Both the position numbers and the translations under genes were made by a program. This document shows, in pieces, positions 1 through 64,000 of a stretch of DNA of 64,000 nucleotides. The stretch lies in the NCBI GenBank assembly GCA_022750295.1, contig JAKIVZ010000001.1:69651-133650 (forward strand), read 5' to 3'. Under the pieces are notes generated by a model, which saw only the letters and a list, made by a program, of their open reading frames with translations, was not told the DNA's origin and did no database searches. This DNA is from Candidatus Lutacidiplasma silvani. Its GTDB lineage: Archaea; Thermoplasmatota; Thermoplasmata; Lutacidiplasmatales; UBA184. Every line of letters starts with the position of its first letter. Position 1 is the first letter of the stretch.

Positions 1-822
1 GACCCGGACGCCACCGGATGCCTCACGATCCAGGAGAACTCGATCGCGAACGGCGTGGCGGACCAGAACAACAAGGGCCAGTACTGGACCCAGAACGTCC
101 CCGAGGTCGCGCTCGATGGTAGTTGCTCGTCGCCCTGCGTCACGGGCGATTACAGCGTCACCTGGCTCGACAACATCTGGAACTTCAGCAGCACGGCGTC
201 CTACCTGAACCCGGCCACAACGATCGGGAACGGCCAGAGCGCCTGCTCCTCTTGGGGGGTCGGTACCGCCGGGACGCTGAATTACTACGCCTGCGTTGGG
301 CCGACCGACTACGGCCTCACCCTTCCGTTCACGATTTGGGCGATGACCAGCGTCGGACCGAACACAAACGCCTACTATGGCCCATGCGTCGGCGCGAGCC
401 ACTCGTGCGTGGCATTCTGGGGCGCTATCTTCGAGGGAGCCACCGAGAGCTACTACGGCTGGTACGACTCAATCGCGTTCACCGCCGGCAGCCATGGCGC
501 CGGTAGCCCGACGTTCCGGATCGGGAACGCCACCACGCCGTTCGGGCTCCCGTACGACGCGGAGTGGGTAATGGGCGGCCCCGGTGGCGGTTCCTCGGTC
601 AAGGTGACAAACTCGAACGTCATGCTGCAGTCGGAGTTCAACACCGGCGTCGGCTCGTCCGGGACGGCGACCGGGACCTGGATGAACGTCAAGCACGCCT
701 GGTCGTCCGGGGAGGACACGGCCGAGAGCGTGACGAACGTCGATATGCAGAGCTACTTCGGCAGCCGCTACCTCGCCACGGCGACGAAGGGGACGAACAA
801 CCCGCACACGAGCCTCTGGTAG
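1..822 (+). CDS. Thermopsin-like (peptidase A5) secreted protease, C-terminal part
   Basis: The open frame enters from the left edge without a start, so this is the C-terminal ~273 residues of a longer protein. Seen: 'YWTQNVPEVAL', 'DNIWNFSS', 'YYGWYDSIAF' and 'AEWVMGGPGGGSS', an order and wording typical of thermopsin-family acid proteases (MEROPS A5), including the late GGPGGGS element. Several Cys pairs suggest an extracellular, disulfide-bonded domain. Thermopsins are secreted acid endopeptidases of acidophilic archaea. The N-terminal signal peptide and catalytic region lie outside the window. No C-terminal membrane anchor is present; the protein ends at 'NPHTSLW'. Family call is by motif recognition, moderately confident. 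Confidence 0.72.
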   Translation, partial: DPDATGCLTIQENSIANGVADQNNKGQYWTQNVPEVALDGSCSSPCVTGDYSVTWLDNIWNFSSTASYLNPATTIGNGQSACSSWGVGTAGTLNYYACVGPTDYGLTLPFTIWAMTSVGPNTNAYYGPCVGASHSCVAFWGAIFEGATESYYGWYDSIAFTAGSHGAGSPTFRIGNATTPFGLPYDAEWVMGGPGGGSSVKVTNSNVMLQSEFNTGVGSSGTATGTWMNVKHAWSSGEDTAESVTNVDMQSYFGSRYLATATKGTNNPHTSLW

Positions 823-1935
823 GTGGCCGCCAACCCGACGGCGAGGCCCGGGATCCCCCGTCTGTGGGCCCCGGGTCTCCCGAATTTCCCCCAAACGACC
901 GGCTGCGGGAGTCCGGCCAGACCGGGCAACGGTCCAGACGACGGCCCCACGGCTCGTCGATGCGGTCTCGCGCCGGACGTTGAGGGACCGGCGCCAAGGC
1001 TTGGGACCCGGGGCTCCTCCGAGACACTCCGCGGTTGACCGTAGGGGTCTCCACGGAGCGGAGGAGGCCCCCGGCGTTTCCTTCATCCTACCCTGCCGGA
1101 AATCCGCCCTCACCGCCGGGAGACCGTGGGTTCGGGCGAGGGGGAGGCCCCGCGAGCGAGGATAGGGGGGCATCCCCCCTCACCCGAACCTTCCGGACCC
1201 GGCCGGAGCGACGCCAGAACAGAGGCCGTATGCCGGCTCCCTGGAGAGTACCGATAAGGTCGAAGAGAGGGACCCTGGCCGTCCCGTCGGTGCTCGGCGT
1301 GGGGAGTGCGGTCATGTTCCGGGTGCCTGCGCAAGCCTCATCCGTACCACGGCTCACCACCACCTCGAACCTCGGCCGCTGCTCCGTGCCCACGCCGGCG
1401 GAGCGGACGATGGGCGCCCCGGGCCCAGTGCGCGGCCCGTTGGTGGCGATCCGCCCGAAGAAACTCGCCGACGCGGGGTACCCTCCGACCGTGTCAGCGC
1501 CCCATGCGAGCGCGCACTCGGTCAACCCGGGCCGCCCGGCGGCGGCGTCCCCCATCGGCCGAACCGACGATCCCTTCACGCCGACGGGCACCAGCTACAG
1601 CCACACGGCGGCCCCGCTGACGGCCCACGCCGATCTCTCGGTCCGGAAGGTCGGCGGCGCCACCGGCGGCAGGGCTCAGGGCCACGGCGCTTCCTCCAGA
1701 ATCACCGATTCCAGGGTCAGCGATCGGTTCGGGTCGGGGGCCGGGCGATTCCGACCGACAGGCTCGGGCGAGTGAATCAAACCTTCCTGCGATTGGGATT
1801 TCGCCCATCGCCTTCTTGGGCCCCTCGCGCATCCGTCGCGGGCCGGGGGACGTCGCCGGACCTGGGTTCGGGGGCGGAACGATCGAACGCACGGGCCCCG
1901 GGCGTTCGGAATCCCCGCCAAAGCAGGAGGAACAA
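823..1935. other. 1.1-kb gene-poor stretch with one palindromic repeat
   Basis: All frames here stay open for long distances because GC is very high, but none of the translations (Arg/Pro/Gly/Ser-rich on both strands) resembles a protein family or has a hydrophobic core. I see no tRNA. The only clear structure is the GC hairpin at 1164-1180. A purine-rich AGGAGG at 1925-1930 at the right edge serves the next gene. It may hold decayed sequence or a structured RNA that I cannot recognise. Confidence 0.5.
1164..1190 (-). repeat. GC-rich palindromic repeat, copy A
   Basis: A perfect hairpin (AGGGGGG, loop CAT, CCCCCCT at 1164-1180) is followed by CACCCGAACC. On the minus strand this reads GGTTCGGGTG-AGGGGGG-ATG-CCCCCC, the same as the element at 3712-3736. 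Two further cores lie at 3746-3760 and 7042-7057. It is too short to encode anything. It could be a REP-like element or a terminator hairpin. Confidence 0.7.
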
Positions 1936-3462
1936 GTGGCGAAAACAGCGATGCGGATTGGACTCGGGACGATTGGGGCGATTGCAGCCGTACTGCTGCT
2001 GATGCCGTTCACGGCGGCCTCGCCGGTCGGTGGGATTGCCGATGGGAAGGCGGGCGCCGTGCACGAGGTGGGTCGCGCGGCCCCGTCCGTGCCGTTCGGC
2101 GACCTCACGCTCGGCGGTGGCGCCCTCGGAGCGTTCGCCCTTGCCTCGGGCCCATCGGCGAGCGGTGCCACGGCGGTCGCTTCCCCTGTGCGAGGACCCG
2201 TCGCTGCCGCCAAGCATCCGACGAGCCCGCAACCGGTCGCCCAGCTCACCGGACTCAACGAAACGAAGGCCCTTGGGCCAGCCGGAAACCCGTCGGTCGG
2301 CGTCAGCGGGACCTATCTCGTCGAAGTCGCCGGGTACTCTTTGCGGATCGAGTCGCCGACCGGCAAGACGGTGTACTCGACGCTCACCCTCGCGAAGTTC
2401 TTCAACATCTCCAAGACGGACTCGTTGTTCTACAGTCACGTCGTGTACGACTCGATGTCGGGACGGTGGCTGATCTCGACCTTGGACCTGACGACCGCGA
2501 TCGACTATTTCTCCGTCTCCAAGACAAACTCGCCGCTCGGCGCGTTCTACGCCTATACGATCTACGTGACGTACGGGAGCCGGGCGAATGAGTTCATGGA
2601 CTACCCCCAGTGGGGGGTCAGTGCGACGTACTGGGCGTTGGGGGTGGACGTTTGGAACTCCACCGCGAACACGTTCATCGGGAGCGCCGTAGTCCTGTTC
2701 GGGAAGATCAAGCTCGACTCTGGGATGTGGAGCCCGCAGGCGTTCGCCTCGGGCGACTTGTCCATCACGCCCGCGATCGCGATCTCGAACAATGCGACCG
2801 GAACCCCCACGGAATACGCCACCAGCACGATCGGATACTCGTCGTCCACGACCCTGGCCGTGTTGGCGTTCACCGGCACCGTACCCCACGCGAGTGTCGT
2901 CACGACCAACTACGCGATTGCGTCGACCGGGTCGCTCCCCGCCATCCCCCAGCCAGGGACCACGGTCGGCCTCGAATCCGCCGCGGACCGCGTCCTCAGC
3001 GCGAGCTGGTCGTACGCCGGCGCTACCCTGTGGGTGACCTACACCACCGCGTGCACTCCGGCGGGAGACGCCACCAGCCGTACCTGCTTGCGGGTCGATG
3101 CGATCACCACGCCGACCAACACGCTGAGCCAGGACCAGAACGTCGGAGTGGCCGGTATGTACCTGTTCGCCGGCTCGCTCACGGCCATGAACAACGGGAC
3201 GGGGTATCTGATGGAGTTCGGCTACACGGGCGGCCTCACGTACCCGAGCCTCGCGGTGACGGGGCAGGCGACCACCGACTCGTACGGCACCTATCGCGGC
3301 CCCATCCCGGTATTCTCCGGCTCCTCGTACGACTCGAGCGGCTACTCGGAACTCGCGACCAGCACACAGTTCCTGAAGACGACCCAGGGGACCGCCTGGA
3401 GCGCCGGGGCGACAGACTCCACCTCCGGCTGGCAGACGGAGATCGTCCACTACACGTTCTGA
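1936..3462 (+). CDS. Secreted protein with propeller-like repeats, unknown function
   Basis: 508 residues. The start is GTG at 1936, chosen because AGGAGG (1925-1930) sits five bases upstream and the N-terminus then becomes a signal peptide (positive residues, then 'IGAIAAVLLLMPFTAA'). The mature part contains 'YDSMSGRWLISTLDL', 'YPQWGVSATYWALGVDVW' and aromatic/Gly-rich strands that look like a beta-propeller of the kind found in secreted archaeal and bacterial proteins. No catalytic motif is evident. A single Cys pair (about residues 373 and 383) may form a disulfide. No C-terminal anchor is seen, so it is probably released or held by partners. It lies among other surface proteins. Function unknown. 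Confidence 0.8.
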   Translation: MAKTAMRIGLGTIGAIAAVLLLMPFTAASPVGGIADGKAGAVHEVGRAAPSVPFGDLTLGGGALGAFALASGPSASGATAVASPVRGPVAAAKHPTSPQPVAQLTGLNETKALGPAGNPSVGVSGTYLVEVAGYSLRIESPTGKTVYSTLTLAKFFNISKTDSLFYSHVVYDSMSGRWLISTLDLTTAIDYFSVSKTNSPLGAFYAYTIYVTYGSRANEFMDYPQWGVSATYWALGVDVWNSTANTFIGSAVVLFGKIKLDSGMWSPQAFASGDLSITPAIAISNNATGTPTEYATSTIGYSSSTTLAVLAFTGTVPHASVVTTNYAIASTGSLPAIPQPGTTVGLESAADRVLSASWSYAGATLWVTYTTACTPAGDATSRTCLRVDAITTPTNTLSQDQNVGVAGMYLFAGSLTAMNNGTGYLMEFGYTGGLTYPSLAVTGQATTDSYGTYRGPIPVFSGSSYDSSGYSELATSTQFLKTTQGTAWSAGATDSTSGWQTEIVHYTF

Positions 3463-3711
3463 GGGGACGGAGCGGCAATCCAACCTCTTCCTCCAGGGAC
3501 GAGAATCCCGCTCCCGAACGGGGTCCGCCGGGGGGAATCGCTGCGCGAGTCCCCCGGCAATCGCTTCCTCGGCCGGGGCGACGACGAACTATGGGGGACG
3601 GCGGCGACGGCCGCCCACCGTGCGGCGAGCCGGGGCGGACGCGGAGAGAGTTGGCGGAATCGGCGTTCCGTCCGGAGGGCCAAATCGGTGTCACCGGATC
3701 GGCAGGTCGAG

Positions 3712-3773
3712 ATTCGGGTGAGGGGGGATGCCCCCCGAAGGAGATGGGGGGGCATCCCCCGCACCAAGACCCG
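3712..3773. repeat. Palindromic repeat copies B and C, head to head
   Basis: Copy B on the plus strand (3712-3736) has the left flank TTCGGGTG and the core AGGGGGGATGCCCCCC. Copy C on the minus strand (3746-3773) has the left flank CGGGTCTTGGTGC and the core GGGGGATGCCCCCCC. The spacer GAAGGAGATGGG between them also occurs right of the core at 7058-7069. Flank C and the spacer recombined would give the copy next to tRNA-Val. Both cores fold as strong hairpins. The truncated cas1 frame opens inside this element. Confidence 0.75.
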
Positions 3774-4472
3774 ACGACCCCGCTTCGCCAGCTGGCCGGG
3801 CCAGTAAGCGTCCGGCAATTCCGAGCCGCATCGAGCCTCACAAGCGAGGGCATCTTCCCACGATTGCCCCAAGTTGAGGCTCTACAAGCCCAATTCACGC
3901 GGGCGGCCGGAGGCTCGGACCCGACCATCGGGTATCTTCACTCGATCGCCGCCTCCAAGCATCCCTTGGTCTACGACTTCCAGGAACTCGGACGGGCTCT
4001 GGTCGACTCGGTCGTCTTGGAGCTGGTTCGGGCCGAACCCTCGGTCCGAAAGAAGGGCGCCTTCCTACGAACGACCGACTGGGGGCTCAGGCTGGCCCCG
4101 GAAACGGCCCAGAAGCTCGTCCAAAGGCTCGCCTACGCGTTTTCCCGCAAGATCCCGGGGAAGCGGCCCATGACCTGGGAGACAGCCCTTCTCCGCGAGG
4201 CTCAACGGTTCGCTGAGGAAGTCTCGACCGAACGGAGGAAGACCCGAGCGTTTTCCTTCGAACTCCCCCTTCCCGAGATCCACCCTGAGACGCTGGAGGG
4301 CGCCGACCTGACGGCCAAGATTGCGGACCTGACAGTCGCCCAAGCCCGGAAGCTCGGGATTCCGAAGACGACGCTCTGGTATCAGCAGAAGCGGCTGAGG
4401 GAGGGGGCGCCGGTGAGGCTGTATCGGAGGAGGGCGAGCCGGGTCGAGCCGCCGTCGACGATTCGGGATTAG
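3744..4472 (+). pseudogene. cas1: Truncated orphan Cas1 (C-terminal catalytic half)
   Basis: From about residue 55 the frame reads 'GSDPTIGYLHSIAASKHPLVYDFQELGRALVD', here cited only as motif: DPxxGYLH followed by a D-F-Q-E helix. This matches the Cas1 C-terminal domain, whose conserved His (GFLH) and Asp/Glu-Asp pair bind metal. A helical stretch follows, then a C-terminal HTH-like extension ('LTVAQARKLGIPKTTLWY'). The Cas1 N-terminal beta domain and the first catalytic Glu are missing; upstream sequence has no good start and runs into palindromic repeats. No cas2, other cas gene or repeat-spacer array is in the window. Probably a dead remnant of a CRISPR locus or of a Cas1-bearing mobile element. 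The only ATG is inside the repeat at 3744, so the true extent is uncertain. Confidence 0.65.
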
Positions 4473-6865
4473 CGAGGGGGAGAGGAGTCCGTCGATCCAT
4501 TGGGAGGCGAGATCGGCTCGCGATTCGAGCGGCGCCCTGGCCGCCCAAGGGCGATCGCCCCGATGACCACTCCGGCCGATAGCGCGACGGCGACGGCGGC
4601 AATCGTCCACGCCAGCGCAACCTGGCCCGCCGGGGCGGTGCTCGTGCCAGTTGGCGTCGAAGCGACGACCGAGATGATTGTCGAGGCGGTCGCGGTGCGA
4701 CCTGAGGCGTCCTCGACTGTCAGGCTCACAAGGTAGCGACCCGGCGCCTGGAACTCGTGGAGGGCGTTCGTCGCGGCGCTCATTGCGCCGTCTCCGAACG
4801 ACCACGCGAAGGTGTATCCGGGAGCGCCTCCGCTCGCCTCGGCCTCGAACCGTACCGGGAGCGGAGCCAGACCCCCGGAGACGTTCGCAAAGATTGAGGC
4901 GTTTAGCCGAATGGACAGGTTGACCGTGGCCGTCGCAACGGCACCGAGCGAATCGACGACACGCATCGAGCTCACGAACGGGCCGTTGGTCGTGAAAATA
5001 TGGGTGATGTTCGATAGGTTCCCGCCAATCCCTCCGTCTCCGAATGCCCAGCTGTACGTATAGGGGCCGACTCCCCCGCCGACAGTCGCGGTAAAGTTCA
5101 CCGGACGAGCGAGGTCGACGGGATTCGGCGTCGCGACGAGAGTGCCAACCTTCAGGGCGGACTGTACCACGAGCGAAAAGTTCTCGGAACCCGATTCTCC
5201 GCGAGAATCGTTCACCCACCCGCGGACGCCGTACGTGCCCGCCGATGTGTAGACATGTACCGGCGACGAAGCATTGCTGGCGTTGCCGTCACCGAAGTTC
5301 CACGCGAAGGCGTACGGGCCGATGCCGCCCGACCTCGTCCCGTTGAACTGCGTGGCGATGCCGGCTTCTGTGGGGTTCGGCAGCGCGAGGAACGTGGCAG
5401 CTGGAGTCGGGCCCACGGAGACCACGCTATAGCCGACGACACCGGTGCCGTTCGTATCCGTGACCCGGACTGAGACATTGAACGATCCGGTGCCGCTGTA
5501 TGAGTGAATCGGAGCGACGGAGGAGCTCGTCGCCCCGTCGCCGAAGCTCCAATTGTAGGAGTACGGTGGGTCGCCGCCGTACGTCTGGGCAGAGAATTGC
5601 ACGGGCGCGCCAGCGTCCGTCGAAGACGGGTTTGCCTGAACGCCACCGACGGAAAGCCGAGCCGAACCCCAGAACCACGTGGTTGAGCCCCAGCCGGTGG
5701 TAATCACGCCGTTCAAGTTCGGGTCATACGAGAGGACCTCGTTCCATTCCACAGGAGAGTCGAAGGACCCGACGAACGTCCAATTGTCATCCTCGAAGAC
5801 CGAGGTGTTGTAGATGTAAACCGGCCGACCCGAGATGTTCGTGGCATTGTAGAAGGAATACCCTACGAGGGCGCCTTGGGCGGCGTCGTACGCGAGGCCA
5901 GAATCGACGAACCACCTGCCGCCGTAGCTCACGTTGACGGCGGACCACGATCCGCCCGAAAAGGCCCACGTATAGTTCGCCTCTCCCCCGAAGAAGTAGA
6001 CCTCCTGATCCGCGGCGTCGTAGCTCATCCAACCGCCGATGGCAGACCCGTTGATGTTCGGCTGCGTCGACCCGGACCCGGTGAACAGCTCCGTCCAGTT
6101 CCCGGCGTGGAATGTCCAGGTTTCCGGGGTGGACGGTCCGTACGAGAGATTTCGGACGGAGTCGTAGAGAACAACGTACCCATCCTTCGCGTCGTAGGCC
6201 ATTCCGACGACGTAATCGTTGCCGTCTTCAAGGAGCGGCGGCGTGTGAGTGGTCGGGAGCATTCGCCAGTGTCCCGACTGGAAGACCCAGGTGGAGTTAC
6301 AGCTCGGGAATGGTTGTGCACAGGTCTCGAACGAAATTCCGCCGAAGGCCAGTAGGTAACCGTCCGCGACGTCATAGACCAGGCCCATCCGTCCGGAACC
6401 CGGGGGGGCGGTCGTGAGCGAAAGGTTGACCCAGGTACCGTTCTGGTATGCCCACGTGTAGTTGTCGTAGCCCCAGACGTTAGGAGGTGAACCACCGAAC
6501 AGAATCGTCTCGTTCTCCGCGGGATCGAACGCCATGGAAGTCACTTCCATGCGGGGAGACGGCCCAGAGCGCGCCGTGATGTTGGTCCAACTTGTACTGT
6601 TGAACGCCGACGTGGCATGTACGGCCGCGGTCTCCGCCTCGGGGGGGCGCGAGGAGGAGGCGGCAAGGTCAGATCCCCGCGAGGCGCCGGGTTCCCGTCC
6701 CTGCGAGATGGCCGTCGGGAATCGCTCTACCTGGAGCGTCCCCAACCAGGGCAAGCCTGAAGCCATAAGCAGCGCGACGACTAACGTGCAACCGGCCGTC
6801 GCGATTAGGGACTCCGCAATATGCCGACGAGCCGGGCGAACGGGAGTAGTGCGACCGGGCGACAT
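4469..6865 (-). CDS. Secreted kelch-like/PKD-repeat surface protein with C-terminal anchor
   Basis: 798 residues. Order: basic N-terminus and hydrophobic segment (signal/anchor, ~20-45); kelch/galactose-oxidase-like blades (~95-410; 'TILFGGSPPNVWGYDNYTWAYQ', 'DGYLLAFGG', 'QEVYFFGGEANYTWAF'); four PKD domains (~410-740) each with a W-x-FGDG core ('YNWSFGDGA', 'FAWNFGDGN', 'YSWAFGDGG', 'FAWSFGDGA'); a Thr/Ser linker; one transmembrane helix ('IAAVAVALSAGVVIGAIAL') and a short basic tail. Many NxS/T sequons suggest N-glycosylation. A TATA-like CCTTAATC lies about 28 nt before the ATG, so the message is probably leaderless. Likely a cell-surface adhesin or scaffold; ligand unknown. Its 3' end overlaps the convergent cas1 remnant by 4 bases. 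Confidence 0.88.
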   Translation of the reverse strand: MSPGRTTPVRPARRHIAESLIATAGCTLVVALLMASGLPWLGTLQVERFPTAISQGREPGASRGSDLAASSSRPPEAETAAVHATSAFNSTSWTNITARSGPSPRMEVTSMAFDPAENETILFGGSPPNVWGYDNYTWAYQNGTWVNLSLTTAPPGSGRMGLVYDVADGYLLAFGGISFETCAQPFPSCNSTWVFQSGHWRMLPTTHTPPLLEDGNDYVVGMAYDAKDGYVVLYDSVRNLSYGPSTPETWTFHAGNWTELFTGSGSTQPNINGSAIGGWMSYDAADQEVYFFGGEANYTWAFSGGSWSAVNVSYGGRWFVDSGLAYDAAQGALVGYSFYNATNISGRPVYIYNTSVFEDDNWTFVGSFDSPVEWNEVLSYDPNLNGVITTGWGSTTWFWGSARLSVGGVQANPSSTDAGAPVQFSAQTYGGDPPYSYNWSFGDGATSSSVAPIHSYSGTGSFNVSVRVTDTNGTGVVGYSVVSVGPTPAATFLALPNPTEAGIATQFNGTRSGGIGPYAFAWNFGDGNASNASSPVHVYTSAGTYGVRGWVNDSRGESGSENFSLVVQSALKVGTLVATPNPVDLARPVNFTATVGGGVGPYTYSWAFGDGGIGGNLSNITHIFTTNGPFVSSMRVVDSLGAVATATVNLSIRLNASIFANVSGGLAPLPVRFEAEASGGAPGYTFAWSFGDGAMSAATNALHEFQAPGRYLVSLTVEDASGRTATASTIISVVASTPTGTSTAPAGQVALAWTIAAVAVALSAGVVIGAIALGRPGRRSNREPISPPNGSTDSSPPR

Positions 6866-6889
6866 CCCCCGGCGCTGGGACGCCTTCGC

Positions 6890-6898
6890 GGATTAAGG
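6890..6898 (-). promoter_or_regulatory. TATA-like box for the kelch/PKD gene
   Basis: The minus strand reads GCCTTAATCC, centred about 28 nt upstream of the ATG at 6865. This spacing fits an archaeal leaderless promoter. Confidence 0.5.
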
Positions 6899-7029
6899 CA
6901 TCGAGCCCGTGCGCTAGGTGGCGTCCCGCGCCCCGGCATCGGGTGGGACGAGGGAGAGACTCCCCGGCCCGGATCGTCCCGTGCAAAGGGGCCCGAAACT
7001 CATCCGAGTCCGGGTAGGTCCGGTCGAAG

Positions 7030-7066
7030 CGGGTCTTGGTGCGGGGGATGCCCCCCCGAAGGAGAT
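7030..7066 (+). repeat. Palindromic repeat copy D, abutting tRNA-Val
   Basis: Reads CGGGTCTTGGTGC-GGGGGATGCCCCCCC-GAAGGAGATGGG. The left flank matches copy C and the right flank matches the B/C spacer at 3737-3748. On the minus strand the hairpin lies directly after the tRNA-Val 3' end, so here it could also act as a terminator or processing signal. Confidence 0.7.
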
Positions 7067-7138
7067 GGGCTCGGCCGGATTCGAACCGGCGGTCTTCGCT
7101 GTGTGAGAGCGACGTCTTAACCGCTGGACTACGAGCCC
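7067..7138 (-). tRNA. tRNA-Val (CAC)
   Basis: 72 nt on the minus strand. Acceptor GGGCTCG pairs with CGAGCCC; D-arm GTCC/AGAC; anticodon stem TCGCT/AGCGA around loop CTCACAC, giving anticodon CAC; T-stem GCCGG/CCGGC with loop TTCGAAT. No intron. CCA is not encoded. Confidence 0.95.
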
Positions 7139-7260
7139 TTCCGTTCGGCGAGTACCCACCTCCGATAAGCCTCACTCACCGGGACTCGGGGGCCCCGCGA
7201 CCCCGATTCCCGAGCGCACGAACTTCGGCCACCGCGAGCGGAGCGGGTCGGTTCGGGAGG

Positions 7261-8640
7261 CTACACGTCGATGGCCGCCGGAACCCGGCCCCGACGGATC
7301 GCTCGGAGCAGGGCGGTATGGTCGGCGACCGTCTGGTCGGCGTACGATTCCGCGAACCTCGCCAACGCCTCGTCGAAGCTCGGCTTCTCGCCCAGGTACC
7401 CGCTGATCGTCGTGGGGTCCCCCGACCGGGCGTGGGCCCGGGCGAGAGCGGCCCCGCAGAGCTCGGCCTGCCCCGCGAGCGTCTTCGCGCCCATGCCGGC
7501 GACGTCGGAGGAGAACTTCATGTCTCGAAGCTGGCGGACGTAGTAGTCGCGCCCCCCGGACACGCTCCACCCTAGGGCGACGTCGCTCGCTTGCTGGACG
7601 AGATGTTGTCCGGCGACGACCCGTTCGGCATGGCTCGCGTACCGGCTGGCGCCGGCGTACGGCTCCAAGACCGACGCGACCGCCTGCTTCAGCTGGAGGA
7701 ACAACGGGTCCTCGACGTCCGAGTCTCCGAGGAGCAGAAGGACCGAGCAGTCGGTCCCAACACTCCCCACGCCGACGATCTTTTGGGCGGTGTCGACGAG
7801 CTCGTACCGCCGGAGGAGGATCCGTCGCTCCTCCGGTAAGCTCCGCAAATAGCGCCGGAAGGTCTCCGTCGCAAACTGGGACCGGCTGTCCTTCGGGTAG
7901 TGGACGATGAGGGGAGGGTCGTCCCGGATCCGGAGGTCCCCGCCGACCTTCTCCACCATGCGGGGGTAGGCGTAGAGGCCGGTCCGTCGCCGGGCCTTGT
8001 GGAACGCCTGACCGAGGAGGCGCCGGCCGCGCCGGTCGACGGGGTCGGGGATGTTCCGTCGGTCGATGTGGGAGTACCAGATGTCGAAGTAGCTCTCGGA
8101 GGCGAACGCGTGCATTCGTTCCCGGTACGACCGGATCGCCGCGACCGCGGCCGCGTGGCCCGCGCCCTTCGGCAACCGGTTGTGTCGCGACGCTACCACG
8201 AGGCTCGCGGCGAGTCGTTTGAGGTCCCACTCGAACGGGCCGGGGAGCGTCTCGTCGAAGTCGTTGGCGTCAAAGACCCGGTCCCGCTCGGGGGTCGCGA
8301 AGATCCCGAAGTTGCTGAGGTGGGCGTCCCCGCACAGCTGGACGCGGAGTCCGGTGGTCGGGGTGGACGCAAGGTCGTGCGCCATGACGCTCGCCGAACC
8401 CCGAAGGTAGGCGAACGGCGAGAGCGACATCCGGCCGATCCGGATCGGGATCAGCTCGGGGATCCGGCCGCGATTCGAATCCTCGAGCAGTTCGATGGGG
8501 TCGGGTCGGTCCGAGGGCGTCTGCCATGTTGCCTGGGCCGGGCGAGGGACCTTGCGACGCAGTGCCTTGCCCGCGGCGTACCGGGCCGCGCGCGTCCGCC
8601 GGCCCCGGGATCTCCGCGCGCCGGTCGATCGGGCGGGCAT
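7261..8640 (-). CDS. DUF2252 family protein
   Basis: 459 residues with the full DUF2252 pattern: 'LCGDAHLSNFGIF' with 'FDANDFDETLPGPFEWDLKRLAAS' (about residues 100-140), then 'YVRQLRDMKFSSDV' and 'CGAALARAHARSGD' near the end. DUF2252 is distantly related to protein-kinase/aminoglycoside-phosphotransferase folds; the GDAHLxN and DFD motifs correspond to catalytic-loop and metal-binding positions of such kinases. Substrate unknown. The basic Arg-rich N-terminus (residues 1-30) may be an extension. It lies 12 bases downstream of the next membrane-protein gene on the same strand, so the two may be co-transcribed. Confidence 0.88.
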   Translation of the reverse strand: MPARSTGARRSRGRRTRAARYAAGKALRRKVPRPAQATWQTPSDRPDPIELLEDSNRGRIPELIPIRIGRMSLSPFAYLRGSASVMAHDLASTPTTGLRVQLCGDAHLSNFGIFATPERDRVFDANDFDETLPGPFEWDLKRLAASLVVASRHNRLPKGAGHAAAVAAIRSYRERMHAFASESYFDIWYSHIDRRNIPDPVDRRGRRLLGQAFHKARRRTGLYAYPRMVEKVGGDLRIRDDPPLIVHYPKDSRSQFATETFRRYLRSLPEERRILLRRYELVDTAQKIVGVGSVGTDCSVLLLLGDSDVEDPLFLQLKQAVASVLEPYAGASRYASHAERVVAGQHLVQQASDVALGWSVSGGRDYYVRQLRDMKFSSDVAGMGAKTLAGQAELCGAALARAHARSGDPTTISGYLGEKPSFDEALARFAESYADQTVADHTALLRAIRRGRVPAAIDV

Positions 8641-8652
8641 GGGTTCCGTCCC

Positions 8653-9234
8653 CTAGCGCAGGAAGAACAGCCAGACCCAGGCGAGGACCAGCGTGGCCGC
8701 CCAGATGCCAAGGAACGTCAGCGGGAGGGTTTCGGTGAGCAGGTCGGGATTCACCTTGTCCATCCACGAGATCGAGTTCGTCCGGGAGAACCGCTCCCGG
8801 TGCGTGGCGTACGGCTGGAGCAGGTTGAGCGAGAGCGTCGCGCCCGAGCGGAGGGTGATCGGGATCCGGAGGTCGCCGGCGAGCGGGGGACTCAGGTTCT
8901 CGAGCCCGAGCGCGCACTCCCGCCACATGTTGAGGGCGTCGTTGGTCCGGTGCAGGAGGACCACCCAGACGAACGAGATGAGGATCCCCAGGCCGGCGAG
9001 GAACGTGACCACCCCCGCCAGGACGTACGCGTTCGACGGGAGGTCGGCGAGCGCGACGATCGCGCCGGTGATCAGGACGGTCCCGATGGCCGCGAAGTAC
9101 TGGGTTCGGCCCGCGACCAGGGCGGCCTCCTCGGAGGCCAGTCGCTCGTACTTGTCGTGGAGCCAGCGGGAGTCCTCGGGGGAGAGGAGGGGCGCCTTGG
9201 GTTCCCCGCCGTCCCGAGGCGGTCCGGTATCCAC
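8653..9234 (-). CDS. Predicted membrane protein, unknown function
   Basis: 193 residues, unrecognised family. Seen: a cytoplasmic helical start ('WLHDKYERLASEEAALVAGRTQYF'), two adjacent membrane helices (~52-70 and ~75-97), a soluble middle (~100-165) and a C-terminal membrane helix (~170-192, 'TLPLTFLGIWAATLVLAWVWL'). The layout recalls small SLATT-like or DUF membrane proteins, but I see no diagnostic motif. It is upstream of and close to the DUF2252 gene. Confidence 0.65.
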   Translation of the reverse strand: MDTGPPRDGGEPKAPLLSPEDSRWLHDKYERLASEEAALVAGRTQYFAAIGTVLITGAIVALADLPSNAYVLAGVVTFLAGLGILISFVWVVLLHRTNDALNMWRECALGLENLSPPLAGDLRIPITLRSGATLSLNLLQPYATHRERFSRTNSISWMDKVNPDLLTETLPLTFLGIWAATLVLAWVWLFFLR

Positions 9235-9284
9235 GATCGGCCGACCGGGTTCCGACGGTTAAAACCTCTTTTCGACGGCGGGGT

Positions 9285-10151
9285 TCACGCGAGCGCGAGG
9301 ATCAGCGGCACGACGACTCCGGCAACGGTGGTCAGGACGATCCCCGTCGCCAGGGCGACCGTGGCCGATTCCCGCCCGCCAAACCGGGTGACGAAGAAGA
9401 GCGTCGTGTCCATCGACGTGGCGCCCCCCATCGAGGCGAGCCCGTCCCCGCCGACCCGGGGGCCCGCGACGGGCGCCGAGAGCATCGTGACGTTCTCGCG
9501 GAAGAAGTTCGCGAGGAAGGCGAAGAGACCGAGCGCGGCCCCGAGCCGGGCGCCGACCAACGGCCCGGCGAGCGAATACCACCCGAACGCGAACGCCGAG
9601 GAGTAGGCCGCGACCGGCGGAACCAGGCCGGAGAAGGCGAAGACCGTCGCGACCCCCACCCCGGCCAGGACGGCCGCAGCGATCGGACGCCACGCCGACC
9701 GGAGCCGGGCGCGGTCGAGCTCGAGCCCGAACCCGACGAGGGCCAGGAGCCCGTAGAGCACGTACTCCGTGGCCGGACCCGGCCGAAGACTCGTGGAAGC
9801 ACCGACGGCCACACCGACCAAGAGGGCGGCCACGAACGCCACGGGGGGAAGGAGCACCGAAGATCGGGGCGGGAGCGGGGGGGTCGCCGGGGCTTGGGTC
9901 CGGGGAGCTTCGAGGAACCGCATCACGAGCAAGGTTCCGGCGAGGGTCGCGAGCGCGAACCCCGCGGCGAGCGGGATCTCGGCAATCACCGACCCGGCGG
10001 GCAGCGACCCGAGGCCGACCCCGAGGAGGAAGAGGAGGACGCCGACCGCCCCCATGGCGGCGGAGTCGACCCAAGGGGAGCGCCACGCGGTGAGACGTCC
10101 CGCGACGAATCCGCCGCCGAAGGCGACGTACAGTACGAGGTCGAGGCTCAC
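9285..10151 (-). CDS. lysO: LysO-family lysine exporter
   Basis: 288 residues, GTG start, about eight membrane helices. The C-terminal half carries the LysO (formerly DUF340/YbjE) signature: 'FGWYSLAGPLVGARLG', 'FLANFFRENVTMLSAP' and 'GGATSMDTTLFFVTRFGG', ending with a VxVPLxL helix. In bacteria LysO exports L-lysine and its toxic analogue thialysine. The extramembrane linker around residue 90 is Pro/Ala-rich. It sits 10 bases downstream of purA on the same strand and may be an operon partner. Substrate in this organism is inferred from the family. Confidence 0.85.
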   Translation of the reverse strand: MSLDLVLYVAFGGGFVAGRLTAWRSPWVDSAAMGAVGVLLFLLGVGLGSLPAGSVIAEIPLAAGFALATLAGTLLVMRFLEAPRTQAPATPPLPPRSSVLLPPVAFVAALLVGVAVGASTSLRPGPATEYVLYGLLALVGFGLELDRARLRSAWRPIAAAVLAGVGVATVFAFSGLVPPVAAYSSAFAFGWYSLAGPLVGARLGAALGLFAFLANFFRENVTMLSAPVAGPRVGGDGLASMGGATSMDTTLFFVTRFGGRESATVALATGIVLTTVAGVVVPLILALA

Positions 10152-10161
10152 GGGCCGGGGG

Positions 10162-11502
10162 TCAACCGGCCCACGCCGAGATCCCGGCCGCGGCCGTTCG
10201 TCCGCCGGACCGGCCGAGCCAGACGGTCTGCTCCCGGCGGGGTCCGTAGCTGACCCACTCGATGGGGACCCGGGTCTCTCGACCGACGTAGTCGATGAAC
10301 TGCTTCAGCGTCGAAGGGAGGGCCGCGGCCCCTTCCGACCGGATCCGCTCGACGAGCCGCTCATTGAACTTGGGCCACCCGGGCATCTTCTCGTAGACCG
10401 GCGTGACGCGGGCGAGCTCCTCCGCGTCAGCGGGGGGGTAGTTCGTGAGGGTCTCGCCGGACGGCGTGACGTACTGGACCGCCACCGGGACCTCGTCGAG
10501 CCCCCCGAGGACGTCGACCTTCGTGAGAGCGAGCGACGAGAACCCGTTCAGCCGGGCGACGTACCGAAGCAGGACGAGGTCGAGCCATCCGACCTGTCGG
10601 AGCCGACCGGTCGTGGCGCCCCGCTCGCCGCCCTCGCGCTGGAGGTAGGCGCCCATGTCGCCGGCGACCTCGGTCGGGAACGGCCCGGCGCCGACCCGGG
10701 TCGCGTACGCTTTCGTGATCCCGATGACGGCCGTCACCTCCGACGGGGGAAGCCCGCTCCCGACGAGCGCGCCCGCCGACGTGGGGTGGTGGCTCGTGAC
10801 GTACGGGTACGTCCCGAAGTCGACGTCGAGCAGCGCGCTCTGCGCCCCCTCGAGCAGGATCGATTCGTTCCGTTCGACGGCCGACCAGAGGATCGGCTCG
10901 GTCGGCCGGACGTACGGGGCGAGCCGGGTCGCGACCTCGCTCAGGTCCGCGAGGACCTGGGAGCGATCCGGGAGATTCTTCAGATACGGCTTCGAGGCGT
11001 AGAGGAGTTCGAGCCGCTCGGCCAACTTCGCCGGCCGGATGAGCTCGCCGAACCGGATCCCCCACCGGCCGTACCGGTCGGCGTACGCGGGCCCGATCCC
11101 GCGCCGGGTCGTGCCGAGGACCGCCGTCGGGTTCGTGGCGGACCGGAGCTCCTCCTCCCACGCGTCTTCGACCAAGTGGGTCGGGAGGATGGCGTGCGCG
11201 CGCTCGCTGATGATGAGCTCGCCCCGGAACAATCCGCGCTCCTGGAGGGTCCGGATCTCCTCCTCGAGCGCCTTCGGGTCGAGGACCATCCCGGGGCCGC
11301 AGACCGACGTGACACCGGCCCGGAGGATCCCGCACGGGACCTGGTGGAGAACGACGGCGCCCTCGGCCAGGTGGATCGAGTGCCCGGCGTTCGGTCCGCC
11401 CCCGGTCCGAACGACGTACCGGGCCTGGGCGGCAAGGTAGTCGGTGATCTTGCCCTTCGCCTCGTCCCCGAACTGCGCGCCGACGACTACGATGACGCCC
11501 AT
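10162..11502 (-). CDS. purA: Adenylosuccinate synthetase
   Basis: 446 residues; catalyses GTP-dependent ligation of IMP and aspartate, the first committed step from IMP to AMP. Seen: N-terminal 'VVVGAQFGDEAKGKITDYLA' (the GQWGDEGKGK P-loop-like motif with variation), 'VRTGGGPNAGHSI', 'TRRGIGPAYADRYGRWGIRFGEL' and 'GPFPTEVAGDMGAYLQREGGERGATTGR'. The length is that of the bacterial/eukaryal form rather than the short ~340-residue archaeal form. Start ATG at 11502. A TATA-like CTATTACC lies about 38 nt upstream. Divergent from the aminotransferase gene. Confidence 0.95.
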   Translation of the reverse strand: MGVIVVVGAQFGDEAKGKITDYLAAQARYVVRTGGGPNAGHSIHLAEGAVVLHQVPCGILRAGVTSVCGPGMVLDPKALEEEIRTLQERGLFRGELIISERAHAILPTHLVEDAWEEELRSATNPTAVLGTTRRGIGPAYADRYGRWGIRFGELIRPAKLAERLELLYASKPYLKNLPDRSQVLADLSEVATRLAPYVRPTEPILWSAVERNESILLEGAQSALLDVDFGTYPYVTSHHPTSAGALVGSGLPPSEVTAVIGITKAYATRVGAGPFPTEVAGDMGAYLQREGGERGATTGRLRQVGWLDLVLLRYVARLNGFSSLALTKVDVLGGLDEVPVAVQYVTPSGETLTNYPPADAEELARVTPVYEKMPGWPKFNERLVERIRSEGAAALPSTLKQFIDYVGRETRVPIEWVSYGPRREQTVWLGRSGGRTAAAGISAWAG

Positions 11503-11682
11503 TCGGCCCGCCTTCGTTCGCCGACGGAGCGGGCCGGGTAATAGGTTCTTTCGCCAGCGCCAGCCCGGACCGGACGGCGGGGGCCGGGGACCTGCGCGCG
11601 AACGATTCTCGCGACGTGGAACCGACCGGGCCGAGCCCGCGAGCCCACAACGCTAAGAAGGGAACGCCCGTCGCGCGGCCCC

Positions 11683-12816
11683 GTGGTGGCCGACCGGGTC
11701 CGCCAGGTCGAGATCTCCGGCATTCGCCGGATGTTCGAGGCGGCCCCGCCGAACGCCATCAATCTCGGGCTCGGCGAGCCGGACTTCGAGCCCCCGAAGG
11801 CGGTCATCGACGCGCTGTGCGACGCGGTCCGCCACGGCAAGAACCACTACGGGCCGTCCGCCGGCCTTCCGGCGCTGCGCGAAAAGCTGGCCGAGCGGTA
11901 CCGGGAGCGGGACGCCGAGACGAGCCGGGAGAACGTCATCGTCACGGGCTCGGGCTCGGAGGGTCTCATGGCGGTCGCCCTGACGATGTACGACCCGGGC
12001 GACGAAGTCCTCGTCCCGAACCCCGGATTCGTCCTCTATCCGCCCCACGCCAAGCTCGCAGGGGCCACGCCGGTGCCGTACGACCTCATCGAGGCGACGG
12101 GGTACCAGCCGGACTTCGAGCAGCTCGAGCGGCTCGTCACCCCGAAGACGCGCGTGATCGTCGTGAACAGCCCGTCGAACCCGACCGGCGGGGTCTTTCC
12201 CCGGAAGACCGTCGACCGGATCATCTCGTTCGCCGACGAGCACGACCTCACCATCGTCTCGGACGAGGTGTACGAGGAGATGGTCTACGAGGGGCGGTTC
12301 CAGTCGTTCTGGGGCCGCACCGACCGCGCGATCATCGTCAATTCGTTCTCGAAGACCCTCGCGATGACCGGGTGGCGGATCGGGTTCCTCCTCGCGCCGC
12401 GTCCACTCGCGGTGGAGATCAACAAGCTCCACTACCACATGATGGCCTGTCCGTCGACCCCGGGCCAGGTCGCCGTGCTCGCCGGGCTGGAAGACGGGGG
12501 GGCGGCCACGCGCGCGATGGTCGCGGAGTTCCGCGCCCGGCGCCAACTGATCTCGGCCGGTCTCGCGAAGATCCCCGGCGTCACCGTCGTGAAACCCGCC
12601 GGGGCGTTCTACACGTTCCCCCACCTCGACTGGCCGGGGACCGCCCAGGAGATCGCGGGCACCCTCCTCCAGCGCGGACTCATCAGCACCCCCGGGGACG
12701 CGTTCGGGACGCTCGGCGCTCAACACCTGCGCTTGTCGTTCGCCGCGTCCCGGGCGAACCTCCGGAAGGGCCTCGAGATCCTCCGGTCCGTCGGGCAGGA
12801 GCTTGGCGTCGCATGA
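11683..12816 (+). CDS. Pyridoxal-phosphate aminotransferase, class I (AspC/AAT-like)
   Basis: 377 residues, GTG start. Fold-type I PLP signatures: 'NLGLGEPDFEPP' near the N-terminus, 'VNSPSNPTGGVF' (substrate and PLP-binding Asn), 'SDEVYEEMVYEG' and the PLP-lysine motif 'SFSKTLAMTGWRIGF'; a C-terminal 'RLSFA' supplies the carboxylate-binding Arg. Homologues transaminate aspartate, aromatic amino acids or related substrates; the sequence alone does not fix the substrate. Transcribed divergently from purA, whose product also uses aspartate. Confidence 0.92.
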   Translation: MVADRVRQVEISGIRRMFEAAPPNAINLGLGEPDFEPPKAVIDALCDAVRHGKNHYGPSAGLPALREKLAERYRERDAETSRENVIVTGSGSEGLMAVALTMYDPGDEVLVPNPGFVLYPPHAKLAGATPVPYDLIEATGYQPDFEQLERLVTPKTRVIVVNSPSNPTGGVFPRKTVDRIISFADEHDLTIVSDEVYEEMVYEGRFQSFWGRTDRAIIVNSFSKTLAMTGWRIGFLLAPRPLAVEINKLHYHMMACPSTPGQVAVLAGLEDGGAATRAMVAEFRARRQLISAGLAKIPGVTVVKPAGAFYTFPHLDWPGTAQEIAGTLLQRGLISTPGDAFGTLGAQHLRLSFAASRANLRKGLEILRSVGQELGVA

Positions 12817-12928
12817 TCCTCTTCCTCGCGGTCGCGGTCCTTCGCTCCGGGGCGCTCGCCGAGGACGAGCCGGAACGCTCGGCCACCGTCGGGCTCGCGA
12901 ACGAGCTCGATCGGCTCCGTCGACCGGA

Positions 12929-14083
12929 TTAGCCCCGGACCAGCGAGCGGTAGAGCGCCTGGTGCCGGGCGACGGCGTGGGACCAGTCGAGGTCCGCCAC
13001 GCGGGCCCGACCGGCGGCGACGAGCCGGGCCCGGTCGGCCGGGTCGGTCTGGACCGTTCGGATCGCCTTCGCGAGCGCGTCGACGTCGGCGTACGGCACG
13101 AGGTGGCCCGCGCTGCCGCCCGCCAATACCTCCGGGACGCCGCCGACGGAGGTGGCGACGACCGGGACCCCACCGGCCATCGCCTCGAGGAGGACGAGGC
13201 CGAACGCCTCCCACTCGGACGGCAGGACGAACACCGAAGCGCCGCGCACGACGGCCCGGTACGTCGCGTCGGAGTCGACGTGACCGAGGAAGACCACGCG
13301 GTCCGCGATCCCGAGCTGCCCGGCGAGCGCTTCGAGCGCCGGCCGTTCGCCCCAATCCCGACCGAGGAGGACGAGCGGCGGCCGCTCGCGGGCGGGGAGG
13401 GCTGCGAGGGCCCGCAGGAGGAACGAGAGTCCCTTGTTCGGGGCGAGCCGGCCGGCGAACAGGACGTACCCCGAGGGCAGGCCGGCGGGCGGCACGTCGT
13501 TCTCGGGGTGCGACCACGCGGCGAGGTCGAGCCCCGGCGGAATGACGTGGACCTTCGACGCCGGCGCGAACTCCCGGACGAGGGCGGCTTCCCGCTCGGT
13601 CTCGACCACGAGGGCGTCGGCGGCGCGGTACGCGGTCATGCCGAACACGACGTCCTGGCACCGGAGGAGCCCGCGGTGGAGCGCGCGGTCGTTCCGGTCC
13701 GCCGGGTGGTAGTGGGTCGATACGACGAACGGGACCCCGCGCCGCCGGGCGACCGCGGCCGCCTCGAGAACGTGCCCGTATCGGTGGGAGTGCGCGTGGA
13801 TGAGGTCGAACCGCTCCTCCCGCAGGGCGTCGACGAGGCCCCCCATCATCGGCATCGTGACGAACGGCACGACGCGTTTCGTCACGGGGAACCGCCGGAC
13901 CGGGATCCCATCGACGGTCGGGGCGAACCCCGTCCGTCGCTCCCACCGGCCCTCGTCGTAGAGGTCGCTCGCGAAGACGTGGACGTCGTCGCCGCCGGAC
14001 CGCAGCCGCTTCGCCACCTCGCGGACGTTCGTCTCGACGCCGCCCGGCGCGTCGAACCGGAGGCTCACGTGGACGATCTTCAT
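12929..14083 (-). CDS. Glycosyltransferase family 4 (downstream)
   Basis: 384 residues. GT-B fold: Rossmann start 'MKIVHVSLRFDAPGGVETNV', then 'HAHSHRYGHVLEAAAVARRRG' and the donor-binding half with 'VLFAGRLAPNKGLSFLLRAL', 'VFLGHVDSD' and the E-x7-E motif 'PSEWEAFGLVLLEAMAGGVPVVAT'. Its ATG overlaps the TGA of the upstream GT4 gene (ATGA), so the two are translationally coupled. Probably adds a sugar to a lipid- or protein-linked glycan at the cytoplasmic face of the membrane; donor and acceptor unknown. The open frame extends far upstream of this ATG, but that extension is antisense shadow of the neighbour. Confidence 0.92.
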   Translation of the reverse strand: MKIVHVSLRFDAPGGVETNVREVAKRLRSGGDDVHVFASDLYDEGRWERRTGFAPTVDGIPVRRFPVTKRVVPFVTMPMMGGLVDALREERFDLIHAHSHRYGHVLEAAAVARRRGVPFVVSTHYHPADRNDRALHRGLLRCQDVVFGMTAYRAADALVVETEREAALVREFAPASKVHVIPPGLDLAAWSHPENDVPPAGLPSGYVLFAGRLAPNKGLSFLLRALAALPARERPPLVLLGRDWGERPALEALAGQLGIADRVVFLGHVDSDATYRAVVRGASVFVLPSEWEAFGLVLLEAMAGGVPVVATSVGGVPEVLAGGSAGHLVPYADVDALAKAIRTVQTDPADRARLVAAGRARVADLDWSHAVARHQALYRSLVRG

Positions 14084-15264
14084 CGCCCGTCCGCGACGTC
14101 GTGGAAGATCCGCTCGAGCTCGTCGACGACCCGGTCCCACGAGTACCGCGGGACCACCTGGTCCCGGCCATACGCCCCGAACCGGAGGCGGGCGGGTTCG
14201 TCGTCCCACAGGGCCGCGAGGGTCCCGGCGAGCGCGGCCGGGTCGTTCGGAGGGACGAGTCGGCCGGCTTTCCCGTCCTCGAGGAATTCGGGGATGCCGC
14301 CGACCCGGGACGCGACGGCGGGCGTTCCCTGGGCCAGCGCTTCGAGGATCACGAGCCCGAACGCCTCGTATTCGCTCGGGAGCACGAACAGCCGGGCCTC
14401 CCGGAACGCGGAGGCGAGGAGCCGCTCGTCGGCGACGAATCCGGTGAACCGGACCCGGCGTCCGAGCCCCAGGGCCGCCACCTTCGCTGCGAGCGCGGGA
14501 CGCATTCCCCCGTCCTCGCCGACGATGACGAGCGTGGCCGACGGGTCGTGCCCCGCGAGCGGGCGGAACGCCTCGAGGAGCCCGAGGAGTCCCTTGTTCG
14601 AGGCGAGCCGGCCCACGAACAGGAGGAACGGTCCGTCGACCCCGATCGACCGGGCGAACGGTCGTTCGCCGGGCGGCGGGTCCGGGAGCGGCGTGTAGCC
14701 GGGCGGAACGATCTCGACCTTCGGGACCGGAAACCCCGGCACGCGGAGAAGCCGCTCCTCTTCGTGCGTCTGGACGACCACGCGGCGGGCCGCGCCGACG
14801 ATCGGGGCGGCGAGGCGTCGGTCGTAGAACCCCCGGATCCGATGTCGCAGCCAACCGCCCTCGATCGACCAGATCGGATGGTAGTGGACCGAGAGGACGA
14901 ACGGCCGGCCGGAGTTCCGCGCGTATCGGGCCGCCGCAGCGGCGTGGTTCGTCCCGTAGGTGTGGGCGTGGGCGACGTCCGGGGCCGCCGCCGCGAGTCG
15001 GGCGTCGAGCTTCCGAAGGAACGGGTAGTGGAGCTCGCCGGGAAGCGACCAGGCGTGCAATCGGTGGACCGAGACCCCGTCGACGAGCTGCTCGCGGGGG
15101 ACGTCCGCTCCGAGCGGTTGCCAGGGGTATTCCCGGTAAAGGTCGGAGGTGAACGCGTCGACCCGGTGCCCGCGGGCGGCGAGCCGGACCGACACCTCGC
15201 GGACGTGCCGCTCGACGCCCCCCAGGCCCGGTGGGTAACGAGTCGACAGCTCGGCGATCTGCAC
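14080..15264 (-). CDS. Glycosyltransferase family 4 (upstream)
   Basis: 394 residues, GTG start. N-terminal 'ELSTRYPPGLGGVERHVREV', central 'LSVHYHPIWSIEGGWLRH', donor domain 'LLFVGRLASNKGLLGLLEAF', 'VRFTGFVADERLL' and 'PSEYEAFGLVILEALAQGTPAVAS' (E-x7-E). Paralogue of its downstream neighbour with the same GGVE acceptor loop; overlaps it by four bases. With the nucleotidyltransferase and UDP-sulfoquinovose synthase further upstream, it probably builds a surface glycan. Donor sugar not determinable. Confidence 0.92.
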   Translation of the reverse strand: MQIAELSTRYPPGLGGVERHVREVSVRLAARGHRVDAFTSDLYREYPWQPLGADVPREQLVDGVSVHRLHAWSLPGELHYPFLRKLDARLAAAAPDVAHAHTYGTNHAAAAARYARNSGRPFVLSVHYHPIWSIEGGWLRHRIRGFYDRRLAAPIVGAARRVVVQTHEEERLLRVPGFPVPKVEIVPPGYTPLPDPPPGERPFARSIGVDGPFLLFVGRLASNKGLLGLLEAFRPLAGHDPSATLVIVGEDGGMRPALAAKVAALGLGRRVRFTGFVADERLLASAFREARLFVLPSEYEAFGLVILEALAQGTPAVASRVGGIPEFLEDGKAGRLVPPNDPAALAGTLAALWDDEPARLRFGAYGRDQVVPRYSWDRVVDELERIFHDVADGR

Positions 15265-15274
15265 GGGCGGCCGG

Positions 15275-16351
15275 TCAGGCGGATTTGCCGCCGGCGAGCC
15301 GCTGGGCGTACTTCTTGTAGATCTCGGACGCGCGGGCGACCGCCTCGACCTTCACGTACTCGTTCGCCTGGTGGGAGAGCTCCTCCTCGCCGGCGCCGAA
15401 GATCACGACGTTCGGGTTGACCTGGGTGTAGCAGACCGCCTCGCTCGCGTGGACGAGGACCGCCGATTCGGCGCTCGAGACCTCCTTGAGGATCTTGACG
15501 TGCTCGCTCTCGGGATCGATCTGGACCGACCGCATGCTCATCAGACGACGCAGGGTGAACGGGGTCTTGATCCGCCGGAGATGCTCCTCGATCTCCCGGT
15601 AAAGCTGGTCCGGGGAGTACGGCGGCGGGAACCGGATGTCGACCTCCGCGGTCGCCTTGTTCGGGACGACGTTGATCCGGGTGCCGCCGTTGATCGTGCC
15701 GATGTTCATCGTCACGCTCCCGAGCTCGGGGTGGGCGATCCGGCCCTTGAACCCCTCCAGGCCCCGGAGGATCCGCATCATCTTCGAGATCGCGTTCTCC
15801 CCGAGGTGGGGCATCGCCCCGTGGGCGGCCTTCCCCCGGGTCTCGATGGCGAGGTCGAGGACCCCCTTCTCCGCGTAGGCGACGCGGAGCCCCGTCGGTT
15901 CCCCGACGACGATCGCCTTCGCCCGCCGCATCGGGAGGGTCTTCGCGAGCGCCTGGGCGCCCTGCATCGCCGTCTCCTCGTCGGTCGTGAGCGCGAGGAC
16001 GACCGGGACCTTCCGGACGACGAGGTCCTGGGCCGCCTGGAGCATCGCGATGACCGTCCCCTTCATGTCGGCCGCCCCGCGGCCGTACATCCGGCCGCTC
16101 GCGAACTGGCTCTGGGAGAAGCTCCAGTAGTCCCCGATCGGGGGCGTGTCGAGGTGGCCGGAGAGGACGACGCCGCCCTGCCCGTACTCCGCGAGGAGGG
16201 CGGGGGCGGTCGCGTCGCCGAAGAGGGTGTTCCGCATGTGGATCTGGTCGGTGAACGACTGGACGTAGTCGAGCACCTCCTGCTTGTCGGAGAACGGGTC
16301 GCTGGGGATCTTGATCAGATCCGCCAGCATGTCGACCATCTGGCGTTTCAT
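15275..16351 (-). CDS. M20 family metallopeptidase (ArgE/DapE-like)
   Basis: 358 residues from the ATG at 16351 ('MKRQMVDMLADLIKIPS'); a TTG at 16384 would add 11 residues. Di-zinc M20 ligands: 'SGHLDTPP' (His), 'YGRGAADMKG' (bridging Asp), 'TTDEETAMQG' (catalytic Glu and ligand), 'VGEPTG', and a late His (~336, 'ELSHQANEY'). The inserted dimerisation domain begins near residue 165 ('ETRGKAAHGAMPHLGENAI'). The family hydrolyses acyl or peptidyl amino acids (N-acetylornithine, succinyl-diaminopimelate, dipeptides or LysW-linked amino acids). It sits inside the glycan block but has no obvious link to it. Confidence 0.88.
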   Translation of the reverse strand: MKRQMVDMLADLIKIPSDPFSDKQEVLDYVQSFTDQIHMRNTLFGDATAPALLAEYGQGGVVLSGHLDTPPIGDYWSFSQSQFASGRMYGRGAADMKGTVIAMLQAAQDLVVRKVPVVLALTTDEETAMQGAQALAKTLPMRRAKAIVVGEPTGLRVAYAEKGVLDLAIETRGKAAHGAMPHLGENAISKMMRILRGLEGFKGRIAHPELGSVTMNIGTINGGTRINVVPNKATAEVDIRFPPPYSPDQLYREIEEHLRRIKTPFTLRRLMSMRSVQIDPESEHVKILKEVSSAESAVLVHASEAVCYTQVNPNVVIFGAGEEELSHQANEYVKVEAVARASEIYKKYAQRLAGGKSA

Positions 16352-16543
16352 CGGAAGTGGCAGGCCCTCCGAGCCGGACGACAAGTCGAGGACGCGGTAA
16401 TACGGTAAGGAAGGGGCGACTCCCCTTAATCGTTCGCCTCCCCGATTTTCGACGATTTCCGACCCCCGGGGGCCGCCTCGATTCCACGCAACTCCCGGGG
16501 CCGGGCCGGCGGCCCGGACCTCGGGACCGAGCCGCGGGCCGAC

Positions 16544-17428
16544 CTACCCGGACGGACGCGGCGACCCGAAGGCGAGCTTTCGGGTCTGTTCGAGGGCCCG
16601 CTGGAACCCTTCCGGGGAGCCGACACTGCGCCACTCGCCGGCCGAGGGGGCGAGGACGAGCGCCGCGACATGCCCGTCGGCGATCAGCTGCCGGATCGCA
16701 TCGGTCAGCTCGATCTCGCCGGTCGGTCCGGTCCCTTCGAGGGTCCGGAGCGCGTCGAAGATCCGGTGCGAGAACGCGTAGGCGGCGGTCGCGGCCCACT
16801 GCGAGCGGGGTTTCGTTGGCTTCTCCTCCATGCCCGTGACCACGAGCCGGCGTAACCCGGCTTCCCGGCCGTCGGGGCGCCCTTCCACGACCCCGTACCG
16901 GCGCGGGTCCGCGACCTTCCGGACGAGCAGGACGGCGTCGAGGTGCTCCCGCTCGAGAACACCGGCCATGGCGCGGAGCAAGTTCCCCCGCGACCGCTCG
17001 ATGAGGACTCCGTCCCCCGCCTGGAGGACGAACGGGCCGTCCACGACGTACGCCTCGGCGTGGGCGACCGCGTCCCCGAACCCCCGGGGGGCGGGCTGGA
17101 CCGCGAACCGGAGCCGGAGACCCCGGAGCGTCTCGTAGAACCGCTCGGTCTCGGCGAGTCGTTCGGCGTGGCGCGCGTGCCGCTGGATCAGGTCCCGGTC
17201 GATGGTGAAGTAGTTCTGGACGAAGGCGAGGTCCTTCGCGCCGACGACCAGCGTCACATCGTCGACCCCGGCGGCGACCATCGTCTCGAGGACGACGTGC
17301 GCGACCGGCTTCAGGACCGGTTCGCCGTTCTCCGCGCGGTCGTACAGCGGAAGGAACTCCTTCCGAAGCCCCCGGGTCCACGGGAGCATCCGGGTCCCTT
17401 CGCCCGCGATCGTGACGACGCCGCGCAT
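16544..17428 (-). CDS. Sugar-1-phosphate nucleotidyltransferase (GalU-like)
   Basis: 294 residues. The N-terminal motif 'AGEGTRMLPWTRGLRKEFLP' matches the nucleotide-binding G-x-G-T-R-x-L-P...KE loop of UTP-glucose-1-phosphate uridylyltransferases; 'PVAHVVLETMVAAGVDDV', 'FVLQAGDGVLI' (metal-binding Asp), 'GMEEKPTKP' and 'GEIELTDAIRQLI' follow in family order. It would activate glucose-1-phosphate to UDP-glucose. Directly downstream (7 bases) of the UDP-sulfoquinovose synthase gene, whose substrate is UDP-glucose, so the pair makes a coherent two-step path. In-operon, no separate promoter seen. Confidence 0.88.
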   Translation of the reverse strand: MRGVVTIAGEGTRMLPWTRGLRKEFLPLYDRAENGEPVLKPVAHVVLETMVAAGVDDVTLVVGAKDLAFVQNYFTIDRDLIQRHARHAERLAETERFYETLRGLRLRFAVQPAPRGFGDAVAHAEAYVVDGPFVLQAGDGVLIERSRGNLLRAMAGVLEREHLDAVLLVRKVADPRRYGVVEGRPDGREAGLRRLVVTGMEEKPTKPRSQWAATAAYAFSHRIFDALRTLEGTGPTGEIELTDAIRQLIADGHVAALVLAPSAGEWRSVGSPEGFQRALEQTRKLAFGSPRPSG

Positions 17429-17435
17429 CGGGACG

Positions 17436-18704
17436 CTACGCCGAGGTTCCCGAAGTGTCCGGAGCGGCGGCCGCCGCGGGCGGGGTGTCGCTCCCGGCCG
17501 GCGCCGCGGGGGCAGGGTGAGACCGGGCCGTGAGACTCCCGGTGTTGTCGGCCTGCCGCCAATCGACGGTGGGTAGGACCACGTGCCGACGGGCCTCGAT
17601 GCGGCGCCGGAACCGGATCAGGTCCCGGAAGATCTCCCGGAGGACGTCCTCGAGGTTCCGAGTCCGCTTGTACCCGAGCGCCGGAAGGTGCTCGTGGATC
17701 GGGTTGTAGTAGTGTTGCTCGGCCTCGACCCGGGGGTCGGGCGGGTGCTCGATCCGCGGGTTCAGGCCGAGGTCCCGCGCGACCCGATGCGTCAGTTCCG
17801 CGAGGTCGTTCACCGAGTACGCCGCGTCGAACTGGTTGAACACCCGGTACTCCGACGACTTCGGGGGATTCTCGACGGCGATGCGGAGCGACTGGACCGA
17901 ATCCTCGAGAGCGATGAAGCCGCGGATCTGGCCGCCCCGGCCGTACGGGGTGATCGGGAGGCCGAGGACCGCCTCGACCGCGAACCGGTTCAGGGCCGTG
18001 CCCCAGGTCTCGTCGAAGTCGAACCGCGTGAGGAGGGCGTCGTCGGTGATCTCGGGGGTCCGGGTCCCGTAGATGACCCCCTGCATCACGTCGGTCGACT
18101 TGAGCCCCCAGATCTTGGTCGCGAACATCACGTCGCCGGAGTCGAACACCTTGCTCCAGTGGTACCACGAGCCGGCCTGGCGAGGGAACGGGAGGTGGTC
18201 GCGCTTGCCGTGGAAGTCGACGTCGAAGAACCCCTCGGGGATGTCGACGTTCGGCGTCCCGTATTCGCCCATCGTCCCCATCTTCACGAGGTGGGTCTCG
18301 GGCGATGCCTCGCGGATCGCGTAGAGGAGGTGGAGGGTCCCGGTGATGTTCTCGACCTGCGTGCGGACCGCGTGGTCGACGTCGATCATCGAGTACGGGG
18401 CGCTCCGCTGCTCGGCGAGGTGGACGATCGCGTCGGGCTTCTCGCGCCGGACGACATCGAGGAGGAACGGGTACTTCGCGAGGTCCCCCTTGTAGAACTG
18501 GATCGTCTTGCCGAGGAGCTTCTTCGCCGCCTCCTGCCGCTTCGGGAACGACGCGATCGGGGTGGCGGACCAGCTTCCGACCTCCTTCACCCGCTTCCGG
18601 GTGACGAAGTTGTCGATCCCCACGACGTCGTGCCCGCGCCGCGCCAGGTGGAGGGCGAGCGGCCAGCCGGAGTATCCGTCGATCCCCGTGATGAGGACCT
18701 TCAT
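17436..18704 (-). CDS. agl3: UDP-sulfoquinovose synthase (Agl3/SQD1 family)
   Basis: 422 residues. Extended SDR: 'ITGIDGYSGWPLALHLA' (NAD-binding), 'IVHLAEQRSAPYSMID', 'KMGTMGEYGTPNVDIPEG', 'SWYHWSKVFDS' (Tyr-x3-Lys), 'VIYGTRT', 'RPxGG-type YGRGGQIRGFI' and 'VFNQFDAAYSVNDLAE', 'RVEAEQHYYNP'. These wordings are specific to SQD1/SqdB/Agl3, which convert UDP-glucose and sulfite to UDP-sulfoquinovose. In Sulfolobus, Agl3 supplies sulfoquinovose for N-glycans of S-layer proteins; the GT4 genes beside it point the same way here. The last ~25 residues are an Ala/Pro-rich tail. Promoter box 18727-18736. Confidence 0.93.
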   Translation of the reverse strand: MKVLITGIDGYSGWPLALHLARRGHDVVGIDNFVTRKRVKEVGSWSATPIASFPKRQEAAKKLLGKTIQFYKGDLAKYPFLLDVVRREKPDAIVHLAEQRSAPYSMIDVDHAVRTQVENITGTLHLLYAIREASPETHLVKMGTMGEYGTPNVDIPEGFFDVDFHGKRDHLPFPRQAGSWYHWSKVFDSGDVMFATKIWGLKSTDVMQGVIYGTRTPEITDDALLTRFDFDETWGTALNRFAVEAVLGLPITPYGRGGQIRGFIALEDSVQSLRIAVENPPKSSEYRVFNQFDAAYSVNDLAELTHRVARDLGLNPRIEHPPDPRVEAEQHYYNPIHEHLPALGYKRTRNLEDVLREIFRDLIRFRRRIEARRHVVLPTVDWRQADNTGSLTARSHPAPAAPAGSDTPPAAAAAPDTSGTSA

Positions 18705-18726
18705 CGGGCGCGTATCGGCGACCGTC

Positions 18727-18736
18727 CGTATTTACG
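18727..18736 (-). promoter_or_regulatory. TATA-like box for the agl3 operon
   Basis: The minus strand reads CGTAAATACGG, about 28 nt before the ATG at 18704. This is consistent with a leaderless transcript starting the glycan operon. Confidence 0.55.
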
Positions 18737-18764
18737 TCTGCGGGCGCCCGGGTCCGCGATGGGC

Positions 18765-19550
18765 TCAGAGTTCGATGGTGCCGTCGAGGTAGAAGACGCA
18801 AGACCCCTCGAGCTCGACCCGGTCGGGGCCGACTCGGCACACCATCTCGCCGCCCCGGGCGGAGAGCTGGGCGGCGCGGAGTTCGGTCTTCCCGAGCCGC
18901 GACGCCCAGAACGGCGCCAGCATACAGTGCGCGCTCCCGGTCACGGGATCTTCCGGGATTCCCTTCGCGGGGGCGAAGTACCGGCTCACAAAGTCGAACG
19001 AACCGCCCCCGGGCGCGGTCACGATCAGTCCGTCCCGGTCGAGCCGAGCGATCGCCGGGATGTCCGGGGCGAGCGCCCGCACCGCCTTCGCGTCGGCGAG
19101 GAGGGCGAGGTAGTTGAATTCGTCCGCGTGGACCTCGACCGGTTTCACCCCGATGACCGAGCGGATTTCCTCCGACGCCGGGACCCGCTTCGACGGGAGC
19201 GACGGGAAATCCATGACATACTTCGCGCCCGCCCGAGCAACGGTCAGGAGCCCGCTCGCCGTGTGGAACACGACCCGATCCCGCTGGGGCTCGAGGCGCT
19301 CCATCACGACCGCCGCGCTCGCCAGCGTCGCGTGCCCGCAGAGGGGAACCTCAGTCGTCGGAGTGAACCACCGAAGGCGATAGTCCGCCCCGTCCCGTAC
19401 GAGGAACGCGGTCTCGGCCAGGTTGTTCTCGGACGCGATCGCCTGAAGGTCGGGGTCCGGAAGGAAGCGATCGAGCGGAACGACCGCCGCCGGATTTCCG
19501 GCGTAGCGTTGCGTTGTGAACGCGTCGAGCTGGAAGAGGGACGCTCGCAT
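18765..19550 (-). CDS. PhzF family isomerase/epimerase-like protein
   Basis: 261 residues. PhzF/DapF-fold signatures: 'FQLDAFTTQRYAGNPAAVV', 'ASENNLAETAFLV' (with the catalytic Glu), 'RWFTPTTEVPLCGHATLASA' and 'EDPVTGSAHCMLAPFWASRLG'. PhzF itself isomerises an intermediate of phenazine synthesis, but most archaeal homologues are of unknown substrate. Apparently monocistronic: it has its own upstream region and ends 60 bases before the agl3 promoter region. Function beyond the family is unknown. Confidence 0.9.
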   Translation of the reverse strand: MRASLFQLDAFTTQRYAGNPAAVVPLDRFLPDPDLQAIASENNLAETAFLVRDGADYRLRWFTPTTEVPLCGHATLASAAVVMERLEPQRDRVVFHTASGLLTVARAGAKYVMDFPSLPSKRVPASEEIRSVIGVKPVEVHADEFNYLALLADAKAVRALAPDIPAIARLDRDGLIVTAPGGGSFDFVSRYFAPAKGIPEDPVTGSAHCMLAPFWASRLGKTELRAAQLSARGGEMVCRVGPDRVELEGSCVFYLDGTIEL

Positions 19551-19625
19551 CGTGGGCCTCGGACCGACCGAACGGTGGCGGAGTATTAGCGGGTCGTCCG
19601 GCCGATCCGCCGGGCCGGAGTGGCG

Positions 19626-20290
19626 TCAGGTCAGCTGCGGCGGTCGGTGGACCCACCGCTCGACGAAACGGACCGCGCCGACGGCCGTGAGCGCCGCGGC
19701 GGGGGCGGCCAGGAAGTAGACCCACAGGTCCCCGTACGTTCCAGAGAGGAGCGCCGGCGCCAGCGAACGGGCCGGATTCAACGGACTTCCCGTGGATGGT
19801 CCGGTCACGAGGGTTGAGAGGGCGACGGCGAGTCCCGGCCACGTTGGCCCCCACCGTCCGACGCCCGTCCCCCTGCGGACCTGGCCGAATACCGTGACGA
19901 TGCAGAGAAACGGGAAGGCGAACTCGGTCCAGAAAACGGCGACCGGCGCGTTCGTCGCCGGAATCGTCGCGCCGACGTGGGCGCGAGTCCCGAGGAGGAC
20001 AGCCACCGCCCGACCCGGCGATCGCCCCGACGACCTGGGCTCCGACGTGCCAGGGAAGCTCGCTGGGCGGCAATCGACGGTCGGCGACACGCGCGAGGCT
20101 CACGACCGGATTCCGGTGGGTGCCGGAAATCGAGGCGAACGCGACCACCGGGATTGTCACGGCGACGAACCACGCGATTGCGAGGAGGGGAAACCGGGCG
20201 GACCCGACTCCCACCGTCGCCACCAACGCCCCCGTTCCGATCCCCACGAGGAGGCCGGTCCCCACGAGTTCCGAGACGAGTCGCGAGATC
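19626..20290 (-). pseudogene. Aquaporin (MIP/AqpS-like) with frameshift
   Basis: The first half (about 20290-20015, 'LVSELVGTGLLVGIGTGALVAT', then 'SGTHRNPVVSLARV') and second half (about 20010-19626, 'FWTEFAFPFLCIVTVFGQV', 'SPLNPARSLAPALLSG') are in different frames of the minus strand. Joined, they make a six-helix major intrinsic protein with two pore motifs, NPV and NPA. The frame change falls near 20005-20020 in a GC-rich run. The first half has no ATG; GTG at 20265 or an ArsC fusion are possible starts. Beside an ArsC-like gene, the family match is AqpS, the aquaglyceroporin that exports arsenite in some arsenic operons. Real decay or an assembly indel cannot be told apart here. Confidence 0.72.
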
Positions 20291-20693
20291 CGAGCTCCGC
20301 CCGGAGAGCGCCGGCCCGCGCACGAATCGAATCCCGGTCGGCCCGGTACCCGTCGTCGTCGAGCCCCGCCGGATCCGGGAGCCCCCAGTCCCGCGGCCGG
20401 ATCGCGGCGAGATTGGCGGGGCAGCTCGCATCGTCGAGACACCCCATCGTGACCACGACGTGCGCGAACGGCAGCTGGTCCGGTCGGAGTTCCTGGAGAC
20501 GGTGCCTTGGGAGGGCGAGACCGATCTCGTGGAGGATCCGTTCGGTCCGCGGGTTCGGGTGGGTCGCCGGTCTCGTCCCGGCGGAGTCGGCGACCCAGCC
20601 CGCGGGCGGGTTCGCGTGGAAGATTGCCTCGGCCATCAACGACCGCGCGGCGTTCTCCCCGCAGATGAACAGCACCCGTCGTTCGGCGTTCAC
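20157..20693 (-). CDS. arsC: ArsC-like arsenate reductase (low-molecular-weight phosphatase fold)
   Basis: GTG start at 20693, overlapping the TGA of the small Cys-rich ORF (GTGA). 'RRVLFICGENAARSLMAEAIF' holds the C-x5-R phosphate-binding loop (C-G-E-N-A-A-R); 'DSAGTRPATHPNP' and 'VVVTMGC...DWGLPDP' (acid Asp) follow as in thioredoxin-coupled ArsC/LMW phosphatases. The conserved domain ends at 'SIRARAGALRAEL' (about 20280); the remaining ~40 residues to the stop at 20157 overlap the aquaporin coding region in another frame and are probably not native. So the gene either lost its stop or was fused to the aquaporin. Predicted to reduce arsenate to arsenite in the cytoplasm. Confidence 0.82.
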   Translation of the reverse strand: MNAERRVLFICGENAARSLMAEAIFHANPPAGWVADSAGTRPATHPNPRTERILHEIGLALPRHRLQELRPDQLPFAHVVVTMGCLDDASCPANLAAIRPRDWGLPDPAGLDDDGYRADRDSIRARAGALRAELGSRDSSRNSWGPASSWGSERGRWWRRWESGPPGFPSSQSRGSSP

Positions 20694-20779
20694 GCGCTCC
20701 GGCAGCAGCTTGGCTGGCTTGGGACGTCGCGGCAGTCGCACTGGCAACAGCAGCAGCAACACCCCTTGCATTCGCTCAC
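20690..20779 (-). CDS. 29-residue cysteine-rich peptide (metallothionein-like)
   Basis: GTG at 20779 preceded by GGAGGTG (20790-20784), a good ribosome-binding site four bases away. The peptide begins MSEC, has a run of six consecutive Cys (residues 7-12), then CQ-C-D-C spacing (C14, C16) and a final CC (25-26): 11 Cys in 29 residues. Its TGA overlaps the GTG of arsC, implying translational coupling. The ORF is missed by length cut-offs. Position behind a palindromic operator and before arsC suggests a thiolate binder, chaperone or buffer for As(III) or another soft metal. No homologous family is known to me; the coding call rests on the RBS, the overlap and the composition. Confidence 0.65.
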   Translation of the reverse strand: MSECKGCCCCCCQCDCRDVPSQPSCCRSA

Positions 20780-20793
20780 GGTGCACCTCCGCC

Positions 20794-20812
20794 CACTTCA
20801 AAGAGTGAAGTG
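20794..20812. promoter_or_regulatory. Palindromic operator in shared divergent ars promoter
   Basis: Perfect inverted repeat CACTTCA-AAGAG-TGAAGTG. The adjacent CATAAGG (20814-20820; CCTTATG on the minus strand) is a TATA-like element lying 26 nt before the regulator GTG (20841) and 25-30 nt before the ribosome-binding site of the Cys-rich peptide. A dimeric repressor bound here would cover the start region of the ars transcript and abut the TATA box for both directions. The HxlR-type protein at 20841 is the obvious candidate ligand. Confidence 0.7.
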
Positions 20813-20840
20813 TCATAAGGCGCCGCTACGTACGTCCGAA

Positions 20841-21233
20841 GTGGAGCGGGAGTGCTGCGACGGGGTGTACCAATGTCCGTGTCCGCCCGTCGGTCTCATC
20901 GATGTCGTGGGCAAGAAGTGGGCGATGTGCGTCGTCTCGCTGCTCGGCTGGAATGGCGAGCTTCGCTTCGGCCCGATCCAGCGGTCGCTCCCGCGCGTCA
21001 GTCCCGCGACGCTGACGGCCACCCTGCGGGCTCTCGAGCGGGAGCGGCTGATCCGACGCTCGTCGTCCGGCGTGGCGCGCGGCTCTCCGGTCTCCTACGG
21101 GTTGACGACCCGAGGGACCGAACTGTACCGAAATCTTCTCCCGCTCGCCGGGTGGCTTCGAAATCCCACTCCCGGCCGTCGACCGGTCGTCCCGACGGCC
21201 GTCTCACCGCGGCAACACGGACGAACGGCTTAA
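20841..21233 (+). CDS. HxlR-family winged-helix regulator with N-terminal Cys cluster
   Basis: 130 residues, GTG start 27 nt after a TATA-like CATAAGG, so probably leaderless. Core: 'LIDVVGKKWAMCVVSLLG', 'RFGPIQRSLPRVSPATLTATLRALE', 'LIRRSS' wing and 'YGLTTRGTELYRNLLPLAGWL', the HxlR (DUF24) winged-helix pattern. The N-terminus carries C5, C6, C12 and C14 ('ECCDGVYQCPCPP'), plus a Cys in the first helix. HxlR-type sensors such as YodB use an N-terminal Cys for redox or electrophile sensing; here the clustering and the divergent arsC suggest As(III) or metal sensing (inference). It replaces the usual ArsR/SmtB repressor of arsenic operons. Confidence 0.85.
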   Translation: MERECCDGVYQCPCPPVGLIDVVGKKWAMCVVSLLGWNGELRFGPIQRSLPRVSPATLTATLRALERERLIRRSSSGVARGSPVSYGLTTRGTELYRNLLPLAGWLRNPTPGRRPVVPTAVSPRQHGRTA

Positions 21234-21267
21234 GCCCGGGGCGGACTCCGACCCGGGGAGGGGAACC

Positions 21268-22050
21268 GTGGTCGCCGAGCTCGACGAACTGAAGATCGTC
21301 GATACTCGCGACGAGTCGCTCAAGGGGGCGATGATGGTCATCGGGTTCCCGACGCACGGGCTCGTCGGCTCCGTCGCGGCCTCGTACCTGGTCCACGCGC
21401 TCGACATGACCAACATCGCGTACATGATCAGCGAGGAGTTTCCCCCGACCGTTATCATGGAGGAGGGGGTCGTCAGCGCCCCCGTCCGGTTCTACGCCTC
21501 CAAGGTCGTCTGCGGCGTCGACCGCCGGTGCGAGCAGCTCGTCGTCGGGATGTCCGACATCCAACCCCCCGCCGAGATGCTGAACCGGCTCTCCCGGCTC
21601 CTGCTCGACTGGGCCGAAGCGAAGGGGATCGAACTTCTCGTCGCCGTCGAGGGCCAGCCGATGGACGAGGAGCTTCGGGCCGACGCCCGCGTGGTGGCGA
21701 TGGCGAACCGGGCGGCCGCCCCGCTCCTCGCGAAGTACCACTTCGAGCCGGCGAACGGCGTCGTGACGGGGTTCGCCGGGGGGCTCCTGCTGAGCGCGAT
21801 CGGGCGCCAGATCCCCGTCCTCTGCCTCGTCGCCCAGGCCCACAAGGACTACCCCGATGCCCGCGCGGCGGCGAAGGTGATCGAGACGATCAACCCGCTC
21901 GTGCCGATGCTCGTCCTCGACACGAAACCGCTCCGCGAGAAGGCCCAGGAGATCGAGGGCGAGGTCCGTCACACCCTCTCCCAGCAACAGCAGTCGATGG
22001 CGAAGATGCGCACGGCCGAGCCATCGGGGCCGGGTGAGATGTATCGCTGA
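21268..22050 (+). CDS. PAC2 (proteasome assembly chaperone 2) family protein
   Basis: 260 residues, GTG start. PAC2 features: 'MMVIGFPTHGLVGSVAASYLVHAL', 'YMISEEFPPTVIMEEG', 'EQLVVGMSDIQPPAEM', 'VEGQPMDEE' and 'VVTGFAGGLLLSAIGRQIPVLCLVAQAHKDYPDARAAAKVIETI'. Archaeal PAC2 proteins are related to eukaryotic proteasome assembly chaperones; some act as ATP-independent assembly factors, others are uncharacterised. The C-terminus has a Gln/Met-rich coiled segment. It starts a same-strand run with NAC and Dph2 and overlaps the next gene by 17 bases. Confidence 0.9.
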   Translation: MVAELDELKIVDTRDESLKGAMMVIGFPTHGLVGSVAASYLVHALDMTNIAYMISEEFPPTVIMEEGVVSAPVRFYASKVVCGVDRRCEQLVVGMSDIQPPAEMLNRLSRLLLDWAEAKGIELLVAVEGQPMDEELRADARVVAMANRAAAPLLAKYHFEPANGVVTGFAGGLLLSAIGRQIPVLCLVAQAHKDYPDARAAAKVIETINPLVPMLVLDTKPLREKAQEIEGEVRHTLSQQQQSMAKMRTAEPSGPGEMYR

Positions 22051-22540
22051 GTCCGCCGACCGATCCAACGTTTCCTCGCTCCCCGACGGCACGCCGGCGT
22101 TCGCTCTCCGGGGATTCCGGCCGCACGACGTTCCGGTCGTCGCGGCGATCGTGGGCGAGGCGCTCCACGAGCACTACGACACCTCGCTCTACTTCTCGCT
22201 CAGCCAGCAATGGCCCGCCGGGTTCCTGATCGCCGTCGACGCGTCGGACATCCCCGTGGGGTTCCTCCTCGGGGTGAGCCAGGTCGAGGGCGAGGCGCGG
22301 GTCCTCATGTTCGCGGTCGACCGGATTTGGCGGACCCGCGGCGTCGGCACCGCCCTCATGTCGGAGTTCCTCGACCGGTGCCGCCACCGGGCGATGCGTC
22401 GGACGACGCTCGAGGTCCGGGTCTCGAACGTCTCCGCGATCCGGTTCTACACCCGGTTCCGGTTCGGGGTCACCGATCTGTTGCGCGGGTACTACTCCGA
22501 CGGGGAGAACGGGTACCAGATGGCCCGCGAGCTCCCGTAG
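22034..22540 (+). CDS. GNAT family N-acetyltransferase (RimI-like)
   Basis: 168 residues, GTG start overlapping the end of the PAC2 gene. GNAT motif A is 'VDRIWRTRGVGTALMSEFLDRC' (R-x-x-G-x-G/A), preceded by strands 'IPVGFLLGVSQ' and 'ARVLMFAV', followed by 'TTLEVRVSNVSAIRFYTRFRFGVTDLLRGYYSDGENGYQMAREL', the RimI-type C-terminus. Such enzymes acetylate N-termini of proteins. A longer N-terminal stretch 'ESADRSNVSSLPDGTPAF' may be untranslated if a later start is used. Substrate unknown; the neighbourhood fits protein maturation. Confidence 0.88.
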   Translation: MRCIAESADRSNVSSLPDGTPAFALRGFRPHDVPVVAAIVGEALHEHYDTSLYFSLSQQWPAGFLIAVDASDIPVGFLLGVSQVEGEARVLMFAVDRIWRTRGVGTALMSEFLDRCRHRAMRRTTLEVRVSNVSAIRFYTRFRFGVTDLLRGYYSDGENGYQMARELP

Positions 22541-22586
22541 GTCGGCCCCAAACCCTAAGCCCCCCGCCTGTCATTCCCGCCCATCC

Positions 22587-23813
22587 ATGCCAGGCGAGCG
22601 GCCAACAGTCCGTGAGTTGATGACCTCGAAGCCGATCACGCTCTCGACGGACGCCCCGCTCTCCCGCGCCCTCGGCGTGATGCGCGAAAAGGGGGTCCAC
22701 GAGGTCCCGGTCCTCCGGAACAACCGGTTGATCGGCCTCATCACGTTCGAGACGATTGCCCGCCGGACGAACCTCCCGTTCTCGACGAAGGTCGAGCATC
22801 TGCTGATGCTCCCTCCGCTGATCACCCCGACCACCACGTTCGCCGACGTCGCCGAGCAGCTGCTCGCCACGGGGCTCCGAGCGGCGCCGGTGGTCGGAAA
22901 GAAGGGGGAGCTCGTCGGGATCATCTCCCGGTCCGACCTCGTGCGGGCGATCCCGCAGATGGACGACCTCGCCGGCCACCTCGTCGAGCAGATCTCGAGC
23001 CCTCCGGGGCTCCTCATCCACGAGAACGAGTCGTGCGGGACGCTCCTCCACCAGATCCGGCTCCTCGAGGAACACCCGCTGCCGGTGATCGACGGAAAGG
23101 GACGGCTTGTCGGGGCGGTCGGGGTCGCCGACCTTGGACGGGTCCTCTGGCGCCCCACGGTGGGCGGAAAGAAGGACGCCGCCCGGCCGGGGAACGTCCT
23201 CAACGTCGAGGTCGGTTCGATCATGCACACGCCCCCCATCACGGTCCCCCCCGGAACGACGACCGGCGAGGCGGCCCTCCTGATGGCCCGCGAGAAGGTC
23301 TCGAGCGTCTTCGTGGTCGTGAACGGCCGCCCCACCGGCGTCGTCTCCCAGGGCGACCTCCTCGGGCTCGCCGTCGGGACGTCCGCGGACCCCGACGTCT
23401 CCGTGGAGGACGTCTACGTCCAGATCCACGGGGTCCGGGCGTCCGGCGACCCGTCGCTGCTGACCGAGATCGACCGGTTGATCGCGAAGTCGTTGAAGCA
23501 CATCGCCCGGAACACCCGGCCGATCCTGCTCAGCATCCACATCACGCCGCACGCGACGCACCGGGCGGGGGACGCGACCGTCCAGGCCCGGCTCCACACC
23601 GACCACGGGGTGTACCACGCGAGCGAGACCGGCTGGAACTTCTTCGCCTCGGTTCAGCAGGTGCTCGACGACCTGGTCGCCCAGACCCGGCGGGCGCGTG
23701 ACGAGCGTCGCACGCTCCGGCGACGGGGCGGTCGGGTCCCGGCCGAGGACGACGAGACCGCGGCGGACGGCGACCTCGAGGCGAAGATCCGCGCCGCGGC
23801 CGGCGAGGACTAG
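22587..23813 (+). CDS. Four-CBS protein with C-terminal HPF/YfiA-like domain
   Basis: 408 residues. Four CBS modules: ~8-65 ('MTSKPITLSTDAPLSRALGV'), ~66-130, ~131-200 and ~208-270 ('MHTPPITVPPGTTTGEAALL'). From ~278 a domain 'VQIHGVRASGDPSLLTEIDRLI', 'IHITPHATHRAG', 'VQARLHTDHGVYHASETGWNFFASVQQVLDDLVAQ' matches the S30AE/HPF beta-alpha pattern used by ribosome hibernation factors. A basic tail (RRARDERRTLRRRGGR) fits RNA contact. CBS tandems bind adenine nucleotides, so the protein may link energy charge to ribosome inactivation; this is inference. Next genes encode NAC and Dph2, also ribosome-linked. Confidence 0.85.
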   Translation: MPGERPTVRELMTSKPITLSTDAPLSRALGVMREKGVHEVPVLRNNRLIGLITFETIARRTNLPFSTKVEHLLMLPPLITPTTTFADVAEQLLATGLRAAPVVGKKGELVGIISRSDLVRAIPQMDDLAGHLVEQISSPPGLLIHENESCGTLLHQIRLLEEHPLPVIDGKGRLVGAVGVADLGRVLWRPTVGGKKDAARPGNVLNVEVGSIMHTPPITVPPGTTTGEAALLMAREKVSSVFVVVNGRPTGVVSQGDLLGLAVGTSADPDVSVEDVYVQIHGVRASGDPSLLTEIDRLIAKSLKHIARNTRPILLSIHITPHATHRAGDATVQARLHTDHGVYHASETGWNFFASVQQVLDDLVAQTRRARDERRTLRRRGGRVPAEDDETAADGDLEAKIRAAAGED

Positions 23814-23843
23814 GCGAATCGGCGCGGAGCGGAAGGAGCGACG

Positions 23844-24263
23844 ATGTTCCCCGGAGGGATGCGCAACCAGCGCCAGATGCAGATGGCCATGCGGAGGCTC
23901 GGCATGACGACCGAACCGGTCGACGACGTCGAGGAGGTCATCATCCGGACGAAGGACAAGGAGCACGTCTTCCGGGCGCCCGAGGTCACGATCCTCCAGG
24001 TCCAGGGCGTGAAGACGTACCAGGTCGTCGGCGAGCCCGAGGTCCGGGCGAGGACGGCCGGAAGCGCCGCGACGGCCCCGGCCGGAGCCGCTCCGGTGGC
24101 ACCCGCGGCTCCCAGCGGCCCGCCCGAGGAGGACGTCCAGCTCGTGATGGAGCAGGCCAACGTCGATCACGCGACCGCGGTGGACGCGCTCTCCGACTCC
24201 GACGGCCAACCGGCCGAGGCGATCCTGCAGCTCCTCTCGCGCCGGGGGCCCGGTGGCGGCTGA
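23844..24263 (+). CDS. nac: Nascent polypeptide-associated complex protein (aNAC)
   Basis: 139 residues. N-terminal basic 'MFPGGMRNQRQMQMAMRRLGM' (ribosome contact), NAC domain 'VEEVIIRTKDKEHVFRAPEVTILQVQG...TYQVVGEPEVR' (~25-70), an unusually long Ala/Pro linker (~72-95) and a C-terminal UBA domain 'EEDVQLVMEQANVDHATAVDALSDSDGQPAEAILQLL'. Archaeal NAC is a homodimer at the ribosome exit tunnel. It overlaps the start of the Nudix-Dph2 gene by 11 bases, so the two are probably co-translated. Confidence 0.95.
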   Translation: MFPGGMRNQRQMQMAMRRLGMTTEPVDDVEEVIIRTKDKEHVFRAPEVTILQVQGVKTYQVVGEPEVRARTAGSAATAPAGAAPVAPAAPSGPPEEDVQLVMEQANVDHATAVDALSDSDGQPAEAILQLLSRRGPGGG

Positions 24264-25725
24264 GCCGCCCGTCGACCAGGAGTGCGTCGAGGGCTACCTC
24301 TTCACCCGAACGCCCCCCTCGGTCCTCCTCCTTCGACGCCCTCCGCGGCGGGGCCGGATCTGGGTCCCGGTCTCCGGCAAGGTCGAGCCCGGGGACGTGA
24401 GCTTCGCCGTCGCCTTGCGGAGGGAACTCGAGGAAGAGACGGCCATCACGGACCTCCGGGCCGTGATTCCGCTCGACTGGCAGGTTCGCTTCGAGGGACC
24501 CGACGGGCGTCGGTGGCGACTCCAGGCGTTCGCCGTCGAGCTCGATGCGCCGGTTCCGCCCCGGCTGAGCCCGGAGCACGATTCGTTCGAGTGGCTCCCG
24601 ATCCCGACCGCCCGCGACCGTCTGTACTACTCGGACAACCGGGAGGCGCTCGACCAGGTGGCCCAACTTCTCGGATCCGAGCCTGGGGCCACGGACCCCG
24701 AAACCGCCGGGGGCGGCCGCACGCCTCGAGCCGTGATCGTCCCGCGGATGGGACCGGAGCTCTACGACGCCGTCCGGGCCGGCCACCATCGGAAGCTCGC
24801 GTTGCAAGTTCCGGCCGGCCTCGTCCGGAACGCCCACGACCTCGCCGCGGAGCTCCGCGAGGCGGTCGGCGTTCCGGTCGTCGTCGCGTCCCGAGCGTGT
24901 TTTGGAGCCTGCGATTTCCCGTCGGCCTCCGAGACCCCGGGCGTCGATGGGCTCGTCGTCCTCGGCCACGCCCCGATCCCGAACGTACCGCTCGAACGGA
25001 CGACGTACTTCGTCGAAATGCGCGAGAGAGGGGGAGATCCGGAGGCCCTCGCGGCGCAGACCGAAGCCGCGGGGGTTCCCCGGCGTCTCGGGCTCGTCGC
25101 CTCGGTCCAGCATCTCGACCTCGTCGCGCCGTTCGTGGCCGCCCTCGAGCGGCGGGGGTTCACGGTCCGGCTCGGGACGGGGGACCGACGACTCCAGTAT
25201 GCGGCGCAGGCGCTCGGGTGCAACTACACGAGCGCCGAAGCGGTCGAGGCGGACGTGGACGGGTTCCTCTTCCTCGGGACCGGCCGATTCCACCCGCTCG
25301 GCCTCGCGTTCGCCGTCACGAAGCCGGTCTGGTCGCTCGACCCCCTGCGGGGCGAGGTCGAGCCGCCGATCGACCGGGCCGCGCTCGTCCGGAAGCGGCA
25401 GCTCCTCGTCGCGCAATGCCGGAACGCCCGACGATGGGGGATCCTGGTCTCCACGTTCGCCGGCCAGAACCGGACGGGGACGGCCCTCGCCCTCCAATCT
25501 CGGGCGCGGGCTCGCGGGTATGAGGCGGAGCTGTTGGTCGCCGACCGGGTCGACGCCCGGGACCTCCTCGGCCGGGACGTGGACGCCTACGTCAACACCG
25601 CGTGCCCGCGGATCGCGCTCGACGACTCCGACCTCTACGCGAGGCCGGTGCTGACGGTCCCGGAGTTCCGGATGGCGCTCGGGGAGATCCCGCTGGAACC
25701 GTACCCGTTCGACACCTACCACTGA
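24253..25725 (+). CDS. dph2: Nudix hydrolase-Dph2 diphthamide synthase fusion
   Basis: 490 residues, GTG start inside the end of the NAC gene. Residues ~5-140 form a Nudix domain: 'GKVEPGDVSFAVALRRELEEET' keeps the catalytic R-E-L-x-E-E, with E-to-D and G-to-A changes at flanking box positions. After a linker, ~160-490 is Dph2: 'LALQVPAGLVRNA', then the three [4Fe-4S]-binding Cys in 'CFGACDFP', 'ALGCNYTSAEAV' and 'VNTACPRIALDD', and 'AGQNRTGTALAL'. Dph2 makes the radical that attaches the 3-amino-3-carboxypropyl group of SAM to the EF2 histidine. No stop or frame change separates the parts. An internal ATG at ~24748 could also give Dph2 alone. Confidence 0.88.
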   Translation: MAAEPPVDQECVEGYLFTRTPPSVLLLRRPPRRGRIWVPVSGKVEPGDVSFAVALRRELEEETAITDLRAVIPLDWQVRFEGPDGRRWRLQAFAVELDAPVPPRLSPEHDSFEWLPIPTARDRLYYSDNREALDQVAQLLGSEPGATDPETAGGGRTPRAVIVPRMGPELYDAVRAGHHRKLALQVPAGLVRNAHDLAAELREAVGVPVVVASRACFGACDFPSASETPGVDGLVVLGHAPIPNVPLERTTYFVEMRERGGDPEALAAQTEAAGVPRRLGLVASVQHLDLVAPFVAALERRGFTVRLGTGDRRLQYAAQALGCNYTSAEAVEADVDGFLFLGTGRFHPLGLAFAVTKPVWSLDPLRGEVEPPIDRAALVRKRQLLVAQCRNARRWGILVSTFAGQNRTGTALALQSRARARGYEAELLVADRVDARDLLGRDVDAYVNTACPRIALDDSDLYARPVLTVPEFRMALGEIPLEPYPFDTYH

Positions 25726-25776
25726 GGCGGACGACCGCAACGACGATGAGGCGCGTCGCGCCTTCTTCGGTCCGAG

Positions 25777-26178
25777 ATGTCCCCCCTCCGGTGGCTCGGG
25801 CCCGCCCTGCTGGTCCTCGGAGTCGCGCTCGTAATCGCCGCCGTGGCGACCGGGGCGGCCCGCCTGGTCTTGGTGGTGGTGATCCCGGTGTTTGTCGGCG
25901 GCACCTCCCCGCTCTTCCTCGGCGGCATCGTGGCGCTGTTCGGGGGGCTCCTGCTCCTGCCGCTCACGTTCGGCGGCGCGTTCGAGCTCGACCGGTCGGA
26001 GAGCGAGCCGACGGAGGGAGAGGAGACTCCTCGCGCGGGCGGCCTCGTGCTCATCGGCCCCGTTCCGATCTTCTTCGGGGCCTGGAAGCGTCCGACCCAA
26101 CGAACGGTCTGGATCGCGGTCGCCATCGGAGCCGCACTCCTCGTCCTGGCGGTCGCCCTCAGCGGGCTCCTCCGCTGA
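25777..26178 (+). CDS. DUF131 family small membrane protein
   Basis: 133 residues, three membrane helices (~5-27, ~30-65 as a long hydrophobic stretch, ~110-131). The motif 'RAGGLVLIGPVPIFFG' (~87-102) is characteristic of the archaeal DUF131/TIGR00304 family. Function unknown. Last gene of the PAC2-to-Dph2 run; its stop is close to the convergent pdxT. Confidence 0.82.
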   Translation: MSPLRWLGPALLVLGVALVIAAVATGAARLVLVVVIPVFVGGTSPLFLGGIVALFGGLLLLPLTFGGAFELDRSESEPTEGEETPRAGGLVLIGPVPIFFGAWKRPTQRTVWIAVAIGAALLVLAVALSGLLR

Positions 26179-26199
26179 TCCGCGGTCGGTGCGGTCGCC

Positions 26200-26796
26200 C
26201 TACGGCGCCGGCAACGTCGCCGCGAGGAACGCCCTGGCGACCCGCGGGTCGCCCGAGAGCTCGGGGTGAAATGTCAATCCCCAGACCGGGCCCGCGCGAA
26301 CTCCCACGACCTCCTCGTCCCGCCAGGCGAACGGACGCGCCTTCTTGCCGATCTCCAGGATCCGGGGCGCCCGGATGAACACGCCGGGGAACGGGTCCCC
26401 TCGCATCCCCTCGATACGAACGCCGGCCTCGAACGACTCGCGTTGGCGCCCGTAGTCGTTCCGTCGGACCGTGACGTCGAGGGCCTGGAGGCTCACCGGA
26501 TCCCGTCCGCCCGGGCTCGGTTCGAGGCGGTCGGCGAGGACGATCAACCCGGCGCAGGTCCCGAGGACCGGGAGCCCCCGGGCGATCCGTTCGGTGAGCG
26601 CGCGGCGGAGGCCCCCCTTGTCGAGGAGCTCGGAGATCGCCGTGCTCTCCCCGCCGGGAATGACGAGCGCGTCGACCTTCGCGAGCTCGAGGGGGGTCCG
26701 GACCAGGTGGACCGACCCCGGGCCGACGACCGCCCCGAACGCCGCTCGGTGCTCGGGGACGTCGCCCTGGAGGGCCAGGACACCGACGACCGTCAC
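26200..26796 (-). CDS. pdxT: Pyridoxal 5'-phosphate synthase glutaminase subunit
   Basis: 198 residues, GTG start overlapping the TGA of the upstream HMG-CoA reductase gene (GTGA). Class I glutaminase: 'VGVLALQGDVPEHRAAF', 'VDALVIPGGESTAI', nucleophile in 'GTCAGLIVLADRL', 'DVTVRRNDYGRQRESFEAGV', 'VFIRAP' and 'TFHPELSGD' (catalytic His/Glu). PdxT releases ammonia from glutamine and channels it to PdxS, which makes PLP. The pdxS partner is not in the window. The overlap couples its translation to HMG-CoA reductase, a pairing with no metabolic link. Confidence 0.95.
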   Translation of the reverse strand: MTVVGVLALQGDVPEHRAAFGAVVGPGSVHLVRTPLELAKVDALVIPGGESTAISELLDKGGLRRALTERIARGLPVLGTCAGLIVLADRLEPSPGGRDPVSLQALDVTVRRNDYGRQRESFEAGVRIEGMRGDPFPGVFIRAPRILEIGKKARPFAWRDEEVVGVRAGPVWGLTFHPELSGDPRVARAFLAATLPAP

Positions 26797-28100
26797 GGCG
26801 GTGCGCCGCGACGGAGGACGTCGAGGACCTCTTTCGCCCGGTCGATCCGGATCGCATGCTCCGCGATCAGCTGGGCGACGACCCGGTCGACCTCGTCCGG
26901 CCGCGCCCCGGCGGTCGCCGCGATGTTCCGCGCGTGGAGCCCCATGTGGCCCCGCTGGATCCCCTCGGTCGCGAGGGCCCGGAGGGCGCCGAAGTTCTGG
27001 GCGAGGCCGACGGCCACGAGGATCTCGGCGAGCTCGCTGGCGTGCTTCACGCCGAGGACCTTGACGTTCGCCTTCGCGGTCGGATGGACCGCGGTTGCGC
27101 CGCCGATCAGGCCGACCGCGACGGGGAGCTCGATGGTGCCGACGAGGTCGCCGTGGGCGTCTTTCTCGTACGTCGTGAGCGGCTTGACGACGCCTCCGTC
27201 GTCCTTCGCGAGGAACGCCGCGTACGTGTGGGCTCCGCTCTCGATCGCGCGGGAGTCGTTCCCCGTCGCGACGACGACCGCCGAGATCCCGTTCATGATC
27301 CCCTTGTTGTGGGTCGCGCAGCGGAACGGGTCGACGGCGGCGAGCGTGTAGGCGTCGAGGATCGCCTCGACGACCTCGGGGCCGGTCGCGTTCTCCGTCG
27401 CGAGCTTCTCGGCCGGGAACGTCGCGGTCGCCCGAGCGAGCCGGAAGATCGCGAGGTTCGAGATGATCCGCAGCACCACGCGGCCCCCCGCGAGCGCGGC
27501 GACCTCCGGGGCGAGCGCCTCGCACATCGTGTTGACCGCGTTCATCCCCCCGGCGTCGCGGGCGTCGACGAGGAGGTGGACGACGAGCATCGTCCCCCGC
27601 GGGGACGGGAGGATCCGGACGTCGAGGTCGCGCGCCCCGCCGCCGAACTTCACCAGCATCGGGTCGCGGGCGTTCGCGGCCGCGAGGAGCCGTTCCTTCG
27701 CGTCGAGGATCCGGTGGCGTCCCCCCGACGGGTCCGGAACGTCGAGGACCTGGATCTGGCCGATCATCACGGGGGGGGTGGTCGAGGCCCGGAACCCGCC
27801 CGTCGACCGGGTCACTTTCGCGGAGTTCGAGGCGGCGGCGACGACGCTCGGCTCCTCGATCGCCATCGGCACGAGGACGTCGGTCCCGTTCACGCGGAAG
27901 TTGGTCGCGATCCCGAGGGGGAGGGTGAAGCCGCCGACGACGTTCTCGATCATCCGGCCGAAGAGCCCGGGGTCGATCCCGGGCGGGAGGTCGTACGCCT
28001 TCGCCTCGTCCTCGGTGAGCCCCGCCCACTCGCGGACGAACCGTCGGCGCTCCTCGATCGACTGTTTGTAGAACCCTGAGATCTCGGACGAGCGCTCCAT
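26793..28100 (-). CDS. hmgA: Hydroxymethylglutaryl-CoA reductase, class II
   Basis: 435 residues from ATG 28100. Catalytic residues: Glu in 'MAIEEPSVVAAAS', Lys in 'HNKGIMNGI', Asp in 'VATGNDSRAIE' and His in 'GLHARNIAATAG'. 'ENVVGGFTLPLGIATNFRVNG' and 'DAKERLLAAANARDPMLVKFGGGARDLDVR' are typical of class II (Pseudomonas mevalonii-type) enzymes. It makes mevalonate for archaeal isoprenoid lipids. Class II enzymes in Archaeoglobus and Thermoplasma relatives are thought to come from bacteria. The GTG/TTG-extended reading toward 28145 runs into grpE and is not preferred. Located 22 bases after grpE. Confidence 0.95.
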   Translation of the reverse strand: MERSSEISGFYKQSIEERRRFVREWAGLTEDEAKAYDLPPGIDPGLFGRMIENVVGGFTLPLGIATNFRVNGTDVLVPMAIEEPSVVAAASNSAKVTRSTGGFRASTTPPVMIGQIQVLDVPDPSGGRHRILDAKERLLAAANARDPMLVKFGGGARDLDVRILPSPRGTMLVVHLLVDARDAGGMNAVNTMCEALAPEVAALAGGRVVLRIISNLAIFRLARATATFPAEKLATENATGPEVVEAILDAYTLAAVDPFRCATHNKGIMNGISAVVVATGNDSRAIESGAHTYAAFLAKDDGGVVKPLTTYEKDAHGDLVGTIELPVAVGLIGGATAVHPTAKANVKVLGVKHASELAEILVAVGLAQNFGALRALATEGIQRGHMGLHARNIAATAGARPDEVDRVVAQLIAEHAIRIDRAKEVLDVLRRGAPP

Positions 28101-28122
28101 CGAAAGGAATCCTGGACCGACG

Positions 28123-31597
<3,475 letters not shown>

Positions 31598-31699
31598 CGA
31601 CGGGCTCGCCCCGGCACCGCCCGGCGCCCGCGTCGCCTCCGACCCAGCGTTTAAGCAGCCCCCGTCGCGTTTCGACGGCGGAGGAGGGAAGTCGACCGG

Positions 31700-32659
31700 A
31701 TGCCCGAGCCCACGACCCTCGCCGATGCGCTGACGAAGCTCGGCGACCGGCCCGACCGACCGCCTCCGCACGCCGTCCAGCACGGCGCGGCCGGGACCCT
31801 CCTGTCCGTCTGCGTCCCCGCCCCCGAGGGGCCGTCCTGGCGGGGGGTGTGGATTCAACCGGACGGCGTCGATTTCCTGGGGGGGGTGTCCCCTCCTTCC
31901 GGGCTCAGCCGGTCGTTCCACCTCACCGGAGACGCTGCGAAGCTCGTCGACTTGCTCGTCGAGGCGACGCGGGGGTACATCGAGCAGGCGGAGGAGGTCG
32001 ACGAGCGGCTCACGAACCTCCAGAGGAAGGGTCGAGACGTGACCCCCTCCACGATCTGGGCGCTCCAGCGCGAGATGGCAGGGCTGCGGGCGAACATCGG
32101 AAGGGCGGTCGTCGTTGCCGAGGAGGCCGGGGGTCCCTCGATCGAGCGGTTCCCCGGCGCCGAGACGGCGCTTGGCGCGCTCGGACGCGAGGTCGACCGG
32201 TCCCGGGAGCTCGCGGTCGCGGTCCAGCAGTCGATCTCCGACCTCATCCTGCTGCGCAGCGCGGAGGAGGCGAACCGGATCGCCGAGGCGGCGAACCAGC
32301 TCTCCCGGACGTCGAACCGAATCGCCGAGCTCGCGAACATCTCGAACATCCGGATGCTCGGACTGACGTACATCGCGATGGTGATCGCGATCGTCGGCAC
32401 CGTCGTCCTCATCCCGAACACCGGCGCGACGATCCTCGGCATGCCGTCGGCCGGGTGGGTCCCGGGATGGTTGGTCGATGCCACGCTCATCATCCTCGGG
32501 GCGATCCCGATGGCGATCGTGTTCTCCCGCCCCTGGATCCAGCGGATCCTCCGGGACCTGGCGCCGGCCGAGAGCCGGGCCGTCGAGGGGCTCCAGGACC
32601 TCCCGGAGCTTGCCGTCGAAGGGTCGGTCCGCGGCACCCGCGGGCGAAACGAGATGTAA
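31700..32659 (+). CDS. CorA-like membrane protein, divergent
   Basis: 319 residues. A soluble N-terminal part (~1-110), a long helical/coiled-coil section (~85-200, 'GYIEQAEEVDERLTNLQRKG', 'SAEEANRIAEAANQLSRTSNRIAELANISNIRML') and two membrane helices near 205-225 and 240-262. The order, and 'NIRMLGLTYIAMVIAIVGTVVLIPNTGATILGMP' (cited in part), recall CorA Mg2+ channels, where the first helix ends in GMN; here it reads GMP. So it may be a CorA relative with an altered selectivity filter, or an unrelated helical sensor. Confidence 0.6.
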   Translation: MPEPTTLADALTKLGDRPDRPPPHAVQHGAAGTLLSVCVPAPEGPSWRGVWIQPDGVDFLGGVSPPSGLSRSFHLTGDAAKLVDLLVEATRGYIEQAEEVDERLTNLQRKGRDVTPSTIWALQREMAGLRANIGRAVVVAEEAGGPSIERFPGAETALGALGREVDRSRELAVAVQQSISDLILLRSAEEANRIAEAANQLSRTSNRIAELANISNIRMLGLTYIAMVIAIVGTVVLIPNTGATILGMPSAGWVPGWLVDATLIILGAIPMAIVFSRPWIQRILRDLAPAESRAVEGLQDLPELAVEGSVRGTRGRNEM

Positions 32660-32684
32660 CCCGCCCGACGTCCGACGTCCCGGA

Positions 32685-33995
32685 ATGAATCCCGCCGAGC
32701 CCGCCCCCACGGTCTTCCGCGACGCCCTCGTCGTCTCCCAAGACGCCCAGCGCCGAGTCCACCGGGCCGATGTCCGGGTCGAGAAGGGCCGGTTCGTCCA
32801 CGTCGGACCCTCGGCCCCGACCGAGGGGGCGACGCTGGTCGACGCCCACGGATTCGCGCTGGTCCCTGGCTTCGTGAACGCCCACACCCACGTGGCGATG
32901 GGGCCGCTGCGGGGCCTCGCCGACGACCGGGACCTCGGCGGGTTTCTCGAACGACTCTTCGCGGTCGACGCGAAGAGGACCGAGGCCGACGTCGAGGCCG
33001 GCGCGCTCGCGGGAGTCGCCGAGATGCTCCTCTCCGGGACGACCTCGTTCCTCGACTTGTACTATTTCGAGGACGCGGTCGCCCGGGCGGTCGACGCGCT
33101 CGGGGCCCGGGGATTCCTCGGCTGGGCGGTCCTCGACCCGGAGATGACGACCCAGAAGGAGAAGCCGCTCGACAACGCCGCGGGATTCCTCTCTCGCTGG
33201 CAGGATCGGCCCCGGATCCAGGCCCTCGTGGCCCCGCAGGGCGTCTACGTCTGCAACGAAGCGACGTGGCTGGGCGCGAAGGAGCTCGCCGACCGGAACC
33301 GGACCCTCGTCCACTACCACCTCGCCGAGACCCGCCGCGAGGTCCACGAGCACGAGGCGAAGACCGGGCTGCGGCCCCCGCTCTGGCTCGACAAGATCGG
33401 GTTCCTCGGTCCCCGCCAGGTCGCCGCCCACGGGGTGTGGCTCACCCGGCGGGAGGTCGAGACGCTCGCGAAGCGGTCGGTGGGCGTCGCCCACTGCCCG
33501 AGCTCGAACCTGAAGCTCGCCGTCGGCGGGGTCGCCCCCGTCCGCGAGATGCGCGAGTGCGGGGTCGTGGTGGGGCTTGGCACCGACTCGGTCGCGAGCA
33601 ACAACTCCCTCTCCATGCTCCGCGAGATGCACGTCGCGGGACTCCTCCAGAAGCACCAGACGTGGGACGCGTCGGTCCTCCCGGCCCAGACCCTCCTCGA
33701 CATGGCCACGATCGAAGGGACCCGGCTTCTCGGACGGGCCGCGGAGCTCGGCTCAATCGAGGTCGGCAAGCGGGCCGACTTCTCCCTCGTGCGGCTCGAC
33801 CATCCGACGATGGTCCCGGCCCGCCCCGAGGCGATCGTCTCGCACCTCGCCTACTCGGCCAGCGACGAAGTGATCGACTCGGTGTTCGTCGACGGCGAGT
33901 GCGTCGTCCGGCACCGGGAGCTCGTGCGACGCCCCTGGGAGCCGATCCGAGCGGGGGCCGAAGCCGCCGCTCAGGCGCTCTGGCCCCCGGGCTGA
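32685..33995 (+). CDS. 5-methylthioadenosine/S-adenosylhomocysteine deaminase family amidohydrolase
   Basis: 436 residues. Amidohydrolase metal ligands in order: 'NAHTHVAMGPLRGLADD' (HxH), 'HYHLAETRREVHEH' (His and Glu), 'AAHGVWL' (His), 'AHCPSSNLKLAVGGV' and 'VVGLGTDSVASNN' (Asp). These are the MtaD/TrzN-type deaminase signatures. In methanogens the homologue DadD deaminates 5'-deoxyadenosine, SAH and MTA, the by-products of SAM enzymes. The preferred ATG is 23 bases after the CorA-like stop, so the two may be co-transcribed. Confidence 0.9.
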   Translation: MNPAEPAPTVFRDALVVSQDAQRRVHRADVRVEKGRFVHVGPSAPTEGATLVDAHGFALVPGFVNAHTHVAMGPLRGLADDRDLGGFLERLFAVDAKRTEADVEAGALAGVAEMLLSGTTSFLDLYYFEDAVARAVDALGARGFLGWAVLDPEMTTQKEKPLDNAAGFLSRWQDRPRIQALVAPQGVYVCNEATWLGAKELADRNRTLVHYHLAETRREVHEHEAKTGLRPPLWLDKIGFLGPRQVAAHGVWLTRREVETLAKRSVGVAHCPSSNLKLAVGGVAPVREMRECGVVVGLGTDSVASNNSLSMLREMHVAGLLQKHQTWDASVLPAQTLLDMATIEGTRLLGRAAELGSIEVGKRADFSLVRLDHPTMVPARPEAIVSHLAYSASDEVIDSVFVDGECVVRHRELVRRPWEPIRAGAEAAAQALWPPG

Positions 33996-34026
33996 TCCGG
34001 GCGGACTTCGGCCGAGTCGGCGCCTC

Positions 34027-34716
34027 TCAGGCGACGGGGGGCGGGGCTTCCGAGAGGCTGTCGCCGATCATATCGCCGAGACGGGCGGCGAACGAGATCG
34101 GGTTCACGGCGGGGACGACCTCCATCAGCGTCGTGAGCTTCGGCTCGGAGTACGCCGGCGCGAGGGCGAAGACCGCCTCGAGCCGCTGTCGGTCGATCGT
34201 GAGGGGAAGAATCCCGTGGTGGAGGATCGCCGAGCGCGTCGCGTGCTGCGCGGCCCCGCCGAGGGCCCGCCCCTGGTTGGTGAGGGCGCAGCCGCGCGAG
34301 CCGAGGAAACAGAACTCCTCCGAGAACCCGAGCGCCGGTCCCCACTCGGCCTCGACCCCGAACGAGGCGAGGGTCCGGACGACGCCGCTCCCGAACCGGG
34401 CGTAGGCGTGGACGAAATCCCGCCCGACGCGGGGGTCGTCGCGCGGCAGGACGATCGACCAAACCACGTCCCCCTCCCCGAGGAGGACCCCGCTCCCGCC
34501 CGTCGACCGGCGGAATACCGGGAGTCCGAGGGCCCGGGCCCGACGGGCGGTGGCGGTGGAGAGCGGTTGGCCCACCCCCAACGACAACGCGGGCGAGTCG
34601 ATTCTCGCGACCCGGACGTTTGGCCGAGCCGCGGCGAGGTCGCGAAGGTCCCGGGCCTCGTTCTCACCCGGGTCGACGAGTCCGTCGTCCACGAGCTCGA
34701 CCGGAGGGAGGCCCAC
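34027..34716 (-). CDS. Lipoate-protein ligase-like protein (BPL/LplA/LipB fold)
   Basis: 229 residues, GTG start. 'SLGVGQPLS', 'LGLPVFRRSTGGSGVLLGEGDVVWSIVLP' (the R-R-x-T-G-G substrate loop) and 'SRGCALTNQGRALGGAAQHATRSAILHHGILPL' (cited as motifs) place it in the cofactor transferase family. In active LplA/LipM enzymes a Lys precedes the xGxAQ element; here that position is Ala ('RALGGAAQ'), so activity may be altered. It could be an octanoyl/lipoyl transferase, a paralogue with another carrier, or part of a split ligase. The start lies 76 bases from the divergent redoxin gene start. Confidence 0.75.
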   Translation of the reverse strand: MGLPPVELVDDGLVDPGENEARDLRDLAAARPNVRVARIDSPALSLGVGQPLSTATARRARALGLPVFRRSTGGSGVLLGEGDVVWSIVLPRDDPRVGRDFVHAYARFGSGVVRTLASFGVEAEWGPALGFSEEFCFLGSRGCALTNQGRALGGAAQHATRSAILHHGILPLTIDRQRLEAVFALAPAYSEPKLTTLMEVVPAVNPISFAARLGDMIGDSLSEAPPPVA

Positions 34717-34792
34717 GGCACTGCTAGGGGTGCCGGATGAGAAAAACCCCCTCGTTCGGGAACCGATATCCCCCGCCGCGAAGTTCCTGGGC

Positions 34793-35344
34793 ATGGCGAA
34801 CCTCGACCAATTCTCCCTGCACGCCGGCGATGCCGCCCCGGACTTCGCGCTCCCCGGCGTCGACGGGAAGACGTGGCGCCTCGCCGATTTCCGCGAGGCA
34901 AAGTTCCTCGTCGTGACGTTCTGGTGCAACCACTGCCCGTACGTCCAGGGTTGGGAGGGCCGGGCGATTGCCCTGTCGAAGGAGTACGCCTCGAAGGGGG
35001 TCCAGTTCGTGATGATCAACGCGAACGACGCCCAGGCGTACCCGGACGATGGGATGGACCGGATGAAGGCCCGGGCCGCCGAGAAGGGGTACCCGTTCCC
35101 CTACCTCCGGGACGAGAGTCAGGCCGTGGCCCACGCCTACGGCGCCCTCGTGACCCCGCACCCGATGGTGTTCGGCCCGGATCGCCGCCTGATCTTCCAG
35201 GGTCGGATCGACGACCACCACGAAGACCCCTCCGGGGTCCACGAGCGGTACCTCGCGGCCGCGCTGGACTCGGCGATCGCCGGACGTACCGTCGAACCCG
35301 CCGAGCGCCCCGTCCTGGGCTGCTCGGTCAAGTGGAAGCCGTAG
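34793..35344 (+). CDS. Thioredoxin-fold redoxin (AhpC/TSA-like, CxxC)
   Basis: 183 residues. 'AGDAAPDFALPGVDGKTWRLADF' is the peroxiredoxin/TlpA entry; the active site is 'FWCNHCPYVQGWEGRAI', a C-x-x-C in a conserved CNHCPYV context; 'VQFVMINANDAQAYPDDG' and 'TPHPMVFGPDRRLIFQGRIDDHH' complete the fold. Cytoplasmic thiol oxidoreductase or peroxidase of a widespread family with no fixed substrate. Its 3' end overlaps convergent nop5 by 17 bases. Confidence 0.88.
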   Translation: MANLDQFSLHAGDAAPDFALPGVDGKTWRLADFREAKFLVVTFWCNHCPYVQGWEGRAIALSKEYASKGVQFVMINANDAQAYPDDGMDRMKARAAEKGYPFPYLRDESQAVAHAYGALVTPHPMVFGPDRRLIFQGRIDDHHEDPSGVHERYLAAALDSAIAGRTVEPAERPVLGCSVKWKP

Positions 35345-36401
35345 GGTCCCGACCCGACCGACCCGGGCGCCGCTCCTTCTTCGGGAGGGCCCGCACTTCG
35401 GCCGCCCGCCGACCGTATGCCGCGATCAGCTCCTCCGAACGGGGCGACCCCTCGGCATCGCGGCGGGCGGCGATCGCGGCCTTTCCCGCGAGGGCCCGGG
35501 CCAGCTTGCCGCGGAGCCGCTTCGGCGCACCCTGGACCGTGGGGTGGAGGAACAGGAGCCCGTGGCGGGGCGGGGGGGCACGGCCCCGGAGGTGCTCGAA
35601 GAAGGCCCGCTCGGCTCCCAGCACCTGGACGGTGCTCGCGGGCAGCCGGGCGAGCCGGTCGAGGCCGCCGGCCTGGGCGATCAGTCGGGCGGCGAGCGTG
35701 GGACCGAGGAGCCCCGAGAGATTCGGGGCCCGGCGGGGGACGGCCGTCTCCAGCGACCGCTCCAGGGTCGTGCGGGTCGCCCAGGTCGCCAGGTAGAGTT
35801 CGGCGAGCGCCCGACGTGCCGCGCGGAGGTCGGGGTCCGGACCCGGGAGGTCCGCGTCCGCGGGCTCCGGAGCCGACGTCGCCGCCACCAGCCCCTGGGC
35901 GATCGCCTTCACCCGCTCTTCCGGAACGTCGACCAACTGCGGCGCATCTCGGCTCGCCCAGCTGCCGAGACGCTCACCGAGGAGATTGAGCGTCCCGTCG
36001 AGGTCGGCCGTCGCCCGGACGGCTTCCTCCAGATGGACGGCCGGGTCCCATGCGTCCCGGAGCGCCCGGGCGGCCTCGGCCAGGAGGAGGTCGCGGAGGA
36101 GTCGCCGGGCGGCGGGAGGGCGGAATTCCGAAAGGTCCGGCCACGCCCGGGGCGTCGCGCCGGCGACCACGCCGAGGGCTGCGAGGCGGCGGTCCGAGCT
36201 GACCAAACCCCCGATCCCATCGGACCGGACCAGATCGTCCTCCTCCGCCGACGTGCCTCCCTTCCGCCGGTCCTGGACGCGGACCCCAAGCGCCTCGTTC
36301 TCGGTTGGAAAGAGCGAGGAACGGACGACGGCGCCTGCATCCACGACGAAGGCCCCGAACCACGTGGTGACGACCTCGCGGGGGGACGGCGCCGGCGGCA
36401 T
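35328..36401 (-). CDS. nop5: Nop5 (Nop56/58-like) C/D-box sRNP core protein
   Basis: 357 residues. N-terminal domain and coiled coil (~1-170), then the NOP domain 'GPTLAARLIAQAGGLDRLARLPASTVQVLGAERAFFEHLRG' (cited as motif) with 'PRHGLLFLHPTVQGAPKRLRGKLARALAGKAAIAARRD', and a basic KKERRPGRSGR tail. Nop5 binds L7Ae-C/D RNA and fibrillarin to guide 2'-O-methylation of rRNA and tRNA. In most archaea it sits next to fibrillarin; here it follows an SDR gene by a TGATG overlap instead. Confidence 0.93.
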   Translation of the reverse strand: MPPAPSPREVVTTWFGAFVVDAGAVVRSSLFPTENEALGVRVQDRRKGGTSAEEDDLVRSDGIGGLVSSDRRLAALGVVAGATPRAWPDLSEFRPPAARRLLRDLLLAEAARALRDAWDPAVHLEEAVRATADLDGTLNLLGERLGSWASRDAPQLVDVPEERVKAIAQGLVAATSAPEPADADLPGPDPDLRAARRALAELYLATWATRTTLERSLETAVPRRAPNLSGLLGPTLAARLIAQAGGLDRLARLPASTVQVLGAERAFFEHLRGRAPPPRHGLLFLHPTVQGAPKRLRGKLARALAGKAAIAARRDAEGSPRSEELIAAYGRRAAEVRALPKKERRPGRSGRDPTAST

Positions 36402-37129
36402 CAGTCGCTCCGCTGGCCGCCGTTCACGTGGACGGTCGTGCCGGTGAGGAACGCCGCGCCGGGCGAGGCGAGGAAGGCGATCGCGTTCGCCACGTCCGAC
36501 GGCTCGCCGATCCGACCGAGCGGGATCCATCGTTGCCGCTCGGCCCGCCGCGCGGGGGTGTCGCCCGCGAGGATCGCGGTATCGACCGGGCCGGGAGCGA
36601 CGACGTTGACGGTGATCCCCGGGGCGAGTTCCTTCGCCAGCGAGCGGGAGAGCCCGAGGAGACCGGCCTTGGCCGCCGCATAGTGGGCCCCCGCCGTGGC
36701 GCCCGTGAACGCGAGCAGGCTCGAGACGAAGACGACACGGCCCGAGGAGGAACGGCGGAGGAGCGGGACCAGCTCCCGCGTCAGCGAGAACGGGGCGAAC
36801 AGATTGATCCGAAAGCAATCGAGGAGGTCGTCGTCGGTGATGGCGAGGAACGGCCCGCGCTCGTACACGCCCGCGTTGTGGACCAGGACGTCCAGGGAGT
36901 CCCACTTCTTGGTGATCGCATCCACCACGTCCCGGACGCCGGCCGGCGTGGCGAGGTCCCCCGGCAGAACGAACGCATCCCGACCCGAGGAGCGGGCTCC
37001 GGCGGCCTCGGTCTCCGCCTCCGCGAGATGCCGGTTCGCGTGGACCGCGACGTCGAATCCGTCCGCGGCCAGTCGCCGGACCGTCGCGGCTCCGATCCCC
37101 TGGCCGCCGCCCGTGACCAGAGCGCGCAC
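36401..37129 (-). CDS. Short-chain dehydrogenase/reductase (FabG-like)
   Basis: 242 residues, GTG start. 'LVTGGGQGIGAATVRRLAADG' (TGxxxGxG NAD(P) loop), 'DVLVHNAGV' (NAG), Ser in 'VFVSSLLAF', 'YAAAKAGLLGLSRSLAKEL' (Y-x3-K), 'GITVNVVAPGPVDT' and C-terminal 'GTTVHVNGGQ'. Probably reduces a 3-oxoacyl or similar carbonyl; substrate unknown. TATA-like GGTTAAGG 26 nt before the start. Divergent from an enoyl-CoA hydratase gene, so both may serve acyl-CoA metabolism. Confidence 0.92.
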   Translation of the reverse strand: MRALVTGGGQGIGAATVRRLAADGFDVAVHANRHLAEAETEAAGARSSGRDAFVLPGDLATPAGVRDVVDAITKKWDSLDVLVHNAGVYERGPFLAITDDDLLDCFRINLFAPFSLTRELVPLLRRSSSGRVVFVSSLLAFTGATAGAHYAAAKAGLLGLSRSLAKELAPGITVNVVAPGPVDTAILAGDTPARRAERQRWIPLGRIGEPSDVANAIAFLASPGAAFLTGTTVHVNGGQRSD

Positions 37130-37151
37130 GACGGGGGCGACACGTCGCGGG

Positions 37152-37197
37152 CCTTAACCCGGCCGGCGTCGCGGCGGCGCCCGCGCGCGTAAATATC
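37152..37197. promoter_or_regulatory. Divergent TATA boxes for SDR/nop5 and enoyl-CoA hydratase
   Basis: Minus strand GGTTAAGGC (37152-37160) lies 26 nt before the SDR GTG at 37129. Plus strand GTAAATATC (37189-37197) lies 25-26 nt before the hydratase ATG at 37218. Both transcripts would be leaderless. Confidence 0.6.
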
Positions 37198-37217
37198 GGC
37201 CCCCCGGTCGGGGCCCG

Positions 37218-38087
37218 ATGTCCGAACCTTCGTCCCCCCTCGTTCGACTCGAGCGCCGTGGTCCCGTGGCGGTCGTGACGATCGATCACCCGCCGGTCAA
37301 CGTCCTCAGCGCGGCGGTCCTCGACGCGCTCGTCGAGCGTCTCGGCGAGGCGGGGGCGGACCCTCAGGTGCGGGTCGTCGTCCTCTGTGGAGCGGCGGAG
37401 AAGACGTTCGCCGCGGGGGCGAACATCCGGGAGATGGCGCCGATGGGCCCGGCCGAGGCCCACGTCCACGGGGGGAAGGGCCAGGGGGTGACCGTCGCGA
37501 TCGAGCGGTTGCCGATACCGGTGATCGCGGCGGTTCACGGGTCGTGCCTCGGCGGAGGATGCGAGATCGCCCTCGCTTGCGACTTCGTGATCGCCAGCGA
37601 CGATGCCACGTTCGGCCAACCCGAGGTCAACCTCGGGGTCATGCCCGGATGGGGCGGCACCCAGCGGCTGCCCCGACGGGTCGGCGCTGCGCAGGCACGG
37701 TACTGGATCTTCACCGGCCGCCCGGTGCCGGCGAAGGAGGCCCGGGACCAGGGCTGGGTCCTCCGGGTCGTCCCGAGATCGCATCTCCTTCCGGAGGCGA
37801 TGGCCCTCGCGGAGGAGCTTGCCGGCAAGTCCGCCGACGCCCTCGCCGCGGCCAAGTTCTCCGTCCAGCTCGCCGTCGACCGGGGGCTCTCGGGAGGATT
37901 GGCGTACGAGCTTCGCCTGTGGGAGTCGCTGTTCGGAACCGCGGACCAAACGGCTGGGATGGAGTCGTTCCTGGCGAAGCGCCCGTGGACCCCGAGCGCC
38001 CGCGACCCGGCGTCCCCGATCCCCGGGATTGCGGGGGTCGGTCGGGCCGATGGGGTCGTCAGCGCGAGCGGAAAGCGGAAGAACTGA
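37218..38087 (+). CDS. Enoyl-CoA hydratase/isomerase (crotonase) family
   Basis: 289 residues. 'VVTIDHPPVNVLSAAVLDAL', oxyanion-hole strand 'FAAGANIREMAPMG' and 'AAVHGSCLGGGCEIALACDFVIAS', then 'ATFGQPEVNLGVMPGWGGTQRLPRRVG' with both general acid/base Glu positions region-matched. Hydrates or isomerises enoyl-CoA in beta-oxidation or related paths. The last ~35 residues (PASPIPGIAG...SGKRKN) are a low-complexity extension beyond the usual ~258 residues. Confidence 0.9.
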   Translation: MSEPSSPLVRLERRGPVAVVTIDHPPVNVLSAAVLDALVERLGEAGADPQVRVVVLCGAAEKTFAAGANIREMAPMGPAEAHVHGGKGQGVTVAIERLPIPVIAAVHGSCLGGGCEIALACDFVIASDDATFGQPEVNLGVMPGWGGTQRLPRRVGAAQARYWIFTGRPVPAKEARDQGWVLRVVPRSHLLPEAMALAEELAGKSADALAAAKFSVQLAVDRGLSGGLAYELRLWESLFGTADQTAGMESFLAKRPWTPSARDPASPIPGIAGVGRADGVVSASGKRKN

Positions 38088-38108
38088 GGCGTCTCCCCCG
38101 CCGACAGT

Positions 38109-38181
38109 GCCGCGGTGGCTCAGCTGGCAGAGCGGCTCCTTGGTAAGGAGCAGGTCGAGGGTTCGAACCCCTCCCGCGGCT
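38109..38181 (+). tRNA. tRNA-Thr (GGT)
   Basis: Acceptor GCCGCGG/CCGCGGC, D-stem GCTC/GAGC, anticodon stem GCTCC/GGAGC around TTGGTAA (anticodon GGT), T-stem GAGGG/CCCTC with TTCGAAC. Discriminator T. No intron. The toxin island begins directly downstream. Confidence 0.96.
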
Positions 38182-38206
38182 CGCAGTCCGTGCCTCGGCC
38201 GATGGC

Positions 38207-39274
38207 TCAGGCCAGCCGGCCGTAGGCCTCGGCGAGGAACCCGGATTTGACCCGGTACTCCCGACCTTTCCCCGCCCCCCGCTCCTCCAGGAGATCGGCC
38301 CGAACCAGCTCCTGCAGACAACTCCACAGGGCGGGTCCGCTGTACCCTGGTCGATTGGGGTAGTCGCCCCGGTGAAACCAATCGCCGCTCCCCGCGAGAA
38401 TCCATTGGAGCACGGCTTGCGTGCTGGGCTTCGTGAAGCGGCCCACGGTCCGGGAAAGGTCCCCCCGCTTCCCGGCGAGTTCGTACGCCTTTTCGAGTTC
38501 CCGGACGTAGTAGCGAGTCCAAAGCTGGTAGTTCGCCCCCGTGTTCGTCGTTGCGAGAGCCCGATAGTAGTGGTCGCTCGTCCGGAAAAATCGAGCGTCC
38601 AACGGAACGAGTCCCGCGTTCCGAAGACCGAGACGTTCCAGGAGGGCAACGTTCAAGAATCGTCCGAGGCGCCCGTTGCCGTCGAGGAACGGATGAATGG
38701 CTTCGAACTCCGCGAGGAAGATTGCCGCTGTGACTGGGGGGAGTCCCGCCATCCCCGGGCCCTCGAGCCAGCTCAGCAGGGCGGTGAGTTCGCTCCGCAC
38801 ACGTTCCGGAGGGGTCGGGTAGAACCGGACAACGGTCTCGGAGACGTCGGTGACGACGTTCGCTACCGTCTTGTATCGACCGACGACCGCGTCGTCCAGC
38901 GCACCCTCGAATAGTCGACGGTGCGTTCGCTCGAATCCGCTGAGGGTGAATTCGGGAAGCTTCCCGGTGGACAACTCGCCATAGGCTGTGGCGAGCTGGA
39001 CGACGCCTCGCTCTGAGGGGGATTCCGGGCGGCCCGATTCCAGTACCTCGCGCGCCCGGTCCAGCTCGACCCTCTCACCCTCCATGCGGAAGCTGCTGAC
39101 GGCATTCCGTAGGCGAGCCACTCCGAGAAGGACGCGATGCAGTTGCGGCGATAGGATGGACCGGTCGAGTCGCCCGTCCAGGCGGATGGCCCCAATCGAG
39201 GGATGGGTGATTTCCGGACCCGACGGACTCCGGGGGTGGAACCCTCCACTCGTGTCCGGTTTCCGTGGTGGCAT
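38207..39274 (-). CDS. Fic family protein (AMPylator), class II autoinhibited
   Basis: 355 residues. Order: N-terminal Fic_N-type helices; inhibitory helix 'SSFRMEGE' matching (S/T)xxxE(G/N) at ~62-67; Fic core with 'FEAIHPFLDGNGRLGRFLN' (HPFxDGNGRxGR) at ~197-212; C-terminal winged-helix-like region ('TQAVLQWILAG', 'CLQELVRADLLEERG'). Fic proteins transfer AMP or related groups to hydroxyl side chains; the Glu of the inhibitory motif blocks ATP. Leaderless promoter at 39299. Beside VapBC and tRNA-Thr, it looks like an acquired toxin-like or stress gene. Confidence 0.93.
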   Translation of the reverse strand: MPPRKPDTSGGFHPRSPSGPEITHPSIGAIRLDGRLDRSILSPQLHRVLLGVARLRNAVSSFRMEGERVELDRAREVLESGRPESPSERGVVQLATAYGELSTGKLPEFTLSGFERTHRRLFEGALDDAVVGRYKTVANVVTDVSETVVRFYPTPPERVRSELTALLSWLEGPGMAGLPPVTAAIFLAEFEAIHPFLDGNGRLGRFLNVALLERLGLRNAGLVPLDARFFRTSDHYYRALATTNTGANYQLWTRYYVRELEKAYELAGKRGDLSRTVGRFTKPSTQAVLQWILAGSGDWFHRGDYPNRPGYSGPALWSCLQELVRADLLEERGAGKGREYRVKSGFLAEAYGRLA

Positions 39275-39298
39275 CGGTAGAAGTTAATGAAAGCTTAA

Positions 39299-39306
39299 CA
39301 TATATT
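39299..39306 (-). promoter_or_regulatory. TATA box for fic in an AT-rich pocket
   Basis: The minus strand reads CCAATATATGTTAAGC, with the TATA centred ~28 nt before the ATG at 39274. The surrounding ~50 bases are far more AT-rich than the window. Confidence 0.65.
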
Positions 39307-39522
39307 GGCTTAGGTAAAGTTCGAGATCTGCGTCGACACGCGGGCTCGGAACTTCTTGGCTGTGCCCTCCCGCGGCTGTTGAACCGATTCGCCAACCCCA
39401 AGTTGGGATGGGAGAGTGAGTTCGAGCCCCCATCGGTCGTGGACGGCCCACTCACGAGCCGGACGCCGTAAGGCGGGTCAGGGGCCGGGAATTCGGAAGC
39501 GCCGTCCGCTCAGCATACGTAA

Positions 39523-39534
39523 GTTACTTATTCC
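39523..39534 (+). promoter_or_regulatory. TATA-like box for vapBC
   Basis: AAGTTACTTATT is centred about 27 nt before the ATG at 39555. The nearby ACGTAAGTTACTTATTCC is partly palindromic (GTAAGTTACTTA), which could be a VapB autoregulatory site. Confidence 0.5.
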
Positions 39535-39554
39535 CGCATGACCTGCGTAAACGC

Positions 39555-39773
39555 ATGCCGAACATGACGCTCGCCCTACCAAAAGACCTCCATCGCGAGA
39601 TGCGTCGCCATCCCGAGATCAAGTGGTCGGAGGTCGCGCGCCGTGCCCTTGCTCGTGAAGTCGACCGCCTCCAGGTCTACGATCGCCTGTTAGATGGGTC
39701 TCGGCTCACCGAAGTAGGCGCCATCGAGCTCGGCCGGCGGATCAACGCCCGGGTGTCCAGCCGAATGCCGTGA
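39555..39773 (+). CDS. vapB: VapB-type antitoxin
   Basis: 72 residues. 'MTLALPKDLHREMRRHPEIKWSEVARRALAREVDRLQ' has the beta strand then two helices of a ribbon-helix-helix DNA-binding domain; the C-terminal half is helical and would wrap the toxin. It neutralises the PIN nuclease and probably represses its own promoter. Its TGA overlaps the GTG of vapC, the usual type II arrangement. Confidence 0.88.
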   Translation: MPNMTLALPKDLHREMRRHPEIKWSEVARRALAREVDRLQVYDRLLDGSRLTEVGAIELGRRINARVSSRMP

Positions 39774-40201
39774 GTCGGGTCGTAGTCGACGCGAGCGTGA
39801 TCCTCGCCGGCTTGCTCCGTGACGGAACAACTCGTTCAGTCTTGCTCGGGCAGAACGACTTAATCCTCTACACCCCCGCAGCGGTCACCGACGAAATCGA
39901 ACGCCACCTGGCGGAGATCGTTGAGAGGTCCCACGTGTCGAGGGAGTCGGTCGTCGTCGTCCTGGACGAGATTCGGGCGGGCCTCGAAGTTGTGCCCACC
40001 GAGACCCTCGCGCGGTACCTTCCTTCGGCGCGGCGACGTGTGGCCCGGGCGCACGCGCTCCACGATGAGGCGTACGTCGCCCTGGCCGATGCGCTCGCCG
40101 CACCCATCTGGACGTACGACAAGGATTTCCGCCGTGTGGAGGGGGTAACCGTGGTTTCGACTAAGGAAGTTCTCCGCCTCGCGGGACTCTCCCGATCGTG
40201 A
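39770..40201 (+). CDS. vapC: VapC-type PIN-domain ribonuclease toxin
   Basis: 143 residues, GTG start overlapping vapB. PIN acidic residues: Asp in 'VVVDASVILAGLL', Glu in 'VTDEIERHLAEIV', and Asp in 'HDEAYVALADALAAPIWTYDKDFRRV'. This quartet binds Mg2+ for single-strand RNA cleavage, often of tRNA or rRNA loops. Length and order are typical. The small frame 40198-40392 that overlaps its stop is not convincing. Confidence 0.9.
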   Translation: MSRVVVDASVILAGLLRDGTTRSVLLGQNDLILYTPAAVTDEIERHLAEIVERSHVSRESVVVVLDEIRAGLEVVPTETLARYLPSARRRVARAHALHDEAYVALADALAAPIWTYDKDFRRVEGVTVVSTKEVLRLAGLSRS

Positions 40202-40434
40202 CCTTTCATACGGGGATCTCTCGGGAGCGGCTGGGATGGCATTGCGGCCATCCTCGAGTGATGGGGTTCGAGGGTTTCGGGGATTCCCTCCCGCGGCTTC
40301 CCACCTCGCGCGGGTCTCGTCCGGCCGAGCCCGGTCCCCCCCCACGGACTTGTGGCGTCGAAGGCATGGCAGATCTAGTTGGCACAAAGTAGATAGGTAC
40401 GGGACCCATCGAACGGGTCCACGATGAGGATCCG

Positions 40435-43400
40435 GTGAATCGCCCGATCTCGGTCGCGGCCACCGTCCTCTTGGTGGTGCTGCTTCTCGGCCGACCCGGG
40501 ACGACCGCCCGACCGGCCGTGTCGCCCTCGAGCGCCCGCGAGCCGCCGGCAAGTACGGCAGTTTCGCTGGGAGCGCCCCACTCGGCCCCTACGGGAACCG
40601 AGTTCGGCTCGCCGCGATCCGAAGATAGCCCACTGCGCGCGACGGTTGCCGGAGGACCGTCCCCCCAAGCGCTCACCGTCAGTTACCGCCAGGAGACCCT
40701 GGACTTACTGAACGGGACGTCCCTGCCCGGGAATCAGCTCGTCCCCGGCGGGCACGGTCCCTCCTTCCCGGCTCTCTACGACCCCGGGACCGGCCGATGG
40801 TACATCTATACGCTTTACTCCGGCACGCTCGCCGTAATCAACGAGACGAACGACACCGACCTCGCGAACATCCCCGTGAACGTCAGCGGAATCGGGGAGA
40901 TTGCGATTGATCCCATTGACCACGCGGTCTACCTGACGAACGAAACTGGCTCGTCCGTGCTCATCGTGAACGCCACCACCCTCTCGGTTCAGTCGACGCT
41001 GTCCGTCGGAAGTGGTCCTGTGGGGATCGCCTGGGACCCCGCCGCCGGCGACATGGTCGTCGCGAACCCCGGCTCGAACACCACGAGCTGGATCCGCGGC
41101 ACCACCCAGACGGTGGTTTCGACCGTGAACGTGAGCGGCGGACCCAGCTCGGTGCTGTACGACAGCTCCACGGGAGAGATCGTGGTCGGCGACGGCACGG
41201 CCCACAACGTCACCGTCCTGAATTCGTCGTCCCGGAATGTCACCGCCACCGTCGGCGTCGGCTCCCGGCCCCAGGTCGTCTTTCAAAACCCGGCGAACGG
41301 CGTAATCTTCGTGAGCAACGGGGGAAGCGGAAACACGACGCTCCTCAACGGCACGACCTTTGCCTCCCTCGGGAATCTCAGCGTTTCCCCGCTCCCGGGG
41401 TGGGTCGGGTACGACCCGAGCCTCAACCGGATCTTCCTCGGGAACGGCCTCTACTCTTCCGAAGTGGTTGGTCTCGACGCCTCCAACGACACGCCGGTCT
41501 TCTCGAGCCCCGTGACGTTCTGGTCCCGGGGGCTCGACGTTGACCTTGCGACGGGACAGGTCTACGTCAGCGGCGGGGTGAACAATTCCGTCACCGTGCT
41601 GAATGGTTCCACCGGCGCCGCGGTGGTCACCGTGGGGTCGTTCTACACGCCGACGGTCGTCCAGTATGACCCCCTGCGCGGAGAGGTGGACATTTCCGAG
41701 GAGGGGGGCGCGAACATCAGCGCGTTGAACGGTACGACGCACACCGTCGACGTCGACATCGCGACCGGCACGGTTTCGGAGTGGACGGGCGCCGACCCGA
41801 GCGGGCCGTCGGTCTCCGTCGGCTCGGGGTGCGGCGGGAACGACGTGCTGACCGTGAACTCCTCCTCCCGAATGGCCGGAACGTGTTCGTTCTCGACCGG
41901 GAACGTGGTCGCGAGCGCGTCCGACCGGGTCGATGGCCGGATGTTCCTCGTCACGGGGGGTTCCCAGGTCTACACCCTGAACGAGACCACCGGGGCGATC
42001 GCGCTCTTCCTGAACGAAACCGGCGGCTCCTTCACCCCGGCGATCGAAGGGGTGGCCTGGAGCCCGGTGAACGACACGCTGTACGTGGCCAACTCGAACT
42101 GGGGCAACGTGAGCGTCTACAACGCGTCGACCGGGAGATTTCTCACCTCGGTCGGACTCGGCACATCCAGCGAACCGGCCACCGCGATGTACGACCCGTT
42201 CGACGGGACCGTCTGGGTCGTCGGGGAGGGGGGCTCGTCGATCCGCCGTATCTATGCCTCGAATTACACGGTAGCCGCCAGCATCCCGGTCGGGGCGTAC
42301 CCGTACGGAGTCGCGCTCGACCCGCAGACCCAGCAGGCGTACGTCACCGTCGACGGCCCGGCCGACATCGCGGTCGTCGGGGCTGCGAACGACACCGTCG
42401 TGACGCAGTTCACCGTGGGGGGGTACCCCGGCAACGTCGTCGTGGACACACAGGCCCAGCTCGTCTTCGCGACCACCGGCTACGCGAACCTCACCGTCCT
42501 CGATGCGATCGGACTGACGAAGCTCGCTTCGCTGCCGATGGTGCCGGAGGCATCGGGGCTCAGCTACGACGGTTCGAGCGGAGTCGTGACCGTGTCAAGC
42601 GCGACGTTCCCGGAGGTGGAGTTCGTCGCGCCGGCCGTGATGGGGGGCCTGGAGGTGGAGCGCTTCCACGCCACGCCGGAAAACATCACGCTCGGCCAGT
42701 CGATGGAGTTCGTCGCGGAGACGGCGCGGGGGAACGGGACGCTCCGGTTCGCGTACACCGGCCTCCCGACCGGCTGCGCCAGTGCCAACGCCTCCGTTCT
42801 GAACTGTACCCCGACCCGTCCCGGGAATTACACGGTCCAACTGAACGTCACCGACCAGTCCGGGGTATCCGCGCTCGCGGAGACGAGCGTGTCGGTCTCC
42901 GACACAATGGCGATCGAATCCGAGACCGCGGTGCCAGCGGTGATCGACCTTGGGATGTCGACCCGCCTCACCGCCTCGGTCGATGGAGGGGCGCTCCCGA
43001 TCACGTACACGTGGGGCGGATTGCCGAACGGCTGCCTCTCCGCGAACGCGTCGTCGATCACGTGCACCCCGAACGGAACCACCGGAACGTTCAACGCAAC
43101 GTTGGCGGTCGAGGACGCCGCCGGGGTCCGGCAGACGTCCGAAGTCGCCTTCGTGGTGAATCCGGCCCCGAGCCTGACCACGTTGAGCGCGACCCCATCC
43201 CTCGTCGACGTCGGGCAGCCGGTGAGGATCACCGCCGCCGGCACGGGGGGCACGGGACCCCTCACGACGACGTTCTCGCAGCTCCCGCCGGGGTGCGGGG
43301 CGCCCGGGGGTTCGGCGGACTCCGTCACTTGCACGCCCGACGAATCCGGCACCTACACCGTGAACGGCACGCTCAACGATTCGCTGGGAGTGTCTCTGGT

Positions 43401-44196
43401 TTGGTCGCTCCGGATCGTGGTGGACCCGGACCCGGCGGTCGCCTCGATCCAGTTCGCTCCTTCCCCTTCGATCGTCGGGATCGCCTCGGAGATCGTCCCC
43501 GCGATCACCGGAGGTGCCCTCCCGTACGCGATCGTCTACTCGGGGCTGCCGACGGGGTGCGTTTCTGCCAATGTCGTGCCGCTCCCCTGCACGCCGACCG
43601 CCAACGGGACCTTCGTCGTTCGGGTGAACGTCACCGACGCGAACGGCTTCCAGGTCTCGGGGACCGCGACCGACACCGTCGACACGGCCCCTGCCACCCC
43701 CGCCCCCCTCTCCGTCACCGGCTTCGTCGCGAGTCCCGGCACCGTCGCCGTGGGGAACGCCACGTACCTCAACGCAACGGTCCTCGGCGGTACGCCTCCG
43801 CTCACGTACAACTTCACGGGCCTTCCCGCGGGCTGTGCGTCGGTCGACGCCCTGAGCCTCGAATGCCGTCCGACGGTGTCGGGAACGTTCAACATCACGT
43901 TCCACGCGACGGACGCGGGCGGTCGGACCTCGGCGAAGTCAACCACCCTCACCGTGACCGGACCCGGTCGACCGACCACGGTGCCGCCGGTAGTGGGGAC
44001 GGGACCGGCGCCGGCGAGGAACGACGGGCGATGGATCCTCGTCGGAGGGGCGATCCTGACCGCGATCGTGGTGGCGGTCCTGGTGGGGCTCTGGCTCCGC
44101 CGTCGGCGCGGCTCGCCGCCCGCCCCCTCGGACGAATACCCGCCGTCGGACCTTGCCGCCGAGCCAGAGAGTTCCGCGCCGGTCGGTCCCGATTGA
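40435..44196 (+). CDS. Giant surface protein: YVTN-type beta-propeller plus five Cys-paired Ig-like repeats
   Basis: 1253 residues, GTG start, signal peptide ('SVAATVLLVVLLLG'). Residues ~85-735: YVTN/NHL-type propeller repeats ('GIGEIAIDPIDHAVYLTNETGSSVLIVNATT' style, also 'DGTVWVVGEGGSSIRRIYASN'). Residues ~735-1165: five tandem ~85-residue Ig/PKD-like domains, each with a motif like 'GLPTGCASANASVLNCTP', so two Cys per domain. Then a Pro/Thr linker, one membrane helix ('WILVGGAILTAIVVAVLVGLWL') and an acidic tail. Dense NxS/T sequons. An S-layer-associated or adhesive protein; a glycan target of the sulfoquinovose system is plausible. Upstream weak TATA-like TAGATAGG near 40389. Confidence 0.88.
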   Translation: MNRPISVAATVLLVVLLLGRPGTTARPAVSPSSAREPPASTAVSLGAPHSAPTGTEFGSPRSEDSPLRATVAGGPSPQALTVSYRQETLDLLNGTSLPGNQLVPGGHGPSFPALYDPGTGRWYIYTLYSGTLAVINETNDTDLANIPVNVSGIGEIAIDPIDHAVYLTNETGSSVLIVNATTLSVQSTLSVGSGPVGIAWDPAAGDMVVANPGSNTTSWIRGTTQTVVSTVNVSGGPSSVLYDSSTGEIVVGDGTAHNVTVLNSSSRNVTATVGVGSRPQVVFQNPANGVIFVSNGGSGNTTLLNGTTFASLGNLSVSPLPGWVGYDPSLNRIFLGNGLYSSEVVGLDASNDTPVFSSPVTFWSRGLDVDLATGQVYVSGGVNNSVTVLNGSTGAAVVTVGSFYTPTVVQYDPLRGEVDISEEGGANISALNGTTHTVDVDIATGTVSEWTGADPSGPSVSVGSGCGGNDVLTVNSSSRMAGTCSFSTGNVVASASDRVDGRMFLVTGGSQVYTLNETTGAIALFLNETGGSFTPAIEGVAWSPVNDTLYVANSNWGNVSVYNASTGRFLTSVGLGTSSEPATAMYDPFDGTVWVVGEGGSSIRRIYASNYTVAASIPVGAYPYGVALDPQTQQAYVTVDGPADIAVVGAANDTVVTQFTVGGYPGNVVVDTQAQLVFATTGYANLTVLDAIGLTKLASLPMVPEASGLSYDGSSGVVTVSSATFPEVEFVAPAVMGGLEVERFHATPENITLGQSMEFVAETARGNGTLRFAYTGLPTGCASANASVLNCTPTRPGNYTVQLNVTDQSGVSALAETSVSVSDTMAIESETAVPAVIDLGMSTRLTASVDGGALPITYTWGGLPNGCLSANASSITCTPNGTTGTFNATLAVEDAAGVRQTSEVAFVVNPAPSLTTLSATPSLVDVGQPVRITAAGTGGTGPLTTTFSQLPPGCGAPGGSADSVTCTPDESGTYTVNGTLNDSLGVSLVWSLRIVVDPDPAVASIQFAPSPSIVGIASEIVPAITGGALPYAIVYSGLPTGCVSANVVPLPCTPTANGTFVVRVNVTDANGFQVSGTATDTVDTAPATPAPLSVTGFVASPGTVAVGNATYLNATVLGGTPPLTYNFTGLPAGCASVDALSLECRPTVSGTFNITFHATDAGGRTSAKSTTLTVTGPGRPTTVPPVVGTGPAPARNDGRWILVGGAILTAIVVAVLVGLWLRRRRGSPPAPSDEYPPSDLAAEPESSAPVGPD

Positions 44197-44223
44197 CCCG
44201 CTCGCCTCGCCGGGCCGCGCCGG

Positions 44224-45852
44224 TTACCCGGCTCCGCTGCGCCCGCTCGGCCCCGCGGTCGGGGCCAACGCGCCGGCTTCGGCGGAGGGGGAGCCCGGGA
44301 GGGGAGCGGGCGGCTCGGCCGCGGCGCTGGGGCGCCCGCGCAGGGTCGGCAGATGCGCGAACTTCGCGTGGCGTCGAGGCCCGAGGACCTCCTCGCCGAA
44401 CAGCACGGCCACGCCTCCGACCAGCGTGACGATCGCCGCGATCTCGAAGGCGTACTGGAAGGCGTGCAGGCTCGGGGGGGAGAGCCCCGCGTACGGCCCC
44501 GATGGCACGACGAAGCCGATGGTGTAGGCCGCCAGCAGGGCGCCGACGATCGGCGCTCCGACGCTCCCTCCGAGGTTTCGGAAGACGTTGTTCATCGCCG
44601 TGGCCTGGCCCATGTCCTTCGGGTCAACGGTCAGGACGAGCATGTTGATGATCGACGCGTTCAGGAGCGCGATCCCGGCCCCCGTGACGAACTCGTAGAC
44701 GAGAGATTGATTCAACGTCGTCGCGGACGCGAGCAGGAAGAACCCGAGGCTCGTGAGGGCCGCTCCCCCGAGCGCGAGGGGCTTGACCCCGACGCGGGAG
44801 ACGGCGACGCTGGCGATCAACGCAACCACGAGCATCGCGAGCGCGAGCGGAACGATGTCGATCCCCGCTTGGAGAATGTTCTGCGAGAAGCCGCCCGAGA
44901 CCGCCGGAGCCTCGAACCGGTAGATCAGCGCGAACAGCGCCATGTACATCCCGAGGCCCGCCACGGTGAGGACCGCGTTCGTAACGGCAACGTTCCGCTC
45001 GGCGAGGAGCCGGGGGTCGACGATCGGTTCCCGCTTCGCCTGGGTCCACCGGCGTTCCCAGATCGCAAACGGGACCAGCAGGATCAGTCCCCCGCCGAGG
45101 AATCCGAGCGTCAGGGCCGAGGTCCAGCCCCAGCTCTGGCCTTGCGACAGGGCGGCGACGACCCCCGCCAGCGCCCCCCCAAGGAGCGCGGCGCCCACGT
45201 AGTCGACCTTGACGTTCGGTCGGCGGTAGGGCGACTCCCGGACGAGGAGGAACACCGCGATGGTCAGGAGCAGGACGACGGGGATCGCCGAGTGGTACGT
45301 ATCCCGCCACCCGTAGTTCTGGGAGACGAACGAGCCGACCGGAAGGCTGATCGCGAAGCCGATCCCGAACAGCGCGCTCAGCAGCCCTTGCGCCCGCGGC
45401 ACGAGCTCCCGCGGGAACTCCTCCCGCACGAGCGCCATTCCGAGGGGCAAGATCGTCAGCCCGACGCCTTGGATCGTCCGGGCCGCGACCATGAACGTGA
45501 AGTTGGGGGAGAACCCGGTCACCGAGACCGCCGCAGCGTACGCGAGCATGGTTCCCATCAGGATCCGACGCTTTCCGTAGATGTCCCCGAGCTTGCCGAC
45601 TACGGGGCTGAGAGCCACGCCGGAGACGGCGTAGGCCGAGATGATCAGGGTCACTTGGGCCGTGTCGACATGGAAGTCGCCCTGGATCGTCGGGAGCGAC
45701 GGGGTGAGCATCCCCTCGACGTAGAGGACCGTCATCACGATCCCACCGAGGAGGAGCATGATCTTGTTCGCGTAGGCCCGGTCGAACGTCTCCATCGTCT
45801 TCACGGGGGGGGACGTCGAACTCCCCAAGGCGGCGGCGCCGGTCGCGTTCAC
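44224..45852 (-). CDS. MFS transporter, DHA2-type (14 TM) drug exporter
   Basis: 542 residues (a later ATG at 45795 would skip 19). About 14 hydrophobic segments. 'LTPSLPTIQGDFHVDTAQVTLIISAYAVSGVALSPVVGKLGDIYGKRRIL' region carries MFS motif A (GKLGDIYGKRR), 'AARTIQGVGLTILPLGMALVREEFPRE' motif B/C region. The DHA2 family exports drugs and other amphiphiles by proton antiport. The C-terminal ~45 residues are Pro/Ala/Ser-rich and cytoplasmic. Substrate unknown. Confidence 0.9.
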   Translation of the reverse strand: MNATGAAALGSSTSPPVKTMETFDRAYANKIMLLLGGIVMTVLYVEGMLTPSLPTIQGDFHVDTAQVTLIISAYAVSGVALSPVVGKLGDIYGKRRILMGTMLAYAAAVSVTGFSPNFTFMVAARTIQGVGLTILPLGMALVREEFPRELVPRAQGLLSALFGIGFAISLPVGSFVSQNYGWRDTYHSAIPVVLLLTIAVFLLVRESPYRRPNVKVDYVGAALLGGALAGVVAALSQGQSWGWTSALTLGFLGGGLILLVPFAIWERRWTQAKREPIVDPRLLAERNVAVTNAVLTVAGLGMYMALFALIYRFEAPAVSGGFSQNILQAGIDIVPLALAMLVVALIASVAVSRVGVKPLALGGAALTSLGFFLLASATTLNQSLVYEFVTGAGIALLNASIINMLVLTVDPKDMGQATAMNNVFRNLGGSVGAPIVGALLAAYTIGFVVPSGPYAGLSPPSLHAFQYAFEIAAIVTLVGGVAVLFGEEVLGPRRHAKFAHLPTLRGRPSAAAEPPAPLPGSPSAEAGALAPTAGPSGRSGAG

Positions 45853-45885
45853 AGCGGGACCTCGGATGCGATCATGCCGAGATCC

Positions 45886-46872
45886 TCAGGCAGCGGTCGG
45901 AGAGCTTCGACGGAAGAATCCGGATTTGAGCCGCATCTCCCCCGTCGTCCGGTCGATTTCGCCACGGACCCCCAACGTGCGGCCAAAGCCCGCCACCTCG
46001 ACTATGAACCAGCGGACCTCGAATACGTTTCCGCGTGCCACCGCCTCGCCGGCATGCGCCCGCCTCGCCATCCATTGGTTCCGGTCGAGGGCGGCGGCGT
46101 ACGTCCGCTCCAACGCCTCTTGGGAGGAGTGGACCGGTCCTGTCGCCGGGGGAACCTTTGCGACTTCCATGGCGTGTTCGGGACCCGGTGTCGTTTCGCC
46201 GAACCGGTACCGACGGTACCGGACCCGGTACCGCTCAGGACTGTCCTGCTGGTCGAGGAGCATCCAGACCCGCGGGTTGGTCGTCGGGGCGACCGACGAG
46301 TACCCCTCCCGCTTCCGGGCGACCCCGGCCCGCCACCGGGCGATTCCCCGGACAAGGAGATATCCGCCGTAGATCGCGGCGAGGAGCCACGCGGTCTCGA
46401 CCCAGATCGTGAACGGGACGGTCCCCCGCTCCAGAGCGAGAGTGATCAGCGTGACCGAGGTCAGGGTCAGCATGAAAATGTTGATCGCAACGTCCGCATC
46501 GAGCCGGAGCTGGCGGAGCGACAGTGGGAGGAACGGGGTCACCGCGAAGTGGGTGAACCCGTCGAGGAACACGTGGGAGAGTCCACCGATCATCATCGCG
46601 ACGAAGTAGAGCAGGGTCGAGGCGTGCGGGAAGTACGGAAGGTAGGGGAGCAGGAAGCTTCCGGCCGCGGCCACGATGGTCACCCCGAGGATCGAGTGGG
46701 TGATCCCGTGGTGCTCGAGGATCGGGAACCGTCGGGCGAGAGGGAAGAGGAGGGCGTCCGCGTCGGGGAGTCCGCCCGCGAGCGCCCCGGCCGCGATGTA
46801 CTGGGGCGCCCCCGGGCCCCAGATCACGAACGAGAGGAGGTACGCGAAGACGACGTGGGTGAACAGGTCCAT
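45886..46872 (-). CDS. DUF457 (YdjM-like) membrane-bound metal-dependent hydrolase family
   Basis: 328 residues. Start 'MDLFTHVVFAYLLSFVIWG' with a membrane His, 'AGGLPDADALLFPLARR', 'LEHHGITHSILGVTIVAAAG' and 'GGLSHVFLDGFTHFAVTPFLPLS' are the His/Asp-rich elements of the YdjM/DUF457 family. Four to five membrane helices to ~185, then an unusual ~140-residue soluble C-terminal domain with no recognised family. Function unknown; probably acts on a lipid or phosphoester at the membrane. Confidence 0.85.
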   Translation of the reverse strand: MDLFTHVVFAYLLSFVIWGPGAPQYIAAGALAGGLPDADALLFPLARRFPILEHHGITHSILGVTIVAAAGSFLLPYLPYFPHASTLLYFVAMMIGGLSHVFLDGFTHFAVTPFLPLSLRQLRLDADVAINIFMLTLTSVTLITLALERGTVPFTIWVETAWLLAAIYGGYLLVRGIARWRAGVARKREGYSSVAPTTNPRVWMLLDQQDSPERYRVRYRRYRFGETTPGPEHAMEVAKVPPATGPVHSSQEALERTYAAALDRNQWMARRAHAGEAVARGNVFEVRWFIVEVAGFGRTLGVRGEIDRTTGEMRLKSGFFRRSSPTAA

Positions 46873-47080
46873 CGGGCCACCTCGAACGCGGTCGGCGAAT
46901 CCCGACCACTACTAGGCTTGTTCCCCGATAGGAACCGGACCGCCACCAGGTGGTCCGAGGGACCGGGCGCCGACTCCGGGACCCTTCGTGGGGACTGAAC
47001 CCCACACGGTGCCGACCCCGTCCCGGCTCGAAGATGGGAATCGGCGGGCGTCGTAGGTACCCCTCCGCCCAGCGCCCGGC

Positions 47081-47530
47081 ATGCTCGCCGTCGGCGAAAT
47101 CGCCCCCGAGTTCGACGGGACCGCGGCCGACGGATCCCGGTTCTCGCTCGCGGCGACCCGCGGGCACCCGGTGATTCTCTACTTCTACCCCAAGGCGAAC
47201 TCGCGGGGCTGCTCGATCGAGGCCCGCGGGTTCGCGGAGCACTACCCCGAGTTCCAGGCGAGCGGCACGTCGGTCGTCGGGGTCAGCGTCGACGACGTCG
47301 CGGCGGAGAAGAGATTCGTCGCGGAGTGCCACCTGCCGTTCCCGGTCGTGGCCGACGCGGACAAGGCGATTTCGCGCCGGTACGGGGTCCTGAGCGTCCT
47401 CGGGTTCGCGCGTCGGGTCACCTTCTTCCTCGATGCGGAGGTCCGCGTCACCGAGATCGCCGAGGGGCTGAGCCCGAGCCCGCACGTCCGGGCCGCGGTC
47501 CGTCGCGCCGGAACCCCCTCCGCCCGGTAG
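47081..47530 (+). CDS. Peroxiredoxin (Bcp/PrxQ type)
   Basis: 149 residues. 'VGEIAPEFDGTAADGSRFSLAA', then 'VILYFYPKANSRGCSIEARGFAEHYPEF' with peroxidatic Cys in GCSIE (usual GCTxE), and 'VVGVSVDDVAAEKRFVAECHLPFPVVADADKAISRRYGVL'. The Cys in 'AECHLPF' could be resolving. Reduces hydrogen and organic peroxides. Monocistronic by layout; about 200 gene-free bases precede it. Confidence 0.93.
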   Translation: MLAVGEIAPEFDGTAADGSRFSLAATRGHPVILYFYPKANSRGCSIEARGFAEHYPEFQASGTSVVGVSVDDVAAEKRFVAECHLPFPVVADADKAISRRYGVLSVLGFARRVTFFLDAEVRVTEIAEGLSPSPHVRAAVRRAGTPSAR

Positions 47531-47697
47531 GACCGACCCATTCGGGGGGGCGTCCGGGCCACCGGATCCGATCCTCCGTCCCGTCTCGGGTTCCGAGCCC
47601 TCCGGCTCGTCCCGCGAGCGATCGTTCGGTCGAGACCCAGAGCGGATGAACGGCTCCTCCTCCCGGAAGGGAGTTGCCAAACGGAGGTCCGGGGGGA

Positions 47698-49032
47698 GTG
47701 GAGGAGCGGAGGGCCGCGGTCACTCACCCGCCGACCACGGTGCCCGCCGCGGCGCGTCGAACGTTCTGGCTGGTCGACGCGGCCATCGTCCTGTACCTGG
47801 CGCTCGACGTCGTGGCCCAGCTCCTCCCGCCGCACTACAGTCCGGTCTCCCAGGCGGAAAGCGACCTCGCGGTCGGGCCGTACGGCTGGATCATGACGCT
47901 CAACTTCGTCAACCGGGGAGCGTTCTCCCTCGGATTCGCATCCGCATTCGCCCGGACGTTCCGGGGGCCTGCGCGGCCGTGGCGGGACCTCCGGCCGGGC
48001 GTCGGCCTGCTCGCGGCCTGGGGGCTCGGGTCGCTCGTCCTCGCGGCCTTTCCAACGGACGTTCCGCCCACCCCGGTCTCGCCCCACGGGGCGGTCCACC
48101 TCGTGGTGGCGGTCCTTGCGTTCTTGGCCGCGGCGTTGGCGGTCTATTGGATCGGTCGCCGGCTGGAGCGGAGCGACCTCCTCGGGCCGGCGCGGTCGTT
48201 CACGTTCCCGCTGGCCGTCCTCGTCGTCCTCGCGTTCCTGGTCGAGGCCGGGCTCCCCTTCGTAGCCCCGCGACTGGACGCCCGGTTCGGAGGCGCGACC
48301 GAGCGGGTGTTCCTCGGCGCGGTCTTGCTCTGGATGTTCGTCGTCTCGACGTCCCTCGCCACCCGGCCCTCGGGCCCCATCGTCGCCCGCGGCAGCCGCG
48401 AGCGTTCGTCTCCTGGGCCGGTGTCGGGGCGGTCGCCGGAGGTCGAAAGTGCGGGAACGGGCTACGCAGAGGGAGGAGACGGGGTCCCCTCGGACGGCCC
48501 GTCGTCGATGGGGATCGTGGTCGGCGGCGGGGCACGATTCCACGTCGCGAGCGCCTCGACCCGTCGGTACGTGACGGTCCGGTCGCTGACCTGGGCCCGG
48601 GCCTCGATCACCGCCCGTCGGAGGACCTCGGGCGGGACGTGGAGGAACCCCCGCGCCGCGCCCATCTCGATCATGTCGAGTCGCCGGCCGAGCGGCTCCG
48701 TCTCGGTCCGGTCCACCACGACCTCGAGGCGGTCGGGCGGGACGGCGCGCAAGAGCCGGGATTCCTGCCGTCGGGGGCCGCCCGTTCCTCCCCGGCGATG
48801 GATCGGGTACCCCTCGCGCGCGAGGATCTCCGCGACGACCCTCCGGGGGCCGTTCTCGGACCTCGGTCCCGTGGCGTCGGCGTCGTCGCGCGGAGGGCGG
48901 ACGAGCGCGGTGGCCCCCTGGCGTCCGACCCGACACGCCTCCTGGAGGGCGGCGACCGGGTCGTCGAGCAGATGGAGGACGTGGACGAACAGCGTCGTAT
49001 CGACGGAGGCCGGCCGGAACGGGAGCTGGTAG
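47698..49032 (+). CDS. DUF998-like membrane protein; 3' end doubtful
   Basis: Supported coding is about 47698-48380: 'FWLVDAAIVLYLALDVVAQLLPPHYSPVSQAESDLAVGPYGWIM' (cited in part) and five to six further helices match the DUF998 pattern (xSxxxSELG/AxxPYxWxxN). From ~48400 the frame is Ser/Arg/Gly-rich and runs antisense through a well-supported methyltransferase gene to a stop at 49032, so the true protein is likely ~230 residues and its native stop was lost, or a small indel lies near 48400. GTG at 47698 or 47740 could be the start. Function unknown. Confidence 0.6.
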   Translation: MEERRAAVTHPPTTVPAAARRTFWLVDAAIVLYLALDVVAQLLPPHYSPVSQAESDLAVGPYGWIMTLNFVNRGAFSLGFASAFARTFRGPARPWRDLRPGVGLLAAWGLGSLVLAAFPTDVPPTPVSPHGAVHLVVAVLAFLAAALAVYWIGRRLERSDLLGPARSFTFPLAVLVVLAFLVEAGLPFVAPRLDARFGGATERVFLGAVLLWMFVVSTSLATRPSGPIVARGSRERSSPGPVSGRSPEVESAGTGYAEGGDGVPSDGPSSMGIVVGGGARFHVASASTRRYVTVRSLTWARASITARRRTSGGTWRNPRAAPISIMSSRRPSGSVSVRSTTTSRRSGGTARKSRDSCRRGPPVPPRRWIGYPSRARISATTLRGPFSDLGPVASASSRGGRTSAVAPWRPTRHASWRAATGSSSRWRTWTNSVVSTEAGRNGSW

Positions 49033-49304
49033 GCGTTCCCCCGCACGAGCCGACCGACCCCCTTGGCCCGGGCGTGAGCGAGCATCCCCGGGGAGGCGTC
49101 GACCCCCGTGATCTCGAATCCCCGTTCGGACATCGGTTGGGCGATCCGTCCGGTCCCGACCCCGACCTCCAGGGCGGAGACGACGTGGCGTTCGTGGAGC
49201 TTCGCCGCGATGGTGTCGAGGGTCCCCTCATCGAGCGGCGCACGGGTAGCATCGTAGACGGGGGAGATCTGGGTGAACGCGTCCACGACGTCCGGTTCGG
49301 TCAT
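48462..49304 (-). CDS. Class I SAM-dependent methyltransferase
   Basis: About 280 residues. 'FTQISPVYDATRAPLDEGTLD', SAM motif I 'SALEVGVGTGRIAQPMSERG', motif II acidic 'ITGVDASPGMLAHARAKG', 'VRGNAYQLPFRPASVDTTLFVHVLHLLDDPVAAL' as in UbiE/Methyltransf_11 enzymes. A substrate-specific C-terminal part (~140-280) is unrecognised. ATG at 49304 ('MTEPDV') is preferred over 49316 because a TATA-like AAATACC lies 26 nt upstream. Substrate unknown. Confidence 0.88.
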   Translation of the reverse strand: MTEPDVVDAFTQISPVYDATRAPLDEGTLDTIAAKLHERHVVSALEVGVGTGRIAQPMSERGFEITGVDASPGMLAHARAKGVGRLVRGNAYQLPFRPASVDTTLFVHVLHLLDDPVAALQEACRVGRQGATALVRPPRDDADATGPRSENGPRRVVAEILAREGYPIHRRGGTGGPRRQESRLLRAVPPDRLEVVVDRTETEPLGRRLDMIEMGAARGFLHVPPEVLRRAVIEARAQVSDRTVTYRRVEALATWNRAPPPTTIPIDDGPSEGTPSPPSA

Positions 49305-49433
49305 CCCTGCGGGCATCCGAGCCCGGTATTTCGCGAGCCGGGGGTCGGAGGCCGGTCCGTGATGCCGGACCCCACGCGCGGACTTTCCCGGGTCCCGTGA
49401 CGTTCCGCCGGCGAATGGAGCACCCGGTTTCGG

Positions 49434-50396
49434 TCACGAGGGTCCGAACCCGCGTCGCCCCCTCTCCAGCTCGACGTCCAAGACCTCGTTCGAGCCCGTC
49501 GTTCCTTGCCACAGCGACTCGGCCAGGACCACCTCCTCCCACGCCGCCCCGGTGTTGACGATGATGCGGGTCGATCCGCGGTCGCGAAGCGCGGCGAGGC
49601 CTGCCGGATCCGCGAGCGGGCAAACGGTGGCCGCGAGAGCGGTATCGTTCAGCAGGGTACCCCGAGCGGTCGCCTGCCCAACGCTGTCGGTCCAGATCCG
49701 GTCCGCTTCGTGGAGGAGGGAGGTCGCGATTTCGGGACGTCGGTACGCGCTGAGACTGACGAGCAGCCGGGGCCCGGGGAGATTCTCGGGAGTGACCACG
49801 GGTCGATCCGAGCTGGTGGCGATCGCGACGGCCCGGTTCTCCCGGAGCACGGCGGCCGCGCTCTCGGCGAGATGGACATGAACCGAGAGCTCCCGCGACG
49901 CCCAGGCGCGGAACTCGTCCCGATGGACCGAGTTCGGGCTCCAGGCCTCCACGAGGGTCAGGGGAAGGGCGGCGACGACGCACTTCGCGATCTGGCGAGC
50001 CTGAGCCCCCGTGCCGAGGATTCCGAGCGAGGGGAGGTCGGGGTCCGCGAGCCGGAGCGCGGCCGCGACCGCCGCCCCGGTCCGCACGATGCCGACCCGT
50101 CGGCCCAGAAAGAGCGCCTTCAGTTCCATCGTGGAGAACCGGTACAACGCGACGATCTGATCCCCCCGGTCGACCCCGTCGGCTCCGTAGAGGTACGCTC
50201 GGTAGCCGAGCACGTCGAGCCCGGGAAGCGCCGCCCCCGTCCAGCTGACGGTCACCCCGTCGGCGGCCGAACGGCTTTTGGGAAACGGAACGACCTCGCC
50301 GCGCGAATCGGCCCGGTAGCCGGCCTCCATGAGATCGACGGCCTCCCGCGGGCGAATTCGGGCGTCCACGTCGACGTCCCGAAAGATTCGGACCAT
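49434..50396 (-). CDS. Ornithine cyclodeaminase/mu-crystallin family protein
   Basis: 320 residues from ATG 50396. 'IRPREAVDLMEAGYRADSRGEVVPFPKSR', 'LVALYRFSTMELKALF', 'GIVRTGAAVAAALRLAD' (substrate Arg/Thr), and the NAD-binding 'LGILGTGAQARQIAKCVVAALP' (GxGxQA). Homologues are ornithine cyclodeaminases, alanine dehydrogenases (archaeal) or lysine cyclodeaminases; 'ILGTGAQA' is shared. TATA-like GCTAAATCC about 27 nt before the ATG. Substrate undetermined. Confidence 0.9.
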   Translation of the reverse strand: MVRIFRDVDVDARIRPREAVDLMEAGYRADSRGEVVPFPKSRSAADGVTVSWTGAALPGLDVLGYRAYLYGADGVDRGDQIVALYRFSTMELKALFLGRRVGIVRTGAAVAAALRLADPDLPSLGILGTGAQARQIAKCVVAALPLTLVEAWSPNSVHRDEFRAWASRELSVHVHLAESAAAVLRENRAVAIATSSDRPVVTPENLPGPRLLVSLSAYRRPEIATSLLHEADRIWTDSVGQATARGTLLNDTALAATVCPLADPAGLAALRDRGSTRIIVNTGAAWEEVVLAESLWQGTTGSNEVLDVELERGRRGFGPS

Positions 50397-50527
50397 CAAG
50401 TTCCGAACTCTGCGGCGGGGATTTAGCGGGCCCGGTTTCCGAACGTCAGGAATGGACCTCGGGTCTGGCCGAACTCAGCGCTGGGAGCGCGGGTACGAAG
50501 AGAGCCACTCCGCCCCCCCCGGGGGTC

Positions 50528-51523
50528 TCACGCGCGGGCGGTCGCCACGCGCCGGCGGACCCGGAGGGCCGTGAGGGTCAGCCACCGACTGGGCCGACCC
50601 GCCGGCTCGACGACCATGGGCGTCGCCCGCTTCCTCGGCTTGTAACCCGCTCCCGGCGCGAGATCCGGGTGCGCGCGGTCGATCGCCCATTTCCCGTCTG
50701 GGCGGCGCTTCCGAGCGAGCAGTGCGAGCGCCGTCTCCAGTCGAGGGTCCGCCCCGTACCCGAGGCCGGTGAGGAGGTCGAGTCCGACGAGTCCATCGTA
50801 GTAGTAGTGGTTGGGGAAGTGGAACCGTTGCCAAGCCGCATACGGCGTTCGTCCCTGCTCGAGGAGTCGATGACGGAGGAAGAACTCGGCTCCCCGCTGG
50901 ATCGAACGGCGCACCTCCGGACTCCGTTGGGCCAACGGAATGGTGGCGAGGGCGCTCAGCCCCTCCCACGCGTCAAGCGTCCCCCGGCGGAAGGCAACTT
51001 GCGGCCAGCAATGCCATCCGCCGTCCGCGAGCTGGTTCCGGACGATCCATCGGATCGCGGACCGGACGCGCCGGTCTTCGCCGTACCCTGCCAAGAGCAG
51101 GGTGCGCGTCAGATTCCCGGTCACGCAGAGCTCGCTCTTCGCGTCCGGTTCCGGGCCGCTGTCGAGGCCGCCGTCCTGGCGCGCGTACTGGTCGAGGAAC
51201 AGCTCGCACGCGGCGGCCATCCGGGCGTCGTCGCGCGTGACCCCGAGGAGCGCCAGGACCTGCACGTTCCAAATCGTGGCGCGGTATTTCGGGGTGTACA
51301 GGTTGTCCGCCGACTCCCAGTGGCCCTCCGGTTTTTGCCGGGAGAAGATCTCGGCCGCCCACCCCGTCGTCGGGATCCGCTCCTGCGCCTCTACGACCTC
51401 CGGGTCGGTCGGGGGGCGGTCGAGCAGGTCGAGCAACGTCCGGTACCGGGCGGCGGGCTGGGTTGGGTCGAGGAGCCACGGAAGGAGCGAGCCGTCGTCG
51501 GGCTCAGGCCGGGGGCGCGCCAT
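50528..51523 (-). CDS. Prenyltransferase/squalene-oxidase repeat protein (alpha-toroid)
   Basis: 331 residues from ATG 51523, chosen because GTATATGAGG lies ~27 nt upstream. Repeats such as 'RQDGGLDSGPEPDAKSELC', 'QLADGGWHCWPQV', 'RRPDGKWAIDRAHPD' have the QxxDGGW-like turn of squalene cyclase and prenyltransferase toroids. 'ETLDxWEGL'-type helices connect them. The DxDD catalytic motif of class II cyclases is not visible, so it may be a non-catalytic or differently acting toroid. Similar single-domain proteins occur widely and are uncharacterised. Confidence 0.78.
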   Translation of the reverse strand: MARPRPEPDDGSLLPWLLDPTQPAARYRTLLDLLDRPPTDPEVVEAQERIPTTGWAAEIFSRQKPEGHWESADNLYTPKYRATIWNVQVLALLGVTRDDARMAAACELFLDQYARQDGGLDSGPEPDAKSELCVTGNLTRTLLLAGYGEDRRVRSAIRWIVRNQLADGGWHCWPQVAFRRGTLDAWEGLSALATIPLAQRSPEVRRSIQRGAEFFLRHRLLEQGRTPYAAWQRFHFPNHYYYDGLVGLDLLTGLGYGADPRLETALALLARKRRPDGKWAIDRAHPDLAPGAGYKPRKRATPMVVEPAGRPSRWLTLTALRVRRRVATARA

Positions 51524-51542
51524 GCCCCCGAATTCATCAAGC

Positions 51543-51552
51543 CTCATATACG
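51543..51552 (-). promoter_or_regulatory. TATA box that fixes the start of the alpha-toroid gene
   Basis: The minus strand reads CCGTATATGAGG. With leaderless spacing it points to ATG 51523 and makes the upstream ATG at 51547 (inside the box) unlikely. Confidence 0.6.
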
Positions 51553-51574
51553 GTGCGCGATTCCCGCGCGCCGT

Positions 51575-51680
51575 AGCGGGGTGGGGTAGTCAGGAACGCC
51601 CACGGGGATGCTCCCCGTGGGTACTGAAATCCCGGCGGGCTCATAACCCGTAGATCCATGGTTCAAATCCATGCCCCGCT
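51575..51680 (+). tRNA. Initiator tRNA-Met (CAT) with ~32-nt hairpin insertion in the D-loop
   Basis: Acceptor AGCGGGG/CCCCGCT keeps the A1-U72 pair and the anticodon stem keeps GGG/CCC around CTCATAA (anticodon CAT at 51642-51644), both marks of archaeal initiator tRNA. T-stem CATGG/CCATG with TTCAAAT. D-arm GGG...CCC is interrupted after GTCAGGA by 51596-51627, a perfect 10-bp hairpin (CCCACGGGGA, loop TGC, TCCCCGTGGG) plus a few bases. Removing 32 nt leaves a normal 74-nt tRNA. I could not draw a canonical bulge-helix-bulge at the junctions. Immediately followed by an HxlR gene. Confidence 0.88.
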
Positions 51681-51707
51681 ATTCCCGGGCCGGGGCGTAC
51701 TGACCGG

Positions 51708-52127
51708 ATGACGAAGCGGTCGGAGCGCGCCCCGGCCGACCCCACGGTCGCCTGCATGATCCGGGTCGATGGGCACGAGTACTGCATCGACCCGGCGGGC
51801 GGCGTCGCCGATGCCCTCGGCAAGAAGTGGACGCTCCCGCTCATGGGGGTCCTCGGCAACCGACCGGTGAGCCGGTTCTCCGACCTCGAGGTCGCGGTCG
51901 ACGGGATCGGGGCGAAGGCGCTCGCCGGGCGGCTTCGCGACCTCGAGGCGCTCGGCCTGGTCCGAAGGGGGCCCCTCCGGACCGGCTCCCGCCGGGTCGA
52001 GTACTCGCTCACCGAGCGCGGAACGCAATTGCGCCGCGCGCTCGTCCCGCTGCTCGAATGGGCCGCCGCCGACGAGACGGCCGGCCGAGAACCTACGGGT
52101 CGCCGCTCGCGGCCTTCGCCTTCGTGA
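51708..52127 (+). CDS. HxlR-family winged-helix regulator
   Basis: 139 residues. 'EYCIDPAGGVADALGKKWTLPLMGVLGNRP', 'RFSDLEVAVDGIGAKALAGRLRDLEALGLVRR', 'RRVEYSLTERGTQLRRALVPLLEWA' is the HxlR winged helix. Cys at ~17 and ~26 precede the domain and could be redox-sensing as in YodB-type members. Only 27 bases after the initiator tRNA. The last ~15 residues are low complexity. Target genes unknown; the paralogue at 20841 controls the ars module. Confidence 0.9.
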   Translation: MTKRSERAPADPTVACMIRVDGHEYCIDPAGGVADALGKKWTLPLMGVLGNRPVSRFSDLEVAVDGIGAKALAGRLRDLEALGLVRRGPLRTGSRRVEYSLTERGTQLRRALVPLLEWAAADETAGREPTGRRSRPSPS

Positions 52128-52722
52128 CCTTGCGGCGCGTGGCCTTCGGCTTGGCCGGCGCGAGTTCCTCGGCGACCGGAGTCGCCTCGTCCGGGGGCCG
52201 GTTCGACCCGCTCGACTCCGGCAGGGCGGGCGTCAACGACGGCGTCGGCTCTTCGTCACGAGGTGGGGGAGGAGGTGACGGCGATTCGGCGCGGGGCGCC
52301 GGAGGCGCCGGGCGGTCGTTGGAGGAGCTCATCGTCCCGGCCACGGCCGGGGCGGCGGCGAGCGGGGCGGAGGGGGGGGCCTCGAGGGGGTTCGGCGACG
52401 GAGCGGGGATCGGAGCCGCCGGGGGAGGGGGCGGGGGAGCCGCGGGCGGATGGGCGTGCGCGTGGGTCGGGGCCGGCTTCGGCGCGACCGGCTTCGGCGT
52501 GATCGGAACAAACTCGCCCGGCCGCCACGTGTGGGGTTGGTGGAGGATCGTGAGGTCGCGGAGGAAGAGGTCCGCGTGGCCGCACGTGCGGCAGATCCGG
52601 GTGCCGAGCGGGATCTCCCCGCGGGACCGGAGCGAGAGCGTTCCGCCGCTCAGGTTCCCGGTCTTCAGCTCGTTCGCCCAGACGAAATCGCCAGCGCCAC
52701 AATTGGAGCAAGTCGGGGCCAC
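52093..52722 (-). CDS. Zinc-ribbon protein with long Pro/Ala-rich tail
   Basis: 209 residues. 'APTCSNCGAGDFVWANEL' and 'RICRTCGHADLFLRD' give two C-x2-C knuckles of a zinc ribbon (~1-60). From ~70 the chain is Pro/Ala/Ser-rich and disordered, ending in a Lys/Arg/Ala stretch ('KPKATRRKVTKAKAASG'). Role unknown. It overlaps the convergent HxlR gene by 35 bases; the tail could be partly artefactual of high GC, but the ribbon is clear. Confidence 0.72.
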   Translation of the reverse strand: MAPTCSNCGAGDFVWANELKTGNLSGGTLSLRSRGEIPLGTRICRTCGHADLFLRDLTILHQPHTWRPGEFVPITPKPVAPKPAPTHAHAHPPAAPPPPPPAAPIPAPSPNPLEAPPSAPLAAAPAVAGTMSSSNDRPAPPAPRAESPSPPPPPRDEEPTPSLTPALPESSGSNRPPDEATPVAEELAPAKPKATRRKVTKAKAASGDP

Positions 52723-52835
52723 GATGCCGCCTCGGCGTCACGATGGGGGGACTCCGGGCTTAAGGGTTCCGACGACGCGGCGGGCCGCCAGCGCGCCCCA
52801 CAACTCCCATGTAGCGGAGTTCGGTACGACCGACG

Positions 52836-53300
52836 ATGGGTCTTCCGCCGTTCGCCCGGATCACCGTCGCGATTGACGGCTCGAAGATGGGCGATGTCGC
52901 CTTCGACCTCGCGCTCGACCTCGCCCGAAGGTACCAGAGCGACCTCACCGTCCTCGCGGTCGCGCCGCTCCAGCCGGTCTTCGTTTCCTCCGCGGAGCCG
53001 TGGGTCCCGACCGAGGTCCCCGAGGCCGAGACGAACTACTACCGCGGGATCGTCGACAAGGCGGTCCGCAAGGCCGGGGCCGCCGGGGTGGCCGCCAGCG
53101 GGACGTGTCTCGAGGGCGTCGTGGTCGACGAGATCATCGCCCAGGTCGAGAAGCATCCTACTGACCTCCTCGTCCTCGGCTCGCGGGGCCTTTCGACCGC
53201 GAAGCGGCTCCTTCTGGGGAGCGTGTCGGACGCGGTGAGCCACCACGTCAACTGCCCAGTCTTGATCGCGCGCGCTCCGGCGAACGGCCCGAAGCCGTGA
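52836..53300 (+). CDS. Universal stress protein, UspA family
   Basis: 154 residues. 'ARITVAIDGSKMGDVAFDLALDLARRYQSDLTVLAV' start and the ATP-binding 'LLVLGSRGLSTAKRLLLGSVSDAVSHHVNCPVLIAR' (G-x2-G-x9-G-S) mark the nucleotide-binding Usp subfamily. The middle has a longer loop with aromatic residues (~45-60). General stress role inferred from the family. Confidence 0.92.
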   Translation: MGLPPFARITVAIDGSKMGDVAFDLALDLARRYQSDLTVLAVAPLQPVFVSSAEPWVPTEVPEAETNYYRGIVDKAVRKAGAAGVAASGTCLEGVVVDEIIAQVEKHPTDLLVLGSRGLSTAKRLLLGSVSDAVSHHVNCPVLIARAPANGPKP

Positions 53301-53328
53301 GACGTCGCCCCCCGAGGGGGCGGAATAA

Positions 53329-53841
53329 CTACGCCGCCGCGGGGCGGTGGCGAACGACGACGCGGGTGGGAATCGGGAGCTTGTGGGACGCCTTCCGCAT
53401 CGCCTCTTTCGCGTCCACGAGATGAGCCTCGGTCGTCGAGACTGTCAGGAGTTCCATCCCGATCTGCGCGCGGACGGCGTGCCAGACCGGTTTCCCGAAC
53501 GCGCCGCGCATCCCGTCGGAGATCCGGTCGGCGCCGGCGCCCATCGCCATCTTGTGCTCGCGAAGGATCTGGTGGGGGTAGCGCCGAACCTTCAGGTGGT
53601 ACTGGTTCGGGGCGGCCTTTTCCATCACCCGGACGGCGCTGACGCGGGCCGCCTCGAGGGCGGTGTCGCGGACTTGCGCGGCCTCCTCGCAGCCGAGCGA
53701 GAGGGAGAGGGGGAAGTGTTCGTGAAGGTTGCCCGTGTCGAACTGGGTAATCCGGCACGCGGGAATGCCGCCCATGTACTCCTGGCGGGTGTACACCTGG
53801 CCCTCGATCTCCCGGTACATCCGGGCCGGCTTCCGTGTCAT
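53329..53841 (-). CDS. rpl10e: 50S ribosomal protein L10e (uL16)
   Basis: 170 residues. 'TRKPARMYREIEGQVYTRQEYMGGIPACRITQFDTGN', 'FPLSLSLGCEEAAQVRDTALEAARV', 'YHLKVRRYPHQILREHKMAMGAGADRISDGMRGAFGKPVW' are near-consensus for archaeal L10e, which lies near the 5S rRNA/tRNA site of the large subunit. TATA-like CTTTAACC 28 nt before the ATG. Confidence 0.96.
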   Translation of the reverse strand: MTRKPARMYREIEGQVYTRQEYMGGIPACRITQFDTGNLHEHFPLSLSLGCEEAAQVRDTALEAARVSAVRVMEKAAPNQYHLKVRRYPHQILREHKMAMGAGADRISDGMRGAFGKPVWHAVRAQIGMELLTVSTTEAHLVDAKEAMRKASHKLPIPTRVVVRHRPAAA

Positions 53842-53865
53842 GGGAACGCGCCGAGCGGGGCGGGG

Positions 53866-53874
53866 GTTAAAGCG
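53866..53874 (-). promoter_or_regulatory. TATA-like box for rpl10e
   Basis: The minus strand reads CGCTTTAACC about 28 nt before the ATG at 53841. It overlaps the 3' end of the pantoate kinase gene, whose stop is at 53867. Confidence 0.5.
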
Positions 53875-54772
53875 TTTCGGAGACGGAATCGGGGACGCGC
53901 AGCTCGAGGCTCGGGAGGCCGGCCCGGGTGAGGGCTGCGACGAGTCGGTCTCGGCCCTCGGAGCCGATCGGCGCGGCAAAGAGAGCGCTTCCGAACATCG
54001 CCTGTCCGACCGAGGCTCCGGTCCGGCGCAACTCGTCGATGGCCTTCCGGAGCGCCGGTGGGGCGAGCCCCAGCCGGTCGGTGAACTGCTCCGACTCCCG
54101 GAGGAACCGCGAGGGAGTCGGTCGGTTGCGCAACGATTCCAGCCCCTCCGTCGCCGCCGCCTCCACGCGGGCGAGGAACTTCGGATTGCGGAGGAGCCGC
54201 GGCGATGGGAGCGGCCGGCCGACGACGGCCACGAACACCGTCCGGGGGAACGGGATCCGTCGGACCTCCCCCCACGGAGGAATGCCGGGTCGTTCCCGGA
54301 TCTCGAGACCTCCGCCGAGGATCGCGGCCACCCCTCCGAGGCCGCCGCCCCCGAACAGGTCGGCGAGATGGGCGATTTCCGACGACTTCGACTCCTCGGA
54401 GCCGATCGCCCGGGTCACCGCGGTCGCCGTCGCGAGCGCCCCGGCGGCACTCATCCCAAACCCCTGCCCGACCGGAAGTTCGTGAACCAGGTCCACCGCG
54501 AGAGTTCCGTTCCGGTCGCCCTTGACTCGGCGGGCCGCATCTTCGGAAATCGGAAGGGAACCGGCGTTTCGTCCTCGAACGACGACCCGGTCCGTGCCGT
54601 CGGCGATCCAGCGGGCTTCGGCATGCACGCCGAGCTCGAGGACGAGCCCGGCGCCGACCGACCCGCGAGCCCGAGGGTCCCGCGCCGACGTCCGGGGAGC
54701 AAAGATCCCGGTGAGATGACCGGGGGCGAACGCGTGGCCCACCACGGCCCCGGCGTCTCGGAGTCGCGGCAT
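53867..54772 (-). CDS. Pantoate kinase (GHMP superfamily)
   Basis: 301 residues. 'VGHAFAPGHLTGIFAP' and 'LPVGQGFGMSAAGALATATAV' are the archaeal pantoate kinase versions of GHMP motifs 1 and 2; 'LADLFGGGGLGGVAAILGGGLEIRERPG' and 'GASVGQAMFGSALFA' (motif 3 region) follow. It phosphorylates pantoate, the archaeal route to 4-phosphopantothenate and CoA. Phosphopantothenate synthetase, often adjacent, is not in the window. TATA box at 54794. Confidence 0.93.
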   Translation of the reverse strand: MPRLRDAGAVVGHAFAPGHLTGIFAPRTSARDPRARGSVGAGLVLELGVHAEARWIADGTDRVVVRGRNAGSLPISEDAARRVKGDRNGTLAVDLVHELPVGQGFGMSAAGALATATAVTRAIGSEESKSSEIAHLADLFGGGGLGGVAAILGGGLEIRERPGIPPWGEVRRIPFPRTVFVAVVGRPLPSPRLLRNPKFLARVEAAATEGLESLRNRPTPSRFLRESEQFTDRLGLAPPALRKAIDELRRTGASVGQAMFGSALFAAPIGSEGRDRLVAALTRAGLPSLELRVPDSVSETL

Positions 54773-54793
54773 CGCGACAACTCAACCGGGACC

Positions 54794-54803
54794 TCTTATA
54801 ACC
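54794..54803 (-). promoter_or_regulatory. TATA box for pantoate kinase
   Basis: The minus strand reads TGGTTATAAGAGG, centred ~26 nt before the ATG at 54772: one of the clearest archaeal promoters in the window. Confidence 0.7.
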
Positions 54804-54869
54804 AGAGACGGTCATGAGGACCGTACAATCGCCGCCGGGACTCCGGGGACGAGGTTCGGTTCGAAGCGG

Positions 54870-56075
54870 ATGGCGGACTCGGATTCGACAACGACGTCGG
54901 GCGAGAGCTTCGACCGGGTGAGTTTCCTCGAACTCCGCAACAGCCAGCTCGCCGAGGCGATCAAGCGGGTCGAGAGCGAACGGCACTACATGGAGGCGGA
55001 GATCCTCCGGCTCCAGCGCGAGGTCAAGCGGCTCAAGACCGAGCTCGACCGGCTTCGGTATCCTCCCCTGATCGTCGGCAGCGTCCGCGACGTCCTCACC
55101 GACGGACGGGTCGTCGTCAAGTCGTCGACCGGCCCGGATTTCGTCGTCAACTCGGCCGAAACCGTCGAGCACGAGAAGATCACCGTCGGCTCGCGCGTGG
55201 CCCTCAACAAGCAGACGCTCGCCGTGATGGGCGTCCTGCCCGCATCGCTCGATCCACTCGTCGCGGCGAGCGAGATCGTCGACAAGCCGTCGGTCACCTA
55301 CACCGACATCGGTGGACTCACCGACCAAGTCCGCGAAATTCGCGAGGCCGTCGAGTACCCGCTCCTCCGTTCCGAACTTTACCGCAAGATCGGCGTCGAC
55401 CCCCCGAAGGGCGTGCTGCTGATCGGCTCCCCAGGAACCGGGAAGACGATGATTGCGAAGGCGGTCGCCCACCACACCCACGCGACGTTCGTCCGCCTGG
55501 TGGGGAGCGAGCTCGTCCAGAAGTACATCGGGGAGGGCGCCCGGCTCGTCCGCGAACTGTTCCAGCTGGCCCGCGAGAAGGCCCCGACGATCATCTTCAT
55601 CGACGAAGTCGACTCGATCGGCGCGAAGCGGCTCGAGGTCGCGACCAGCGGCGATCGCGAGGTCCAGCGGACCCTCATGCAGCTCCTCGCCGAGATGGAC
55701 GGCTTCGAGCCGCTCTCGAACGTCAAGATCATCGCGGCGACCAATCGACCGGACATCCTCGACGAGGCGCTGCTGCGCCCCGGCCGGTTCGACCGGATTA
55801 TCGAAGTCCCCGTCCCGGGCTACCTCGGTCGCGTCGAGATCTTCAAGATTCACTCCCGCGGAATGGCCCTCAAGGAAGCGATCGACTTCGAGTCGCTCGC
55901 CGGCCGATGCGAAGGGGCGACAGGGGCCGACATCCGGGCGATCTGCACGGAAGCCGGGATGTGGGCGATCCGGGAAGAGCGCGAGACCGTGTCGGCGGTC
56001 GACTTCGAGCGGGCGATCGAGAAGGTCGTCGGCGAGGACGAGCCCGGCAAAGAGTCCGTCACGATGTTCGCCTAG
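54870..56075 (+). CDS. pan: Proteasome-activating nucleotidase (PAN)
   Basis: 401 residues. N-terminal coiled coil (~20-65, 'AEAIKRVESERHYMEAEILRLQREVKRLKTELDRL'), OB fold (~68-125), AAA+ ATPase: Walker A 'GSPGTGKT' (usually GPPGTGKT), pore loop 'ELVQKYIGEGARLVREL', Walker B 'IIFIDEVDSIG', 'ATNRPDILDEALLRPGRFDR'. It unfolds substrates and opens the 20S gate through a C-terminal HbYX tail; here the chain ends MFA, a Phe-for-Tyr variant. The 20S subunit genes are not nearby. Divergent from pantoate kinase. Confidence 0.96.
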   Translation: MADSDSTTTSGESFDRVSFLELRNSQLAEAIKRVESERHYMEAEILRLQREVKRLKTELDRLRYPPLIVGSVRDVLTDGRVVVKSSTGPDFVVNSAETVEHEKITVGSRVALNKQTLAVMGVLPASLDPLVAASEIVDKPSVTYTDIGGLTDQVREIREAVEYPLLRSELYRKIGVDPPKGVLLIGSPGTGKTMIAKAVAHHTHATFVRLVGSELVQKYIGEGARLVRELFQLAREKAPTIIFIDEVDSIGAKRLEVATSGDREVQRTLMQLLAEMDGFEPLSNVKIIAATNRPDILDEALLRPGRFDRIIEVPVPGYLGRVEIFKIHSRGMALKEAIDFESLAGRCEGATGADIRAICTEAGMWAIREERETVSAVDFERAIEKVVGEDEPGKESVTMFA

Positions 56076-56269
56076 GCCCGAGGCCGGTTCCCGCGCCGCA
56101 GGCGTTCCCTCCGACCAAGTCGATCCCGGTTTGAGGTCGTCGACTCCGGAGTGCCAGGGGCCCGAAGGGTCGTCGCGTGGCTCAGGTCGGCTCCTCCTTG
56201 CGTATATCCCGGCGCGGGCCTACCACCCCCGACCCCCAAACGGGAGTCGGGCGCGGTAGGGTGGATCCA

Positions 56270-59200
56270 ATGGGTCGGGCCGGGACCTTCGGCCTGGTCG
56301 CCGTCGTTCTTCTGCTCCTCCTCGGGGCATCCGCTCCGGCGCTTGGCGGTGCGAGCCGCAACGTTGCCGCCGCGGATCCCCACACAGGCCCCGGGGGCGG
56401 AACCGGGGTAACGAACCCTTCGTCCCCCTCCCCCTCGACTGCCCCCGTCCCGGCGTGGTCCCCCGCGAGCGGAAAGTCGTCGCCCGGTCTTCCCAACTAT
56501 CGGCTCACGACGCTCTCCCGGTCGTCGTCCAATTGCGTGCAGGGGGTGTCCACGCCTGCTTGGCTGGCCTATGACGCCGACAACGGAACCTTCTGGGTGG
56601 CCGACCCGGCTTCGTGTGTGGACGTCATTACTCCGGCCGGGACCGGGTACAATTTCACGGCCTCCCTCGGGGTGGGGTCGTCCCCCTTCGGCGTCGCCGT
56701 CGACAACGCGACGAACGACGTCTTCGTCACGGACACGGGATCGGACAACGTCACGGTCCTCTCGGCCTCGACCCTGACGTCGATCGCCTCGATCGCCGTG
56801 GGCGGCCTCCCGCACGGCGTCGCCTACGACTGGGCCTCGAACGACATCTACGTGGCGAACACCGGGTCGCAGAACGTTTCTGTGATCTCCGGAGCGACCC
56901 TGAAGGTGGTCGCGACCGTACCGGTCGGGACCTCTCCCGTCGGCGTGGCCGCCGACCCGACCGACCGACACGTGTTCGTCGCGAATTACGGTTCCTCGAA
57001 TGTCTCCGTGATCCTCGACTCGTCGAACGCGGCCGTCGCCTCGGTCCCCACCGGGAACGGGTCGTACGGCGTCGCCTGGGACAATGCATCCGATGAGGTG
57101 TTCGTCACGAACGAGGGGTCGAACAACGTCTCGGTCATGGACGGGGCTTCCGACGCCGTCGTGGCCGCGATCCCGGTTCCGGGCACGTACGGAATCACCC
57201 TGCAGGGGCTCACCTACGACGCCGCCACCCAGCAGGTCTGGGTCGGAGGCGGGTGGTCGTTCGCGGTCGTCCTCAACGCCACCTCCCACACCGTCGTTGG
57301 CTACGCGGGGACCGACCCGTCCGGCGCCGCGTACGACCCGACGAGCCACGCGGTCTGTCTCACCAACACCGCGAACGACACGTTCGAGTGCTTGACCGCG
57401 CGCTCGCCGGTCGTCACGTCCGCGACGTACGTGACCCTCCACGAGCAGGGGTTGCCGACGGGGACGCCCTGGACCGCGGGTCTGAACCAATCGGGGACGA
57501 ACGTCACCTGGTCAACGTCGACGACGGACAACGTCACGTTCGGCGCCGACCGCGACTTCTCGTTCGGTCCGTTCAAGTACGCGATCGTGGCTCCGAGCGG
57601 GTACTTCACGAACTCGACGGTCGGGCAAACCTACCTGGCTCTGCACCTCGACGTCGTGAACATCGTCTTCCGTCCGACCGCCGGCGCCTACCCGGTCGGG
57701 TTCACCGAGACCGGATTGCCGGGCGGGACGACCTGGTCGCTCTCCGCCGGTGGCGTCCCGTATCAGACCGACACCGCGACGGTCGTCGCTTGGCTGACGA
57801 ATGGCACCCAGAACTTCACGGTCTCCCCGGCCGGAGCGTTCGACCCGAGCCCGAGCTCCGGCTCCGTCACGGTCAACGGCTCGGCCCAGAACGTCTCGAT
57901 CGCGTTCACGAACCCGAACCTGTTCTCGATCACGTTCGGGGAAACGGGCCTTGCCAACGGGACCGAGTGGGAGGTCTACGCGAGCGGGTACACCACCGGC
58001 GGTTCGGGAATCTTCGAATATACAGCCGGTTCCGGTCCGACCCTTCGGCTGAACCTTAGCAATGGGAGCTACGCGTTCACCCCGTTGGCGGTGGGGTACA
58101 CGACGACGGCGGGCTCGACACCGTTTACGGTGAACGGGTCGGCGGTCGCCCTGAGCGTTCCGTTCACGTACGTCGGTACGACGGTCTACAATGTGACGTT
58201 CGTCGAGTCGGGACTCGTTCCGGGGACGTTCTGGTCCGGCTCGCTCGATGGGATGAACGGATCCTCGACCGACGACACAATCACGTTCCACGTGCTGAAC
58301 GGAACCTACGACTTCGTCGTCACGTCGACCGGCTACGCCGCCGTCCCCGGTTGGGGAAACCTGACGGTCCAAGGGTCGAATGCGACCGTCCCCGTCGCGT
58401 TCACCCTCGCCCCGTACGGCGTCGAGTTCGTCGAATCGGGACTTCCGCCGATGCAATCCTGGTTCGTCGACCTGAATGGGCAACGGCAACCGGGGATCTC
58501 CAGCGCCATCGCCTTTTCGGAACCCAACGGCACGTTCGCGTATTCGGTGTCGCCGGCCGGCGGATTGTATCCGGTGCCCGCCAACGGCACGGTCACCGTT
58601 GCGGGGGGCGACGTCGTCATCCAAATCGCGTACGGACCCCTCGAGTATCCGGTCACGTTCACCGAGTCCGGGCTCCCGAACGGCACCCCCTGGTCGCTCT
58701 TCTTCTCGGGAAGCGAGCGGACCACCGACCTCTCGACGATGGTCGTCGAGGAACCGAACGGTTCGTACAGCGTCTCGATTGCGCCGGAGCCCGGGTACTC
58801 CAGTCCAGCCCCCCGAACGGTCGTGGTTGCCGGAGCCGCGGTCCCCGTCTCGGTACCCTTCGCGATCGACGTCTTCGCCGTCACGTTCCACGAGTCCGGC
58901 CTTCCGAAAGGGACCGGCTGGGGCGTCCTCATCGGGAGCGACGTCGCCAGCGGTCTGGCGAGCAACCTCACGTTCGAGGAACCGAACGGCACGTACGGGT
59001 ACGTCGTCCTGGCCGTCTCGGGGTACGTTGGCTCGTCGTCGGGGGTCGTCTTCGTCACGGGAGCCCCCACCTACGTGAACGTGACGTTCCGGCCGCAGAC
59101 GTTCCCGATCGTGTTCGTCGAGTTCGGCCTTCCCACCGGCGCGAACTGGAGCGTCACCGTCGCGAACTCCTCCACGGGTTTCCATCTCACCCAGAATTCG

Positions 59201-59500
59201 ACCTCGAACGCGATCACCTTCTTCCTCCCGAACGGGACCTATGCGGTGACGTTCACCCTCCCCCCCGGCTTCTCGGCGAACGCGACGTCCACCCAGATCA
59301 CCGTCGCGGGCCGGGCCGCCACCGGGGCCACGGTGACCATCGGGCCGACCGGAACCCGTACCTCGGCGACTGGGACCGGTCTCGGCTGGGACGATGTGGC
59401 CGCGGCTGCGGGAATCGGGCTCCTCGTGGGGGTCGCCCTGCTCTGGGTCGCAGGTCGCCGGTCGATGCCGCCGCGGCCCCCGGCCGCGAAGTCGTCCTAG
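56270..59500 (+). CDS. Giant surface protein: YVTN propeller plus eight GLPxGTxW repeats
   Basis: 1076 residues from ATG 56270, which gives a signal peptide ('FGLVAVVLLLLLGASAPALGG'). ~85-375: YVTN-type propeller ('SSPFGVAVDNATNDVFVTDTGSDNVTVL' style). ~385-1020: eight tandem ~80-residue beta domains, each opening with a phrase like 'VTFTESGLPNGTPWSL' and holding an 'EPNGTYxYxV' strand; such repeats are common in thermopsin and surface proteins of Thermoplasmata. Then one membrane helix ('VAAAAGIGLLVGVALLWVAG') and a basic tail. Heavily sequon-rich. Role: surface adhesion or S-layer association (inferred). Confidence 0.9.
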   Translation: MGRAGTFGLVAVVLLLLLGASAPALGGASRNVAAADPHTGPGGGTGVTNPSSPSPSTAPVPAWSPASGKSSPGLPNYRLTTLSRSSSNCVQGVSTPAWLAYDADNGTFWVADPASCVDVITPAGTGYNFTASLGVGSSPFGVAVDNATNDVFVTDTGSDNVTVLSASTLTSIASIAVGGLPHGVAYDWASNDIYVANTGSQNVSVISGATLKVVATVPVGTSPVGVAADPTDRHVFVANYGSSNVSVILDSSNAAVASVPTGNGSYGVAWDNASDEVFVTNEGSNNVSVMDGASDAVVAAIPVPGTYGITLQGLTYDAATQQVWVGGGWSFAVVLNATSHTVVGYAGTDPSGAAYDPTSHAVCLTNTANDTFECLTARSPVVTSATYVTLHEQGLPTGTPWTAGLNQSGTNVTWSTSTTDNVTFGADRDFSFGPFKYAIVAPSGYFTNSTVGQTYLALHLDVVNIVFRPTAGAYPVGFTETGLPGGTTWSLSAGGVPYQTDTATVVAWLTNGTQNFTVSPAGAFDPSPSSGSVTVNGSAQNVSIAFTNPNLFSITFGETGLANGTEWEVYASGYTTGGSGIFEYTAGSGPTLRLNLSNGSYAFTPLAVGYTTTAGSTPFTVNGSAVALSVPFTYVGTTVYNVTFVESGLVPGTFWSGSLDGMNGSSTDDTITFHVLNGTYDFVVTSTGYAAVPGWGNLTVQGSNATVPVAFTLAPYGVEFVESGLPPMQSWFVDLNGQRQPGISSAIAFSEPNGTFAYSVSPAGGLYPVPANGTVTVAGGDVVIQIAYGPLEYPVTFTESGLPNGTPWSLFFSGSERTTDLSTMVVEEPNGSYSVSIAPEPGYSSPAPRTVVVAGAAVPVSVPFAIDVFAVTFHESGLPKGTGWGVLIGSDVASGLASNLTFEEPNGTYGYVVLAVSGYVGSSSGVVFVTGAPTYVNVTFRPQTFPIVFVEFGLPTGANWSVTVANSSTGFHLTQNSTSNAITFFLPNGTYAVTFTLPPGFSANATSTQITVAGRAATGATVTIGPTGTRTSATGTGLGWDDVAAAAGIGLLVGVALLWVAGRRSMPPRPPAAKSS

Positions 59501-59552
59501 GTCACGACGGCACCGACGCTCGGCTCCGGCTCGGCGGGCGGGCGCGGTCCGA

Positions 59553-60497
59553 CTAGGACGCGGAGATTCGGAGCCGACCGGCGATCCGCGGTCCGGGGGC
59601 CGCGGAGAGGTCGGCGAGGAACGTCGCCTCGCCCGGAGCAAAGACGACGGGCCGGTCGGTCTCGAGCGTCAGGGGGCCGCCGACGGCTCCGCCCGTCACC
59701 CTCGCGGGCACGAGCTGGAGTCCGACGAGAAGGTTCCCGACCAGCCCTTCGGAGATCGTGCCCTTGTAGTACCGACACGGCTTGTCGACCGTCGCCGAAA
59801 GGGTGGTCGCCACGCGAAGCGACCCCTCCGGCGCGAGCGTCTGGCCCCGGCTCAACTCGTCCGCATCGATCCCTTTGATCGCCACGCCGACCCGCTCGCC
59901 GGTCGCGGCCGTGGGGACGTCGACGTCGTGGACCTGGACCGAACGAACCTCGACCGTCTTCTCGGTCGGATACAACCGGAGCTTGTCGTGGGCCTTCAGC
60001 GTCCCCCGGCGGATGACGCCGAGGGCGACCGCCCCGACCCCTTTGACGGGGAAGGCATGGTCGATCCGGACGATGACGTCCCCGGGCGCCTCCGACGCCG
60101 CCCACCCGTCGAGCGCCGCCCGGAGCTTCGGGAAATCGAGCGGCGCGGCAGGGGCGGTCTCCAGCCGGGTCCCCTTGAACGCCCGGCGGAGCTCCGTCTC
60201 GCCGACCGCCGGACCGAGGGCCATGTCGACGGGAGTCTCGAACAGGTCGACGACCGCCGCCGTCTCCGCGACCTCCCGACTGAGGGCGTCGACCACGAAG
60301 AGGGTCCGGTCGGCCATCCCGAGGGCGAAGAGGAGCGAGCCGAACTTGTCGGGGAATTGGGTCGGCTCGATGAGGGTGACCGCGTGCCCGTCCCGGACCG
60401 CGTTGTAGAGGGTGATGTCCGACGCCGTCCCCTTGCGGCCGAGTTCCTTCGCCTGGTCGCGGGCGCCGACGACCGCGACGGTCACCGCGCTCGGCAT
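59553..60497 (-). CDS. SelB-like elongation factor paralogue (SelBL) without a P-loop
   Basis: 314 residues. The N-terminal G-like domain 'VTVAVVGARDQAKELGRKGTASDITLYN' lacks a GxxxxGKS/T P-loop; 'ADRTLFVVDALSREVAETA' keeps the fold. From ~140 translation-factor domains II and III: 'DVIVRIDHAFPVKGVGAVALGVIRRGTLKAHDKLRLYPTEKTVEVRSVQVHDVDV' (cited in part) resembles SelB/EF-Tu. This matches the SelB-like family reported in archaea without selenocysteine. GTP binding is unlikely; function unknown. It is only 4 bases downstream of clpB. Confidence 0.82.
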   Translation of the reverse strand: MPSAVTVAVVGARDQAKELGRKGTASDITLYNAVRDGHAVTLIEPTQFPDKFGSLLFALGMADRTLFVVDALSREVAETAAVVDLFETPVDMALGPAVGETELRRAFKGTRLETAPAAPLDFPKLRAALDGWAASEAPGDVIVRIDHAFPVKGVGAVALGVIRRGTLKAHDKLRLYPTEKTVEVRSVQVHDVDVPTAATGERVGVAIKGIDADELSRGQTLAPEGSLRVATTLSATVDKPCRYYKGTISEGLVGNLLVGLQLVPARVTGGAVGGPLTLETDRPVVFAPGEATFLADLSAAPGPRIAGRLRISAS

Positions 60498-60501
60498 CGC
60501 G

Positions 60502-63099
<2,598 letters not shown>

Positions 63100-63125
63100 C
63101 GGGGGCTCGCGATATCCGAGGGTAC

Positions 63126-63136
63126 CGATATAAGCC
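63126..63136. promoter_or_regulatory. Shared divergent TATA element, clpB and pyrD
   Basis: CGATATAAGCC on the plus strand reads GGCTTATATCG on the minus. It lies ~28 nt before the pyrD GTG (63159) and ~32 nt before the clpB ATG (63099), so one near-palindromic box may serve both directions. Confidence 0.55.
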
Positions 63137-63158
63137 GTGCCACCGTCGGAGAGCGCAC

Positions 63159-64000
63159 GTGGCCGCCGTCGAGGTCGAACTCGCCGGGATCCGACTGCGG
63201 AACCCGTTCCTCCTGGCCTCTGGGATCTGGGGCGAGAGCGGCGAATCCCTGAAGGGGGCCTATGCGGCCGGGGCCGCCGGAGCGGTCACGAAGTCCATCG
63301 GAGCCGAGCCCCGGGCCGGGTATCCGAACCCCACGGTCGAGTCGTACGGGACGTGGGGGATGCTGAACGCGATGGGGCTTCCGAATCCCGGGATCGGCGA
63401 GTACCCGCGGGAGATCGGGATCGCCCGGGACGCCGGGGTCCCCCTGATCGGCTCTGTCTTCGCCGGGGATGCCGAGGGGTTCGCCGAGGTCGCCCGGCAA
63501 ATGGCGGAGACCGGAGTCCAGGCCCTCGAACTCAACCTGAGCTGCCCCCACGCGAAGGGGCTCGGCTCGGAGGTCGGCTCCGATCCGGCCGAGGTCGAGC
63601 GGGTCGTCCGGGCCGTCGTGGGGGCGGTCCAGATCCCCGTCTTCGCGAAGATCACGCCGAACACCGCCGATCCGGTCGCCCTCGGCCTCGCCGCCGAGCG
63701 GGGCGGGGCTGCTGCGGTGACCGCCATCAACACGGTTCGGGCGCTCGCCATCGACGCGCGGCTCCGACGGGCCGTGCTTGCTCATGGACTTGGGGGCCTG
63801 AGCGGACCGGCGATCAAGCCGGTCGGGCTCGCCGTCGTCTGGCAGCTCTACGAGAAGCTTCGGATCCCGGTGATCGGCGTCGGCGGCATCTCCACGGCCG
63901 ACGACGCGATCGAGTACGCCCTTGCTGGCGCCCGGGCGGTGCAGGTCGGCACCGCCGTGGCATTCGACGGAGTCCGGGTGTTCGGAAACCTCTCCCGTCA
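63159..64000 (+). CDS. pyrD: Dihydroorotate dehydrogenase (class 1B-like), 3' truncated by window edge
   Basis: The frame from GTG 63159 is open to the right edge (280 residues so far). 'NPFLLASGIWGESGESLKGAYAAGAAGAVTKSIG', 'WGMLNAMGLPNPGIGEYPREI', 'ALELNLSCPHAKGLG', 'VFAKITPNTADPVALG', 'AINTVRAL', 'GGLSGPAIKPVGLAVVWQL', 'IPVIGVGGISTADDAIEYALAGARAVQVGTA' (cited in part) follow the FMN barrel order of PyrD. Oxidises dihydroorotate to orotate in UMP synthesis; the class 1B type uses NAD+ through a PyrK subunit, not seen here. Confidence 0.93.
   Translation, partial: MAAVEVELAGIRLRNPFLLASGIWGESGESLKGAYAAGAAGAVTKSIGAEPRAGYPNPTVESYGTWGMLNAMGLPNPGIGEYPREIGIARDAGVPLIGSVFAGDAEGFAEVARQMAETGVQALELNLSCPHAKGLGSEVGSDPAEVERVVRAVVGAVQIPVFAKITPNTADPVALGLAAERGGAAAVTAINTVRALAIDARLRRAVLAHGLGGLSGPAIKPVGLAVVWQLYEKLRIPVIGVGGISTADDAIEYALAGARAVQVGTAVAFDGVRVFGNLSR

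Follow-up and report, generated by a model that had tools for sequence, protein, structure and literature searches.

A conserved cysteine-rich micropeptide gene behind a putative HxlR operator in arsenic loci of soil Thermoplasmatota

Introduction

Arsenic operons are usually described as sets of a regulator, a reductase, a pump and a methylase, in which ArsC consumes arsenate and produces arsenite, and genes as short as the one reported here are routinely overlooked in annotation. Bacterial metallothioneins of the SmtA type (PF02069) resemble the micropeptide described below in being small and very cysteine-rich, with CC and CxC motifs and few aromatic residues; the micropeptide differs in being half as long, with no histidine or zinc-finger-like fold expected, in carrying up to nine consecutive cysteines, in being tied to ars operons and in leaving PF02069 unmatched. 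Phytochelatins, which chelate As(III) and Cd(II), are likewise short and thiol-rich, but they are enzymatically made gamma-Glu-Cys chains, whereas the micropeptide would be made by ribosomes. The HgcC family (NF040962), named for the adjoining mercury methylation genes hgcAB, includes a member with a Cys-rich N-terminus and CC repeats that lies ahead of arsC in some relatives of the present locus; unlike these AbrB-type proteins, the micropeptide has no AbrB-type domain. Polycysteine leaderless sORFs of mycobacteria (Canestrari et al. 2020, cited here through the review PMC9031893) are the precedent for attenuation by tiny reading frames that contain Cys codons in a row and precede a gene of an operon, an arrangement that the micropeptide shares; it departs from them in having an SD sequence and conserved non-Cys residues, in giving no RNA structure signal at the four loci folded, and in occurring also behind an operator of its own or in a locus that lacks arsC. 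A search of open-licence papers for literature joining HxlR with arsenic, or for the phrase 'archaeal metallothionein', returned none.

Results

A cysteine-rich reading frame overlapping arsC

The micropeptide gene was analysed within a 64-kb window, by which we mean the whole stretch of DNA under study. Its locus comprises the following features.

19626 to 20286, minus strand: aqp, a channel gene of the MIP/aquaglyceroporin family, split by a frameshift (PF00230 in both pieces; tblastn with the channel of the related locus L038)
20157 to 20693, minus strand: arsC, an arsenate reductase of LMWP fold with a CX5R loop and a later GC-LDDAS-CP pair (PF01451, 6.7e-15, 56 bits)
20690 to 20779, minus strand: Cys-rich micropeptide MSECKGCCCCCCQCDCRDVPSQPSCCRSA (direct reading; relatives keep the ORF; purifying selection in frame)
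20784 to 20790, minus strand: ribosome-binding site GGAGGTG, 4 nt ahead of the micropeptide GTG (direct reading)
20794 to 20812, no strand assigned: inverted repeat CACTTCA-CTCTT-TGAAGTG, a putative HxlR operator (CTTCA-N5-TG(A/T)AG ahead of 31/31 reading frames)
20813 to 20818, minus strand: TTATGA, a TATA-like sequence abutting the operator on its upstream side and a probable promoter element (column conservation)
20841 to 21233, plus strand: divergent regulator of HxlR type, unusual at its N-terminus, where it bears additional cysteines, ECC..CPCPP...KKWAMCV (PF01638, 5e-15)

Direct reading bore out the description of this reading frame in an earlier note: it runs on the minus strand from a GTG at 20779 to a TGA at 20690, is preceded by the ribosome-binding site with the spacing GGAGGTG-CACC-GTG, and ends in a stop that overlaps the arsC start as GTGA (20693-20690). 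Eleven of the 29 residues of the product are cysteines, namely C4, a run of six (C7-C12), C14, C16, C25 and C26. No other ORF of 20-60 aa on either strand of the window has a cysteine content of 20% or more. When the 127-nt region was shuffled with dinucleotide composition preserved, closed ORFs with at least 11 cysteines arose in 0/20,000 shuffles and those with at least 8 in 15/20,000.

The ratio pN/pS was calculated on alignments built on protein letters, a procedure biased toward frame 0, and between the window and L038 it was 0.34 in the peptide frame, the two remaining frames giving 0.70 and 1.51. Further pairs behaved alike (0.26 vs 1.39/0.91, 0.23 vs 1.56/2.78 and 0.31 vs 2.36/1.04 in frame and out of frame, respectively), and other close pairs mostly gave in-frame values of 0.1-0.6, the very close pair L054/L090 differing at too few sites to tell. 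Summed across 55 pairs that are not independent of one another, substitutions fell 383, 322 and 664 times on codon positions 1, 2 and 3, respectively. Relatives keep both the frame and the Cys pattern, and in-frame pN/pS lies well below 1; these were the points on which the earlier note had made the reality of the gene depend. A chance ORF was rejected given the outcome of the shuffles at 11 or more cysteines, the frame-specific constraint and the existence of 29 members, and we conclude that the micropeptide ORF is a real gene.

Two sub-forms of a previously undescribed family

Homologous or analogous Cys-rich micropeptides, 29 members in total, were found in genomes of related Thermoplasmatota (Ca. 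Lutacidiplasmatales), all of them MAGs. The search started from arsC, present in 88 of 106 genomes of the order and giving 92 classified loci, and HxlR relatives were additionally sought in named genomes; the members comprise those of 26 arsC loci together with L140, L151 and L159. They are 22-42 aa long and contain 5-15 cysteines each (mean 32% Cys), with a CC pair in every case, CxC in 10 and none of W, Y, F or H in 19. Nearly all share one position: the inverted repeat lies immediately ahead of them, with the divergent HxlR-type gene on one side and arsC on the other; at two loci (L020 and L082) this slot is taken by low-Cys ORFs.

The poly-Cys sub-form includes the window peptide, L038 (MSGTENCGPCCCCCCCKCDCSESTSKPGCCRSA), L003, L044, L026, L043 and others, and a second sub-form, with the C-terminal motif CCDPxxCPPGCCDxCC, includes L005, L012, L025, L053, L079, L081, L101 and others. 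Runs of at least five consecutive cysteines occur in 10/29 members (six in the window peptide, up to nine elsewhere) and are not found in the second sub-form, whose motif also conserves the non-Cys residues D, P and PPG. Variation between species is large, with a mean column identity of 24%. The closest pair, the window peptide and L038, shares CCCCCC-x-CDC...CCRSA; L038 belongs to the same genus as the window genome and is identical to the AcS13-54 locus. Several member loci are matched identically by AcS13-54, AcS1-3, AcS11-62, SubAcS15-25 and other records, which are Ca. Lutacidiplasmatales records of a published study (PMC9287336); the text of that study contains no word starting with 'arsen'. 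Given its kinship with L038, the window genome is most likely a member of Ca. Lutacidiplasmatales as well. On the arsC tree the micropeptide is scattered, with at least 13 changes of presence, and as this tree is poorly resolved, gain cannot be told from loss, nor can associations be corrected for kinship.

Neither Pfam nor NCBIfam has a match to the window peptide, and none of the further members tested exceeded a Pfam cut-off, the 40-aa L055 giving a sub-threshold keratin match (18.6 vs 27 bits). The A2 profile matched nothing in PDB sequences and, beyond the family, nothing convincing among 400 genomes of the class and 390 of the phylum, the G408 match (E 0.0076) being at chance level across 390 genomes; since this profile models the CPPGCC sub-form only, poly-Cys members elsewhere could be missed. 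A search for plasmid-borne relatives, run with the low-complexity filter on, found none. The earlier note had known of no described family of this kind, and the database comparisons agree; we regard the micropeptides, on their sequences, as a previously undescribed family of soil archaea (Thermoplasmatota). Their sequence features fit the loose, class-level definition of a metallothionein (<10 kDa, Cys-rich with CC/CxC, few aromatics or His), and we read the micropeptide as metallothionein-like rather than as proven to belong to a metallothionein family. In that sense the metallothionein-like peptide that had been proposed for an archaeal ars operon is genuine and conserved.

The putative HxlR operator as constant partner

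CTTCA-N5-TG(A/T)AG, always with a spacer of 5, precedes the start in 31/31 cases, that is, in the 29 members and in L020 and L082. Because the repeat had been noticed in these sequences before it was counted in them, a control count matters: among loci lacking the peptide as well as the HxlR-arsC arrangement, it lies within 260 nt of arsC in 1/50. The TTATGA falls in a conserved block, GTACGTAGCGGCG.CTTATGA.CACTTCA. Micropeptides are present in 23/39 HxlR-headed arsC loci as against 3/53 others (Fisher p 1.6e-8, kinship ignored), the three exceptions retaining an operator-like repeat (with one mismatch in L005), and none was found in ArsR-headed loci among the 92 classified. An independent-pairs test of peptide against HxlR had only 2 usable pairs on the poorly resolved tree.

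In L151 (JAKIVU010000012.1) HxlR is followed by an operator and the peptide, and then by a second operator and arsM-arsC-aqp, so that one copy of the promoter-operator block serves the peptide and another arsM-arsC-aqp, and in L159 the peptide lies behind the operator without arsC. These two loci indicate that the micropeptide is a member of an HxlR regulon and not an appendix of arsC, and that what stays constant beside it is the HxlR operator and not arsC. The coupling to arsC emphasised in the earlier note holds as regards the overlap of stop and start, but it is not the defining link. At arsC-linked loci an SD-like 4-mer precedes 21/26 micropeptides, and few of the arsC starts behind them have an SD of their own, for which reason translation of arsC probably depends on the micropeptide ORF.

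The divergent gene encodes an HxlR winged-helix domain (PF01638, 55.6 bits vs a cut-off of 20.8), and C12, C14 and C30 are invariant in an alignment of nine sequences. Among the relatives, many ars operons are headed by HxlR-type regulators with an invariant CPCPP...KKWAxCV-like Cys set. We know of no arsenic-sensor role in the HxlR family; these cysteines make such regulators a possible arsenic sensor.

The efflux partner of the peptide is a MIP channel in 24/26 loci and Acr3 in 2/26, whereas HxlR-type loci without the peptide are divided between MIP (9) and Acr3 (9) (p 0.003, kinship ignored); in the window genome, which is ~91% complete, Acr3 was not detected. The window arsC has PF01451 with FICGENAAR (CX5R) and a later Cys pair in TMGCLDDASCP, as in thioredoxin-coupled LMWP-type ArsC, although equivalog models, and PRK13530, scored under their cut-offs. 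In alignment with L038 its homology stops near 20265 and the ORF continues into the aqp region. The aqp frameshift lies between 20011 and 19991, where the sequence is ~2 nt short compared with L038; both irregularities may reflect either an error in the MAG or decay of the operon end.

Discussion

We propose, with a probability of about 0.6, that the micropeptide is an HxlR-controlled, metallothionein-like thiol sink in the arsenic regulon, acting on As(III) or another soft metal. Cysteines of the divergent HxlR-type regulator would sense arsenite, or a related thiol stress, and the regulator would then leave the CACTTCA-N5-TGAAGTG operator and allow transcription of the operon with the micropeptide as its first gene. 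Ribosomes that finish the micropeptide would re-initiate at the overlapping start of arsC, coupling the two, and the 5-15 cysteines of the micropeptide could bind As(III) coming from ArsC (or another soft metal) and buffer it until exit through the MIP channel. The sensor role of the regulator, the use of the operator, the translational coupling, metal binding and the identity of the metal are all inferred in this scheme, and the metal assignment in particular is guessed from the gene neighbours. The earlier note had imagined arsenite being handed to the reductase, which is chemically backwards, since ArsC makes arsenite from arsenate; taking arsenite from ArsC would be plausible. For the other recipient that the note named, the aquaporin, a hand-over may be possible, but tight binding would oppose passive efflux. 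A tight As(III) sink also has no evident benefit beside such a channel, the micropeptide appears dispensable because ~40% of HxlR-headed loci lack it, and in the window MAG the channel gene is itself frameshifted, all of which speaks against the proposal. The more specific version, in which the family is a ribosomal arsenite binder induced by a Cys-bearing HxlR sensor, made together with ArsC and serving as a sink mostly where a channel replaces Acr3, is tentative, and we would place it somewhat under even odds.

The strongest rival holds that the Cys codons form a cysteine-responsive translational attenuator of arsC, with the peptide itself jobless. This would suit a first gene of the operon whose stop overlaps the arsC start, and the Cys-codon runs of five or more in 10/29 members, but the peptide of L151 has its own operator apart from arsM-arsC-aqp, L159 has no arsC, and the non-Cys residues of CCDPxxCPPGCCDxCC are conserved. 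Nor is RNA folding better than in shuffles (z +0.5 to +1.8 at four loci), although archaeal mechanisms might differ; usage is not shifted to the rarer Cys codon (TGT 21% vs 30% in neighbouring genes); and the mycobacterial precedent is leaderless, while the arsC-linked micropeptides mostly follow an SD. Of two concrete forms, stalling at rare Cys codons was rejected on the absence of TGT enrichment, and an attenuator hairpin is less likely given the absence of excess folding at the four loci; so weakened, the attenuator seems unlikely.

Next in order, and likewise improbable, is a specific metallochaperone that passes As(III) among ArsC, the HxlR sensor and the channel (or ArsM) instead of buffering it in bulk. 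The strict co-occurrence with the HxlR operator and the C-terminal CCxxCC spacing kept in many members both speak for it, but a mean column identity as low as that found here is unusual for a docking partner. It is also possible, though we think it quite remote, that arsenic is incidental and that the peptide binds Cu(I), Zn(II), Cd(II) or Hg(II) in the manner of a metallothionein, or serves the recycling of ArsC as a pool of redox thiols: poly-Cys and CxC equally suit Cu(I), Cd(II) and Hg(II), and the HxlR family includes the thiol-stress sensors YodB and YybR, both of which match the family model, yet arsenic genes adjoin nearly every locus. By far the least credible reading is that there is no such gene, the ORF having arisen by chance in a CTG/TGC-rich stretch, which the shuffles, the frame-specific constraint and the 29 members oppose, or the true product being an ArsC extended N-terminally from an in-frame ATG at 20816, for which the arsC frame is open in the window and, across the peptide, in 12/26 loci, but which sits within the TATA/operator block and is excluded in 14/26 loci by in-frame stops inside the peptide region.

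If the proposed thiol sink is real, a conserved Cys-rich micropeptide encoded by the first gene would add a binding step to arsenic operons and would amount to a gene-encoded analogue of phytochelatins that holds As(III) inside the archaeal cell, in a group for which we found no metallothionein report in the open-licence literature. It would also point to an arsenic regulon that is of the HxlR and not the ArsR type and has a clear operator.

Other first genes were seen in HxlR or arsC loci. The window genome has a second arsC locus (L002), without a micropeptide, that lies behind arsM and an HxlR relative; here an operator of the same type as at the micropeptide locus precedes arsM, whose product has CC pairs close to its N-terminus, followed by arsC and a channel gene. 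In L162 and L066 the micropeptide slot, behind or beside the HxlR gene, is filled by an Rdx protein (SelW-like, CxxC; PF10262) ending in SCC, and in L023, L065 and L078 a protein with a Cys-rich N-terminus stands upstream of arsC, that of L023, the one tested, matching HgcC (NF040962). These alternative first genes (Rdx ending in SCC, HgcC-like and arsM with CC pairs) are likewise thiol-rich.
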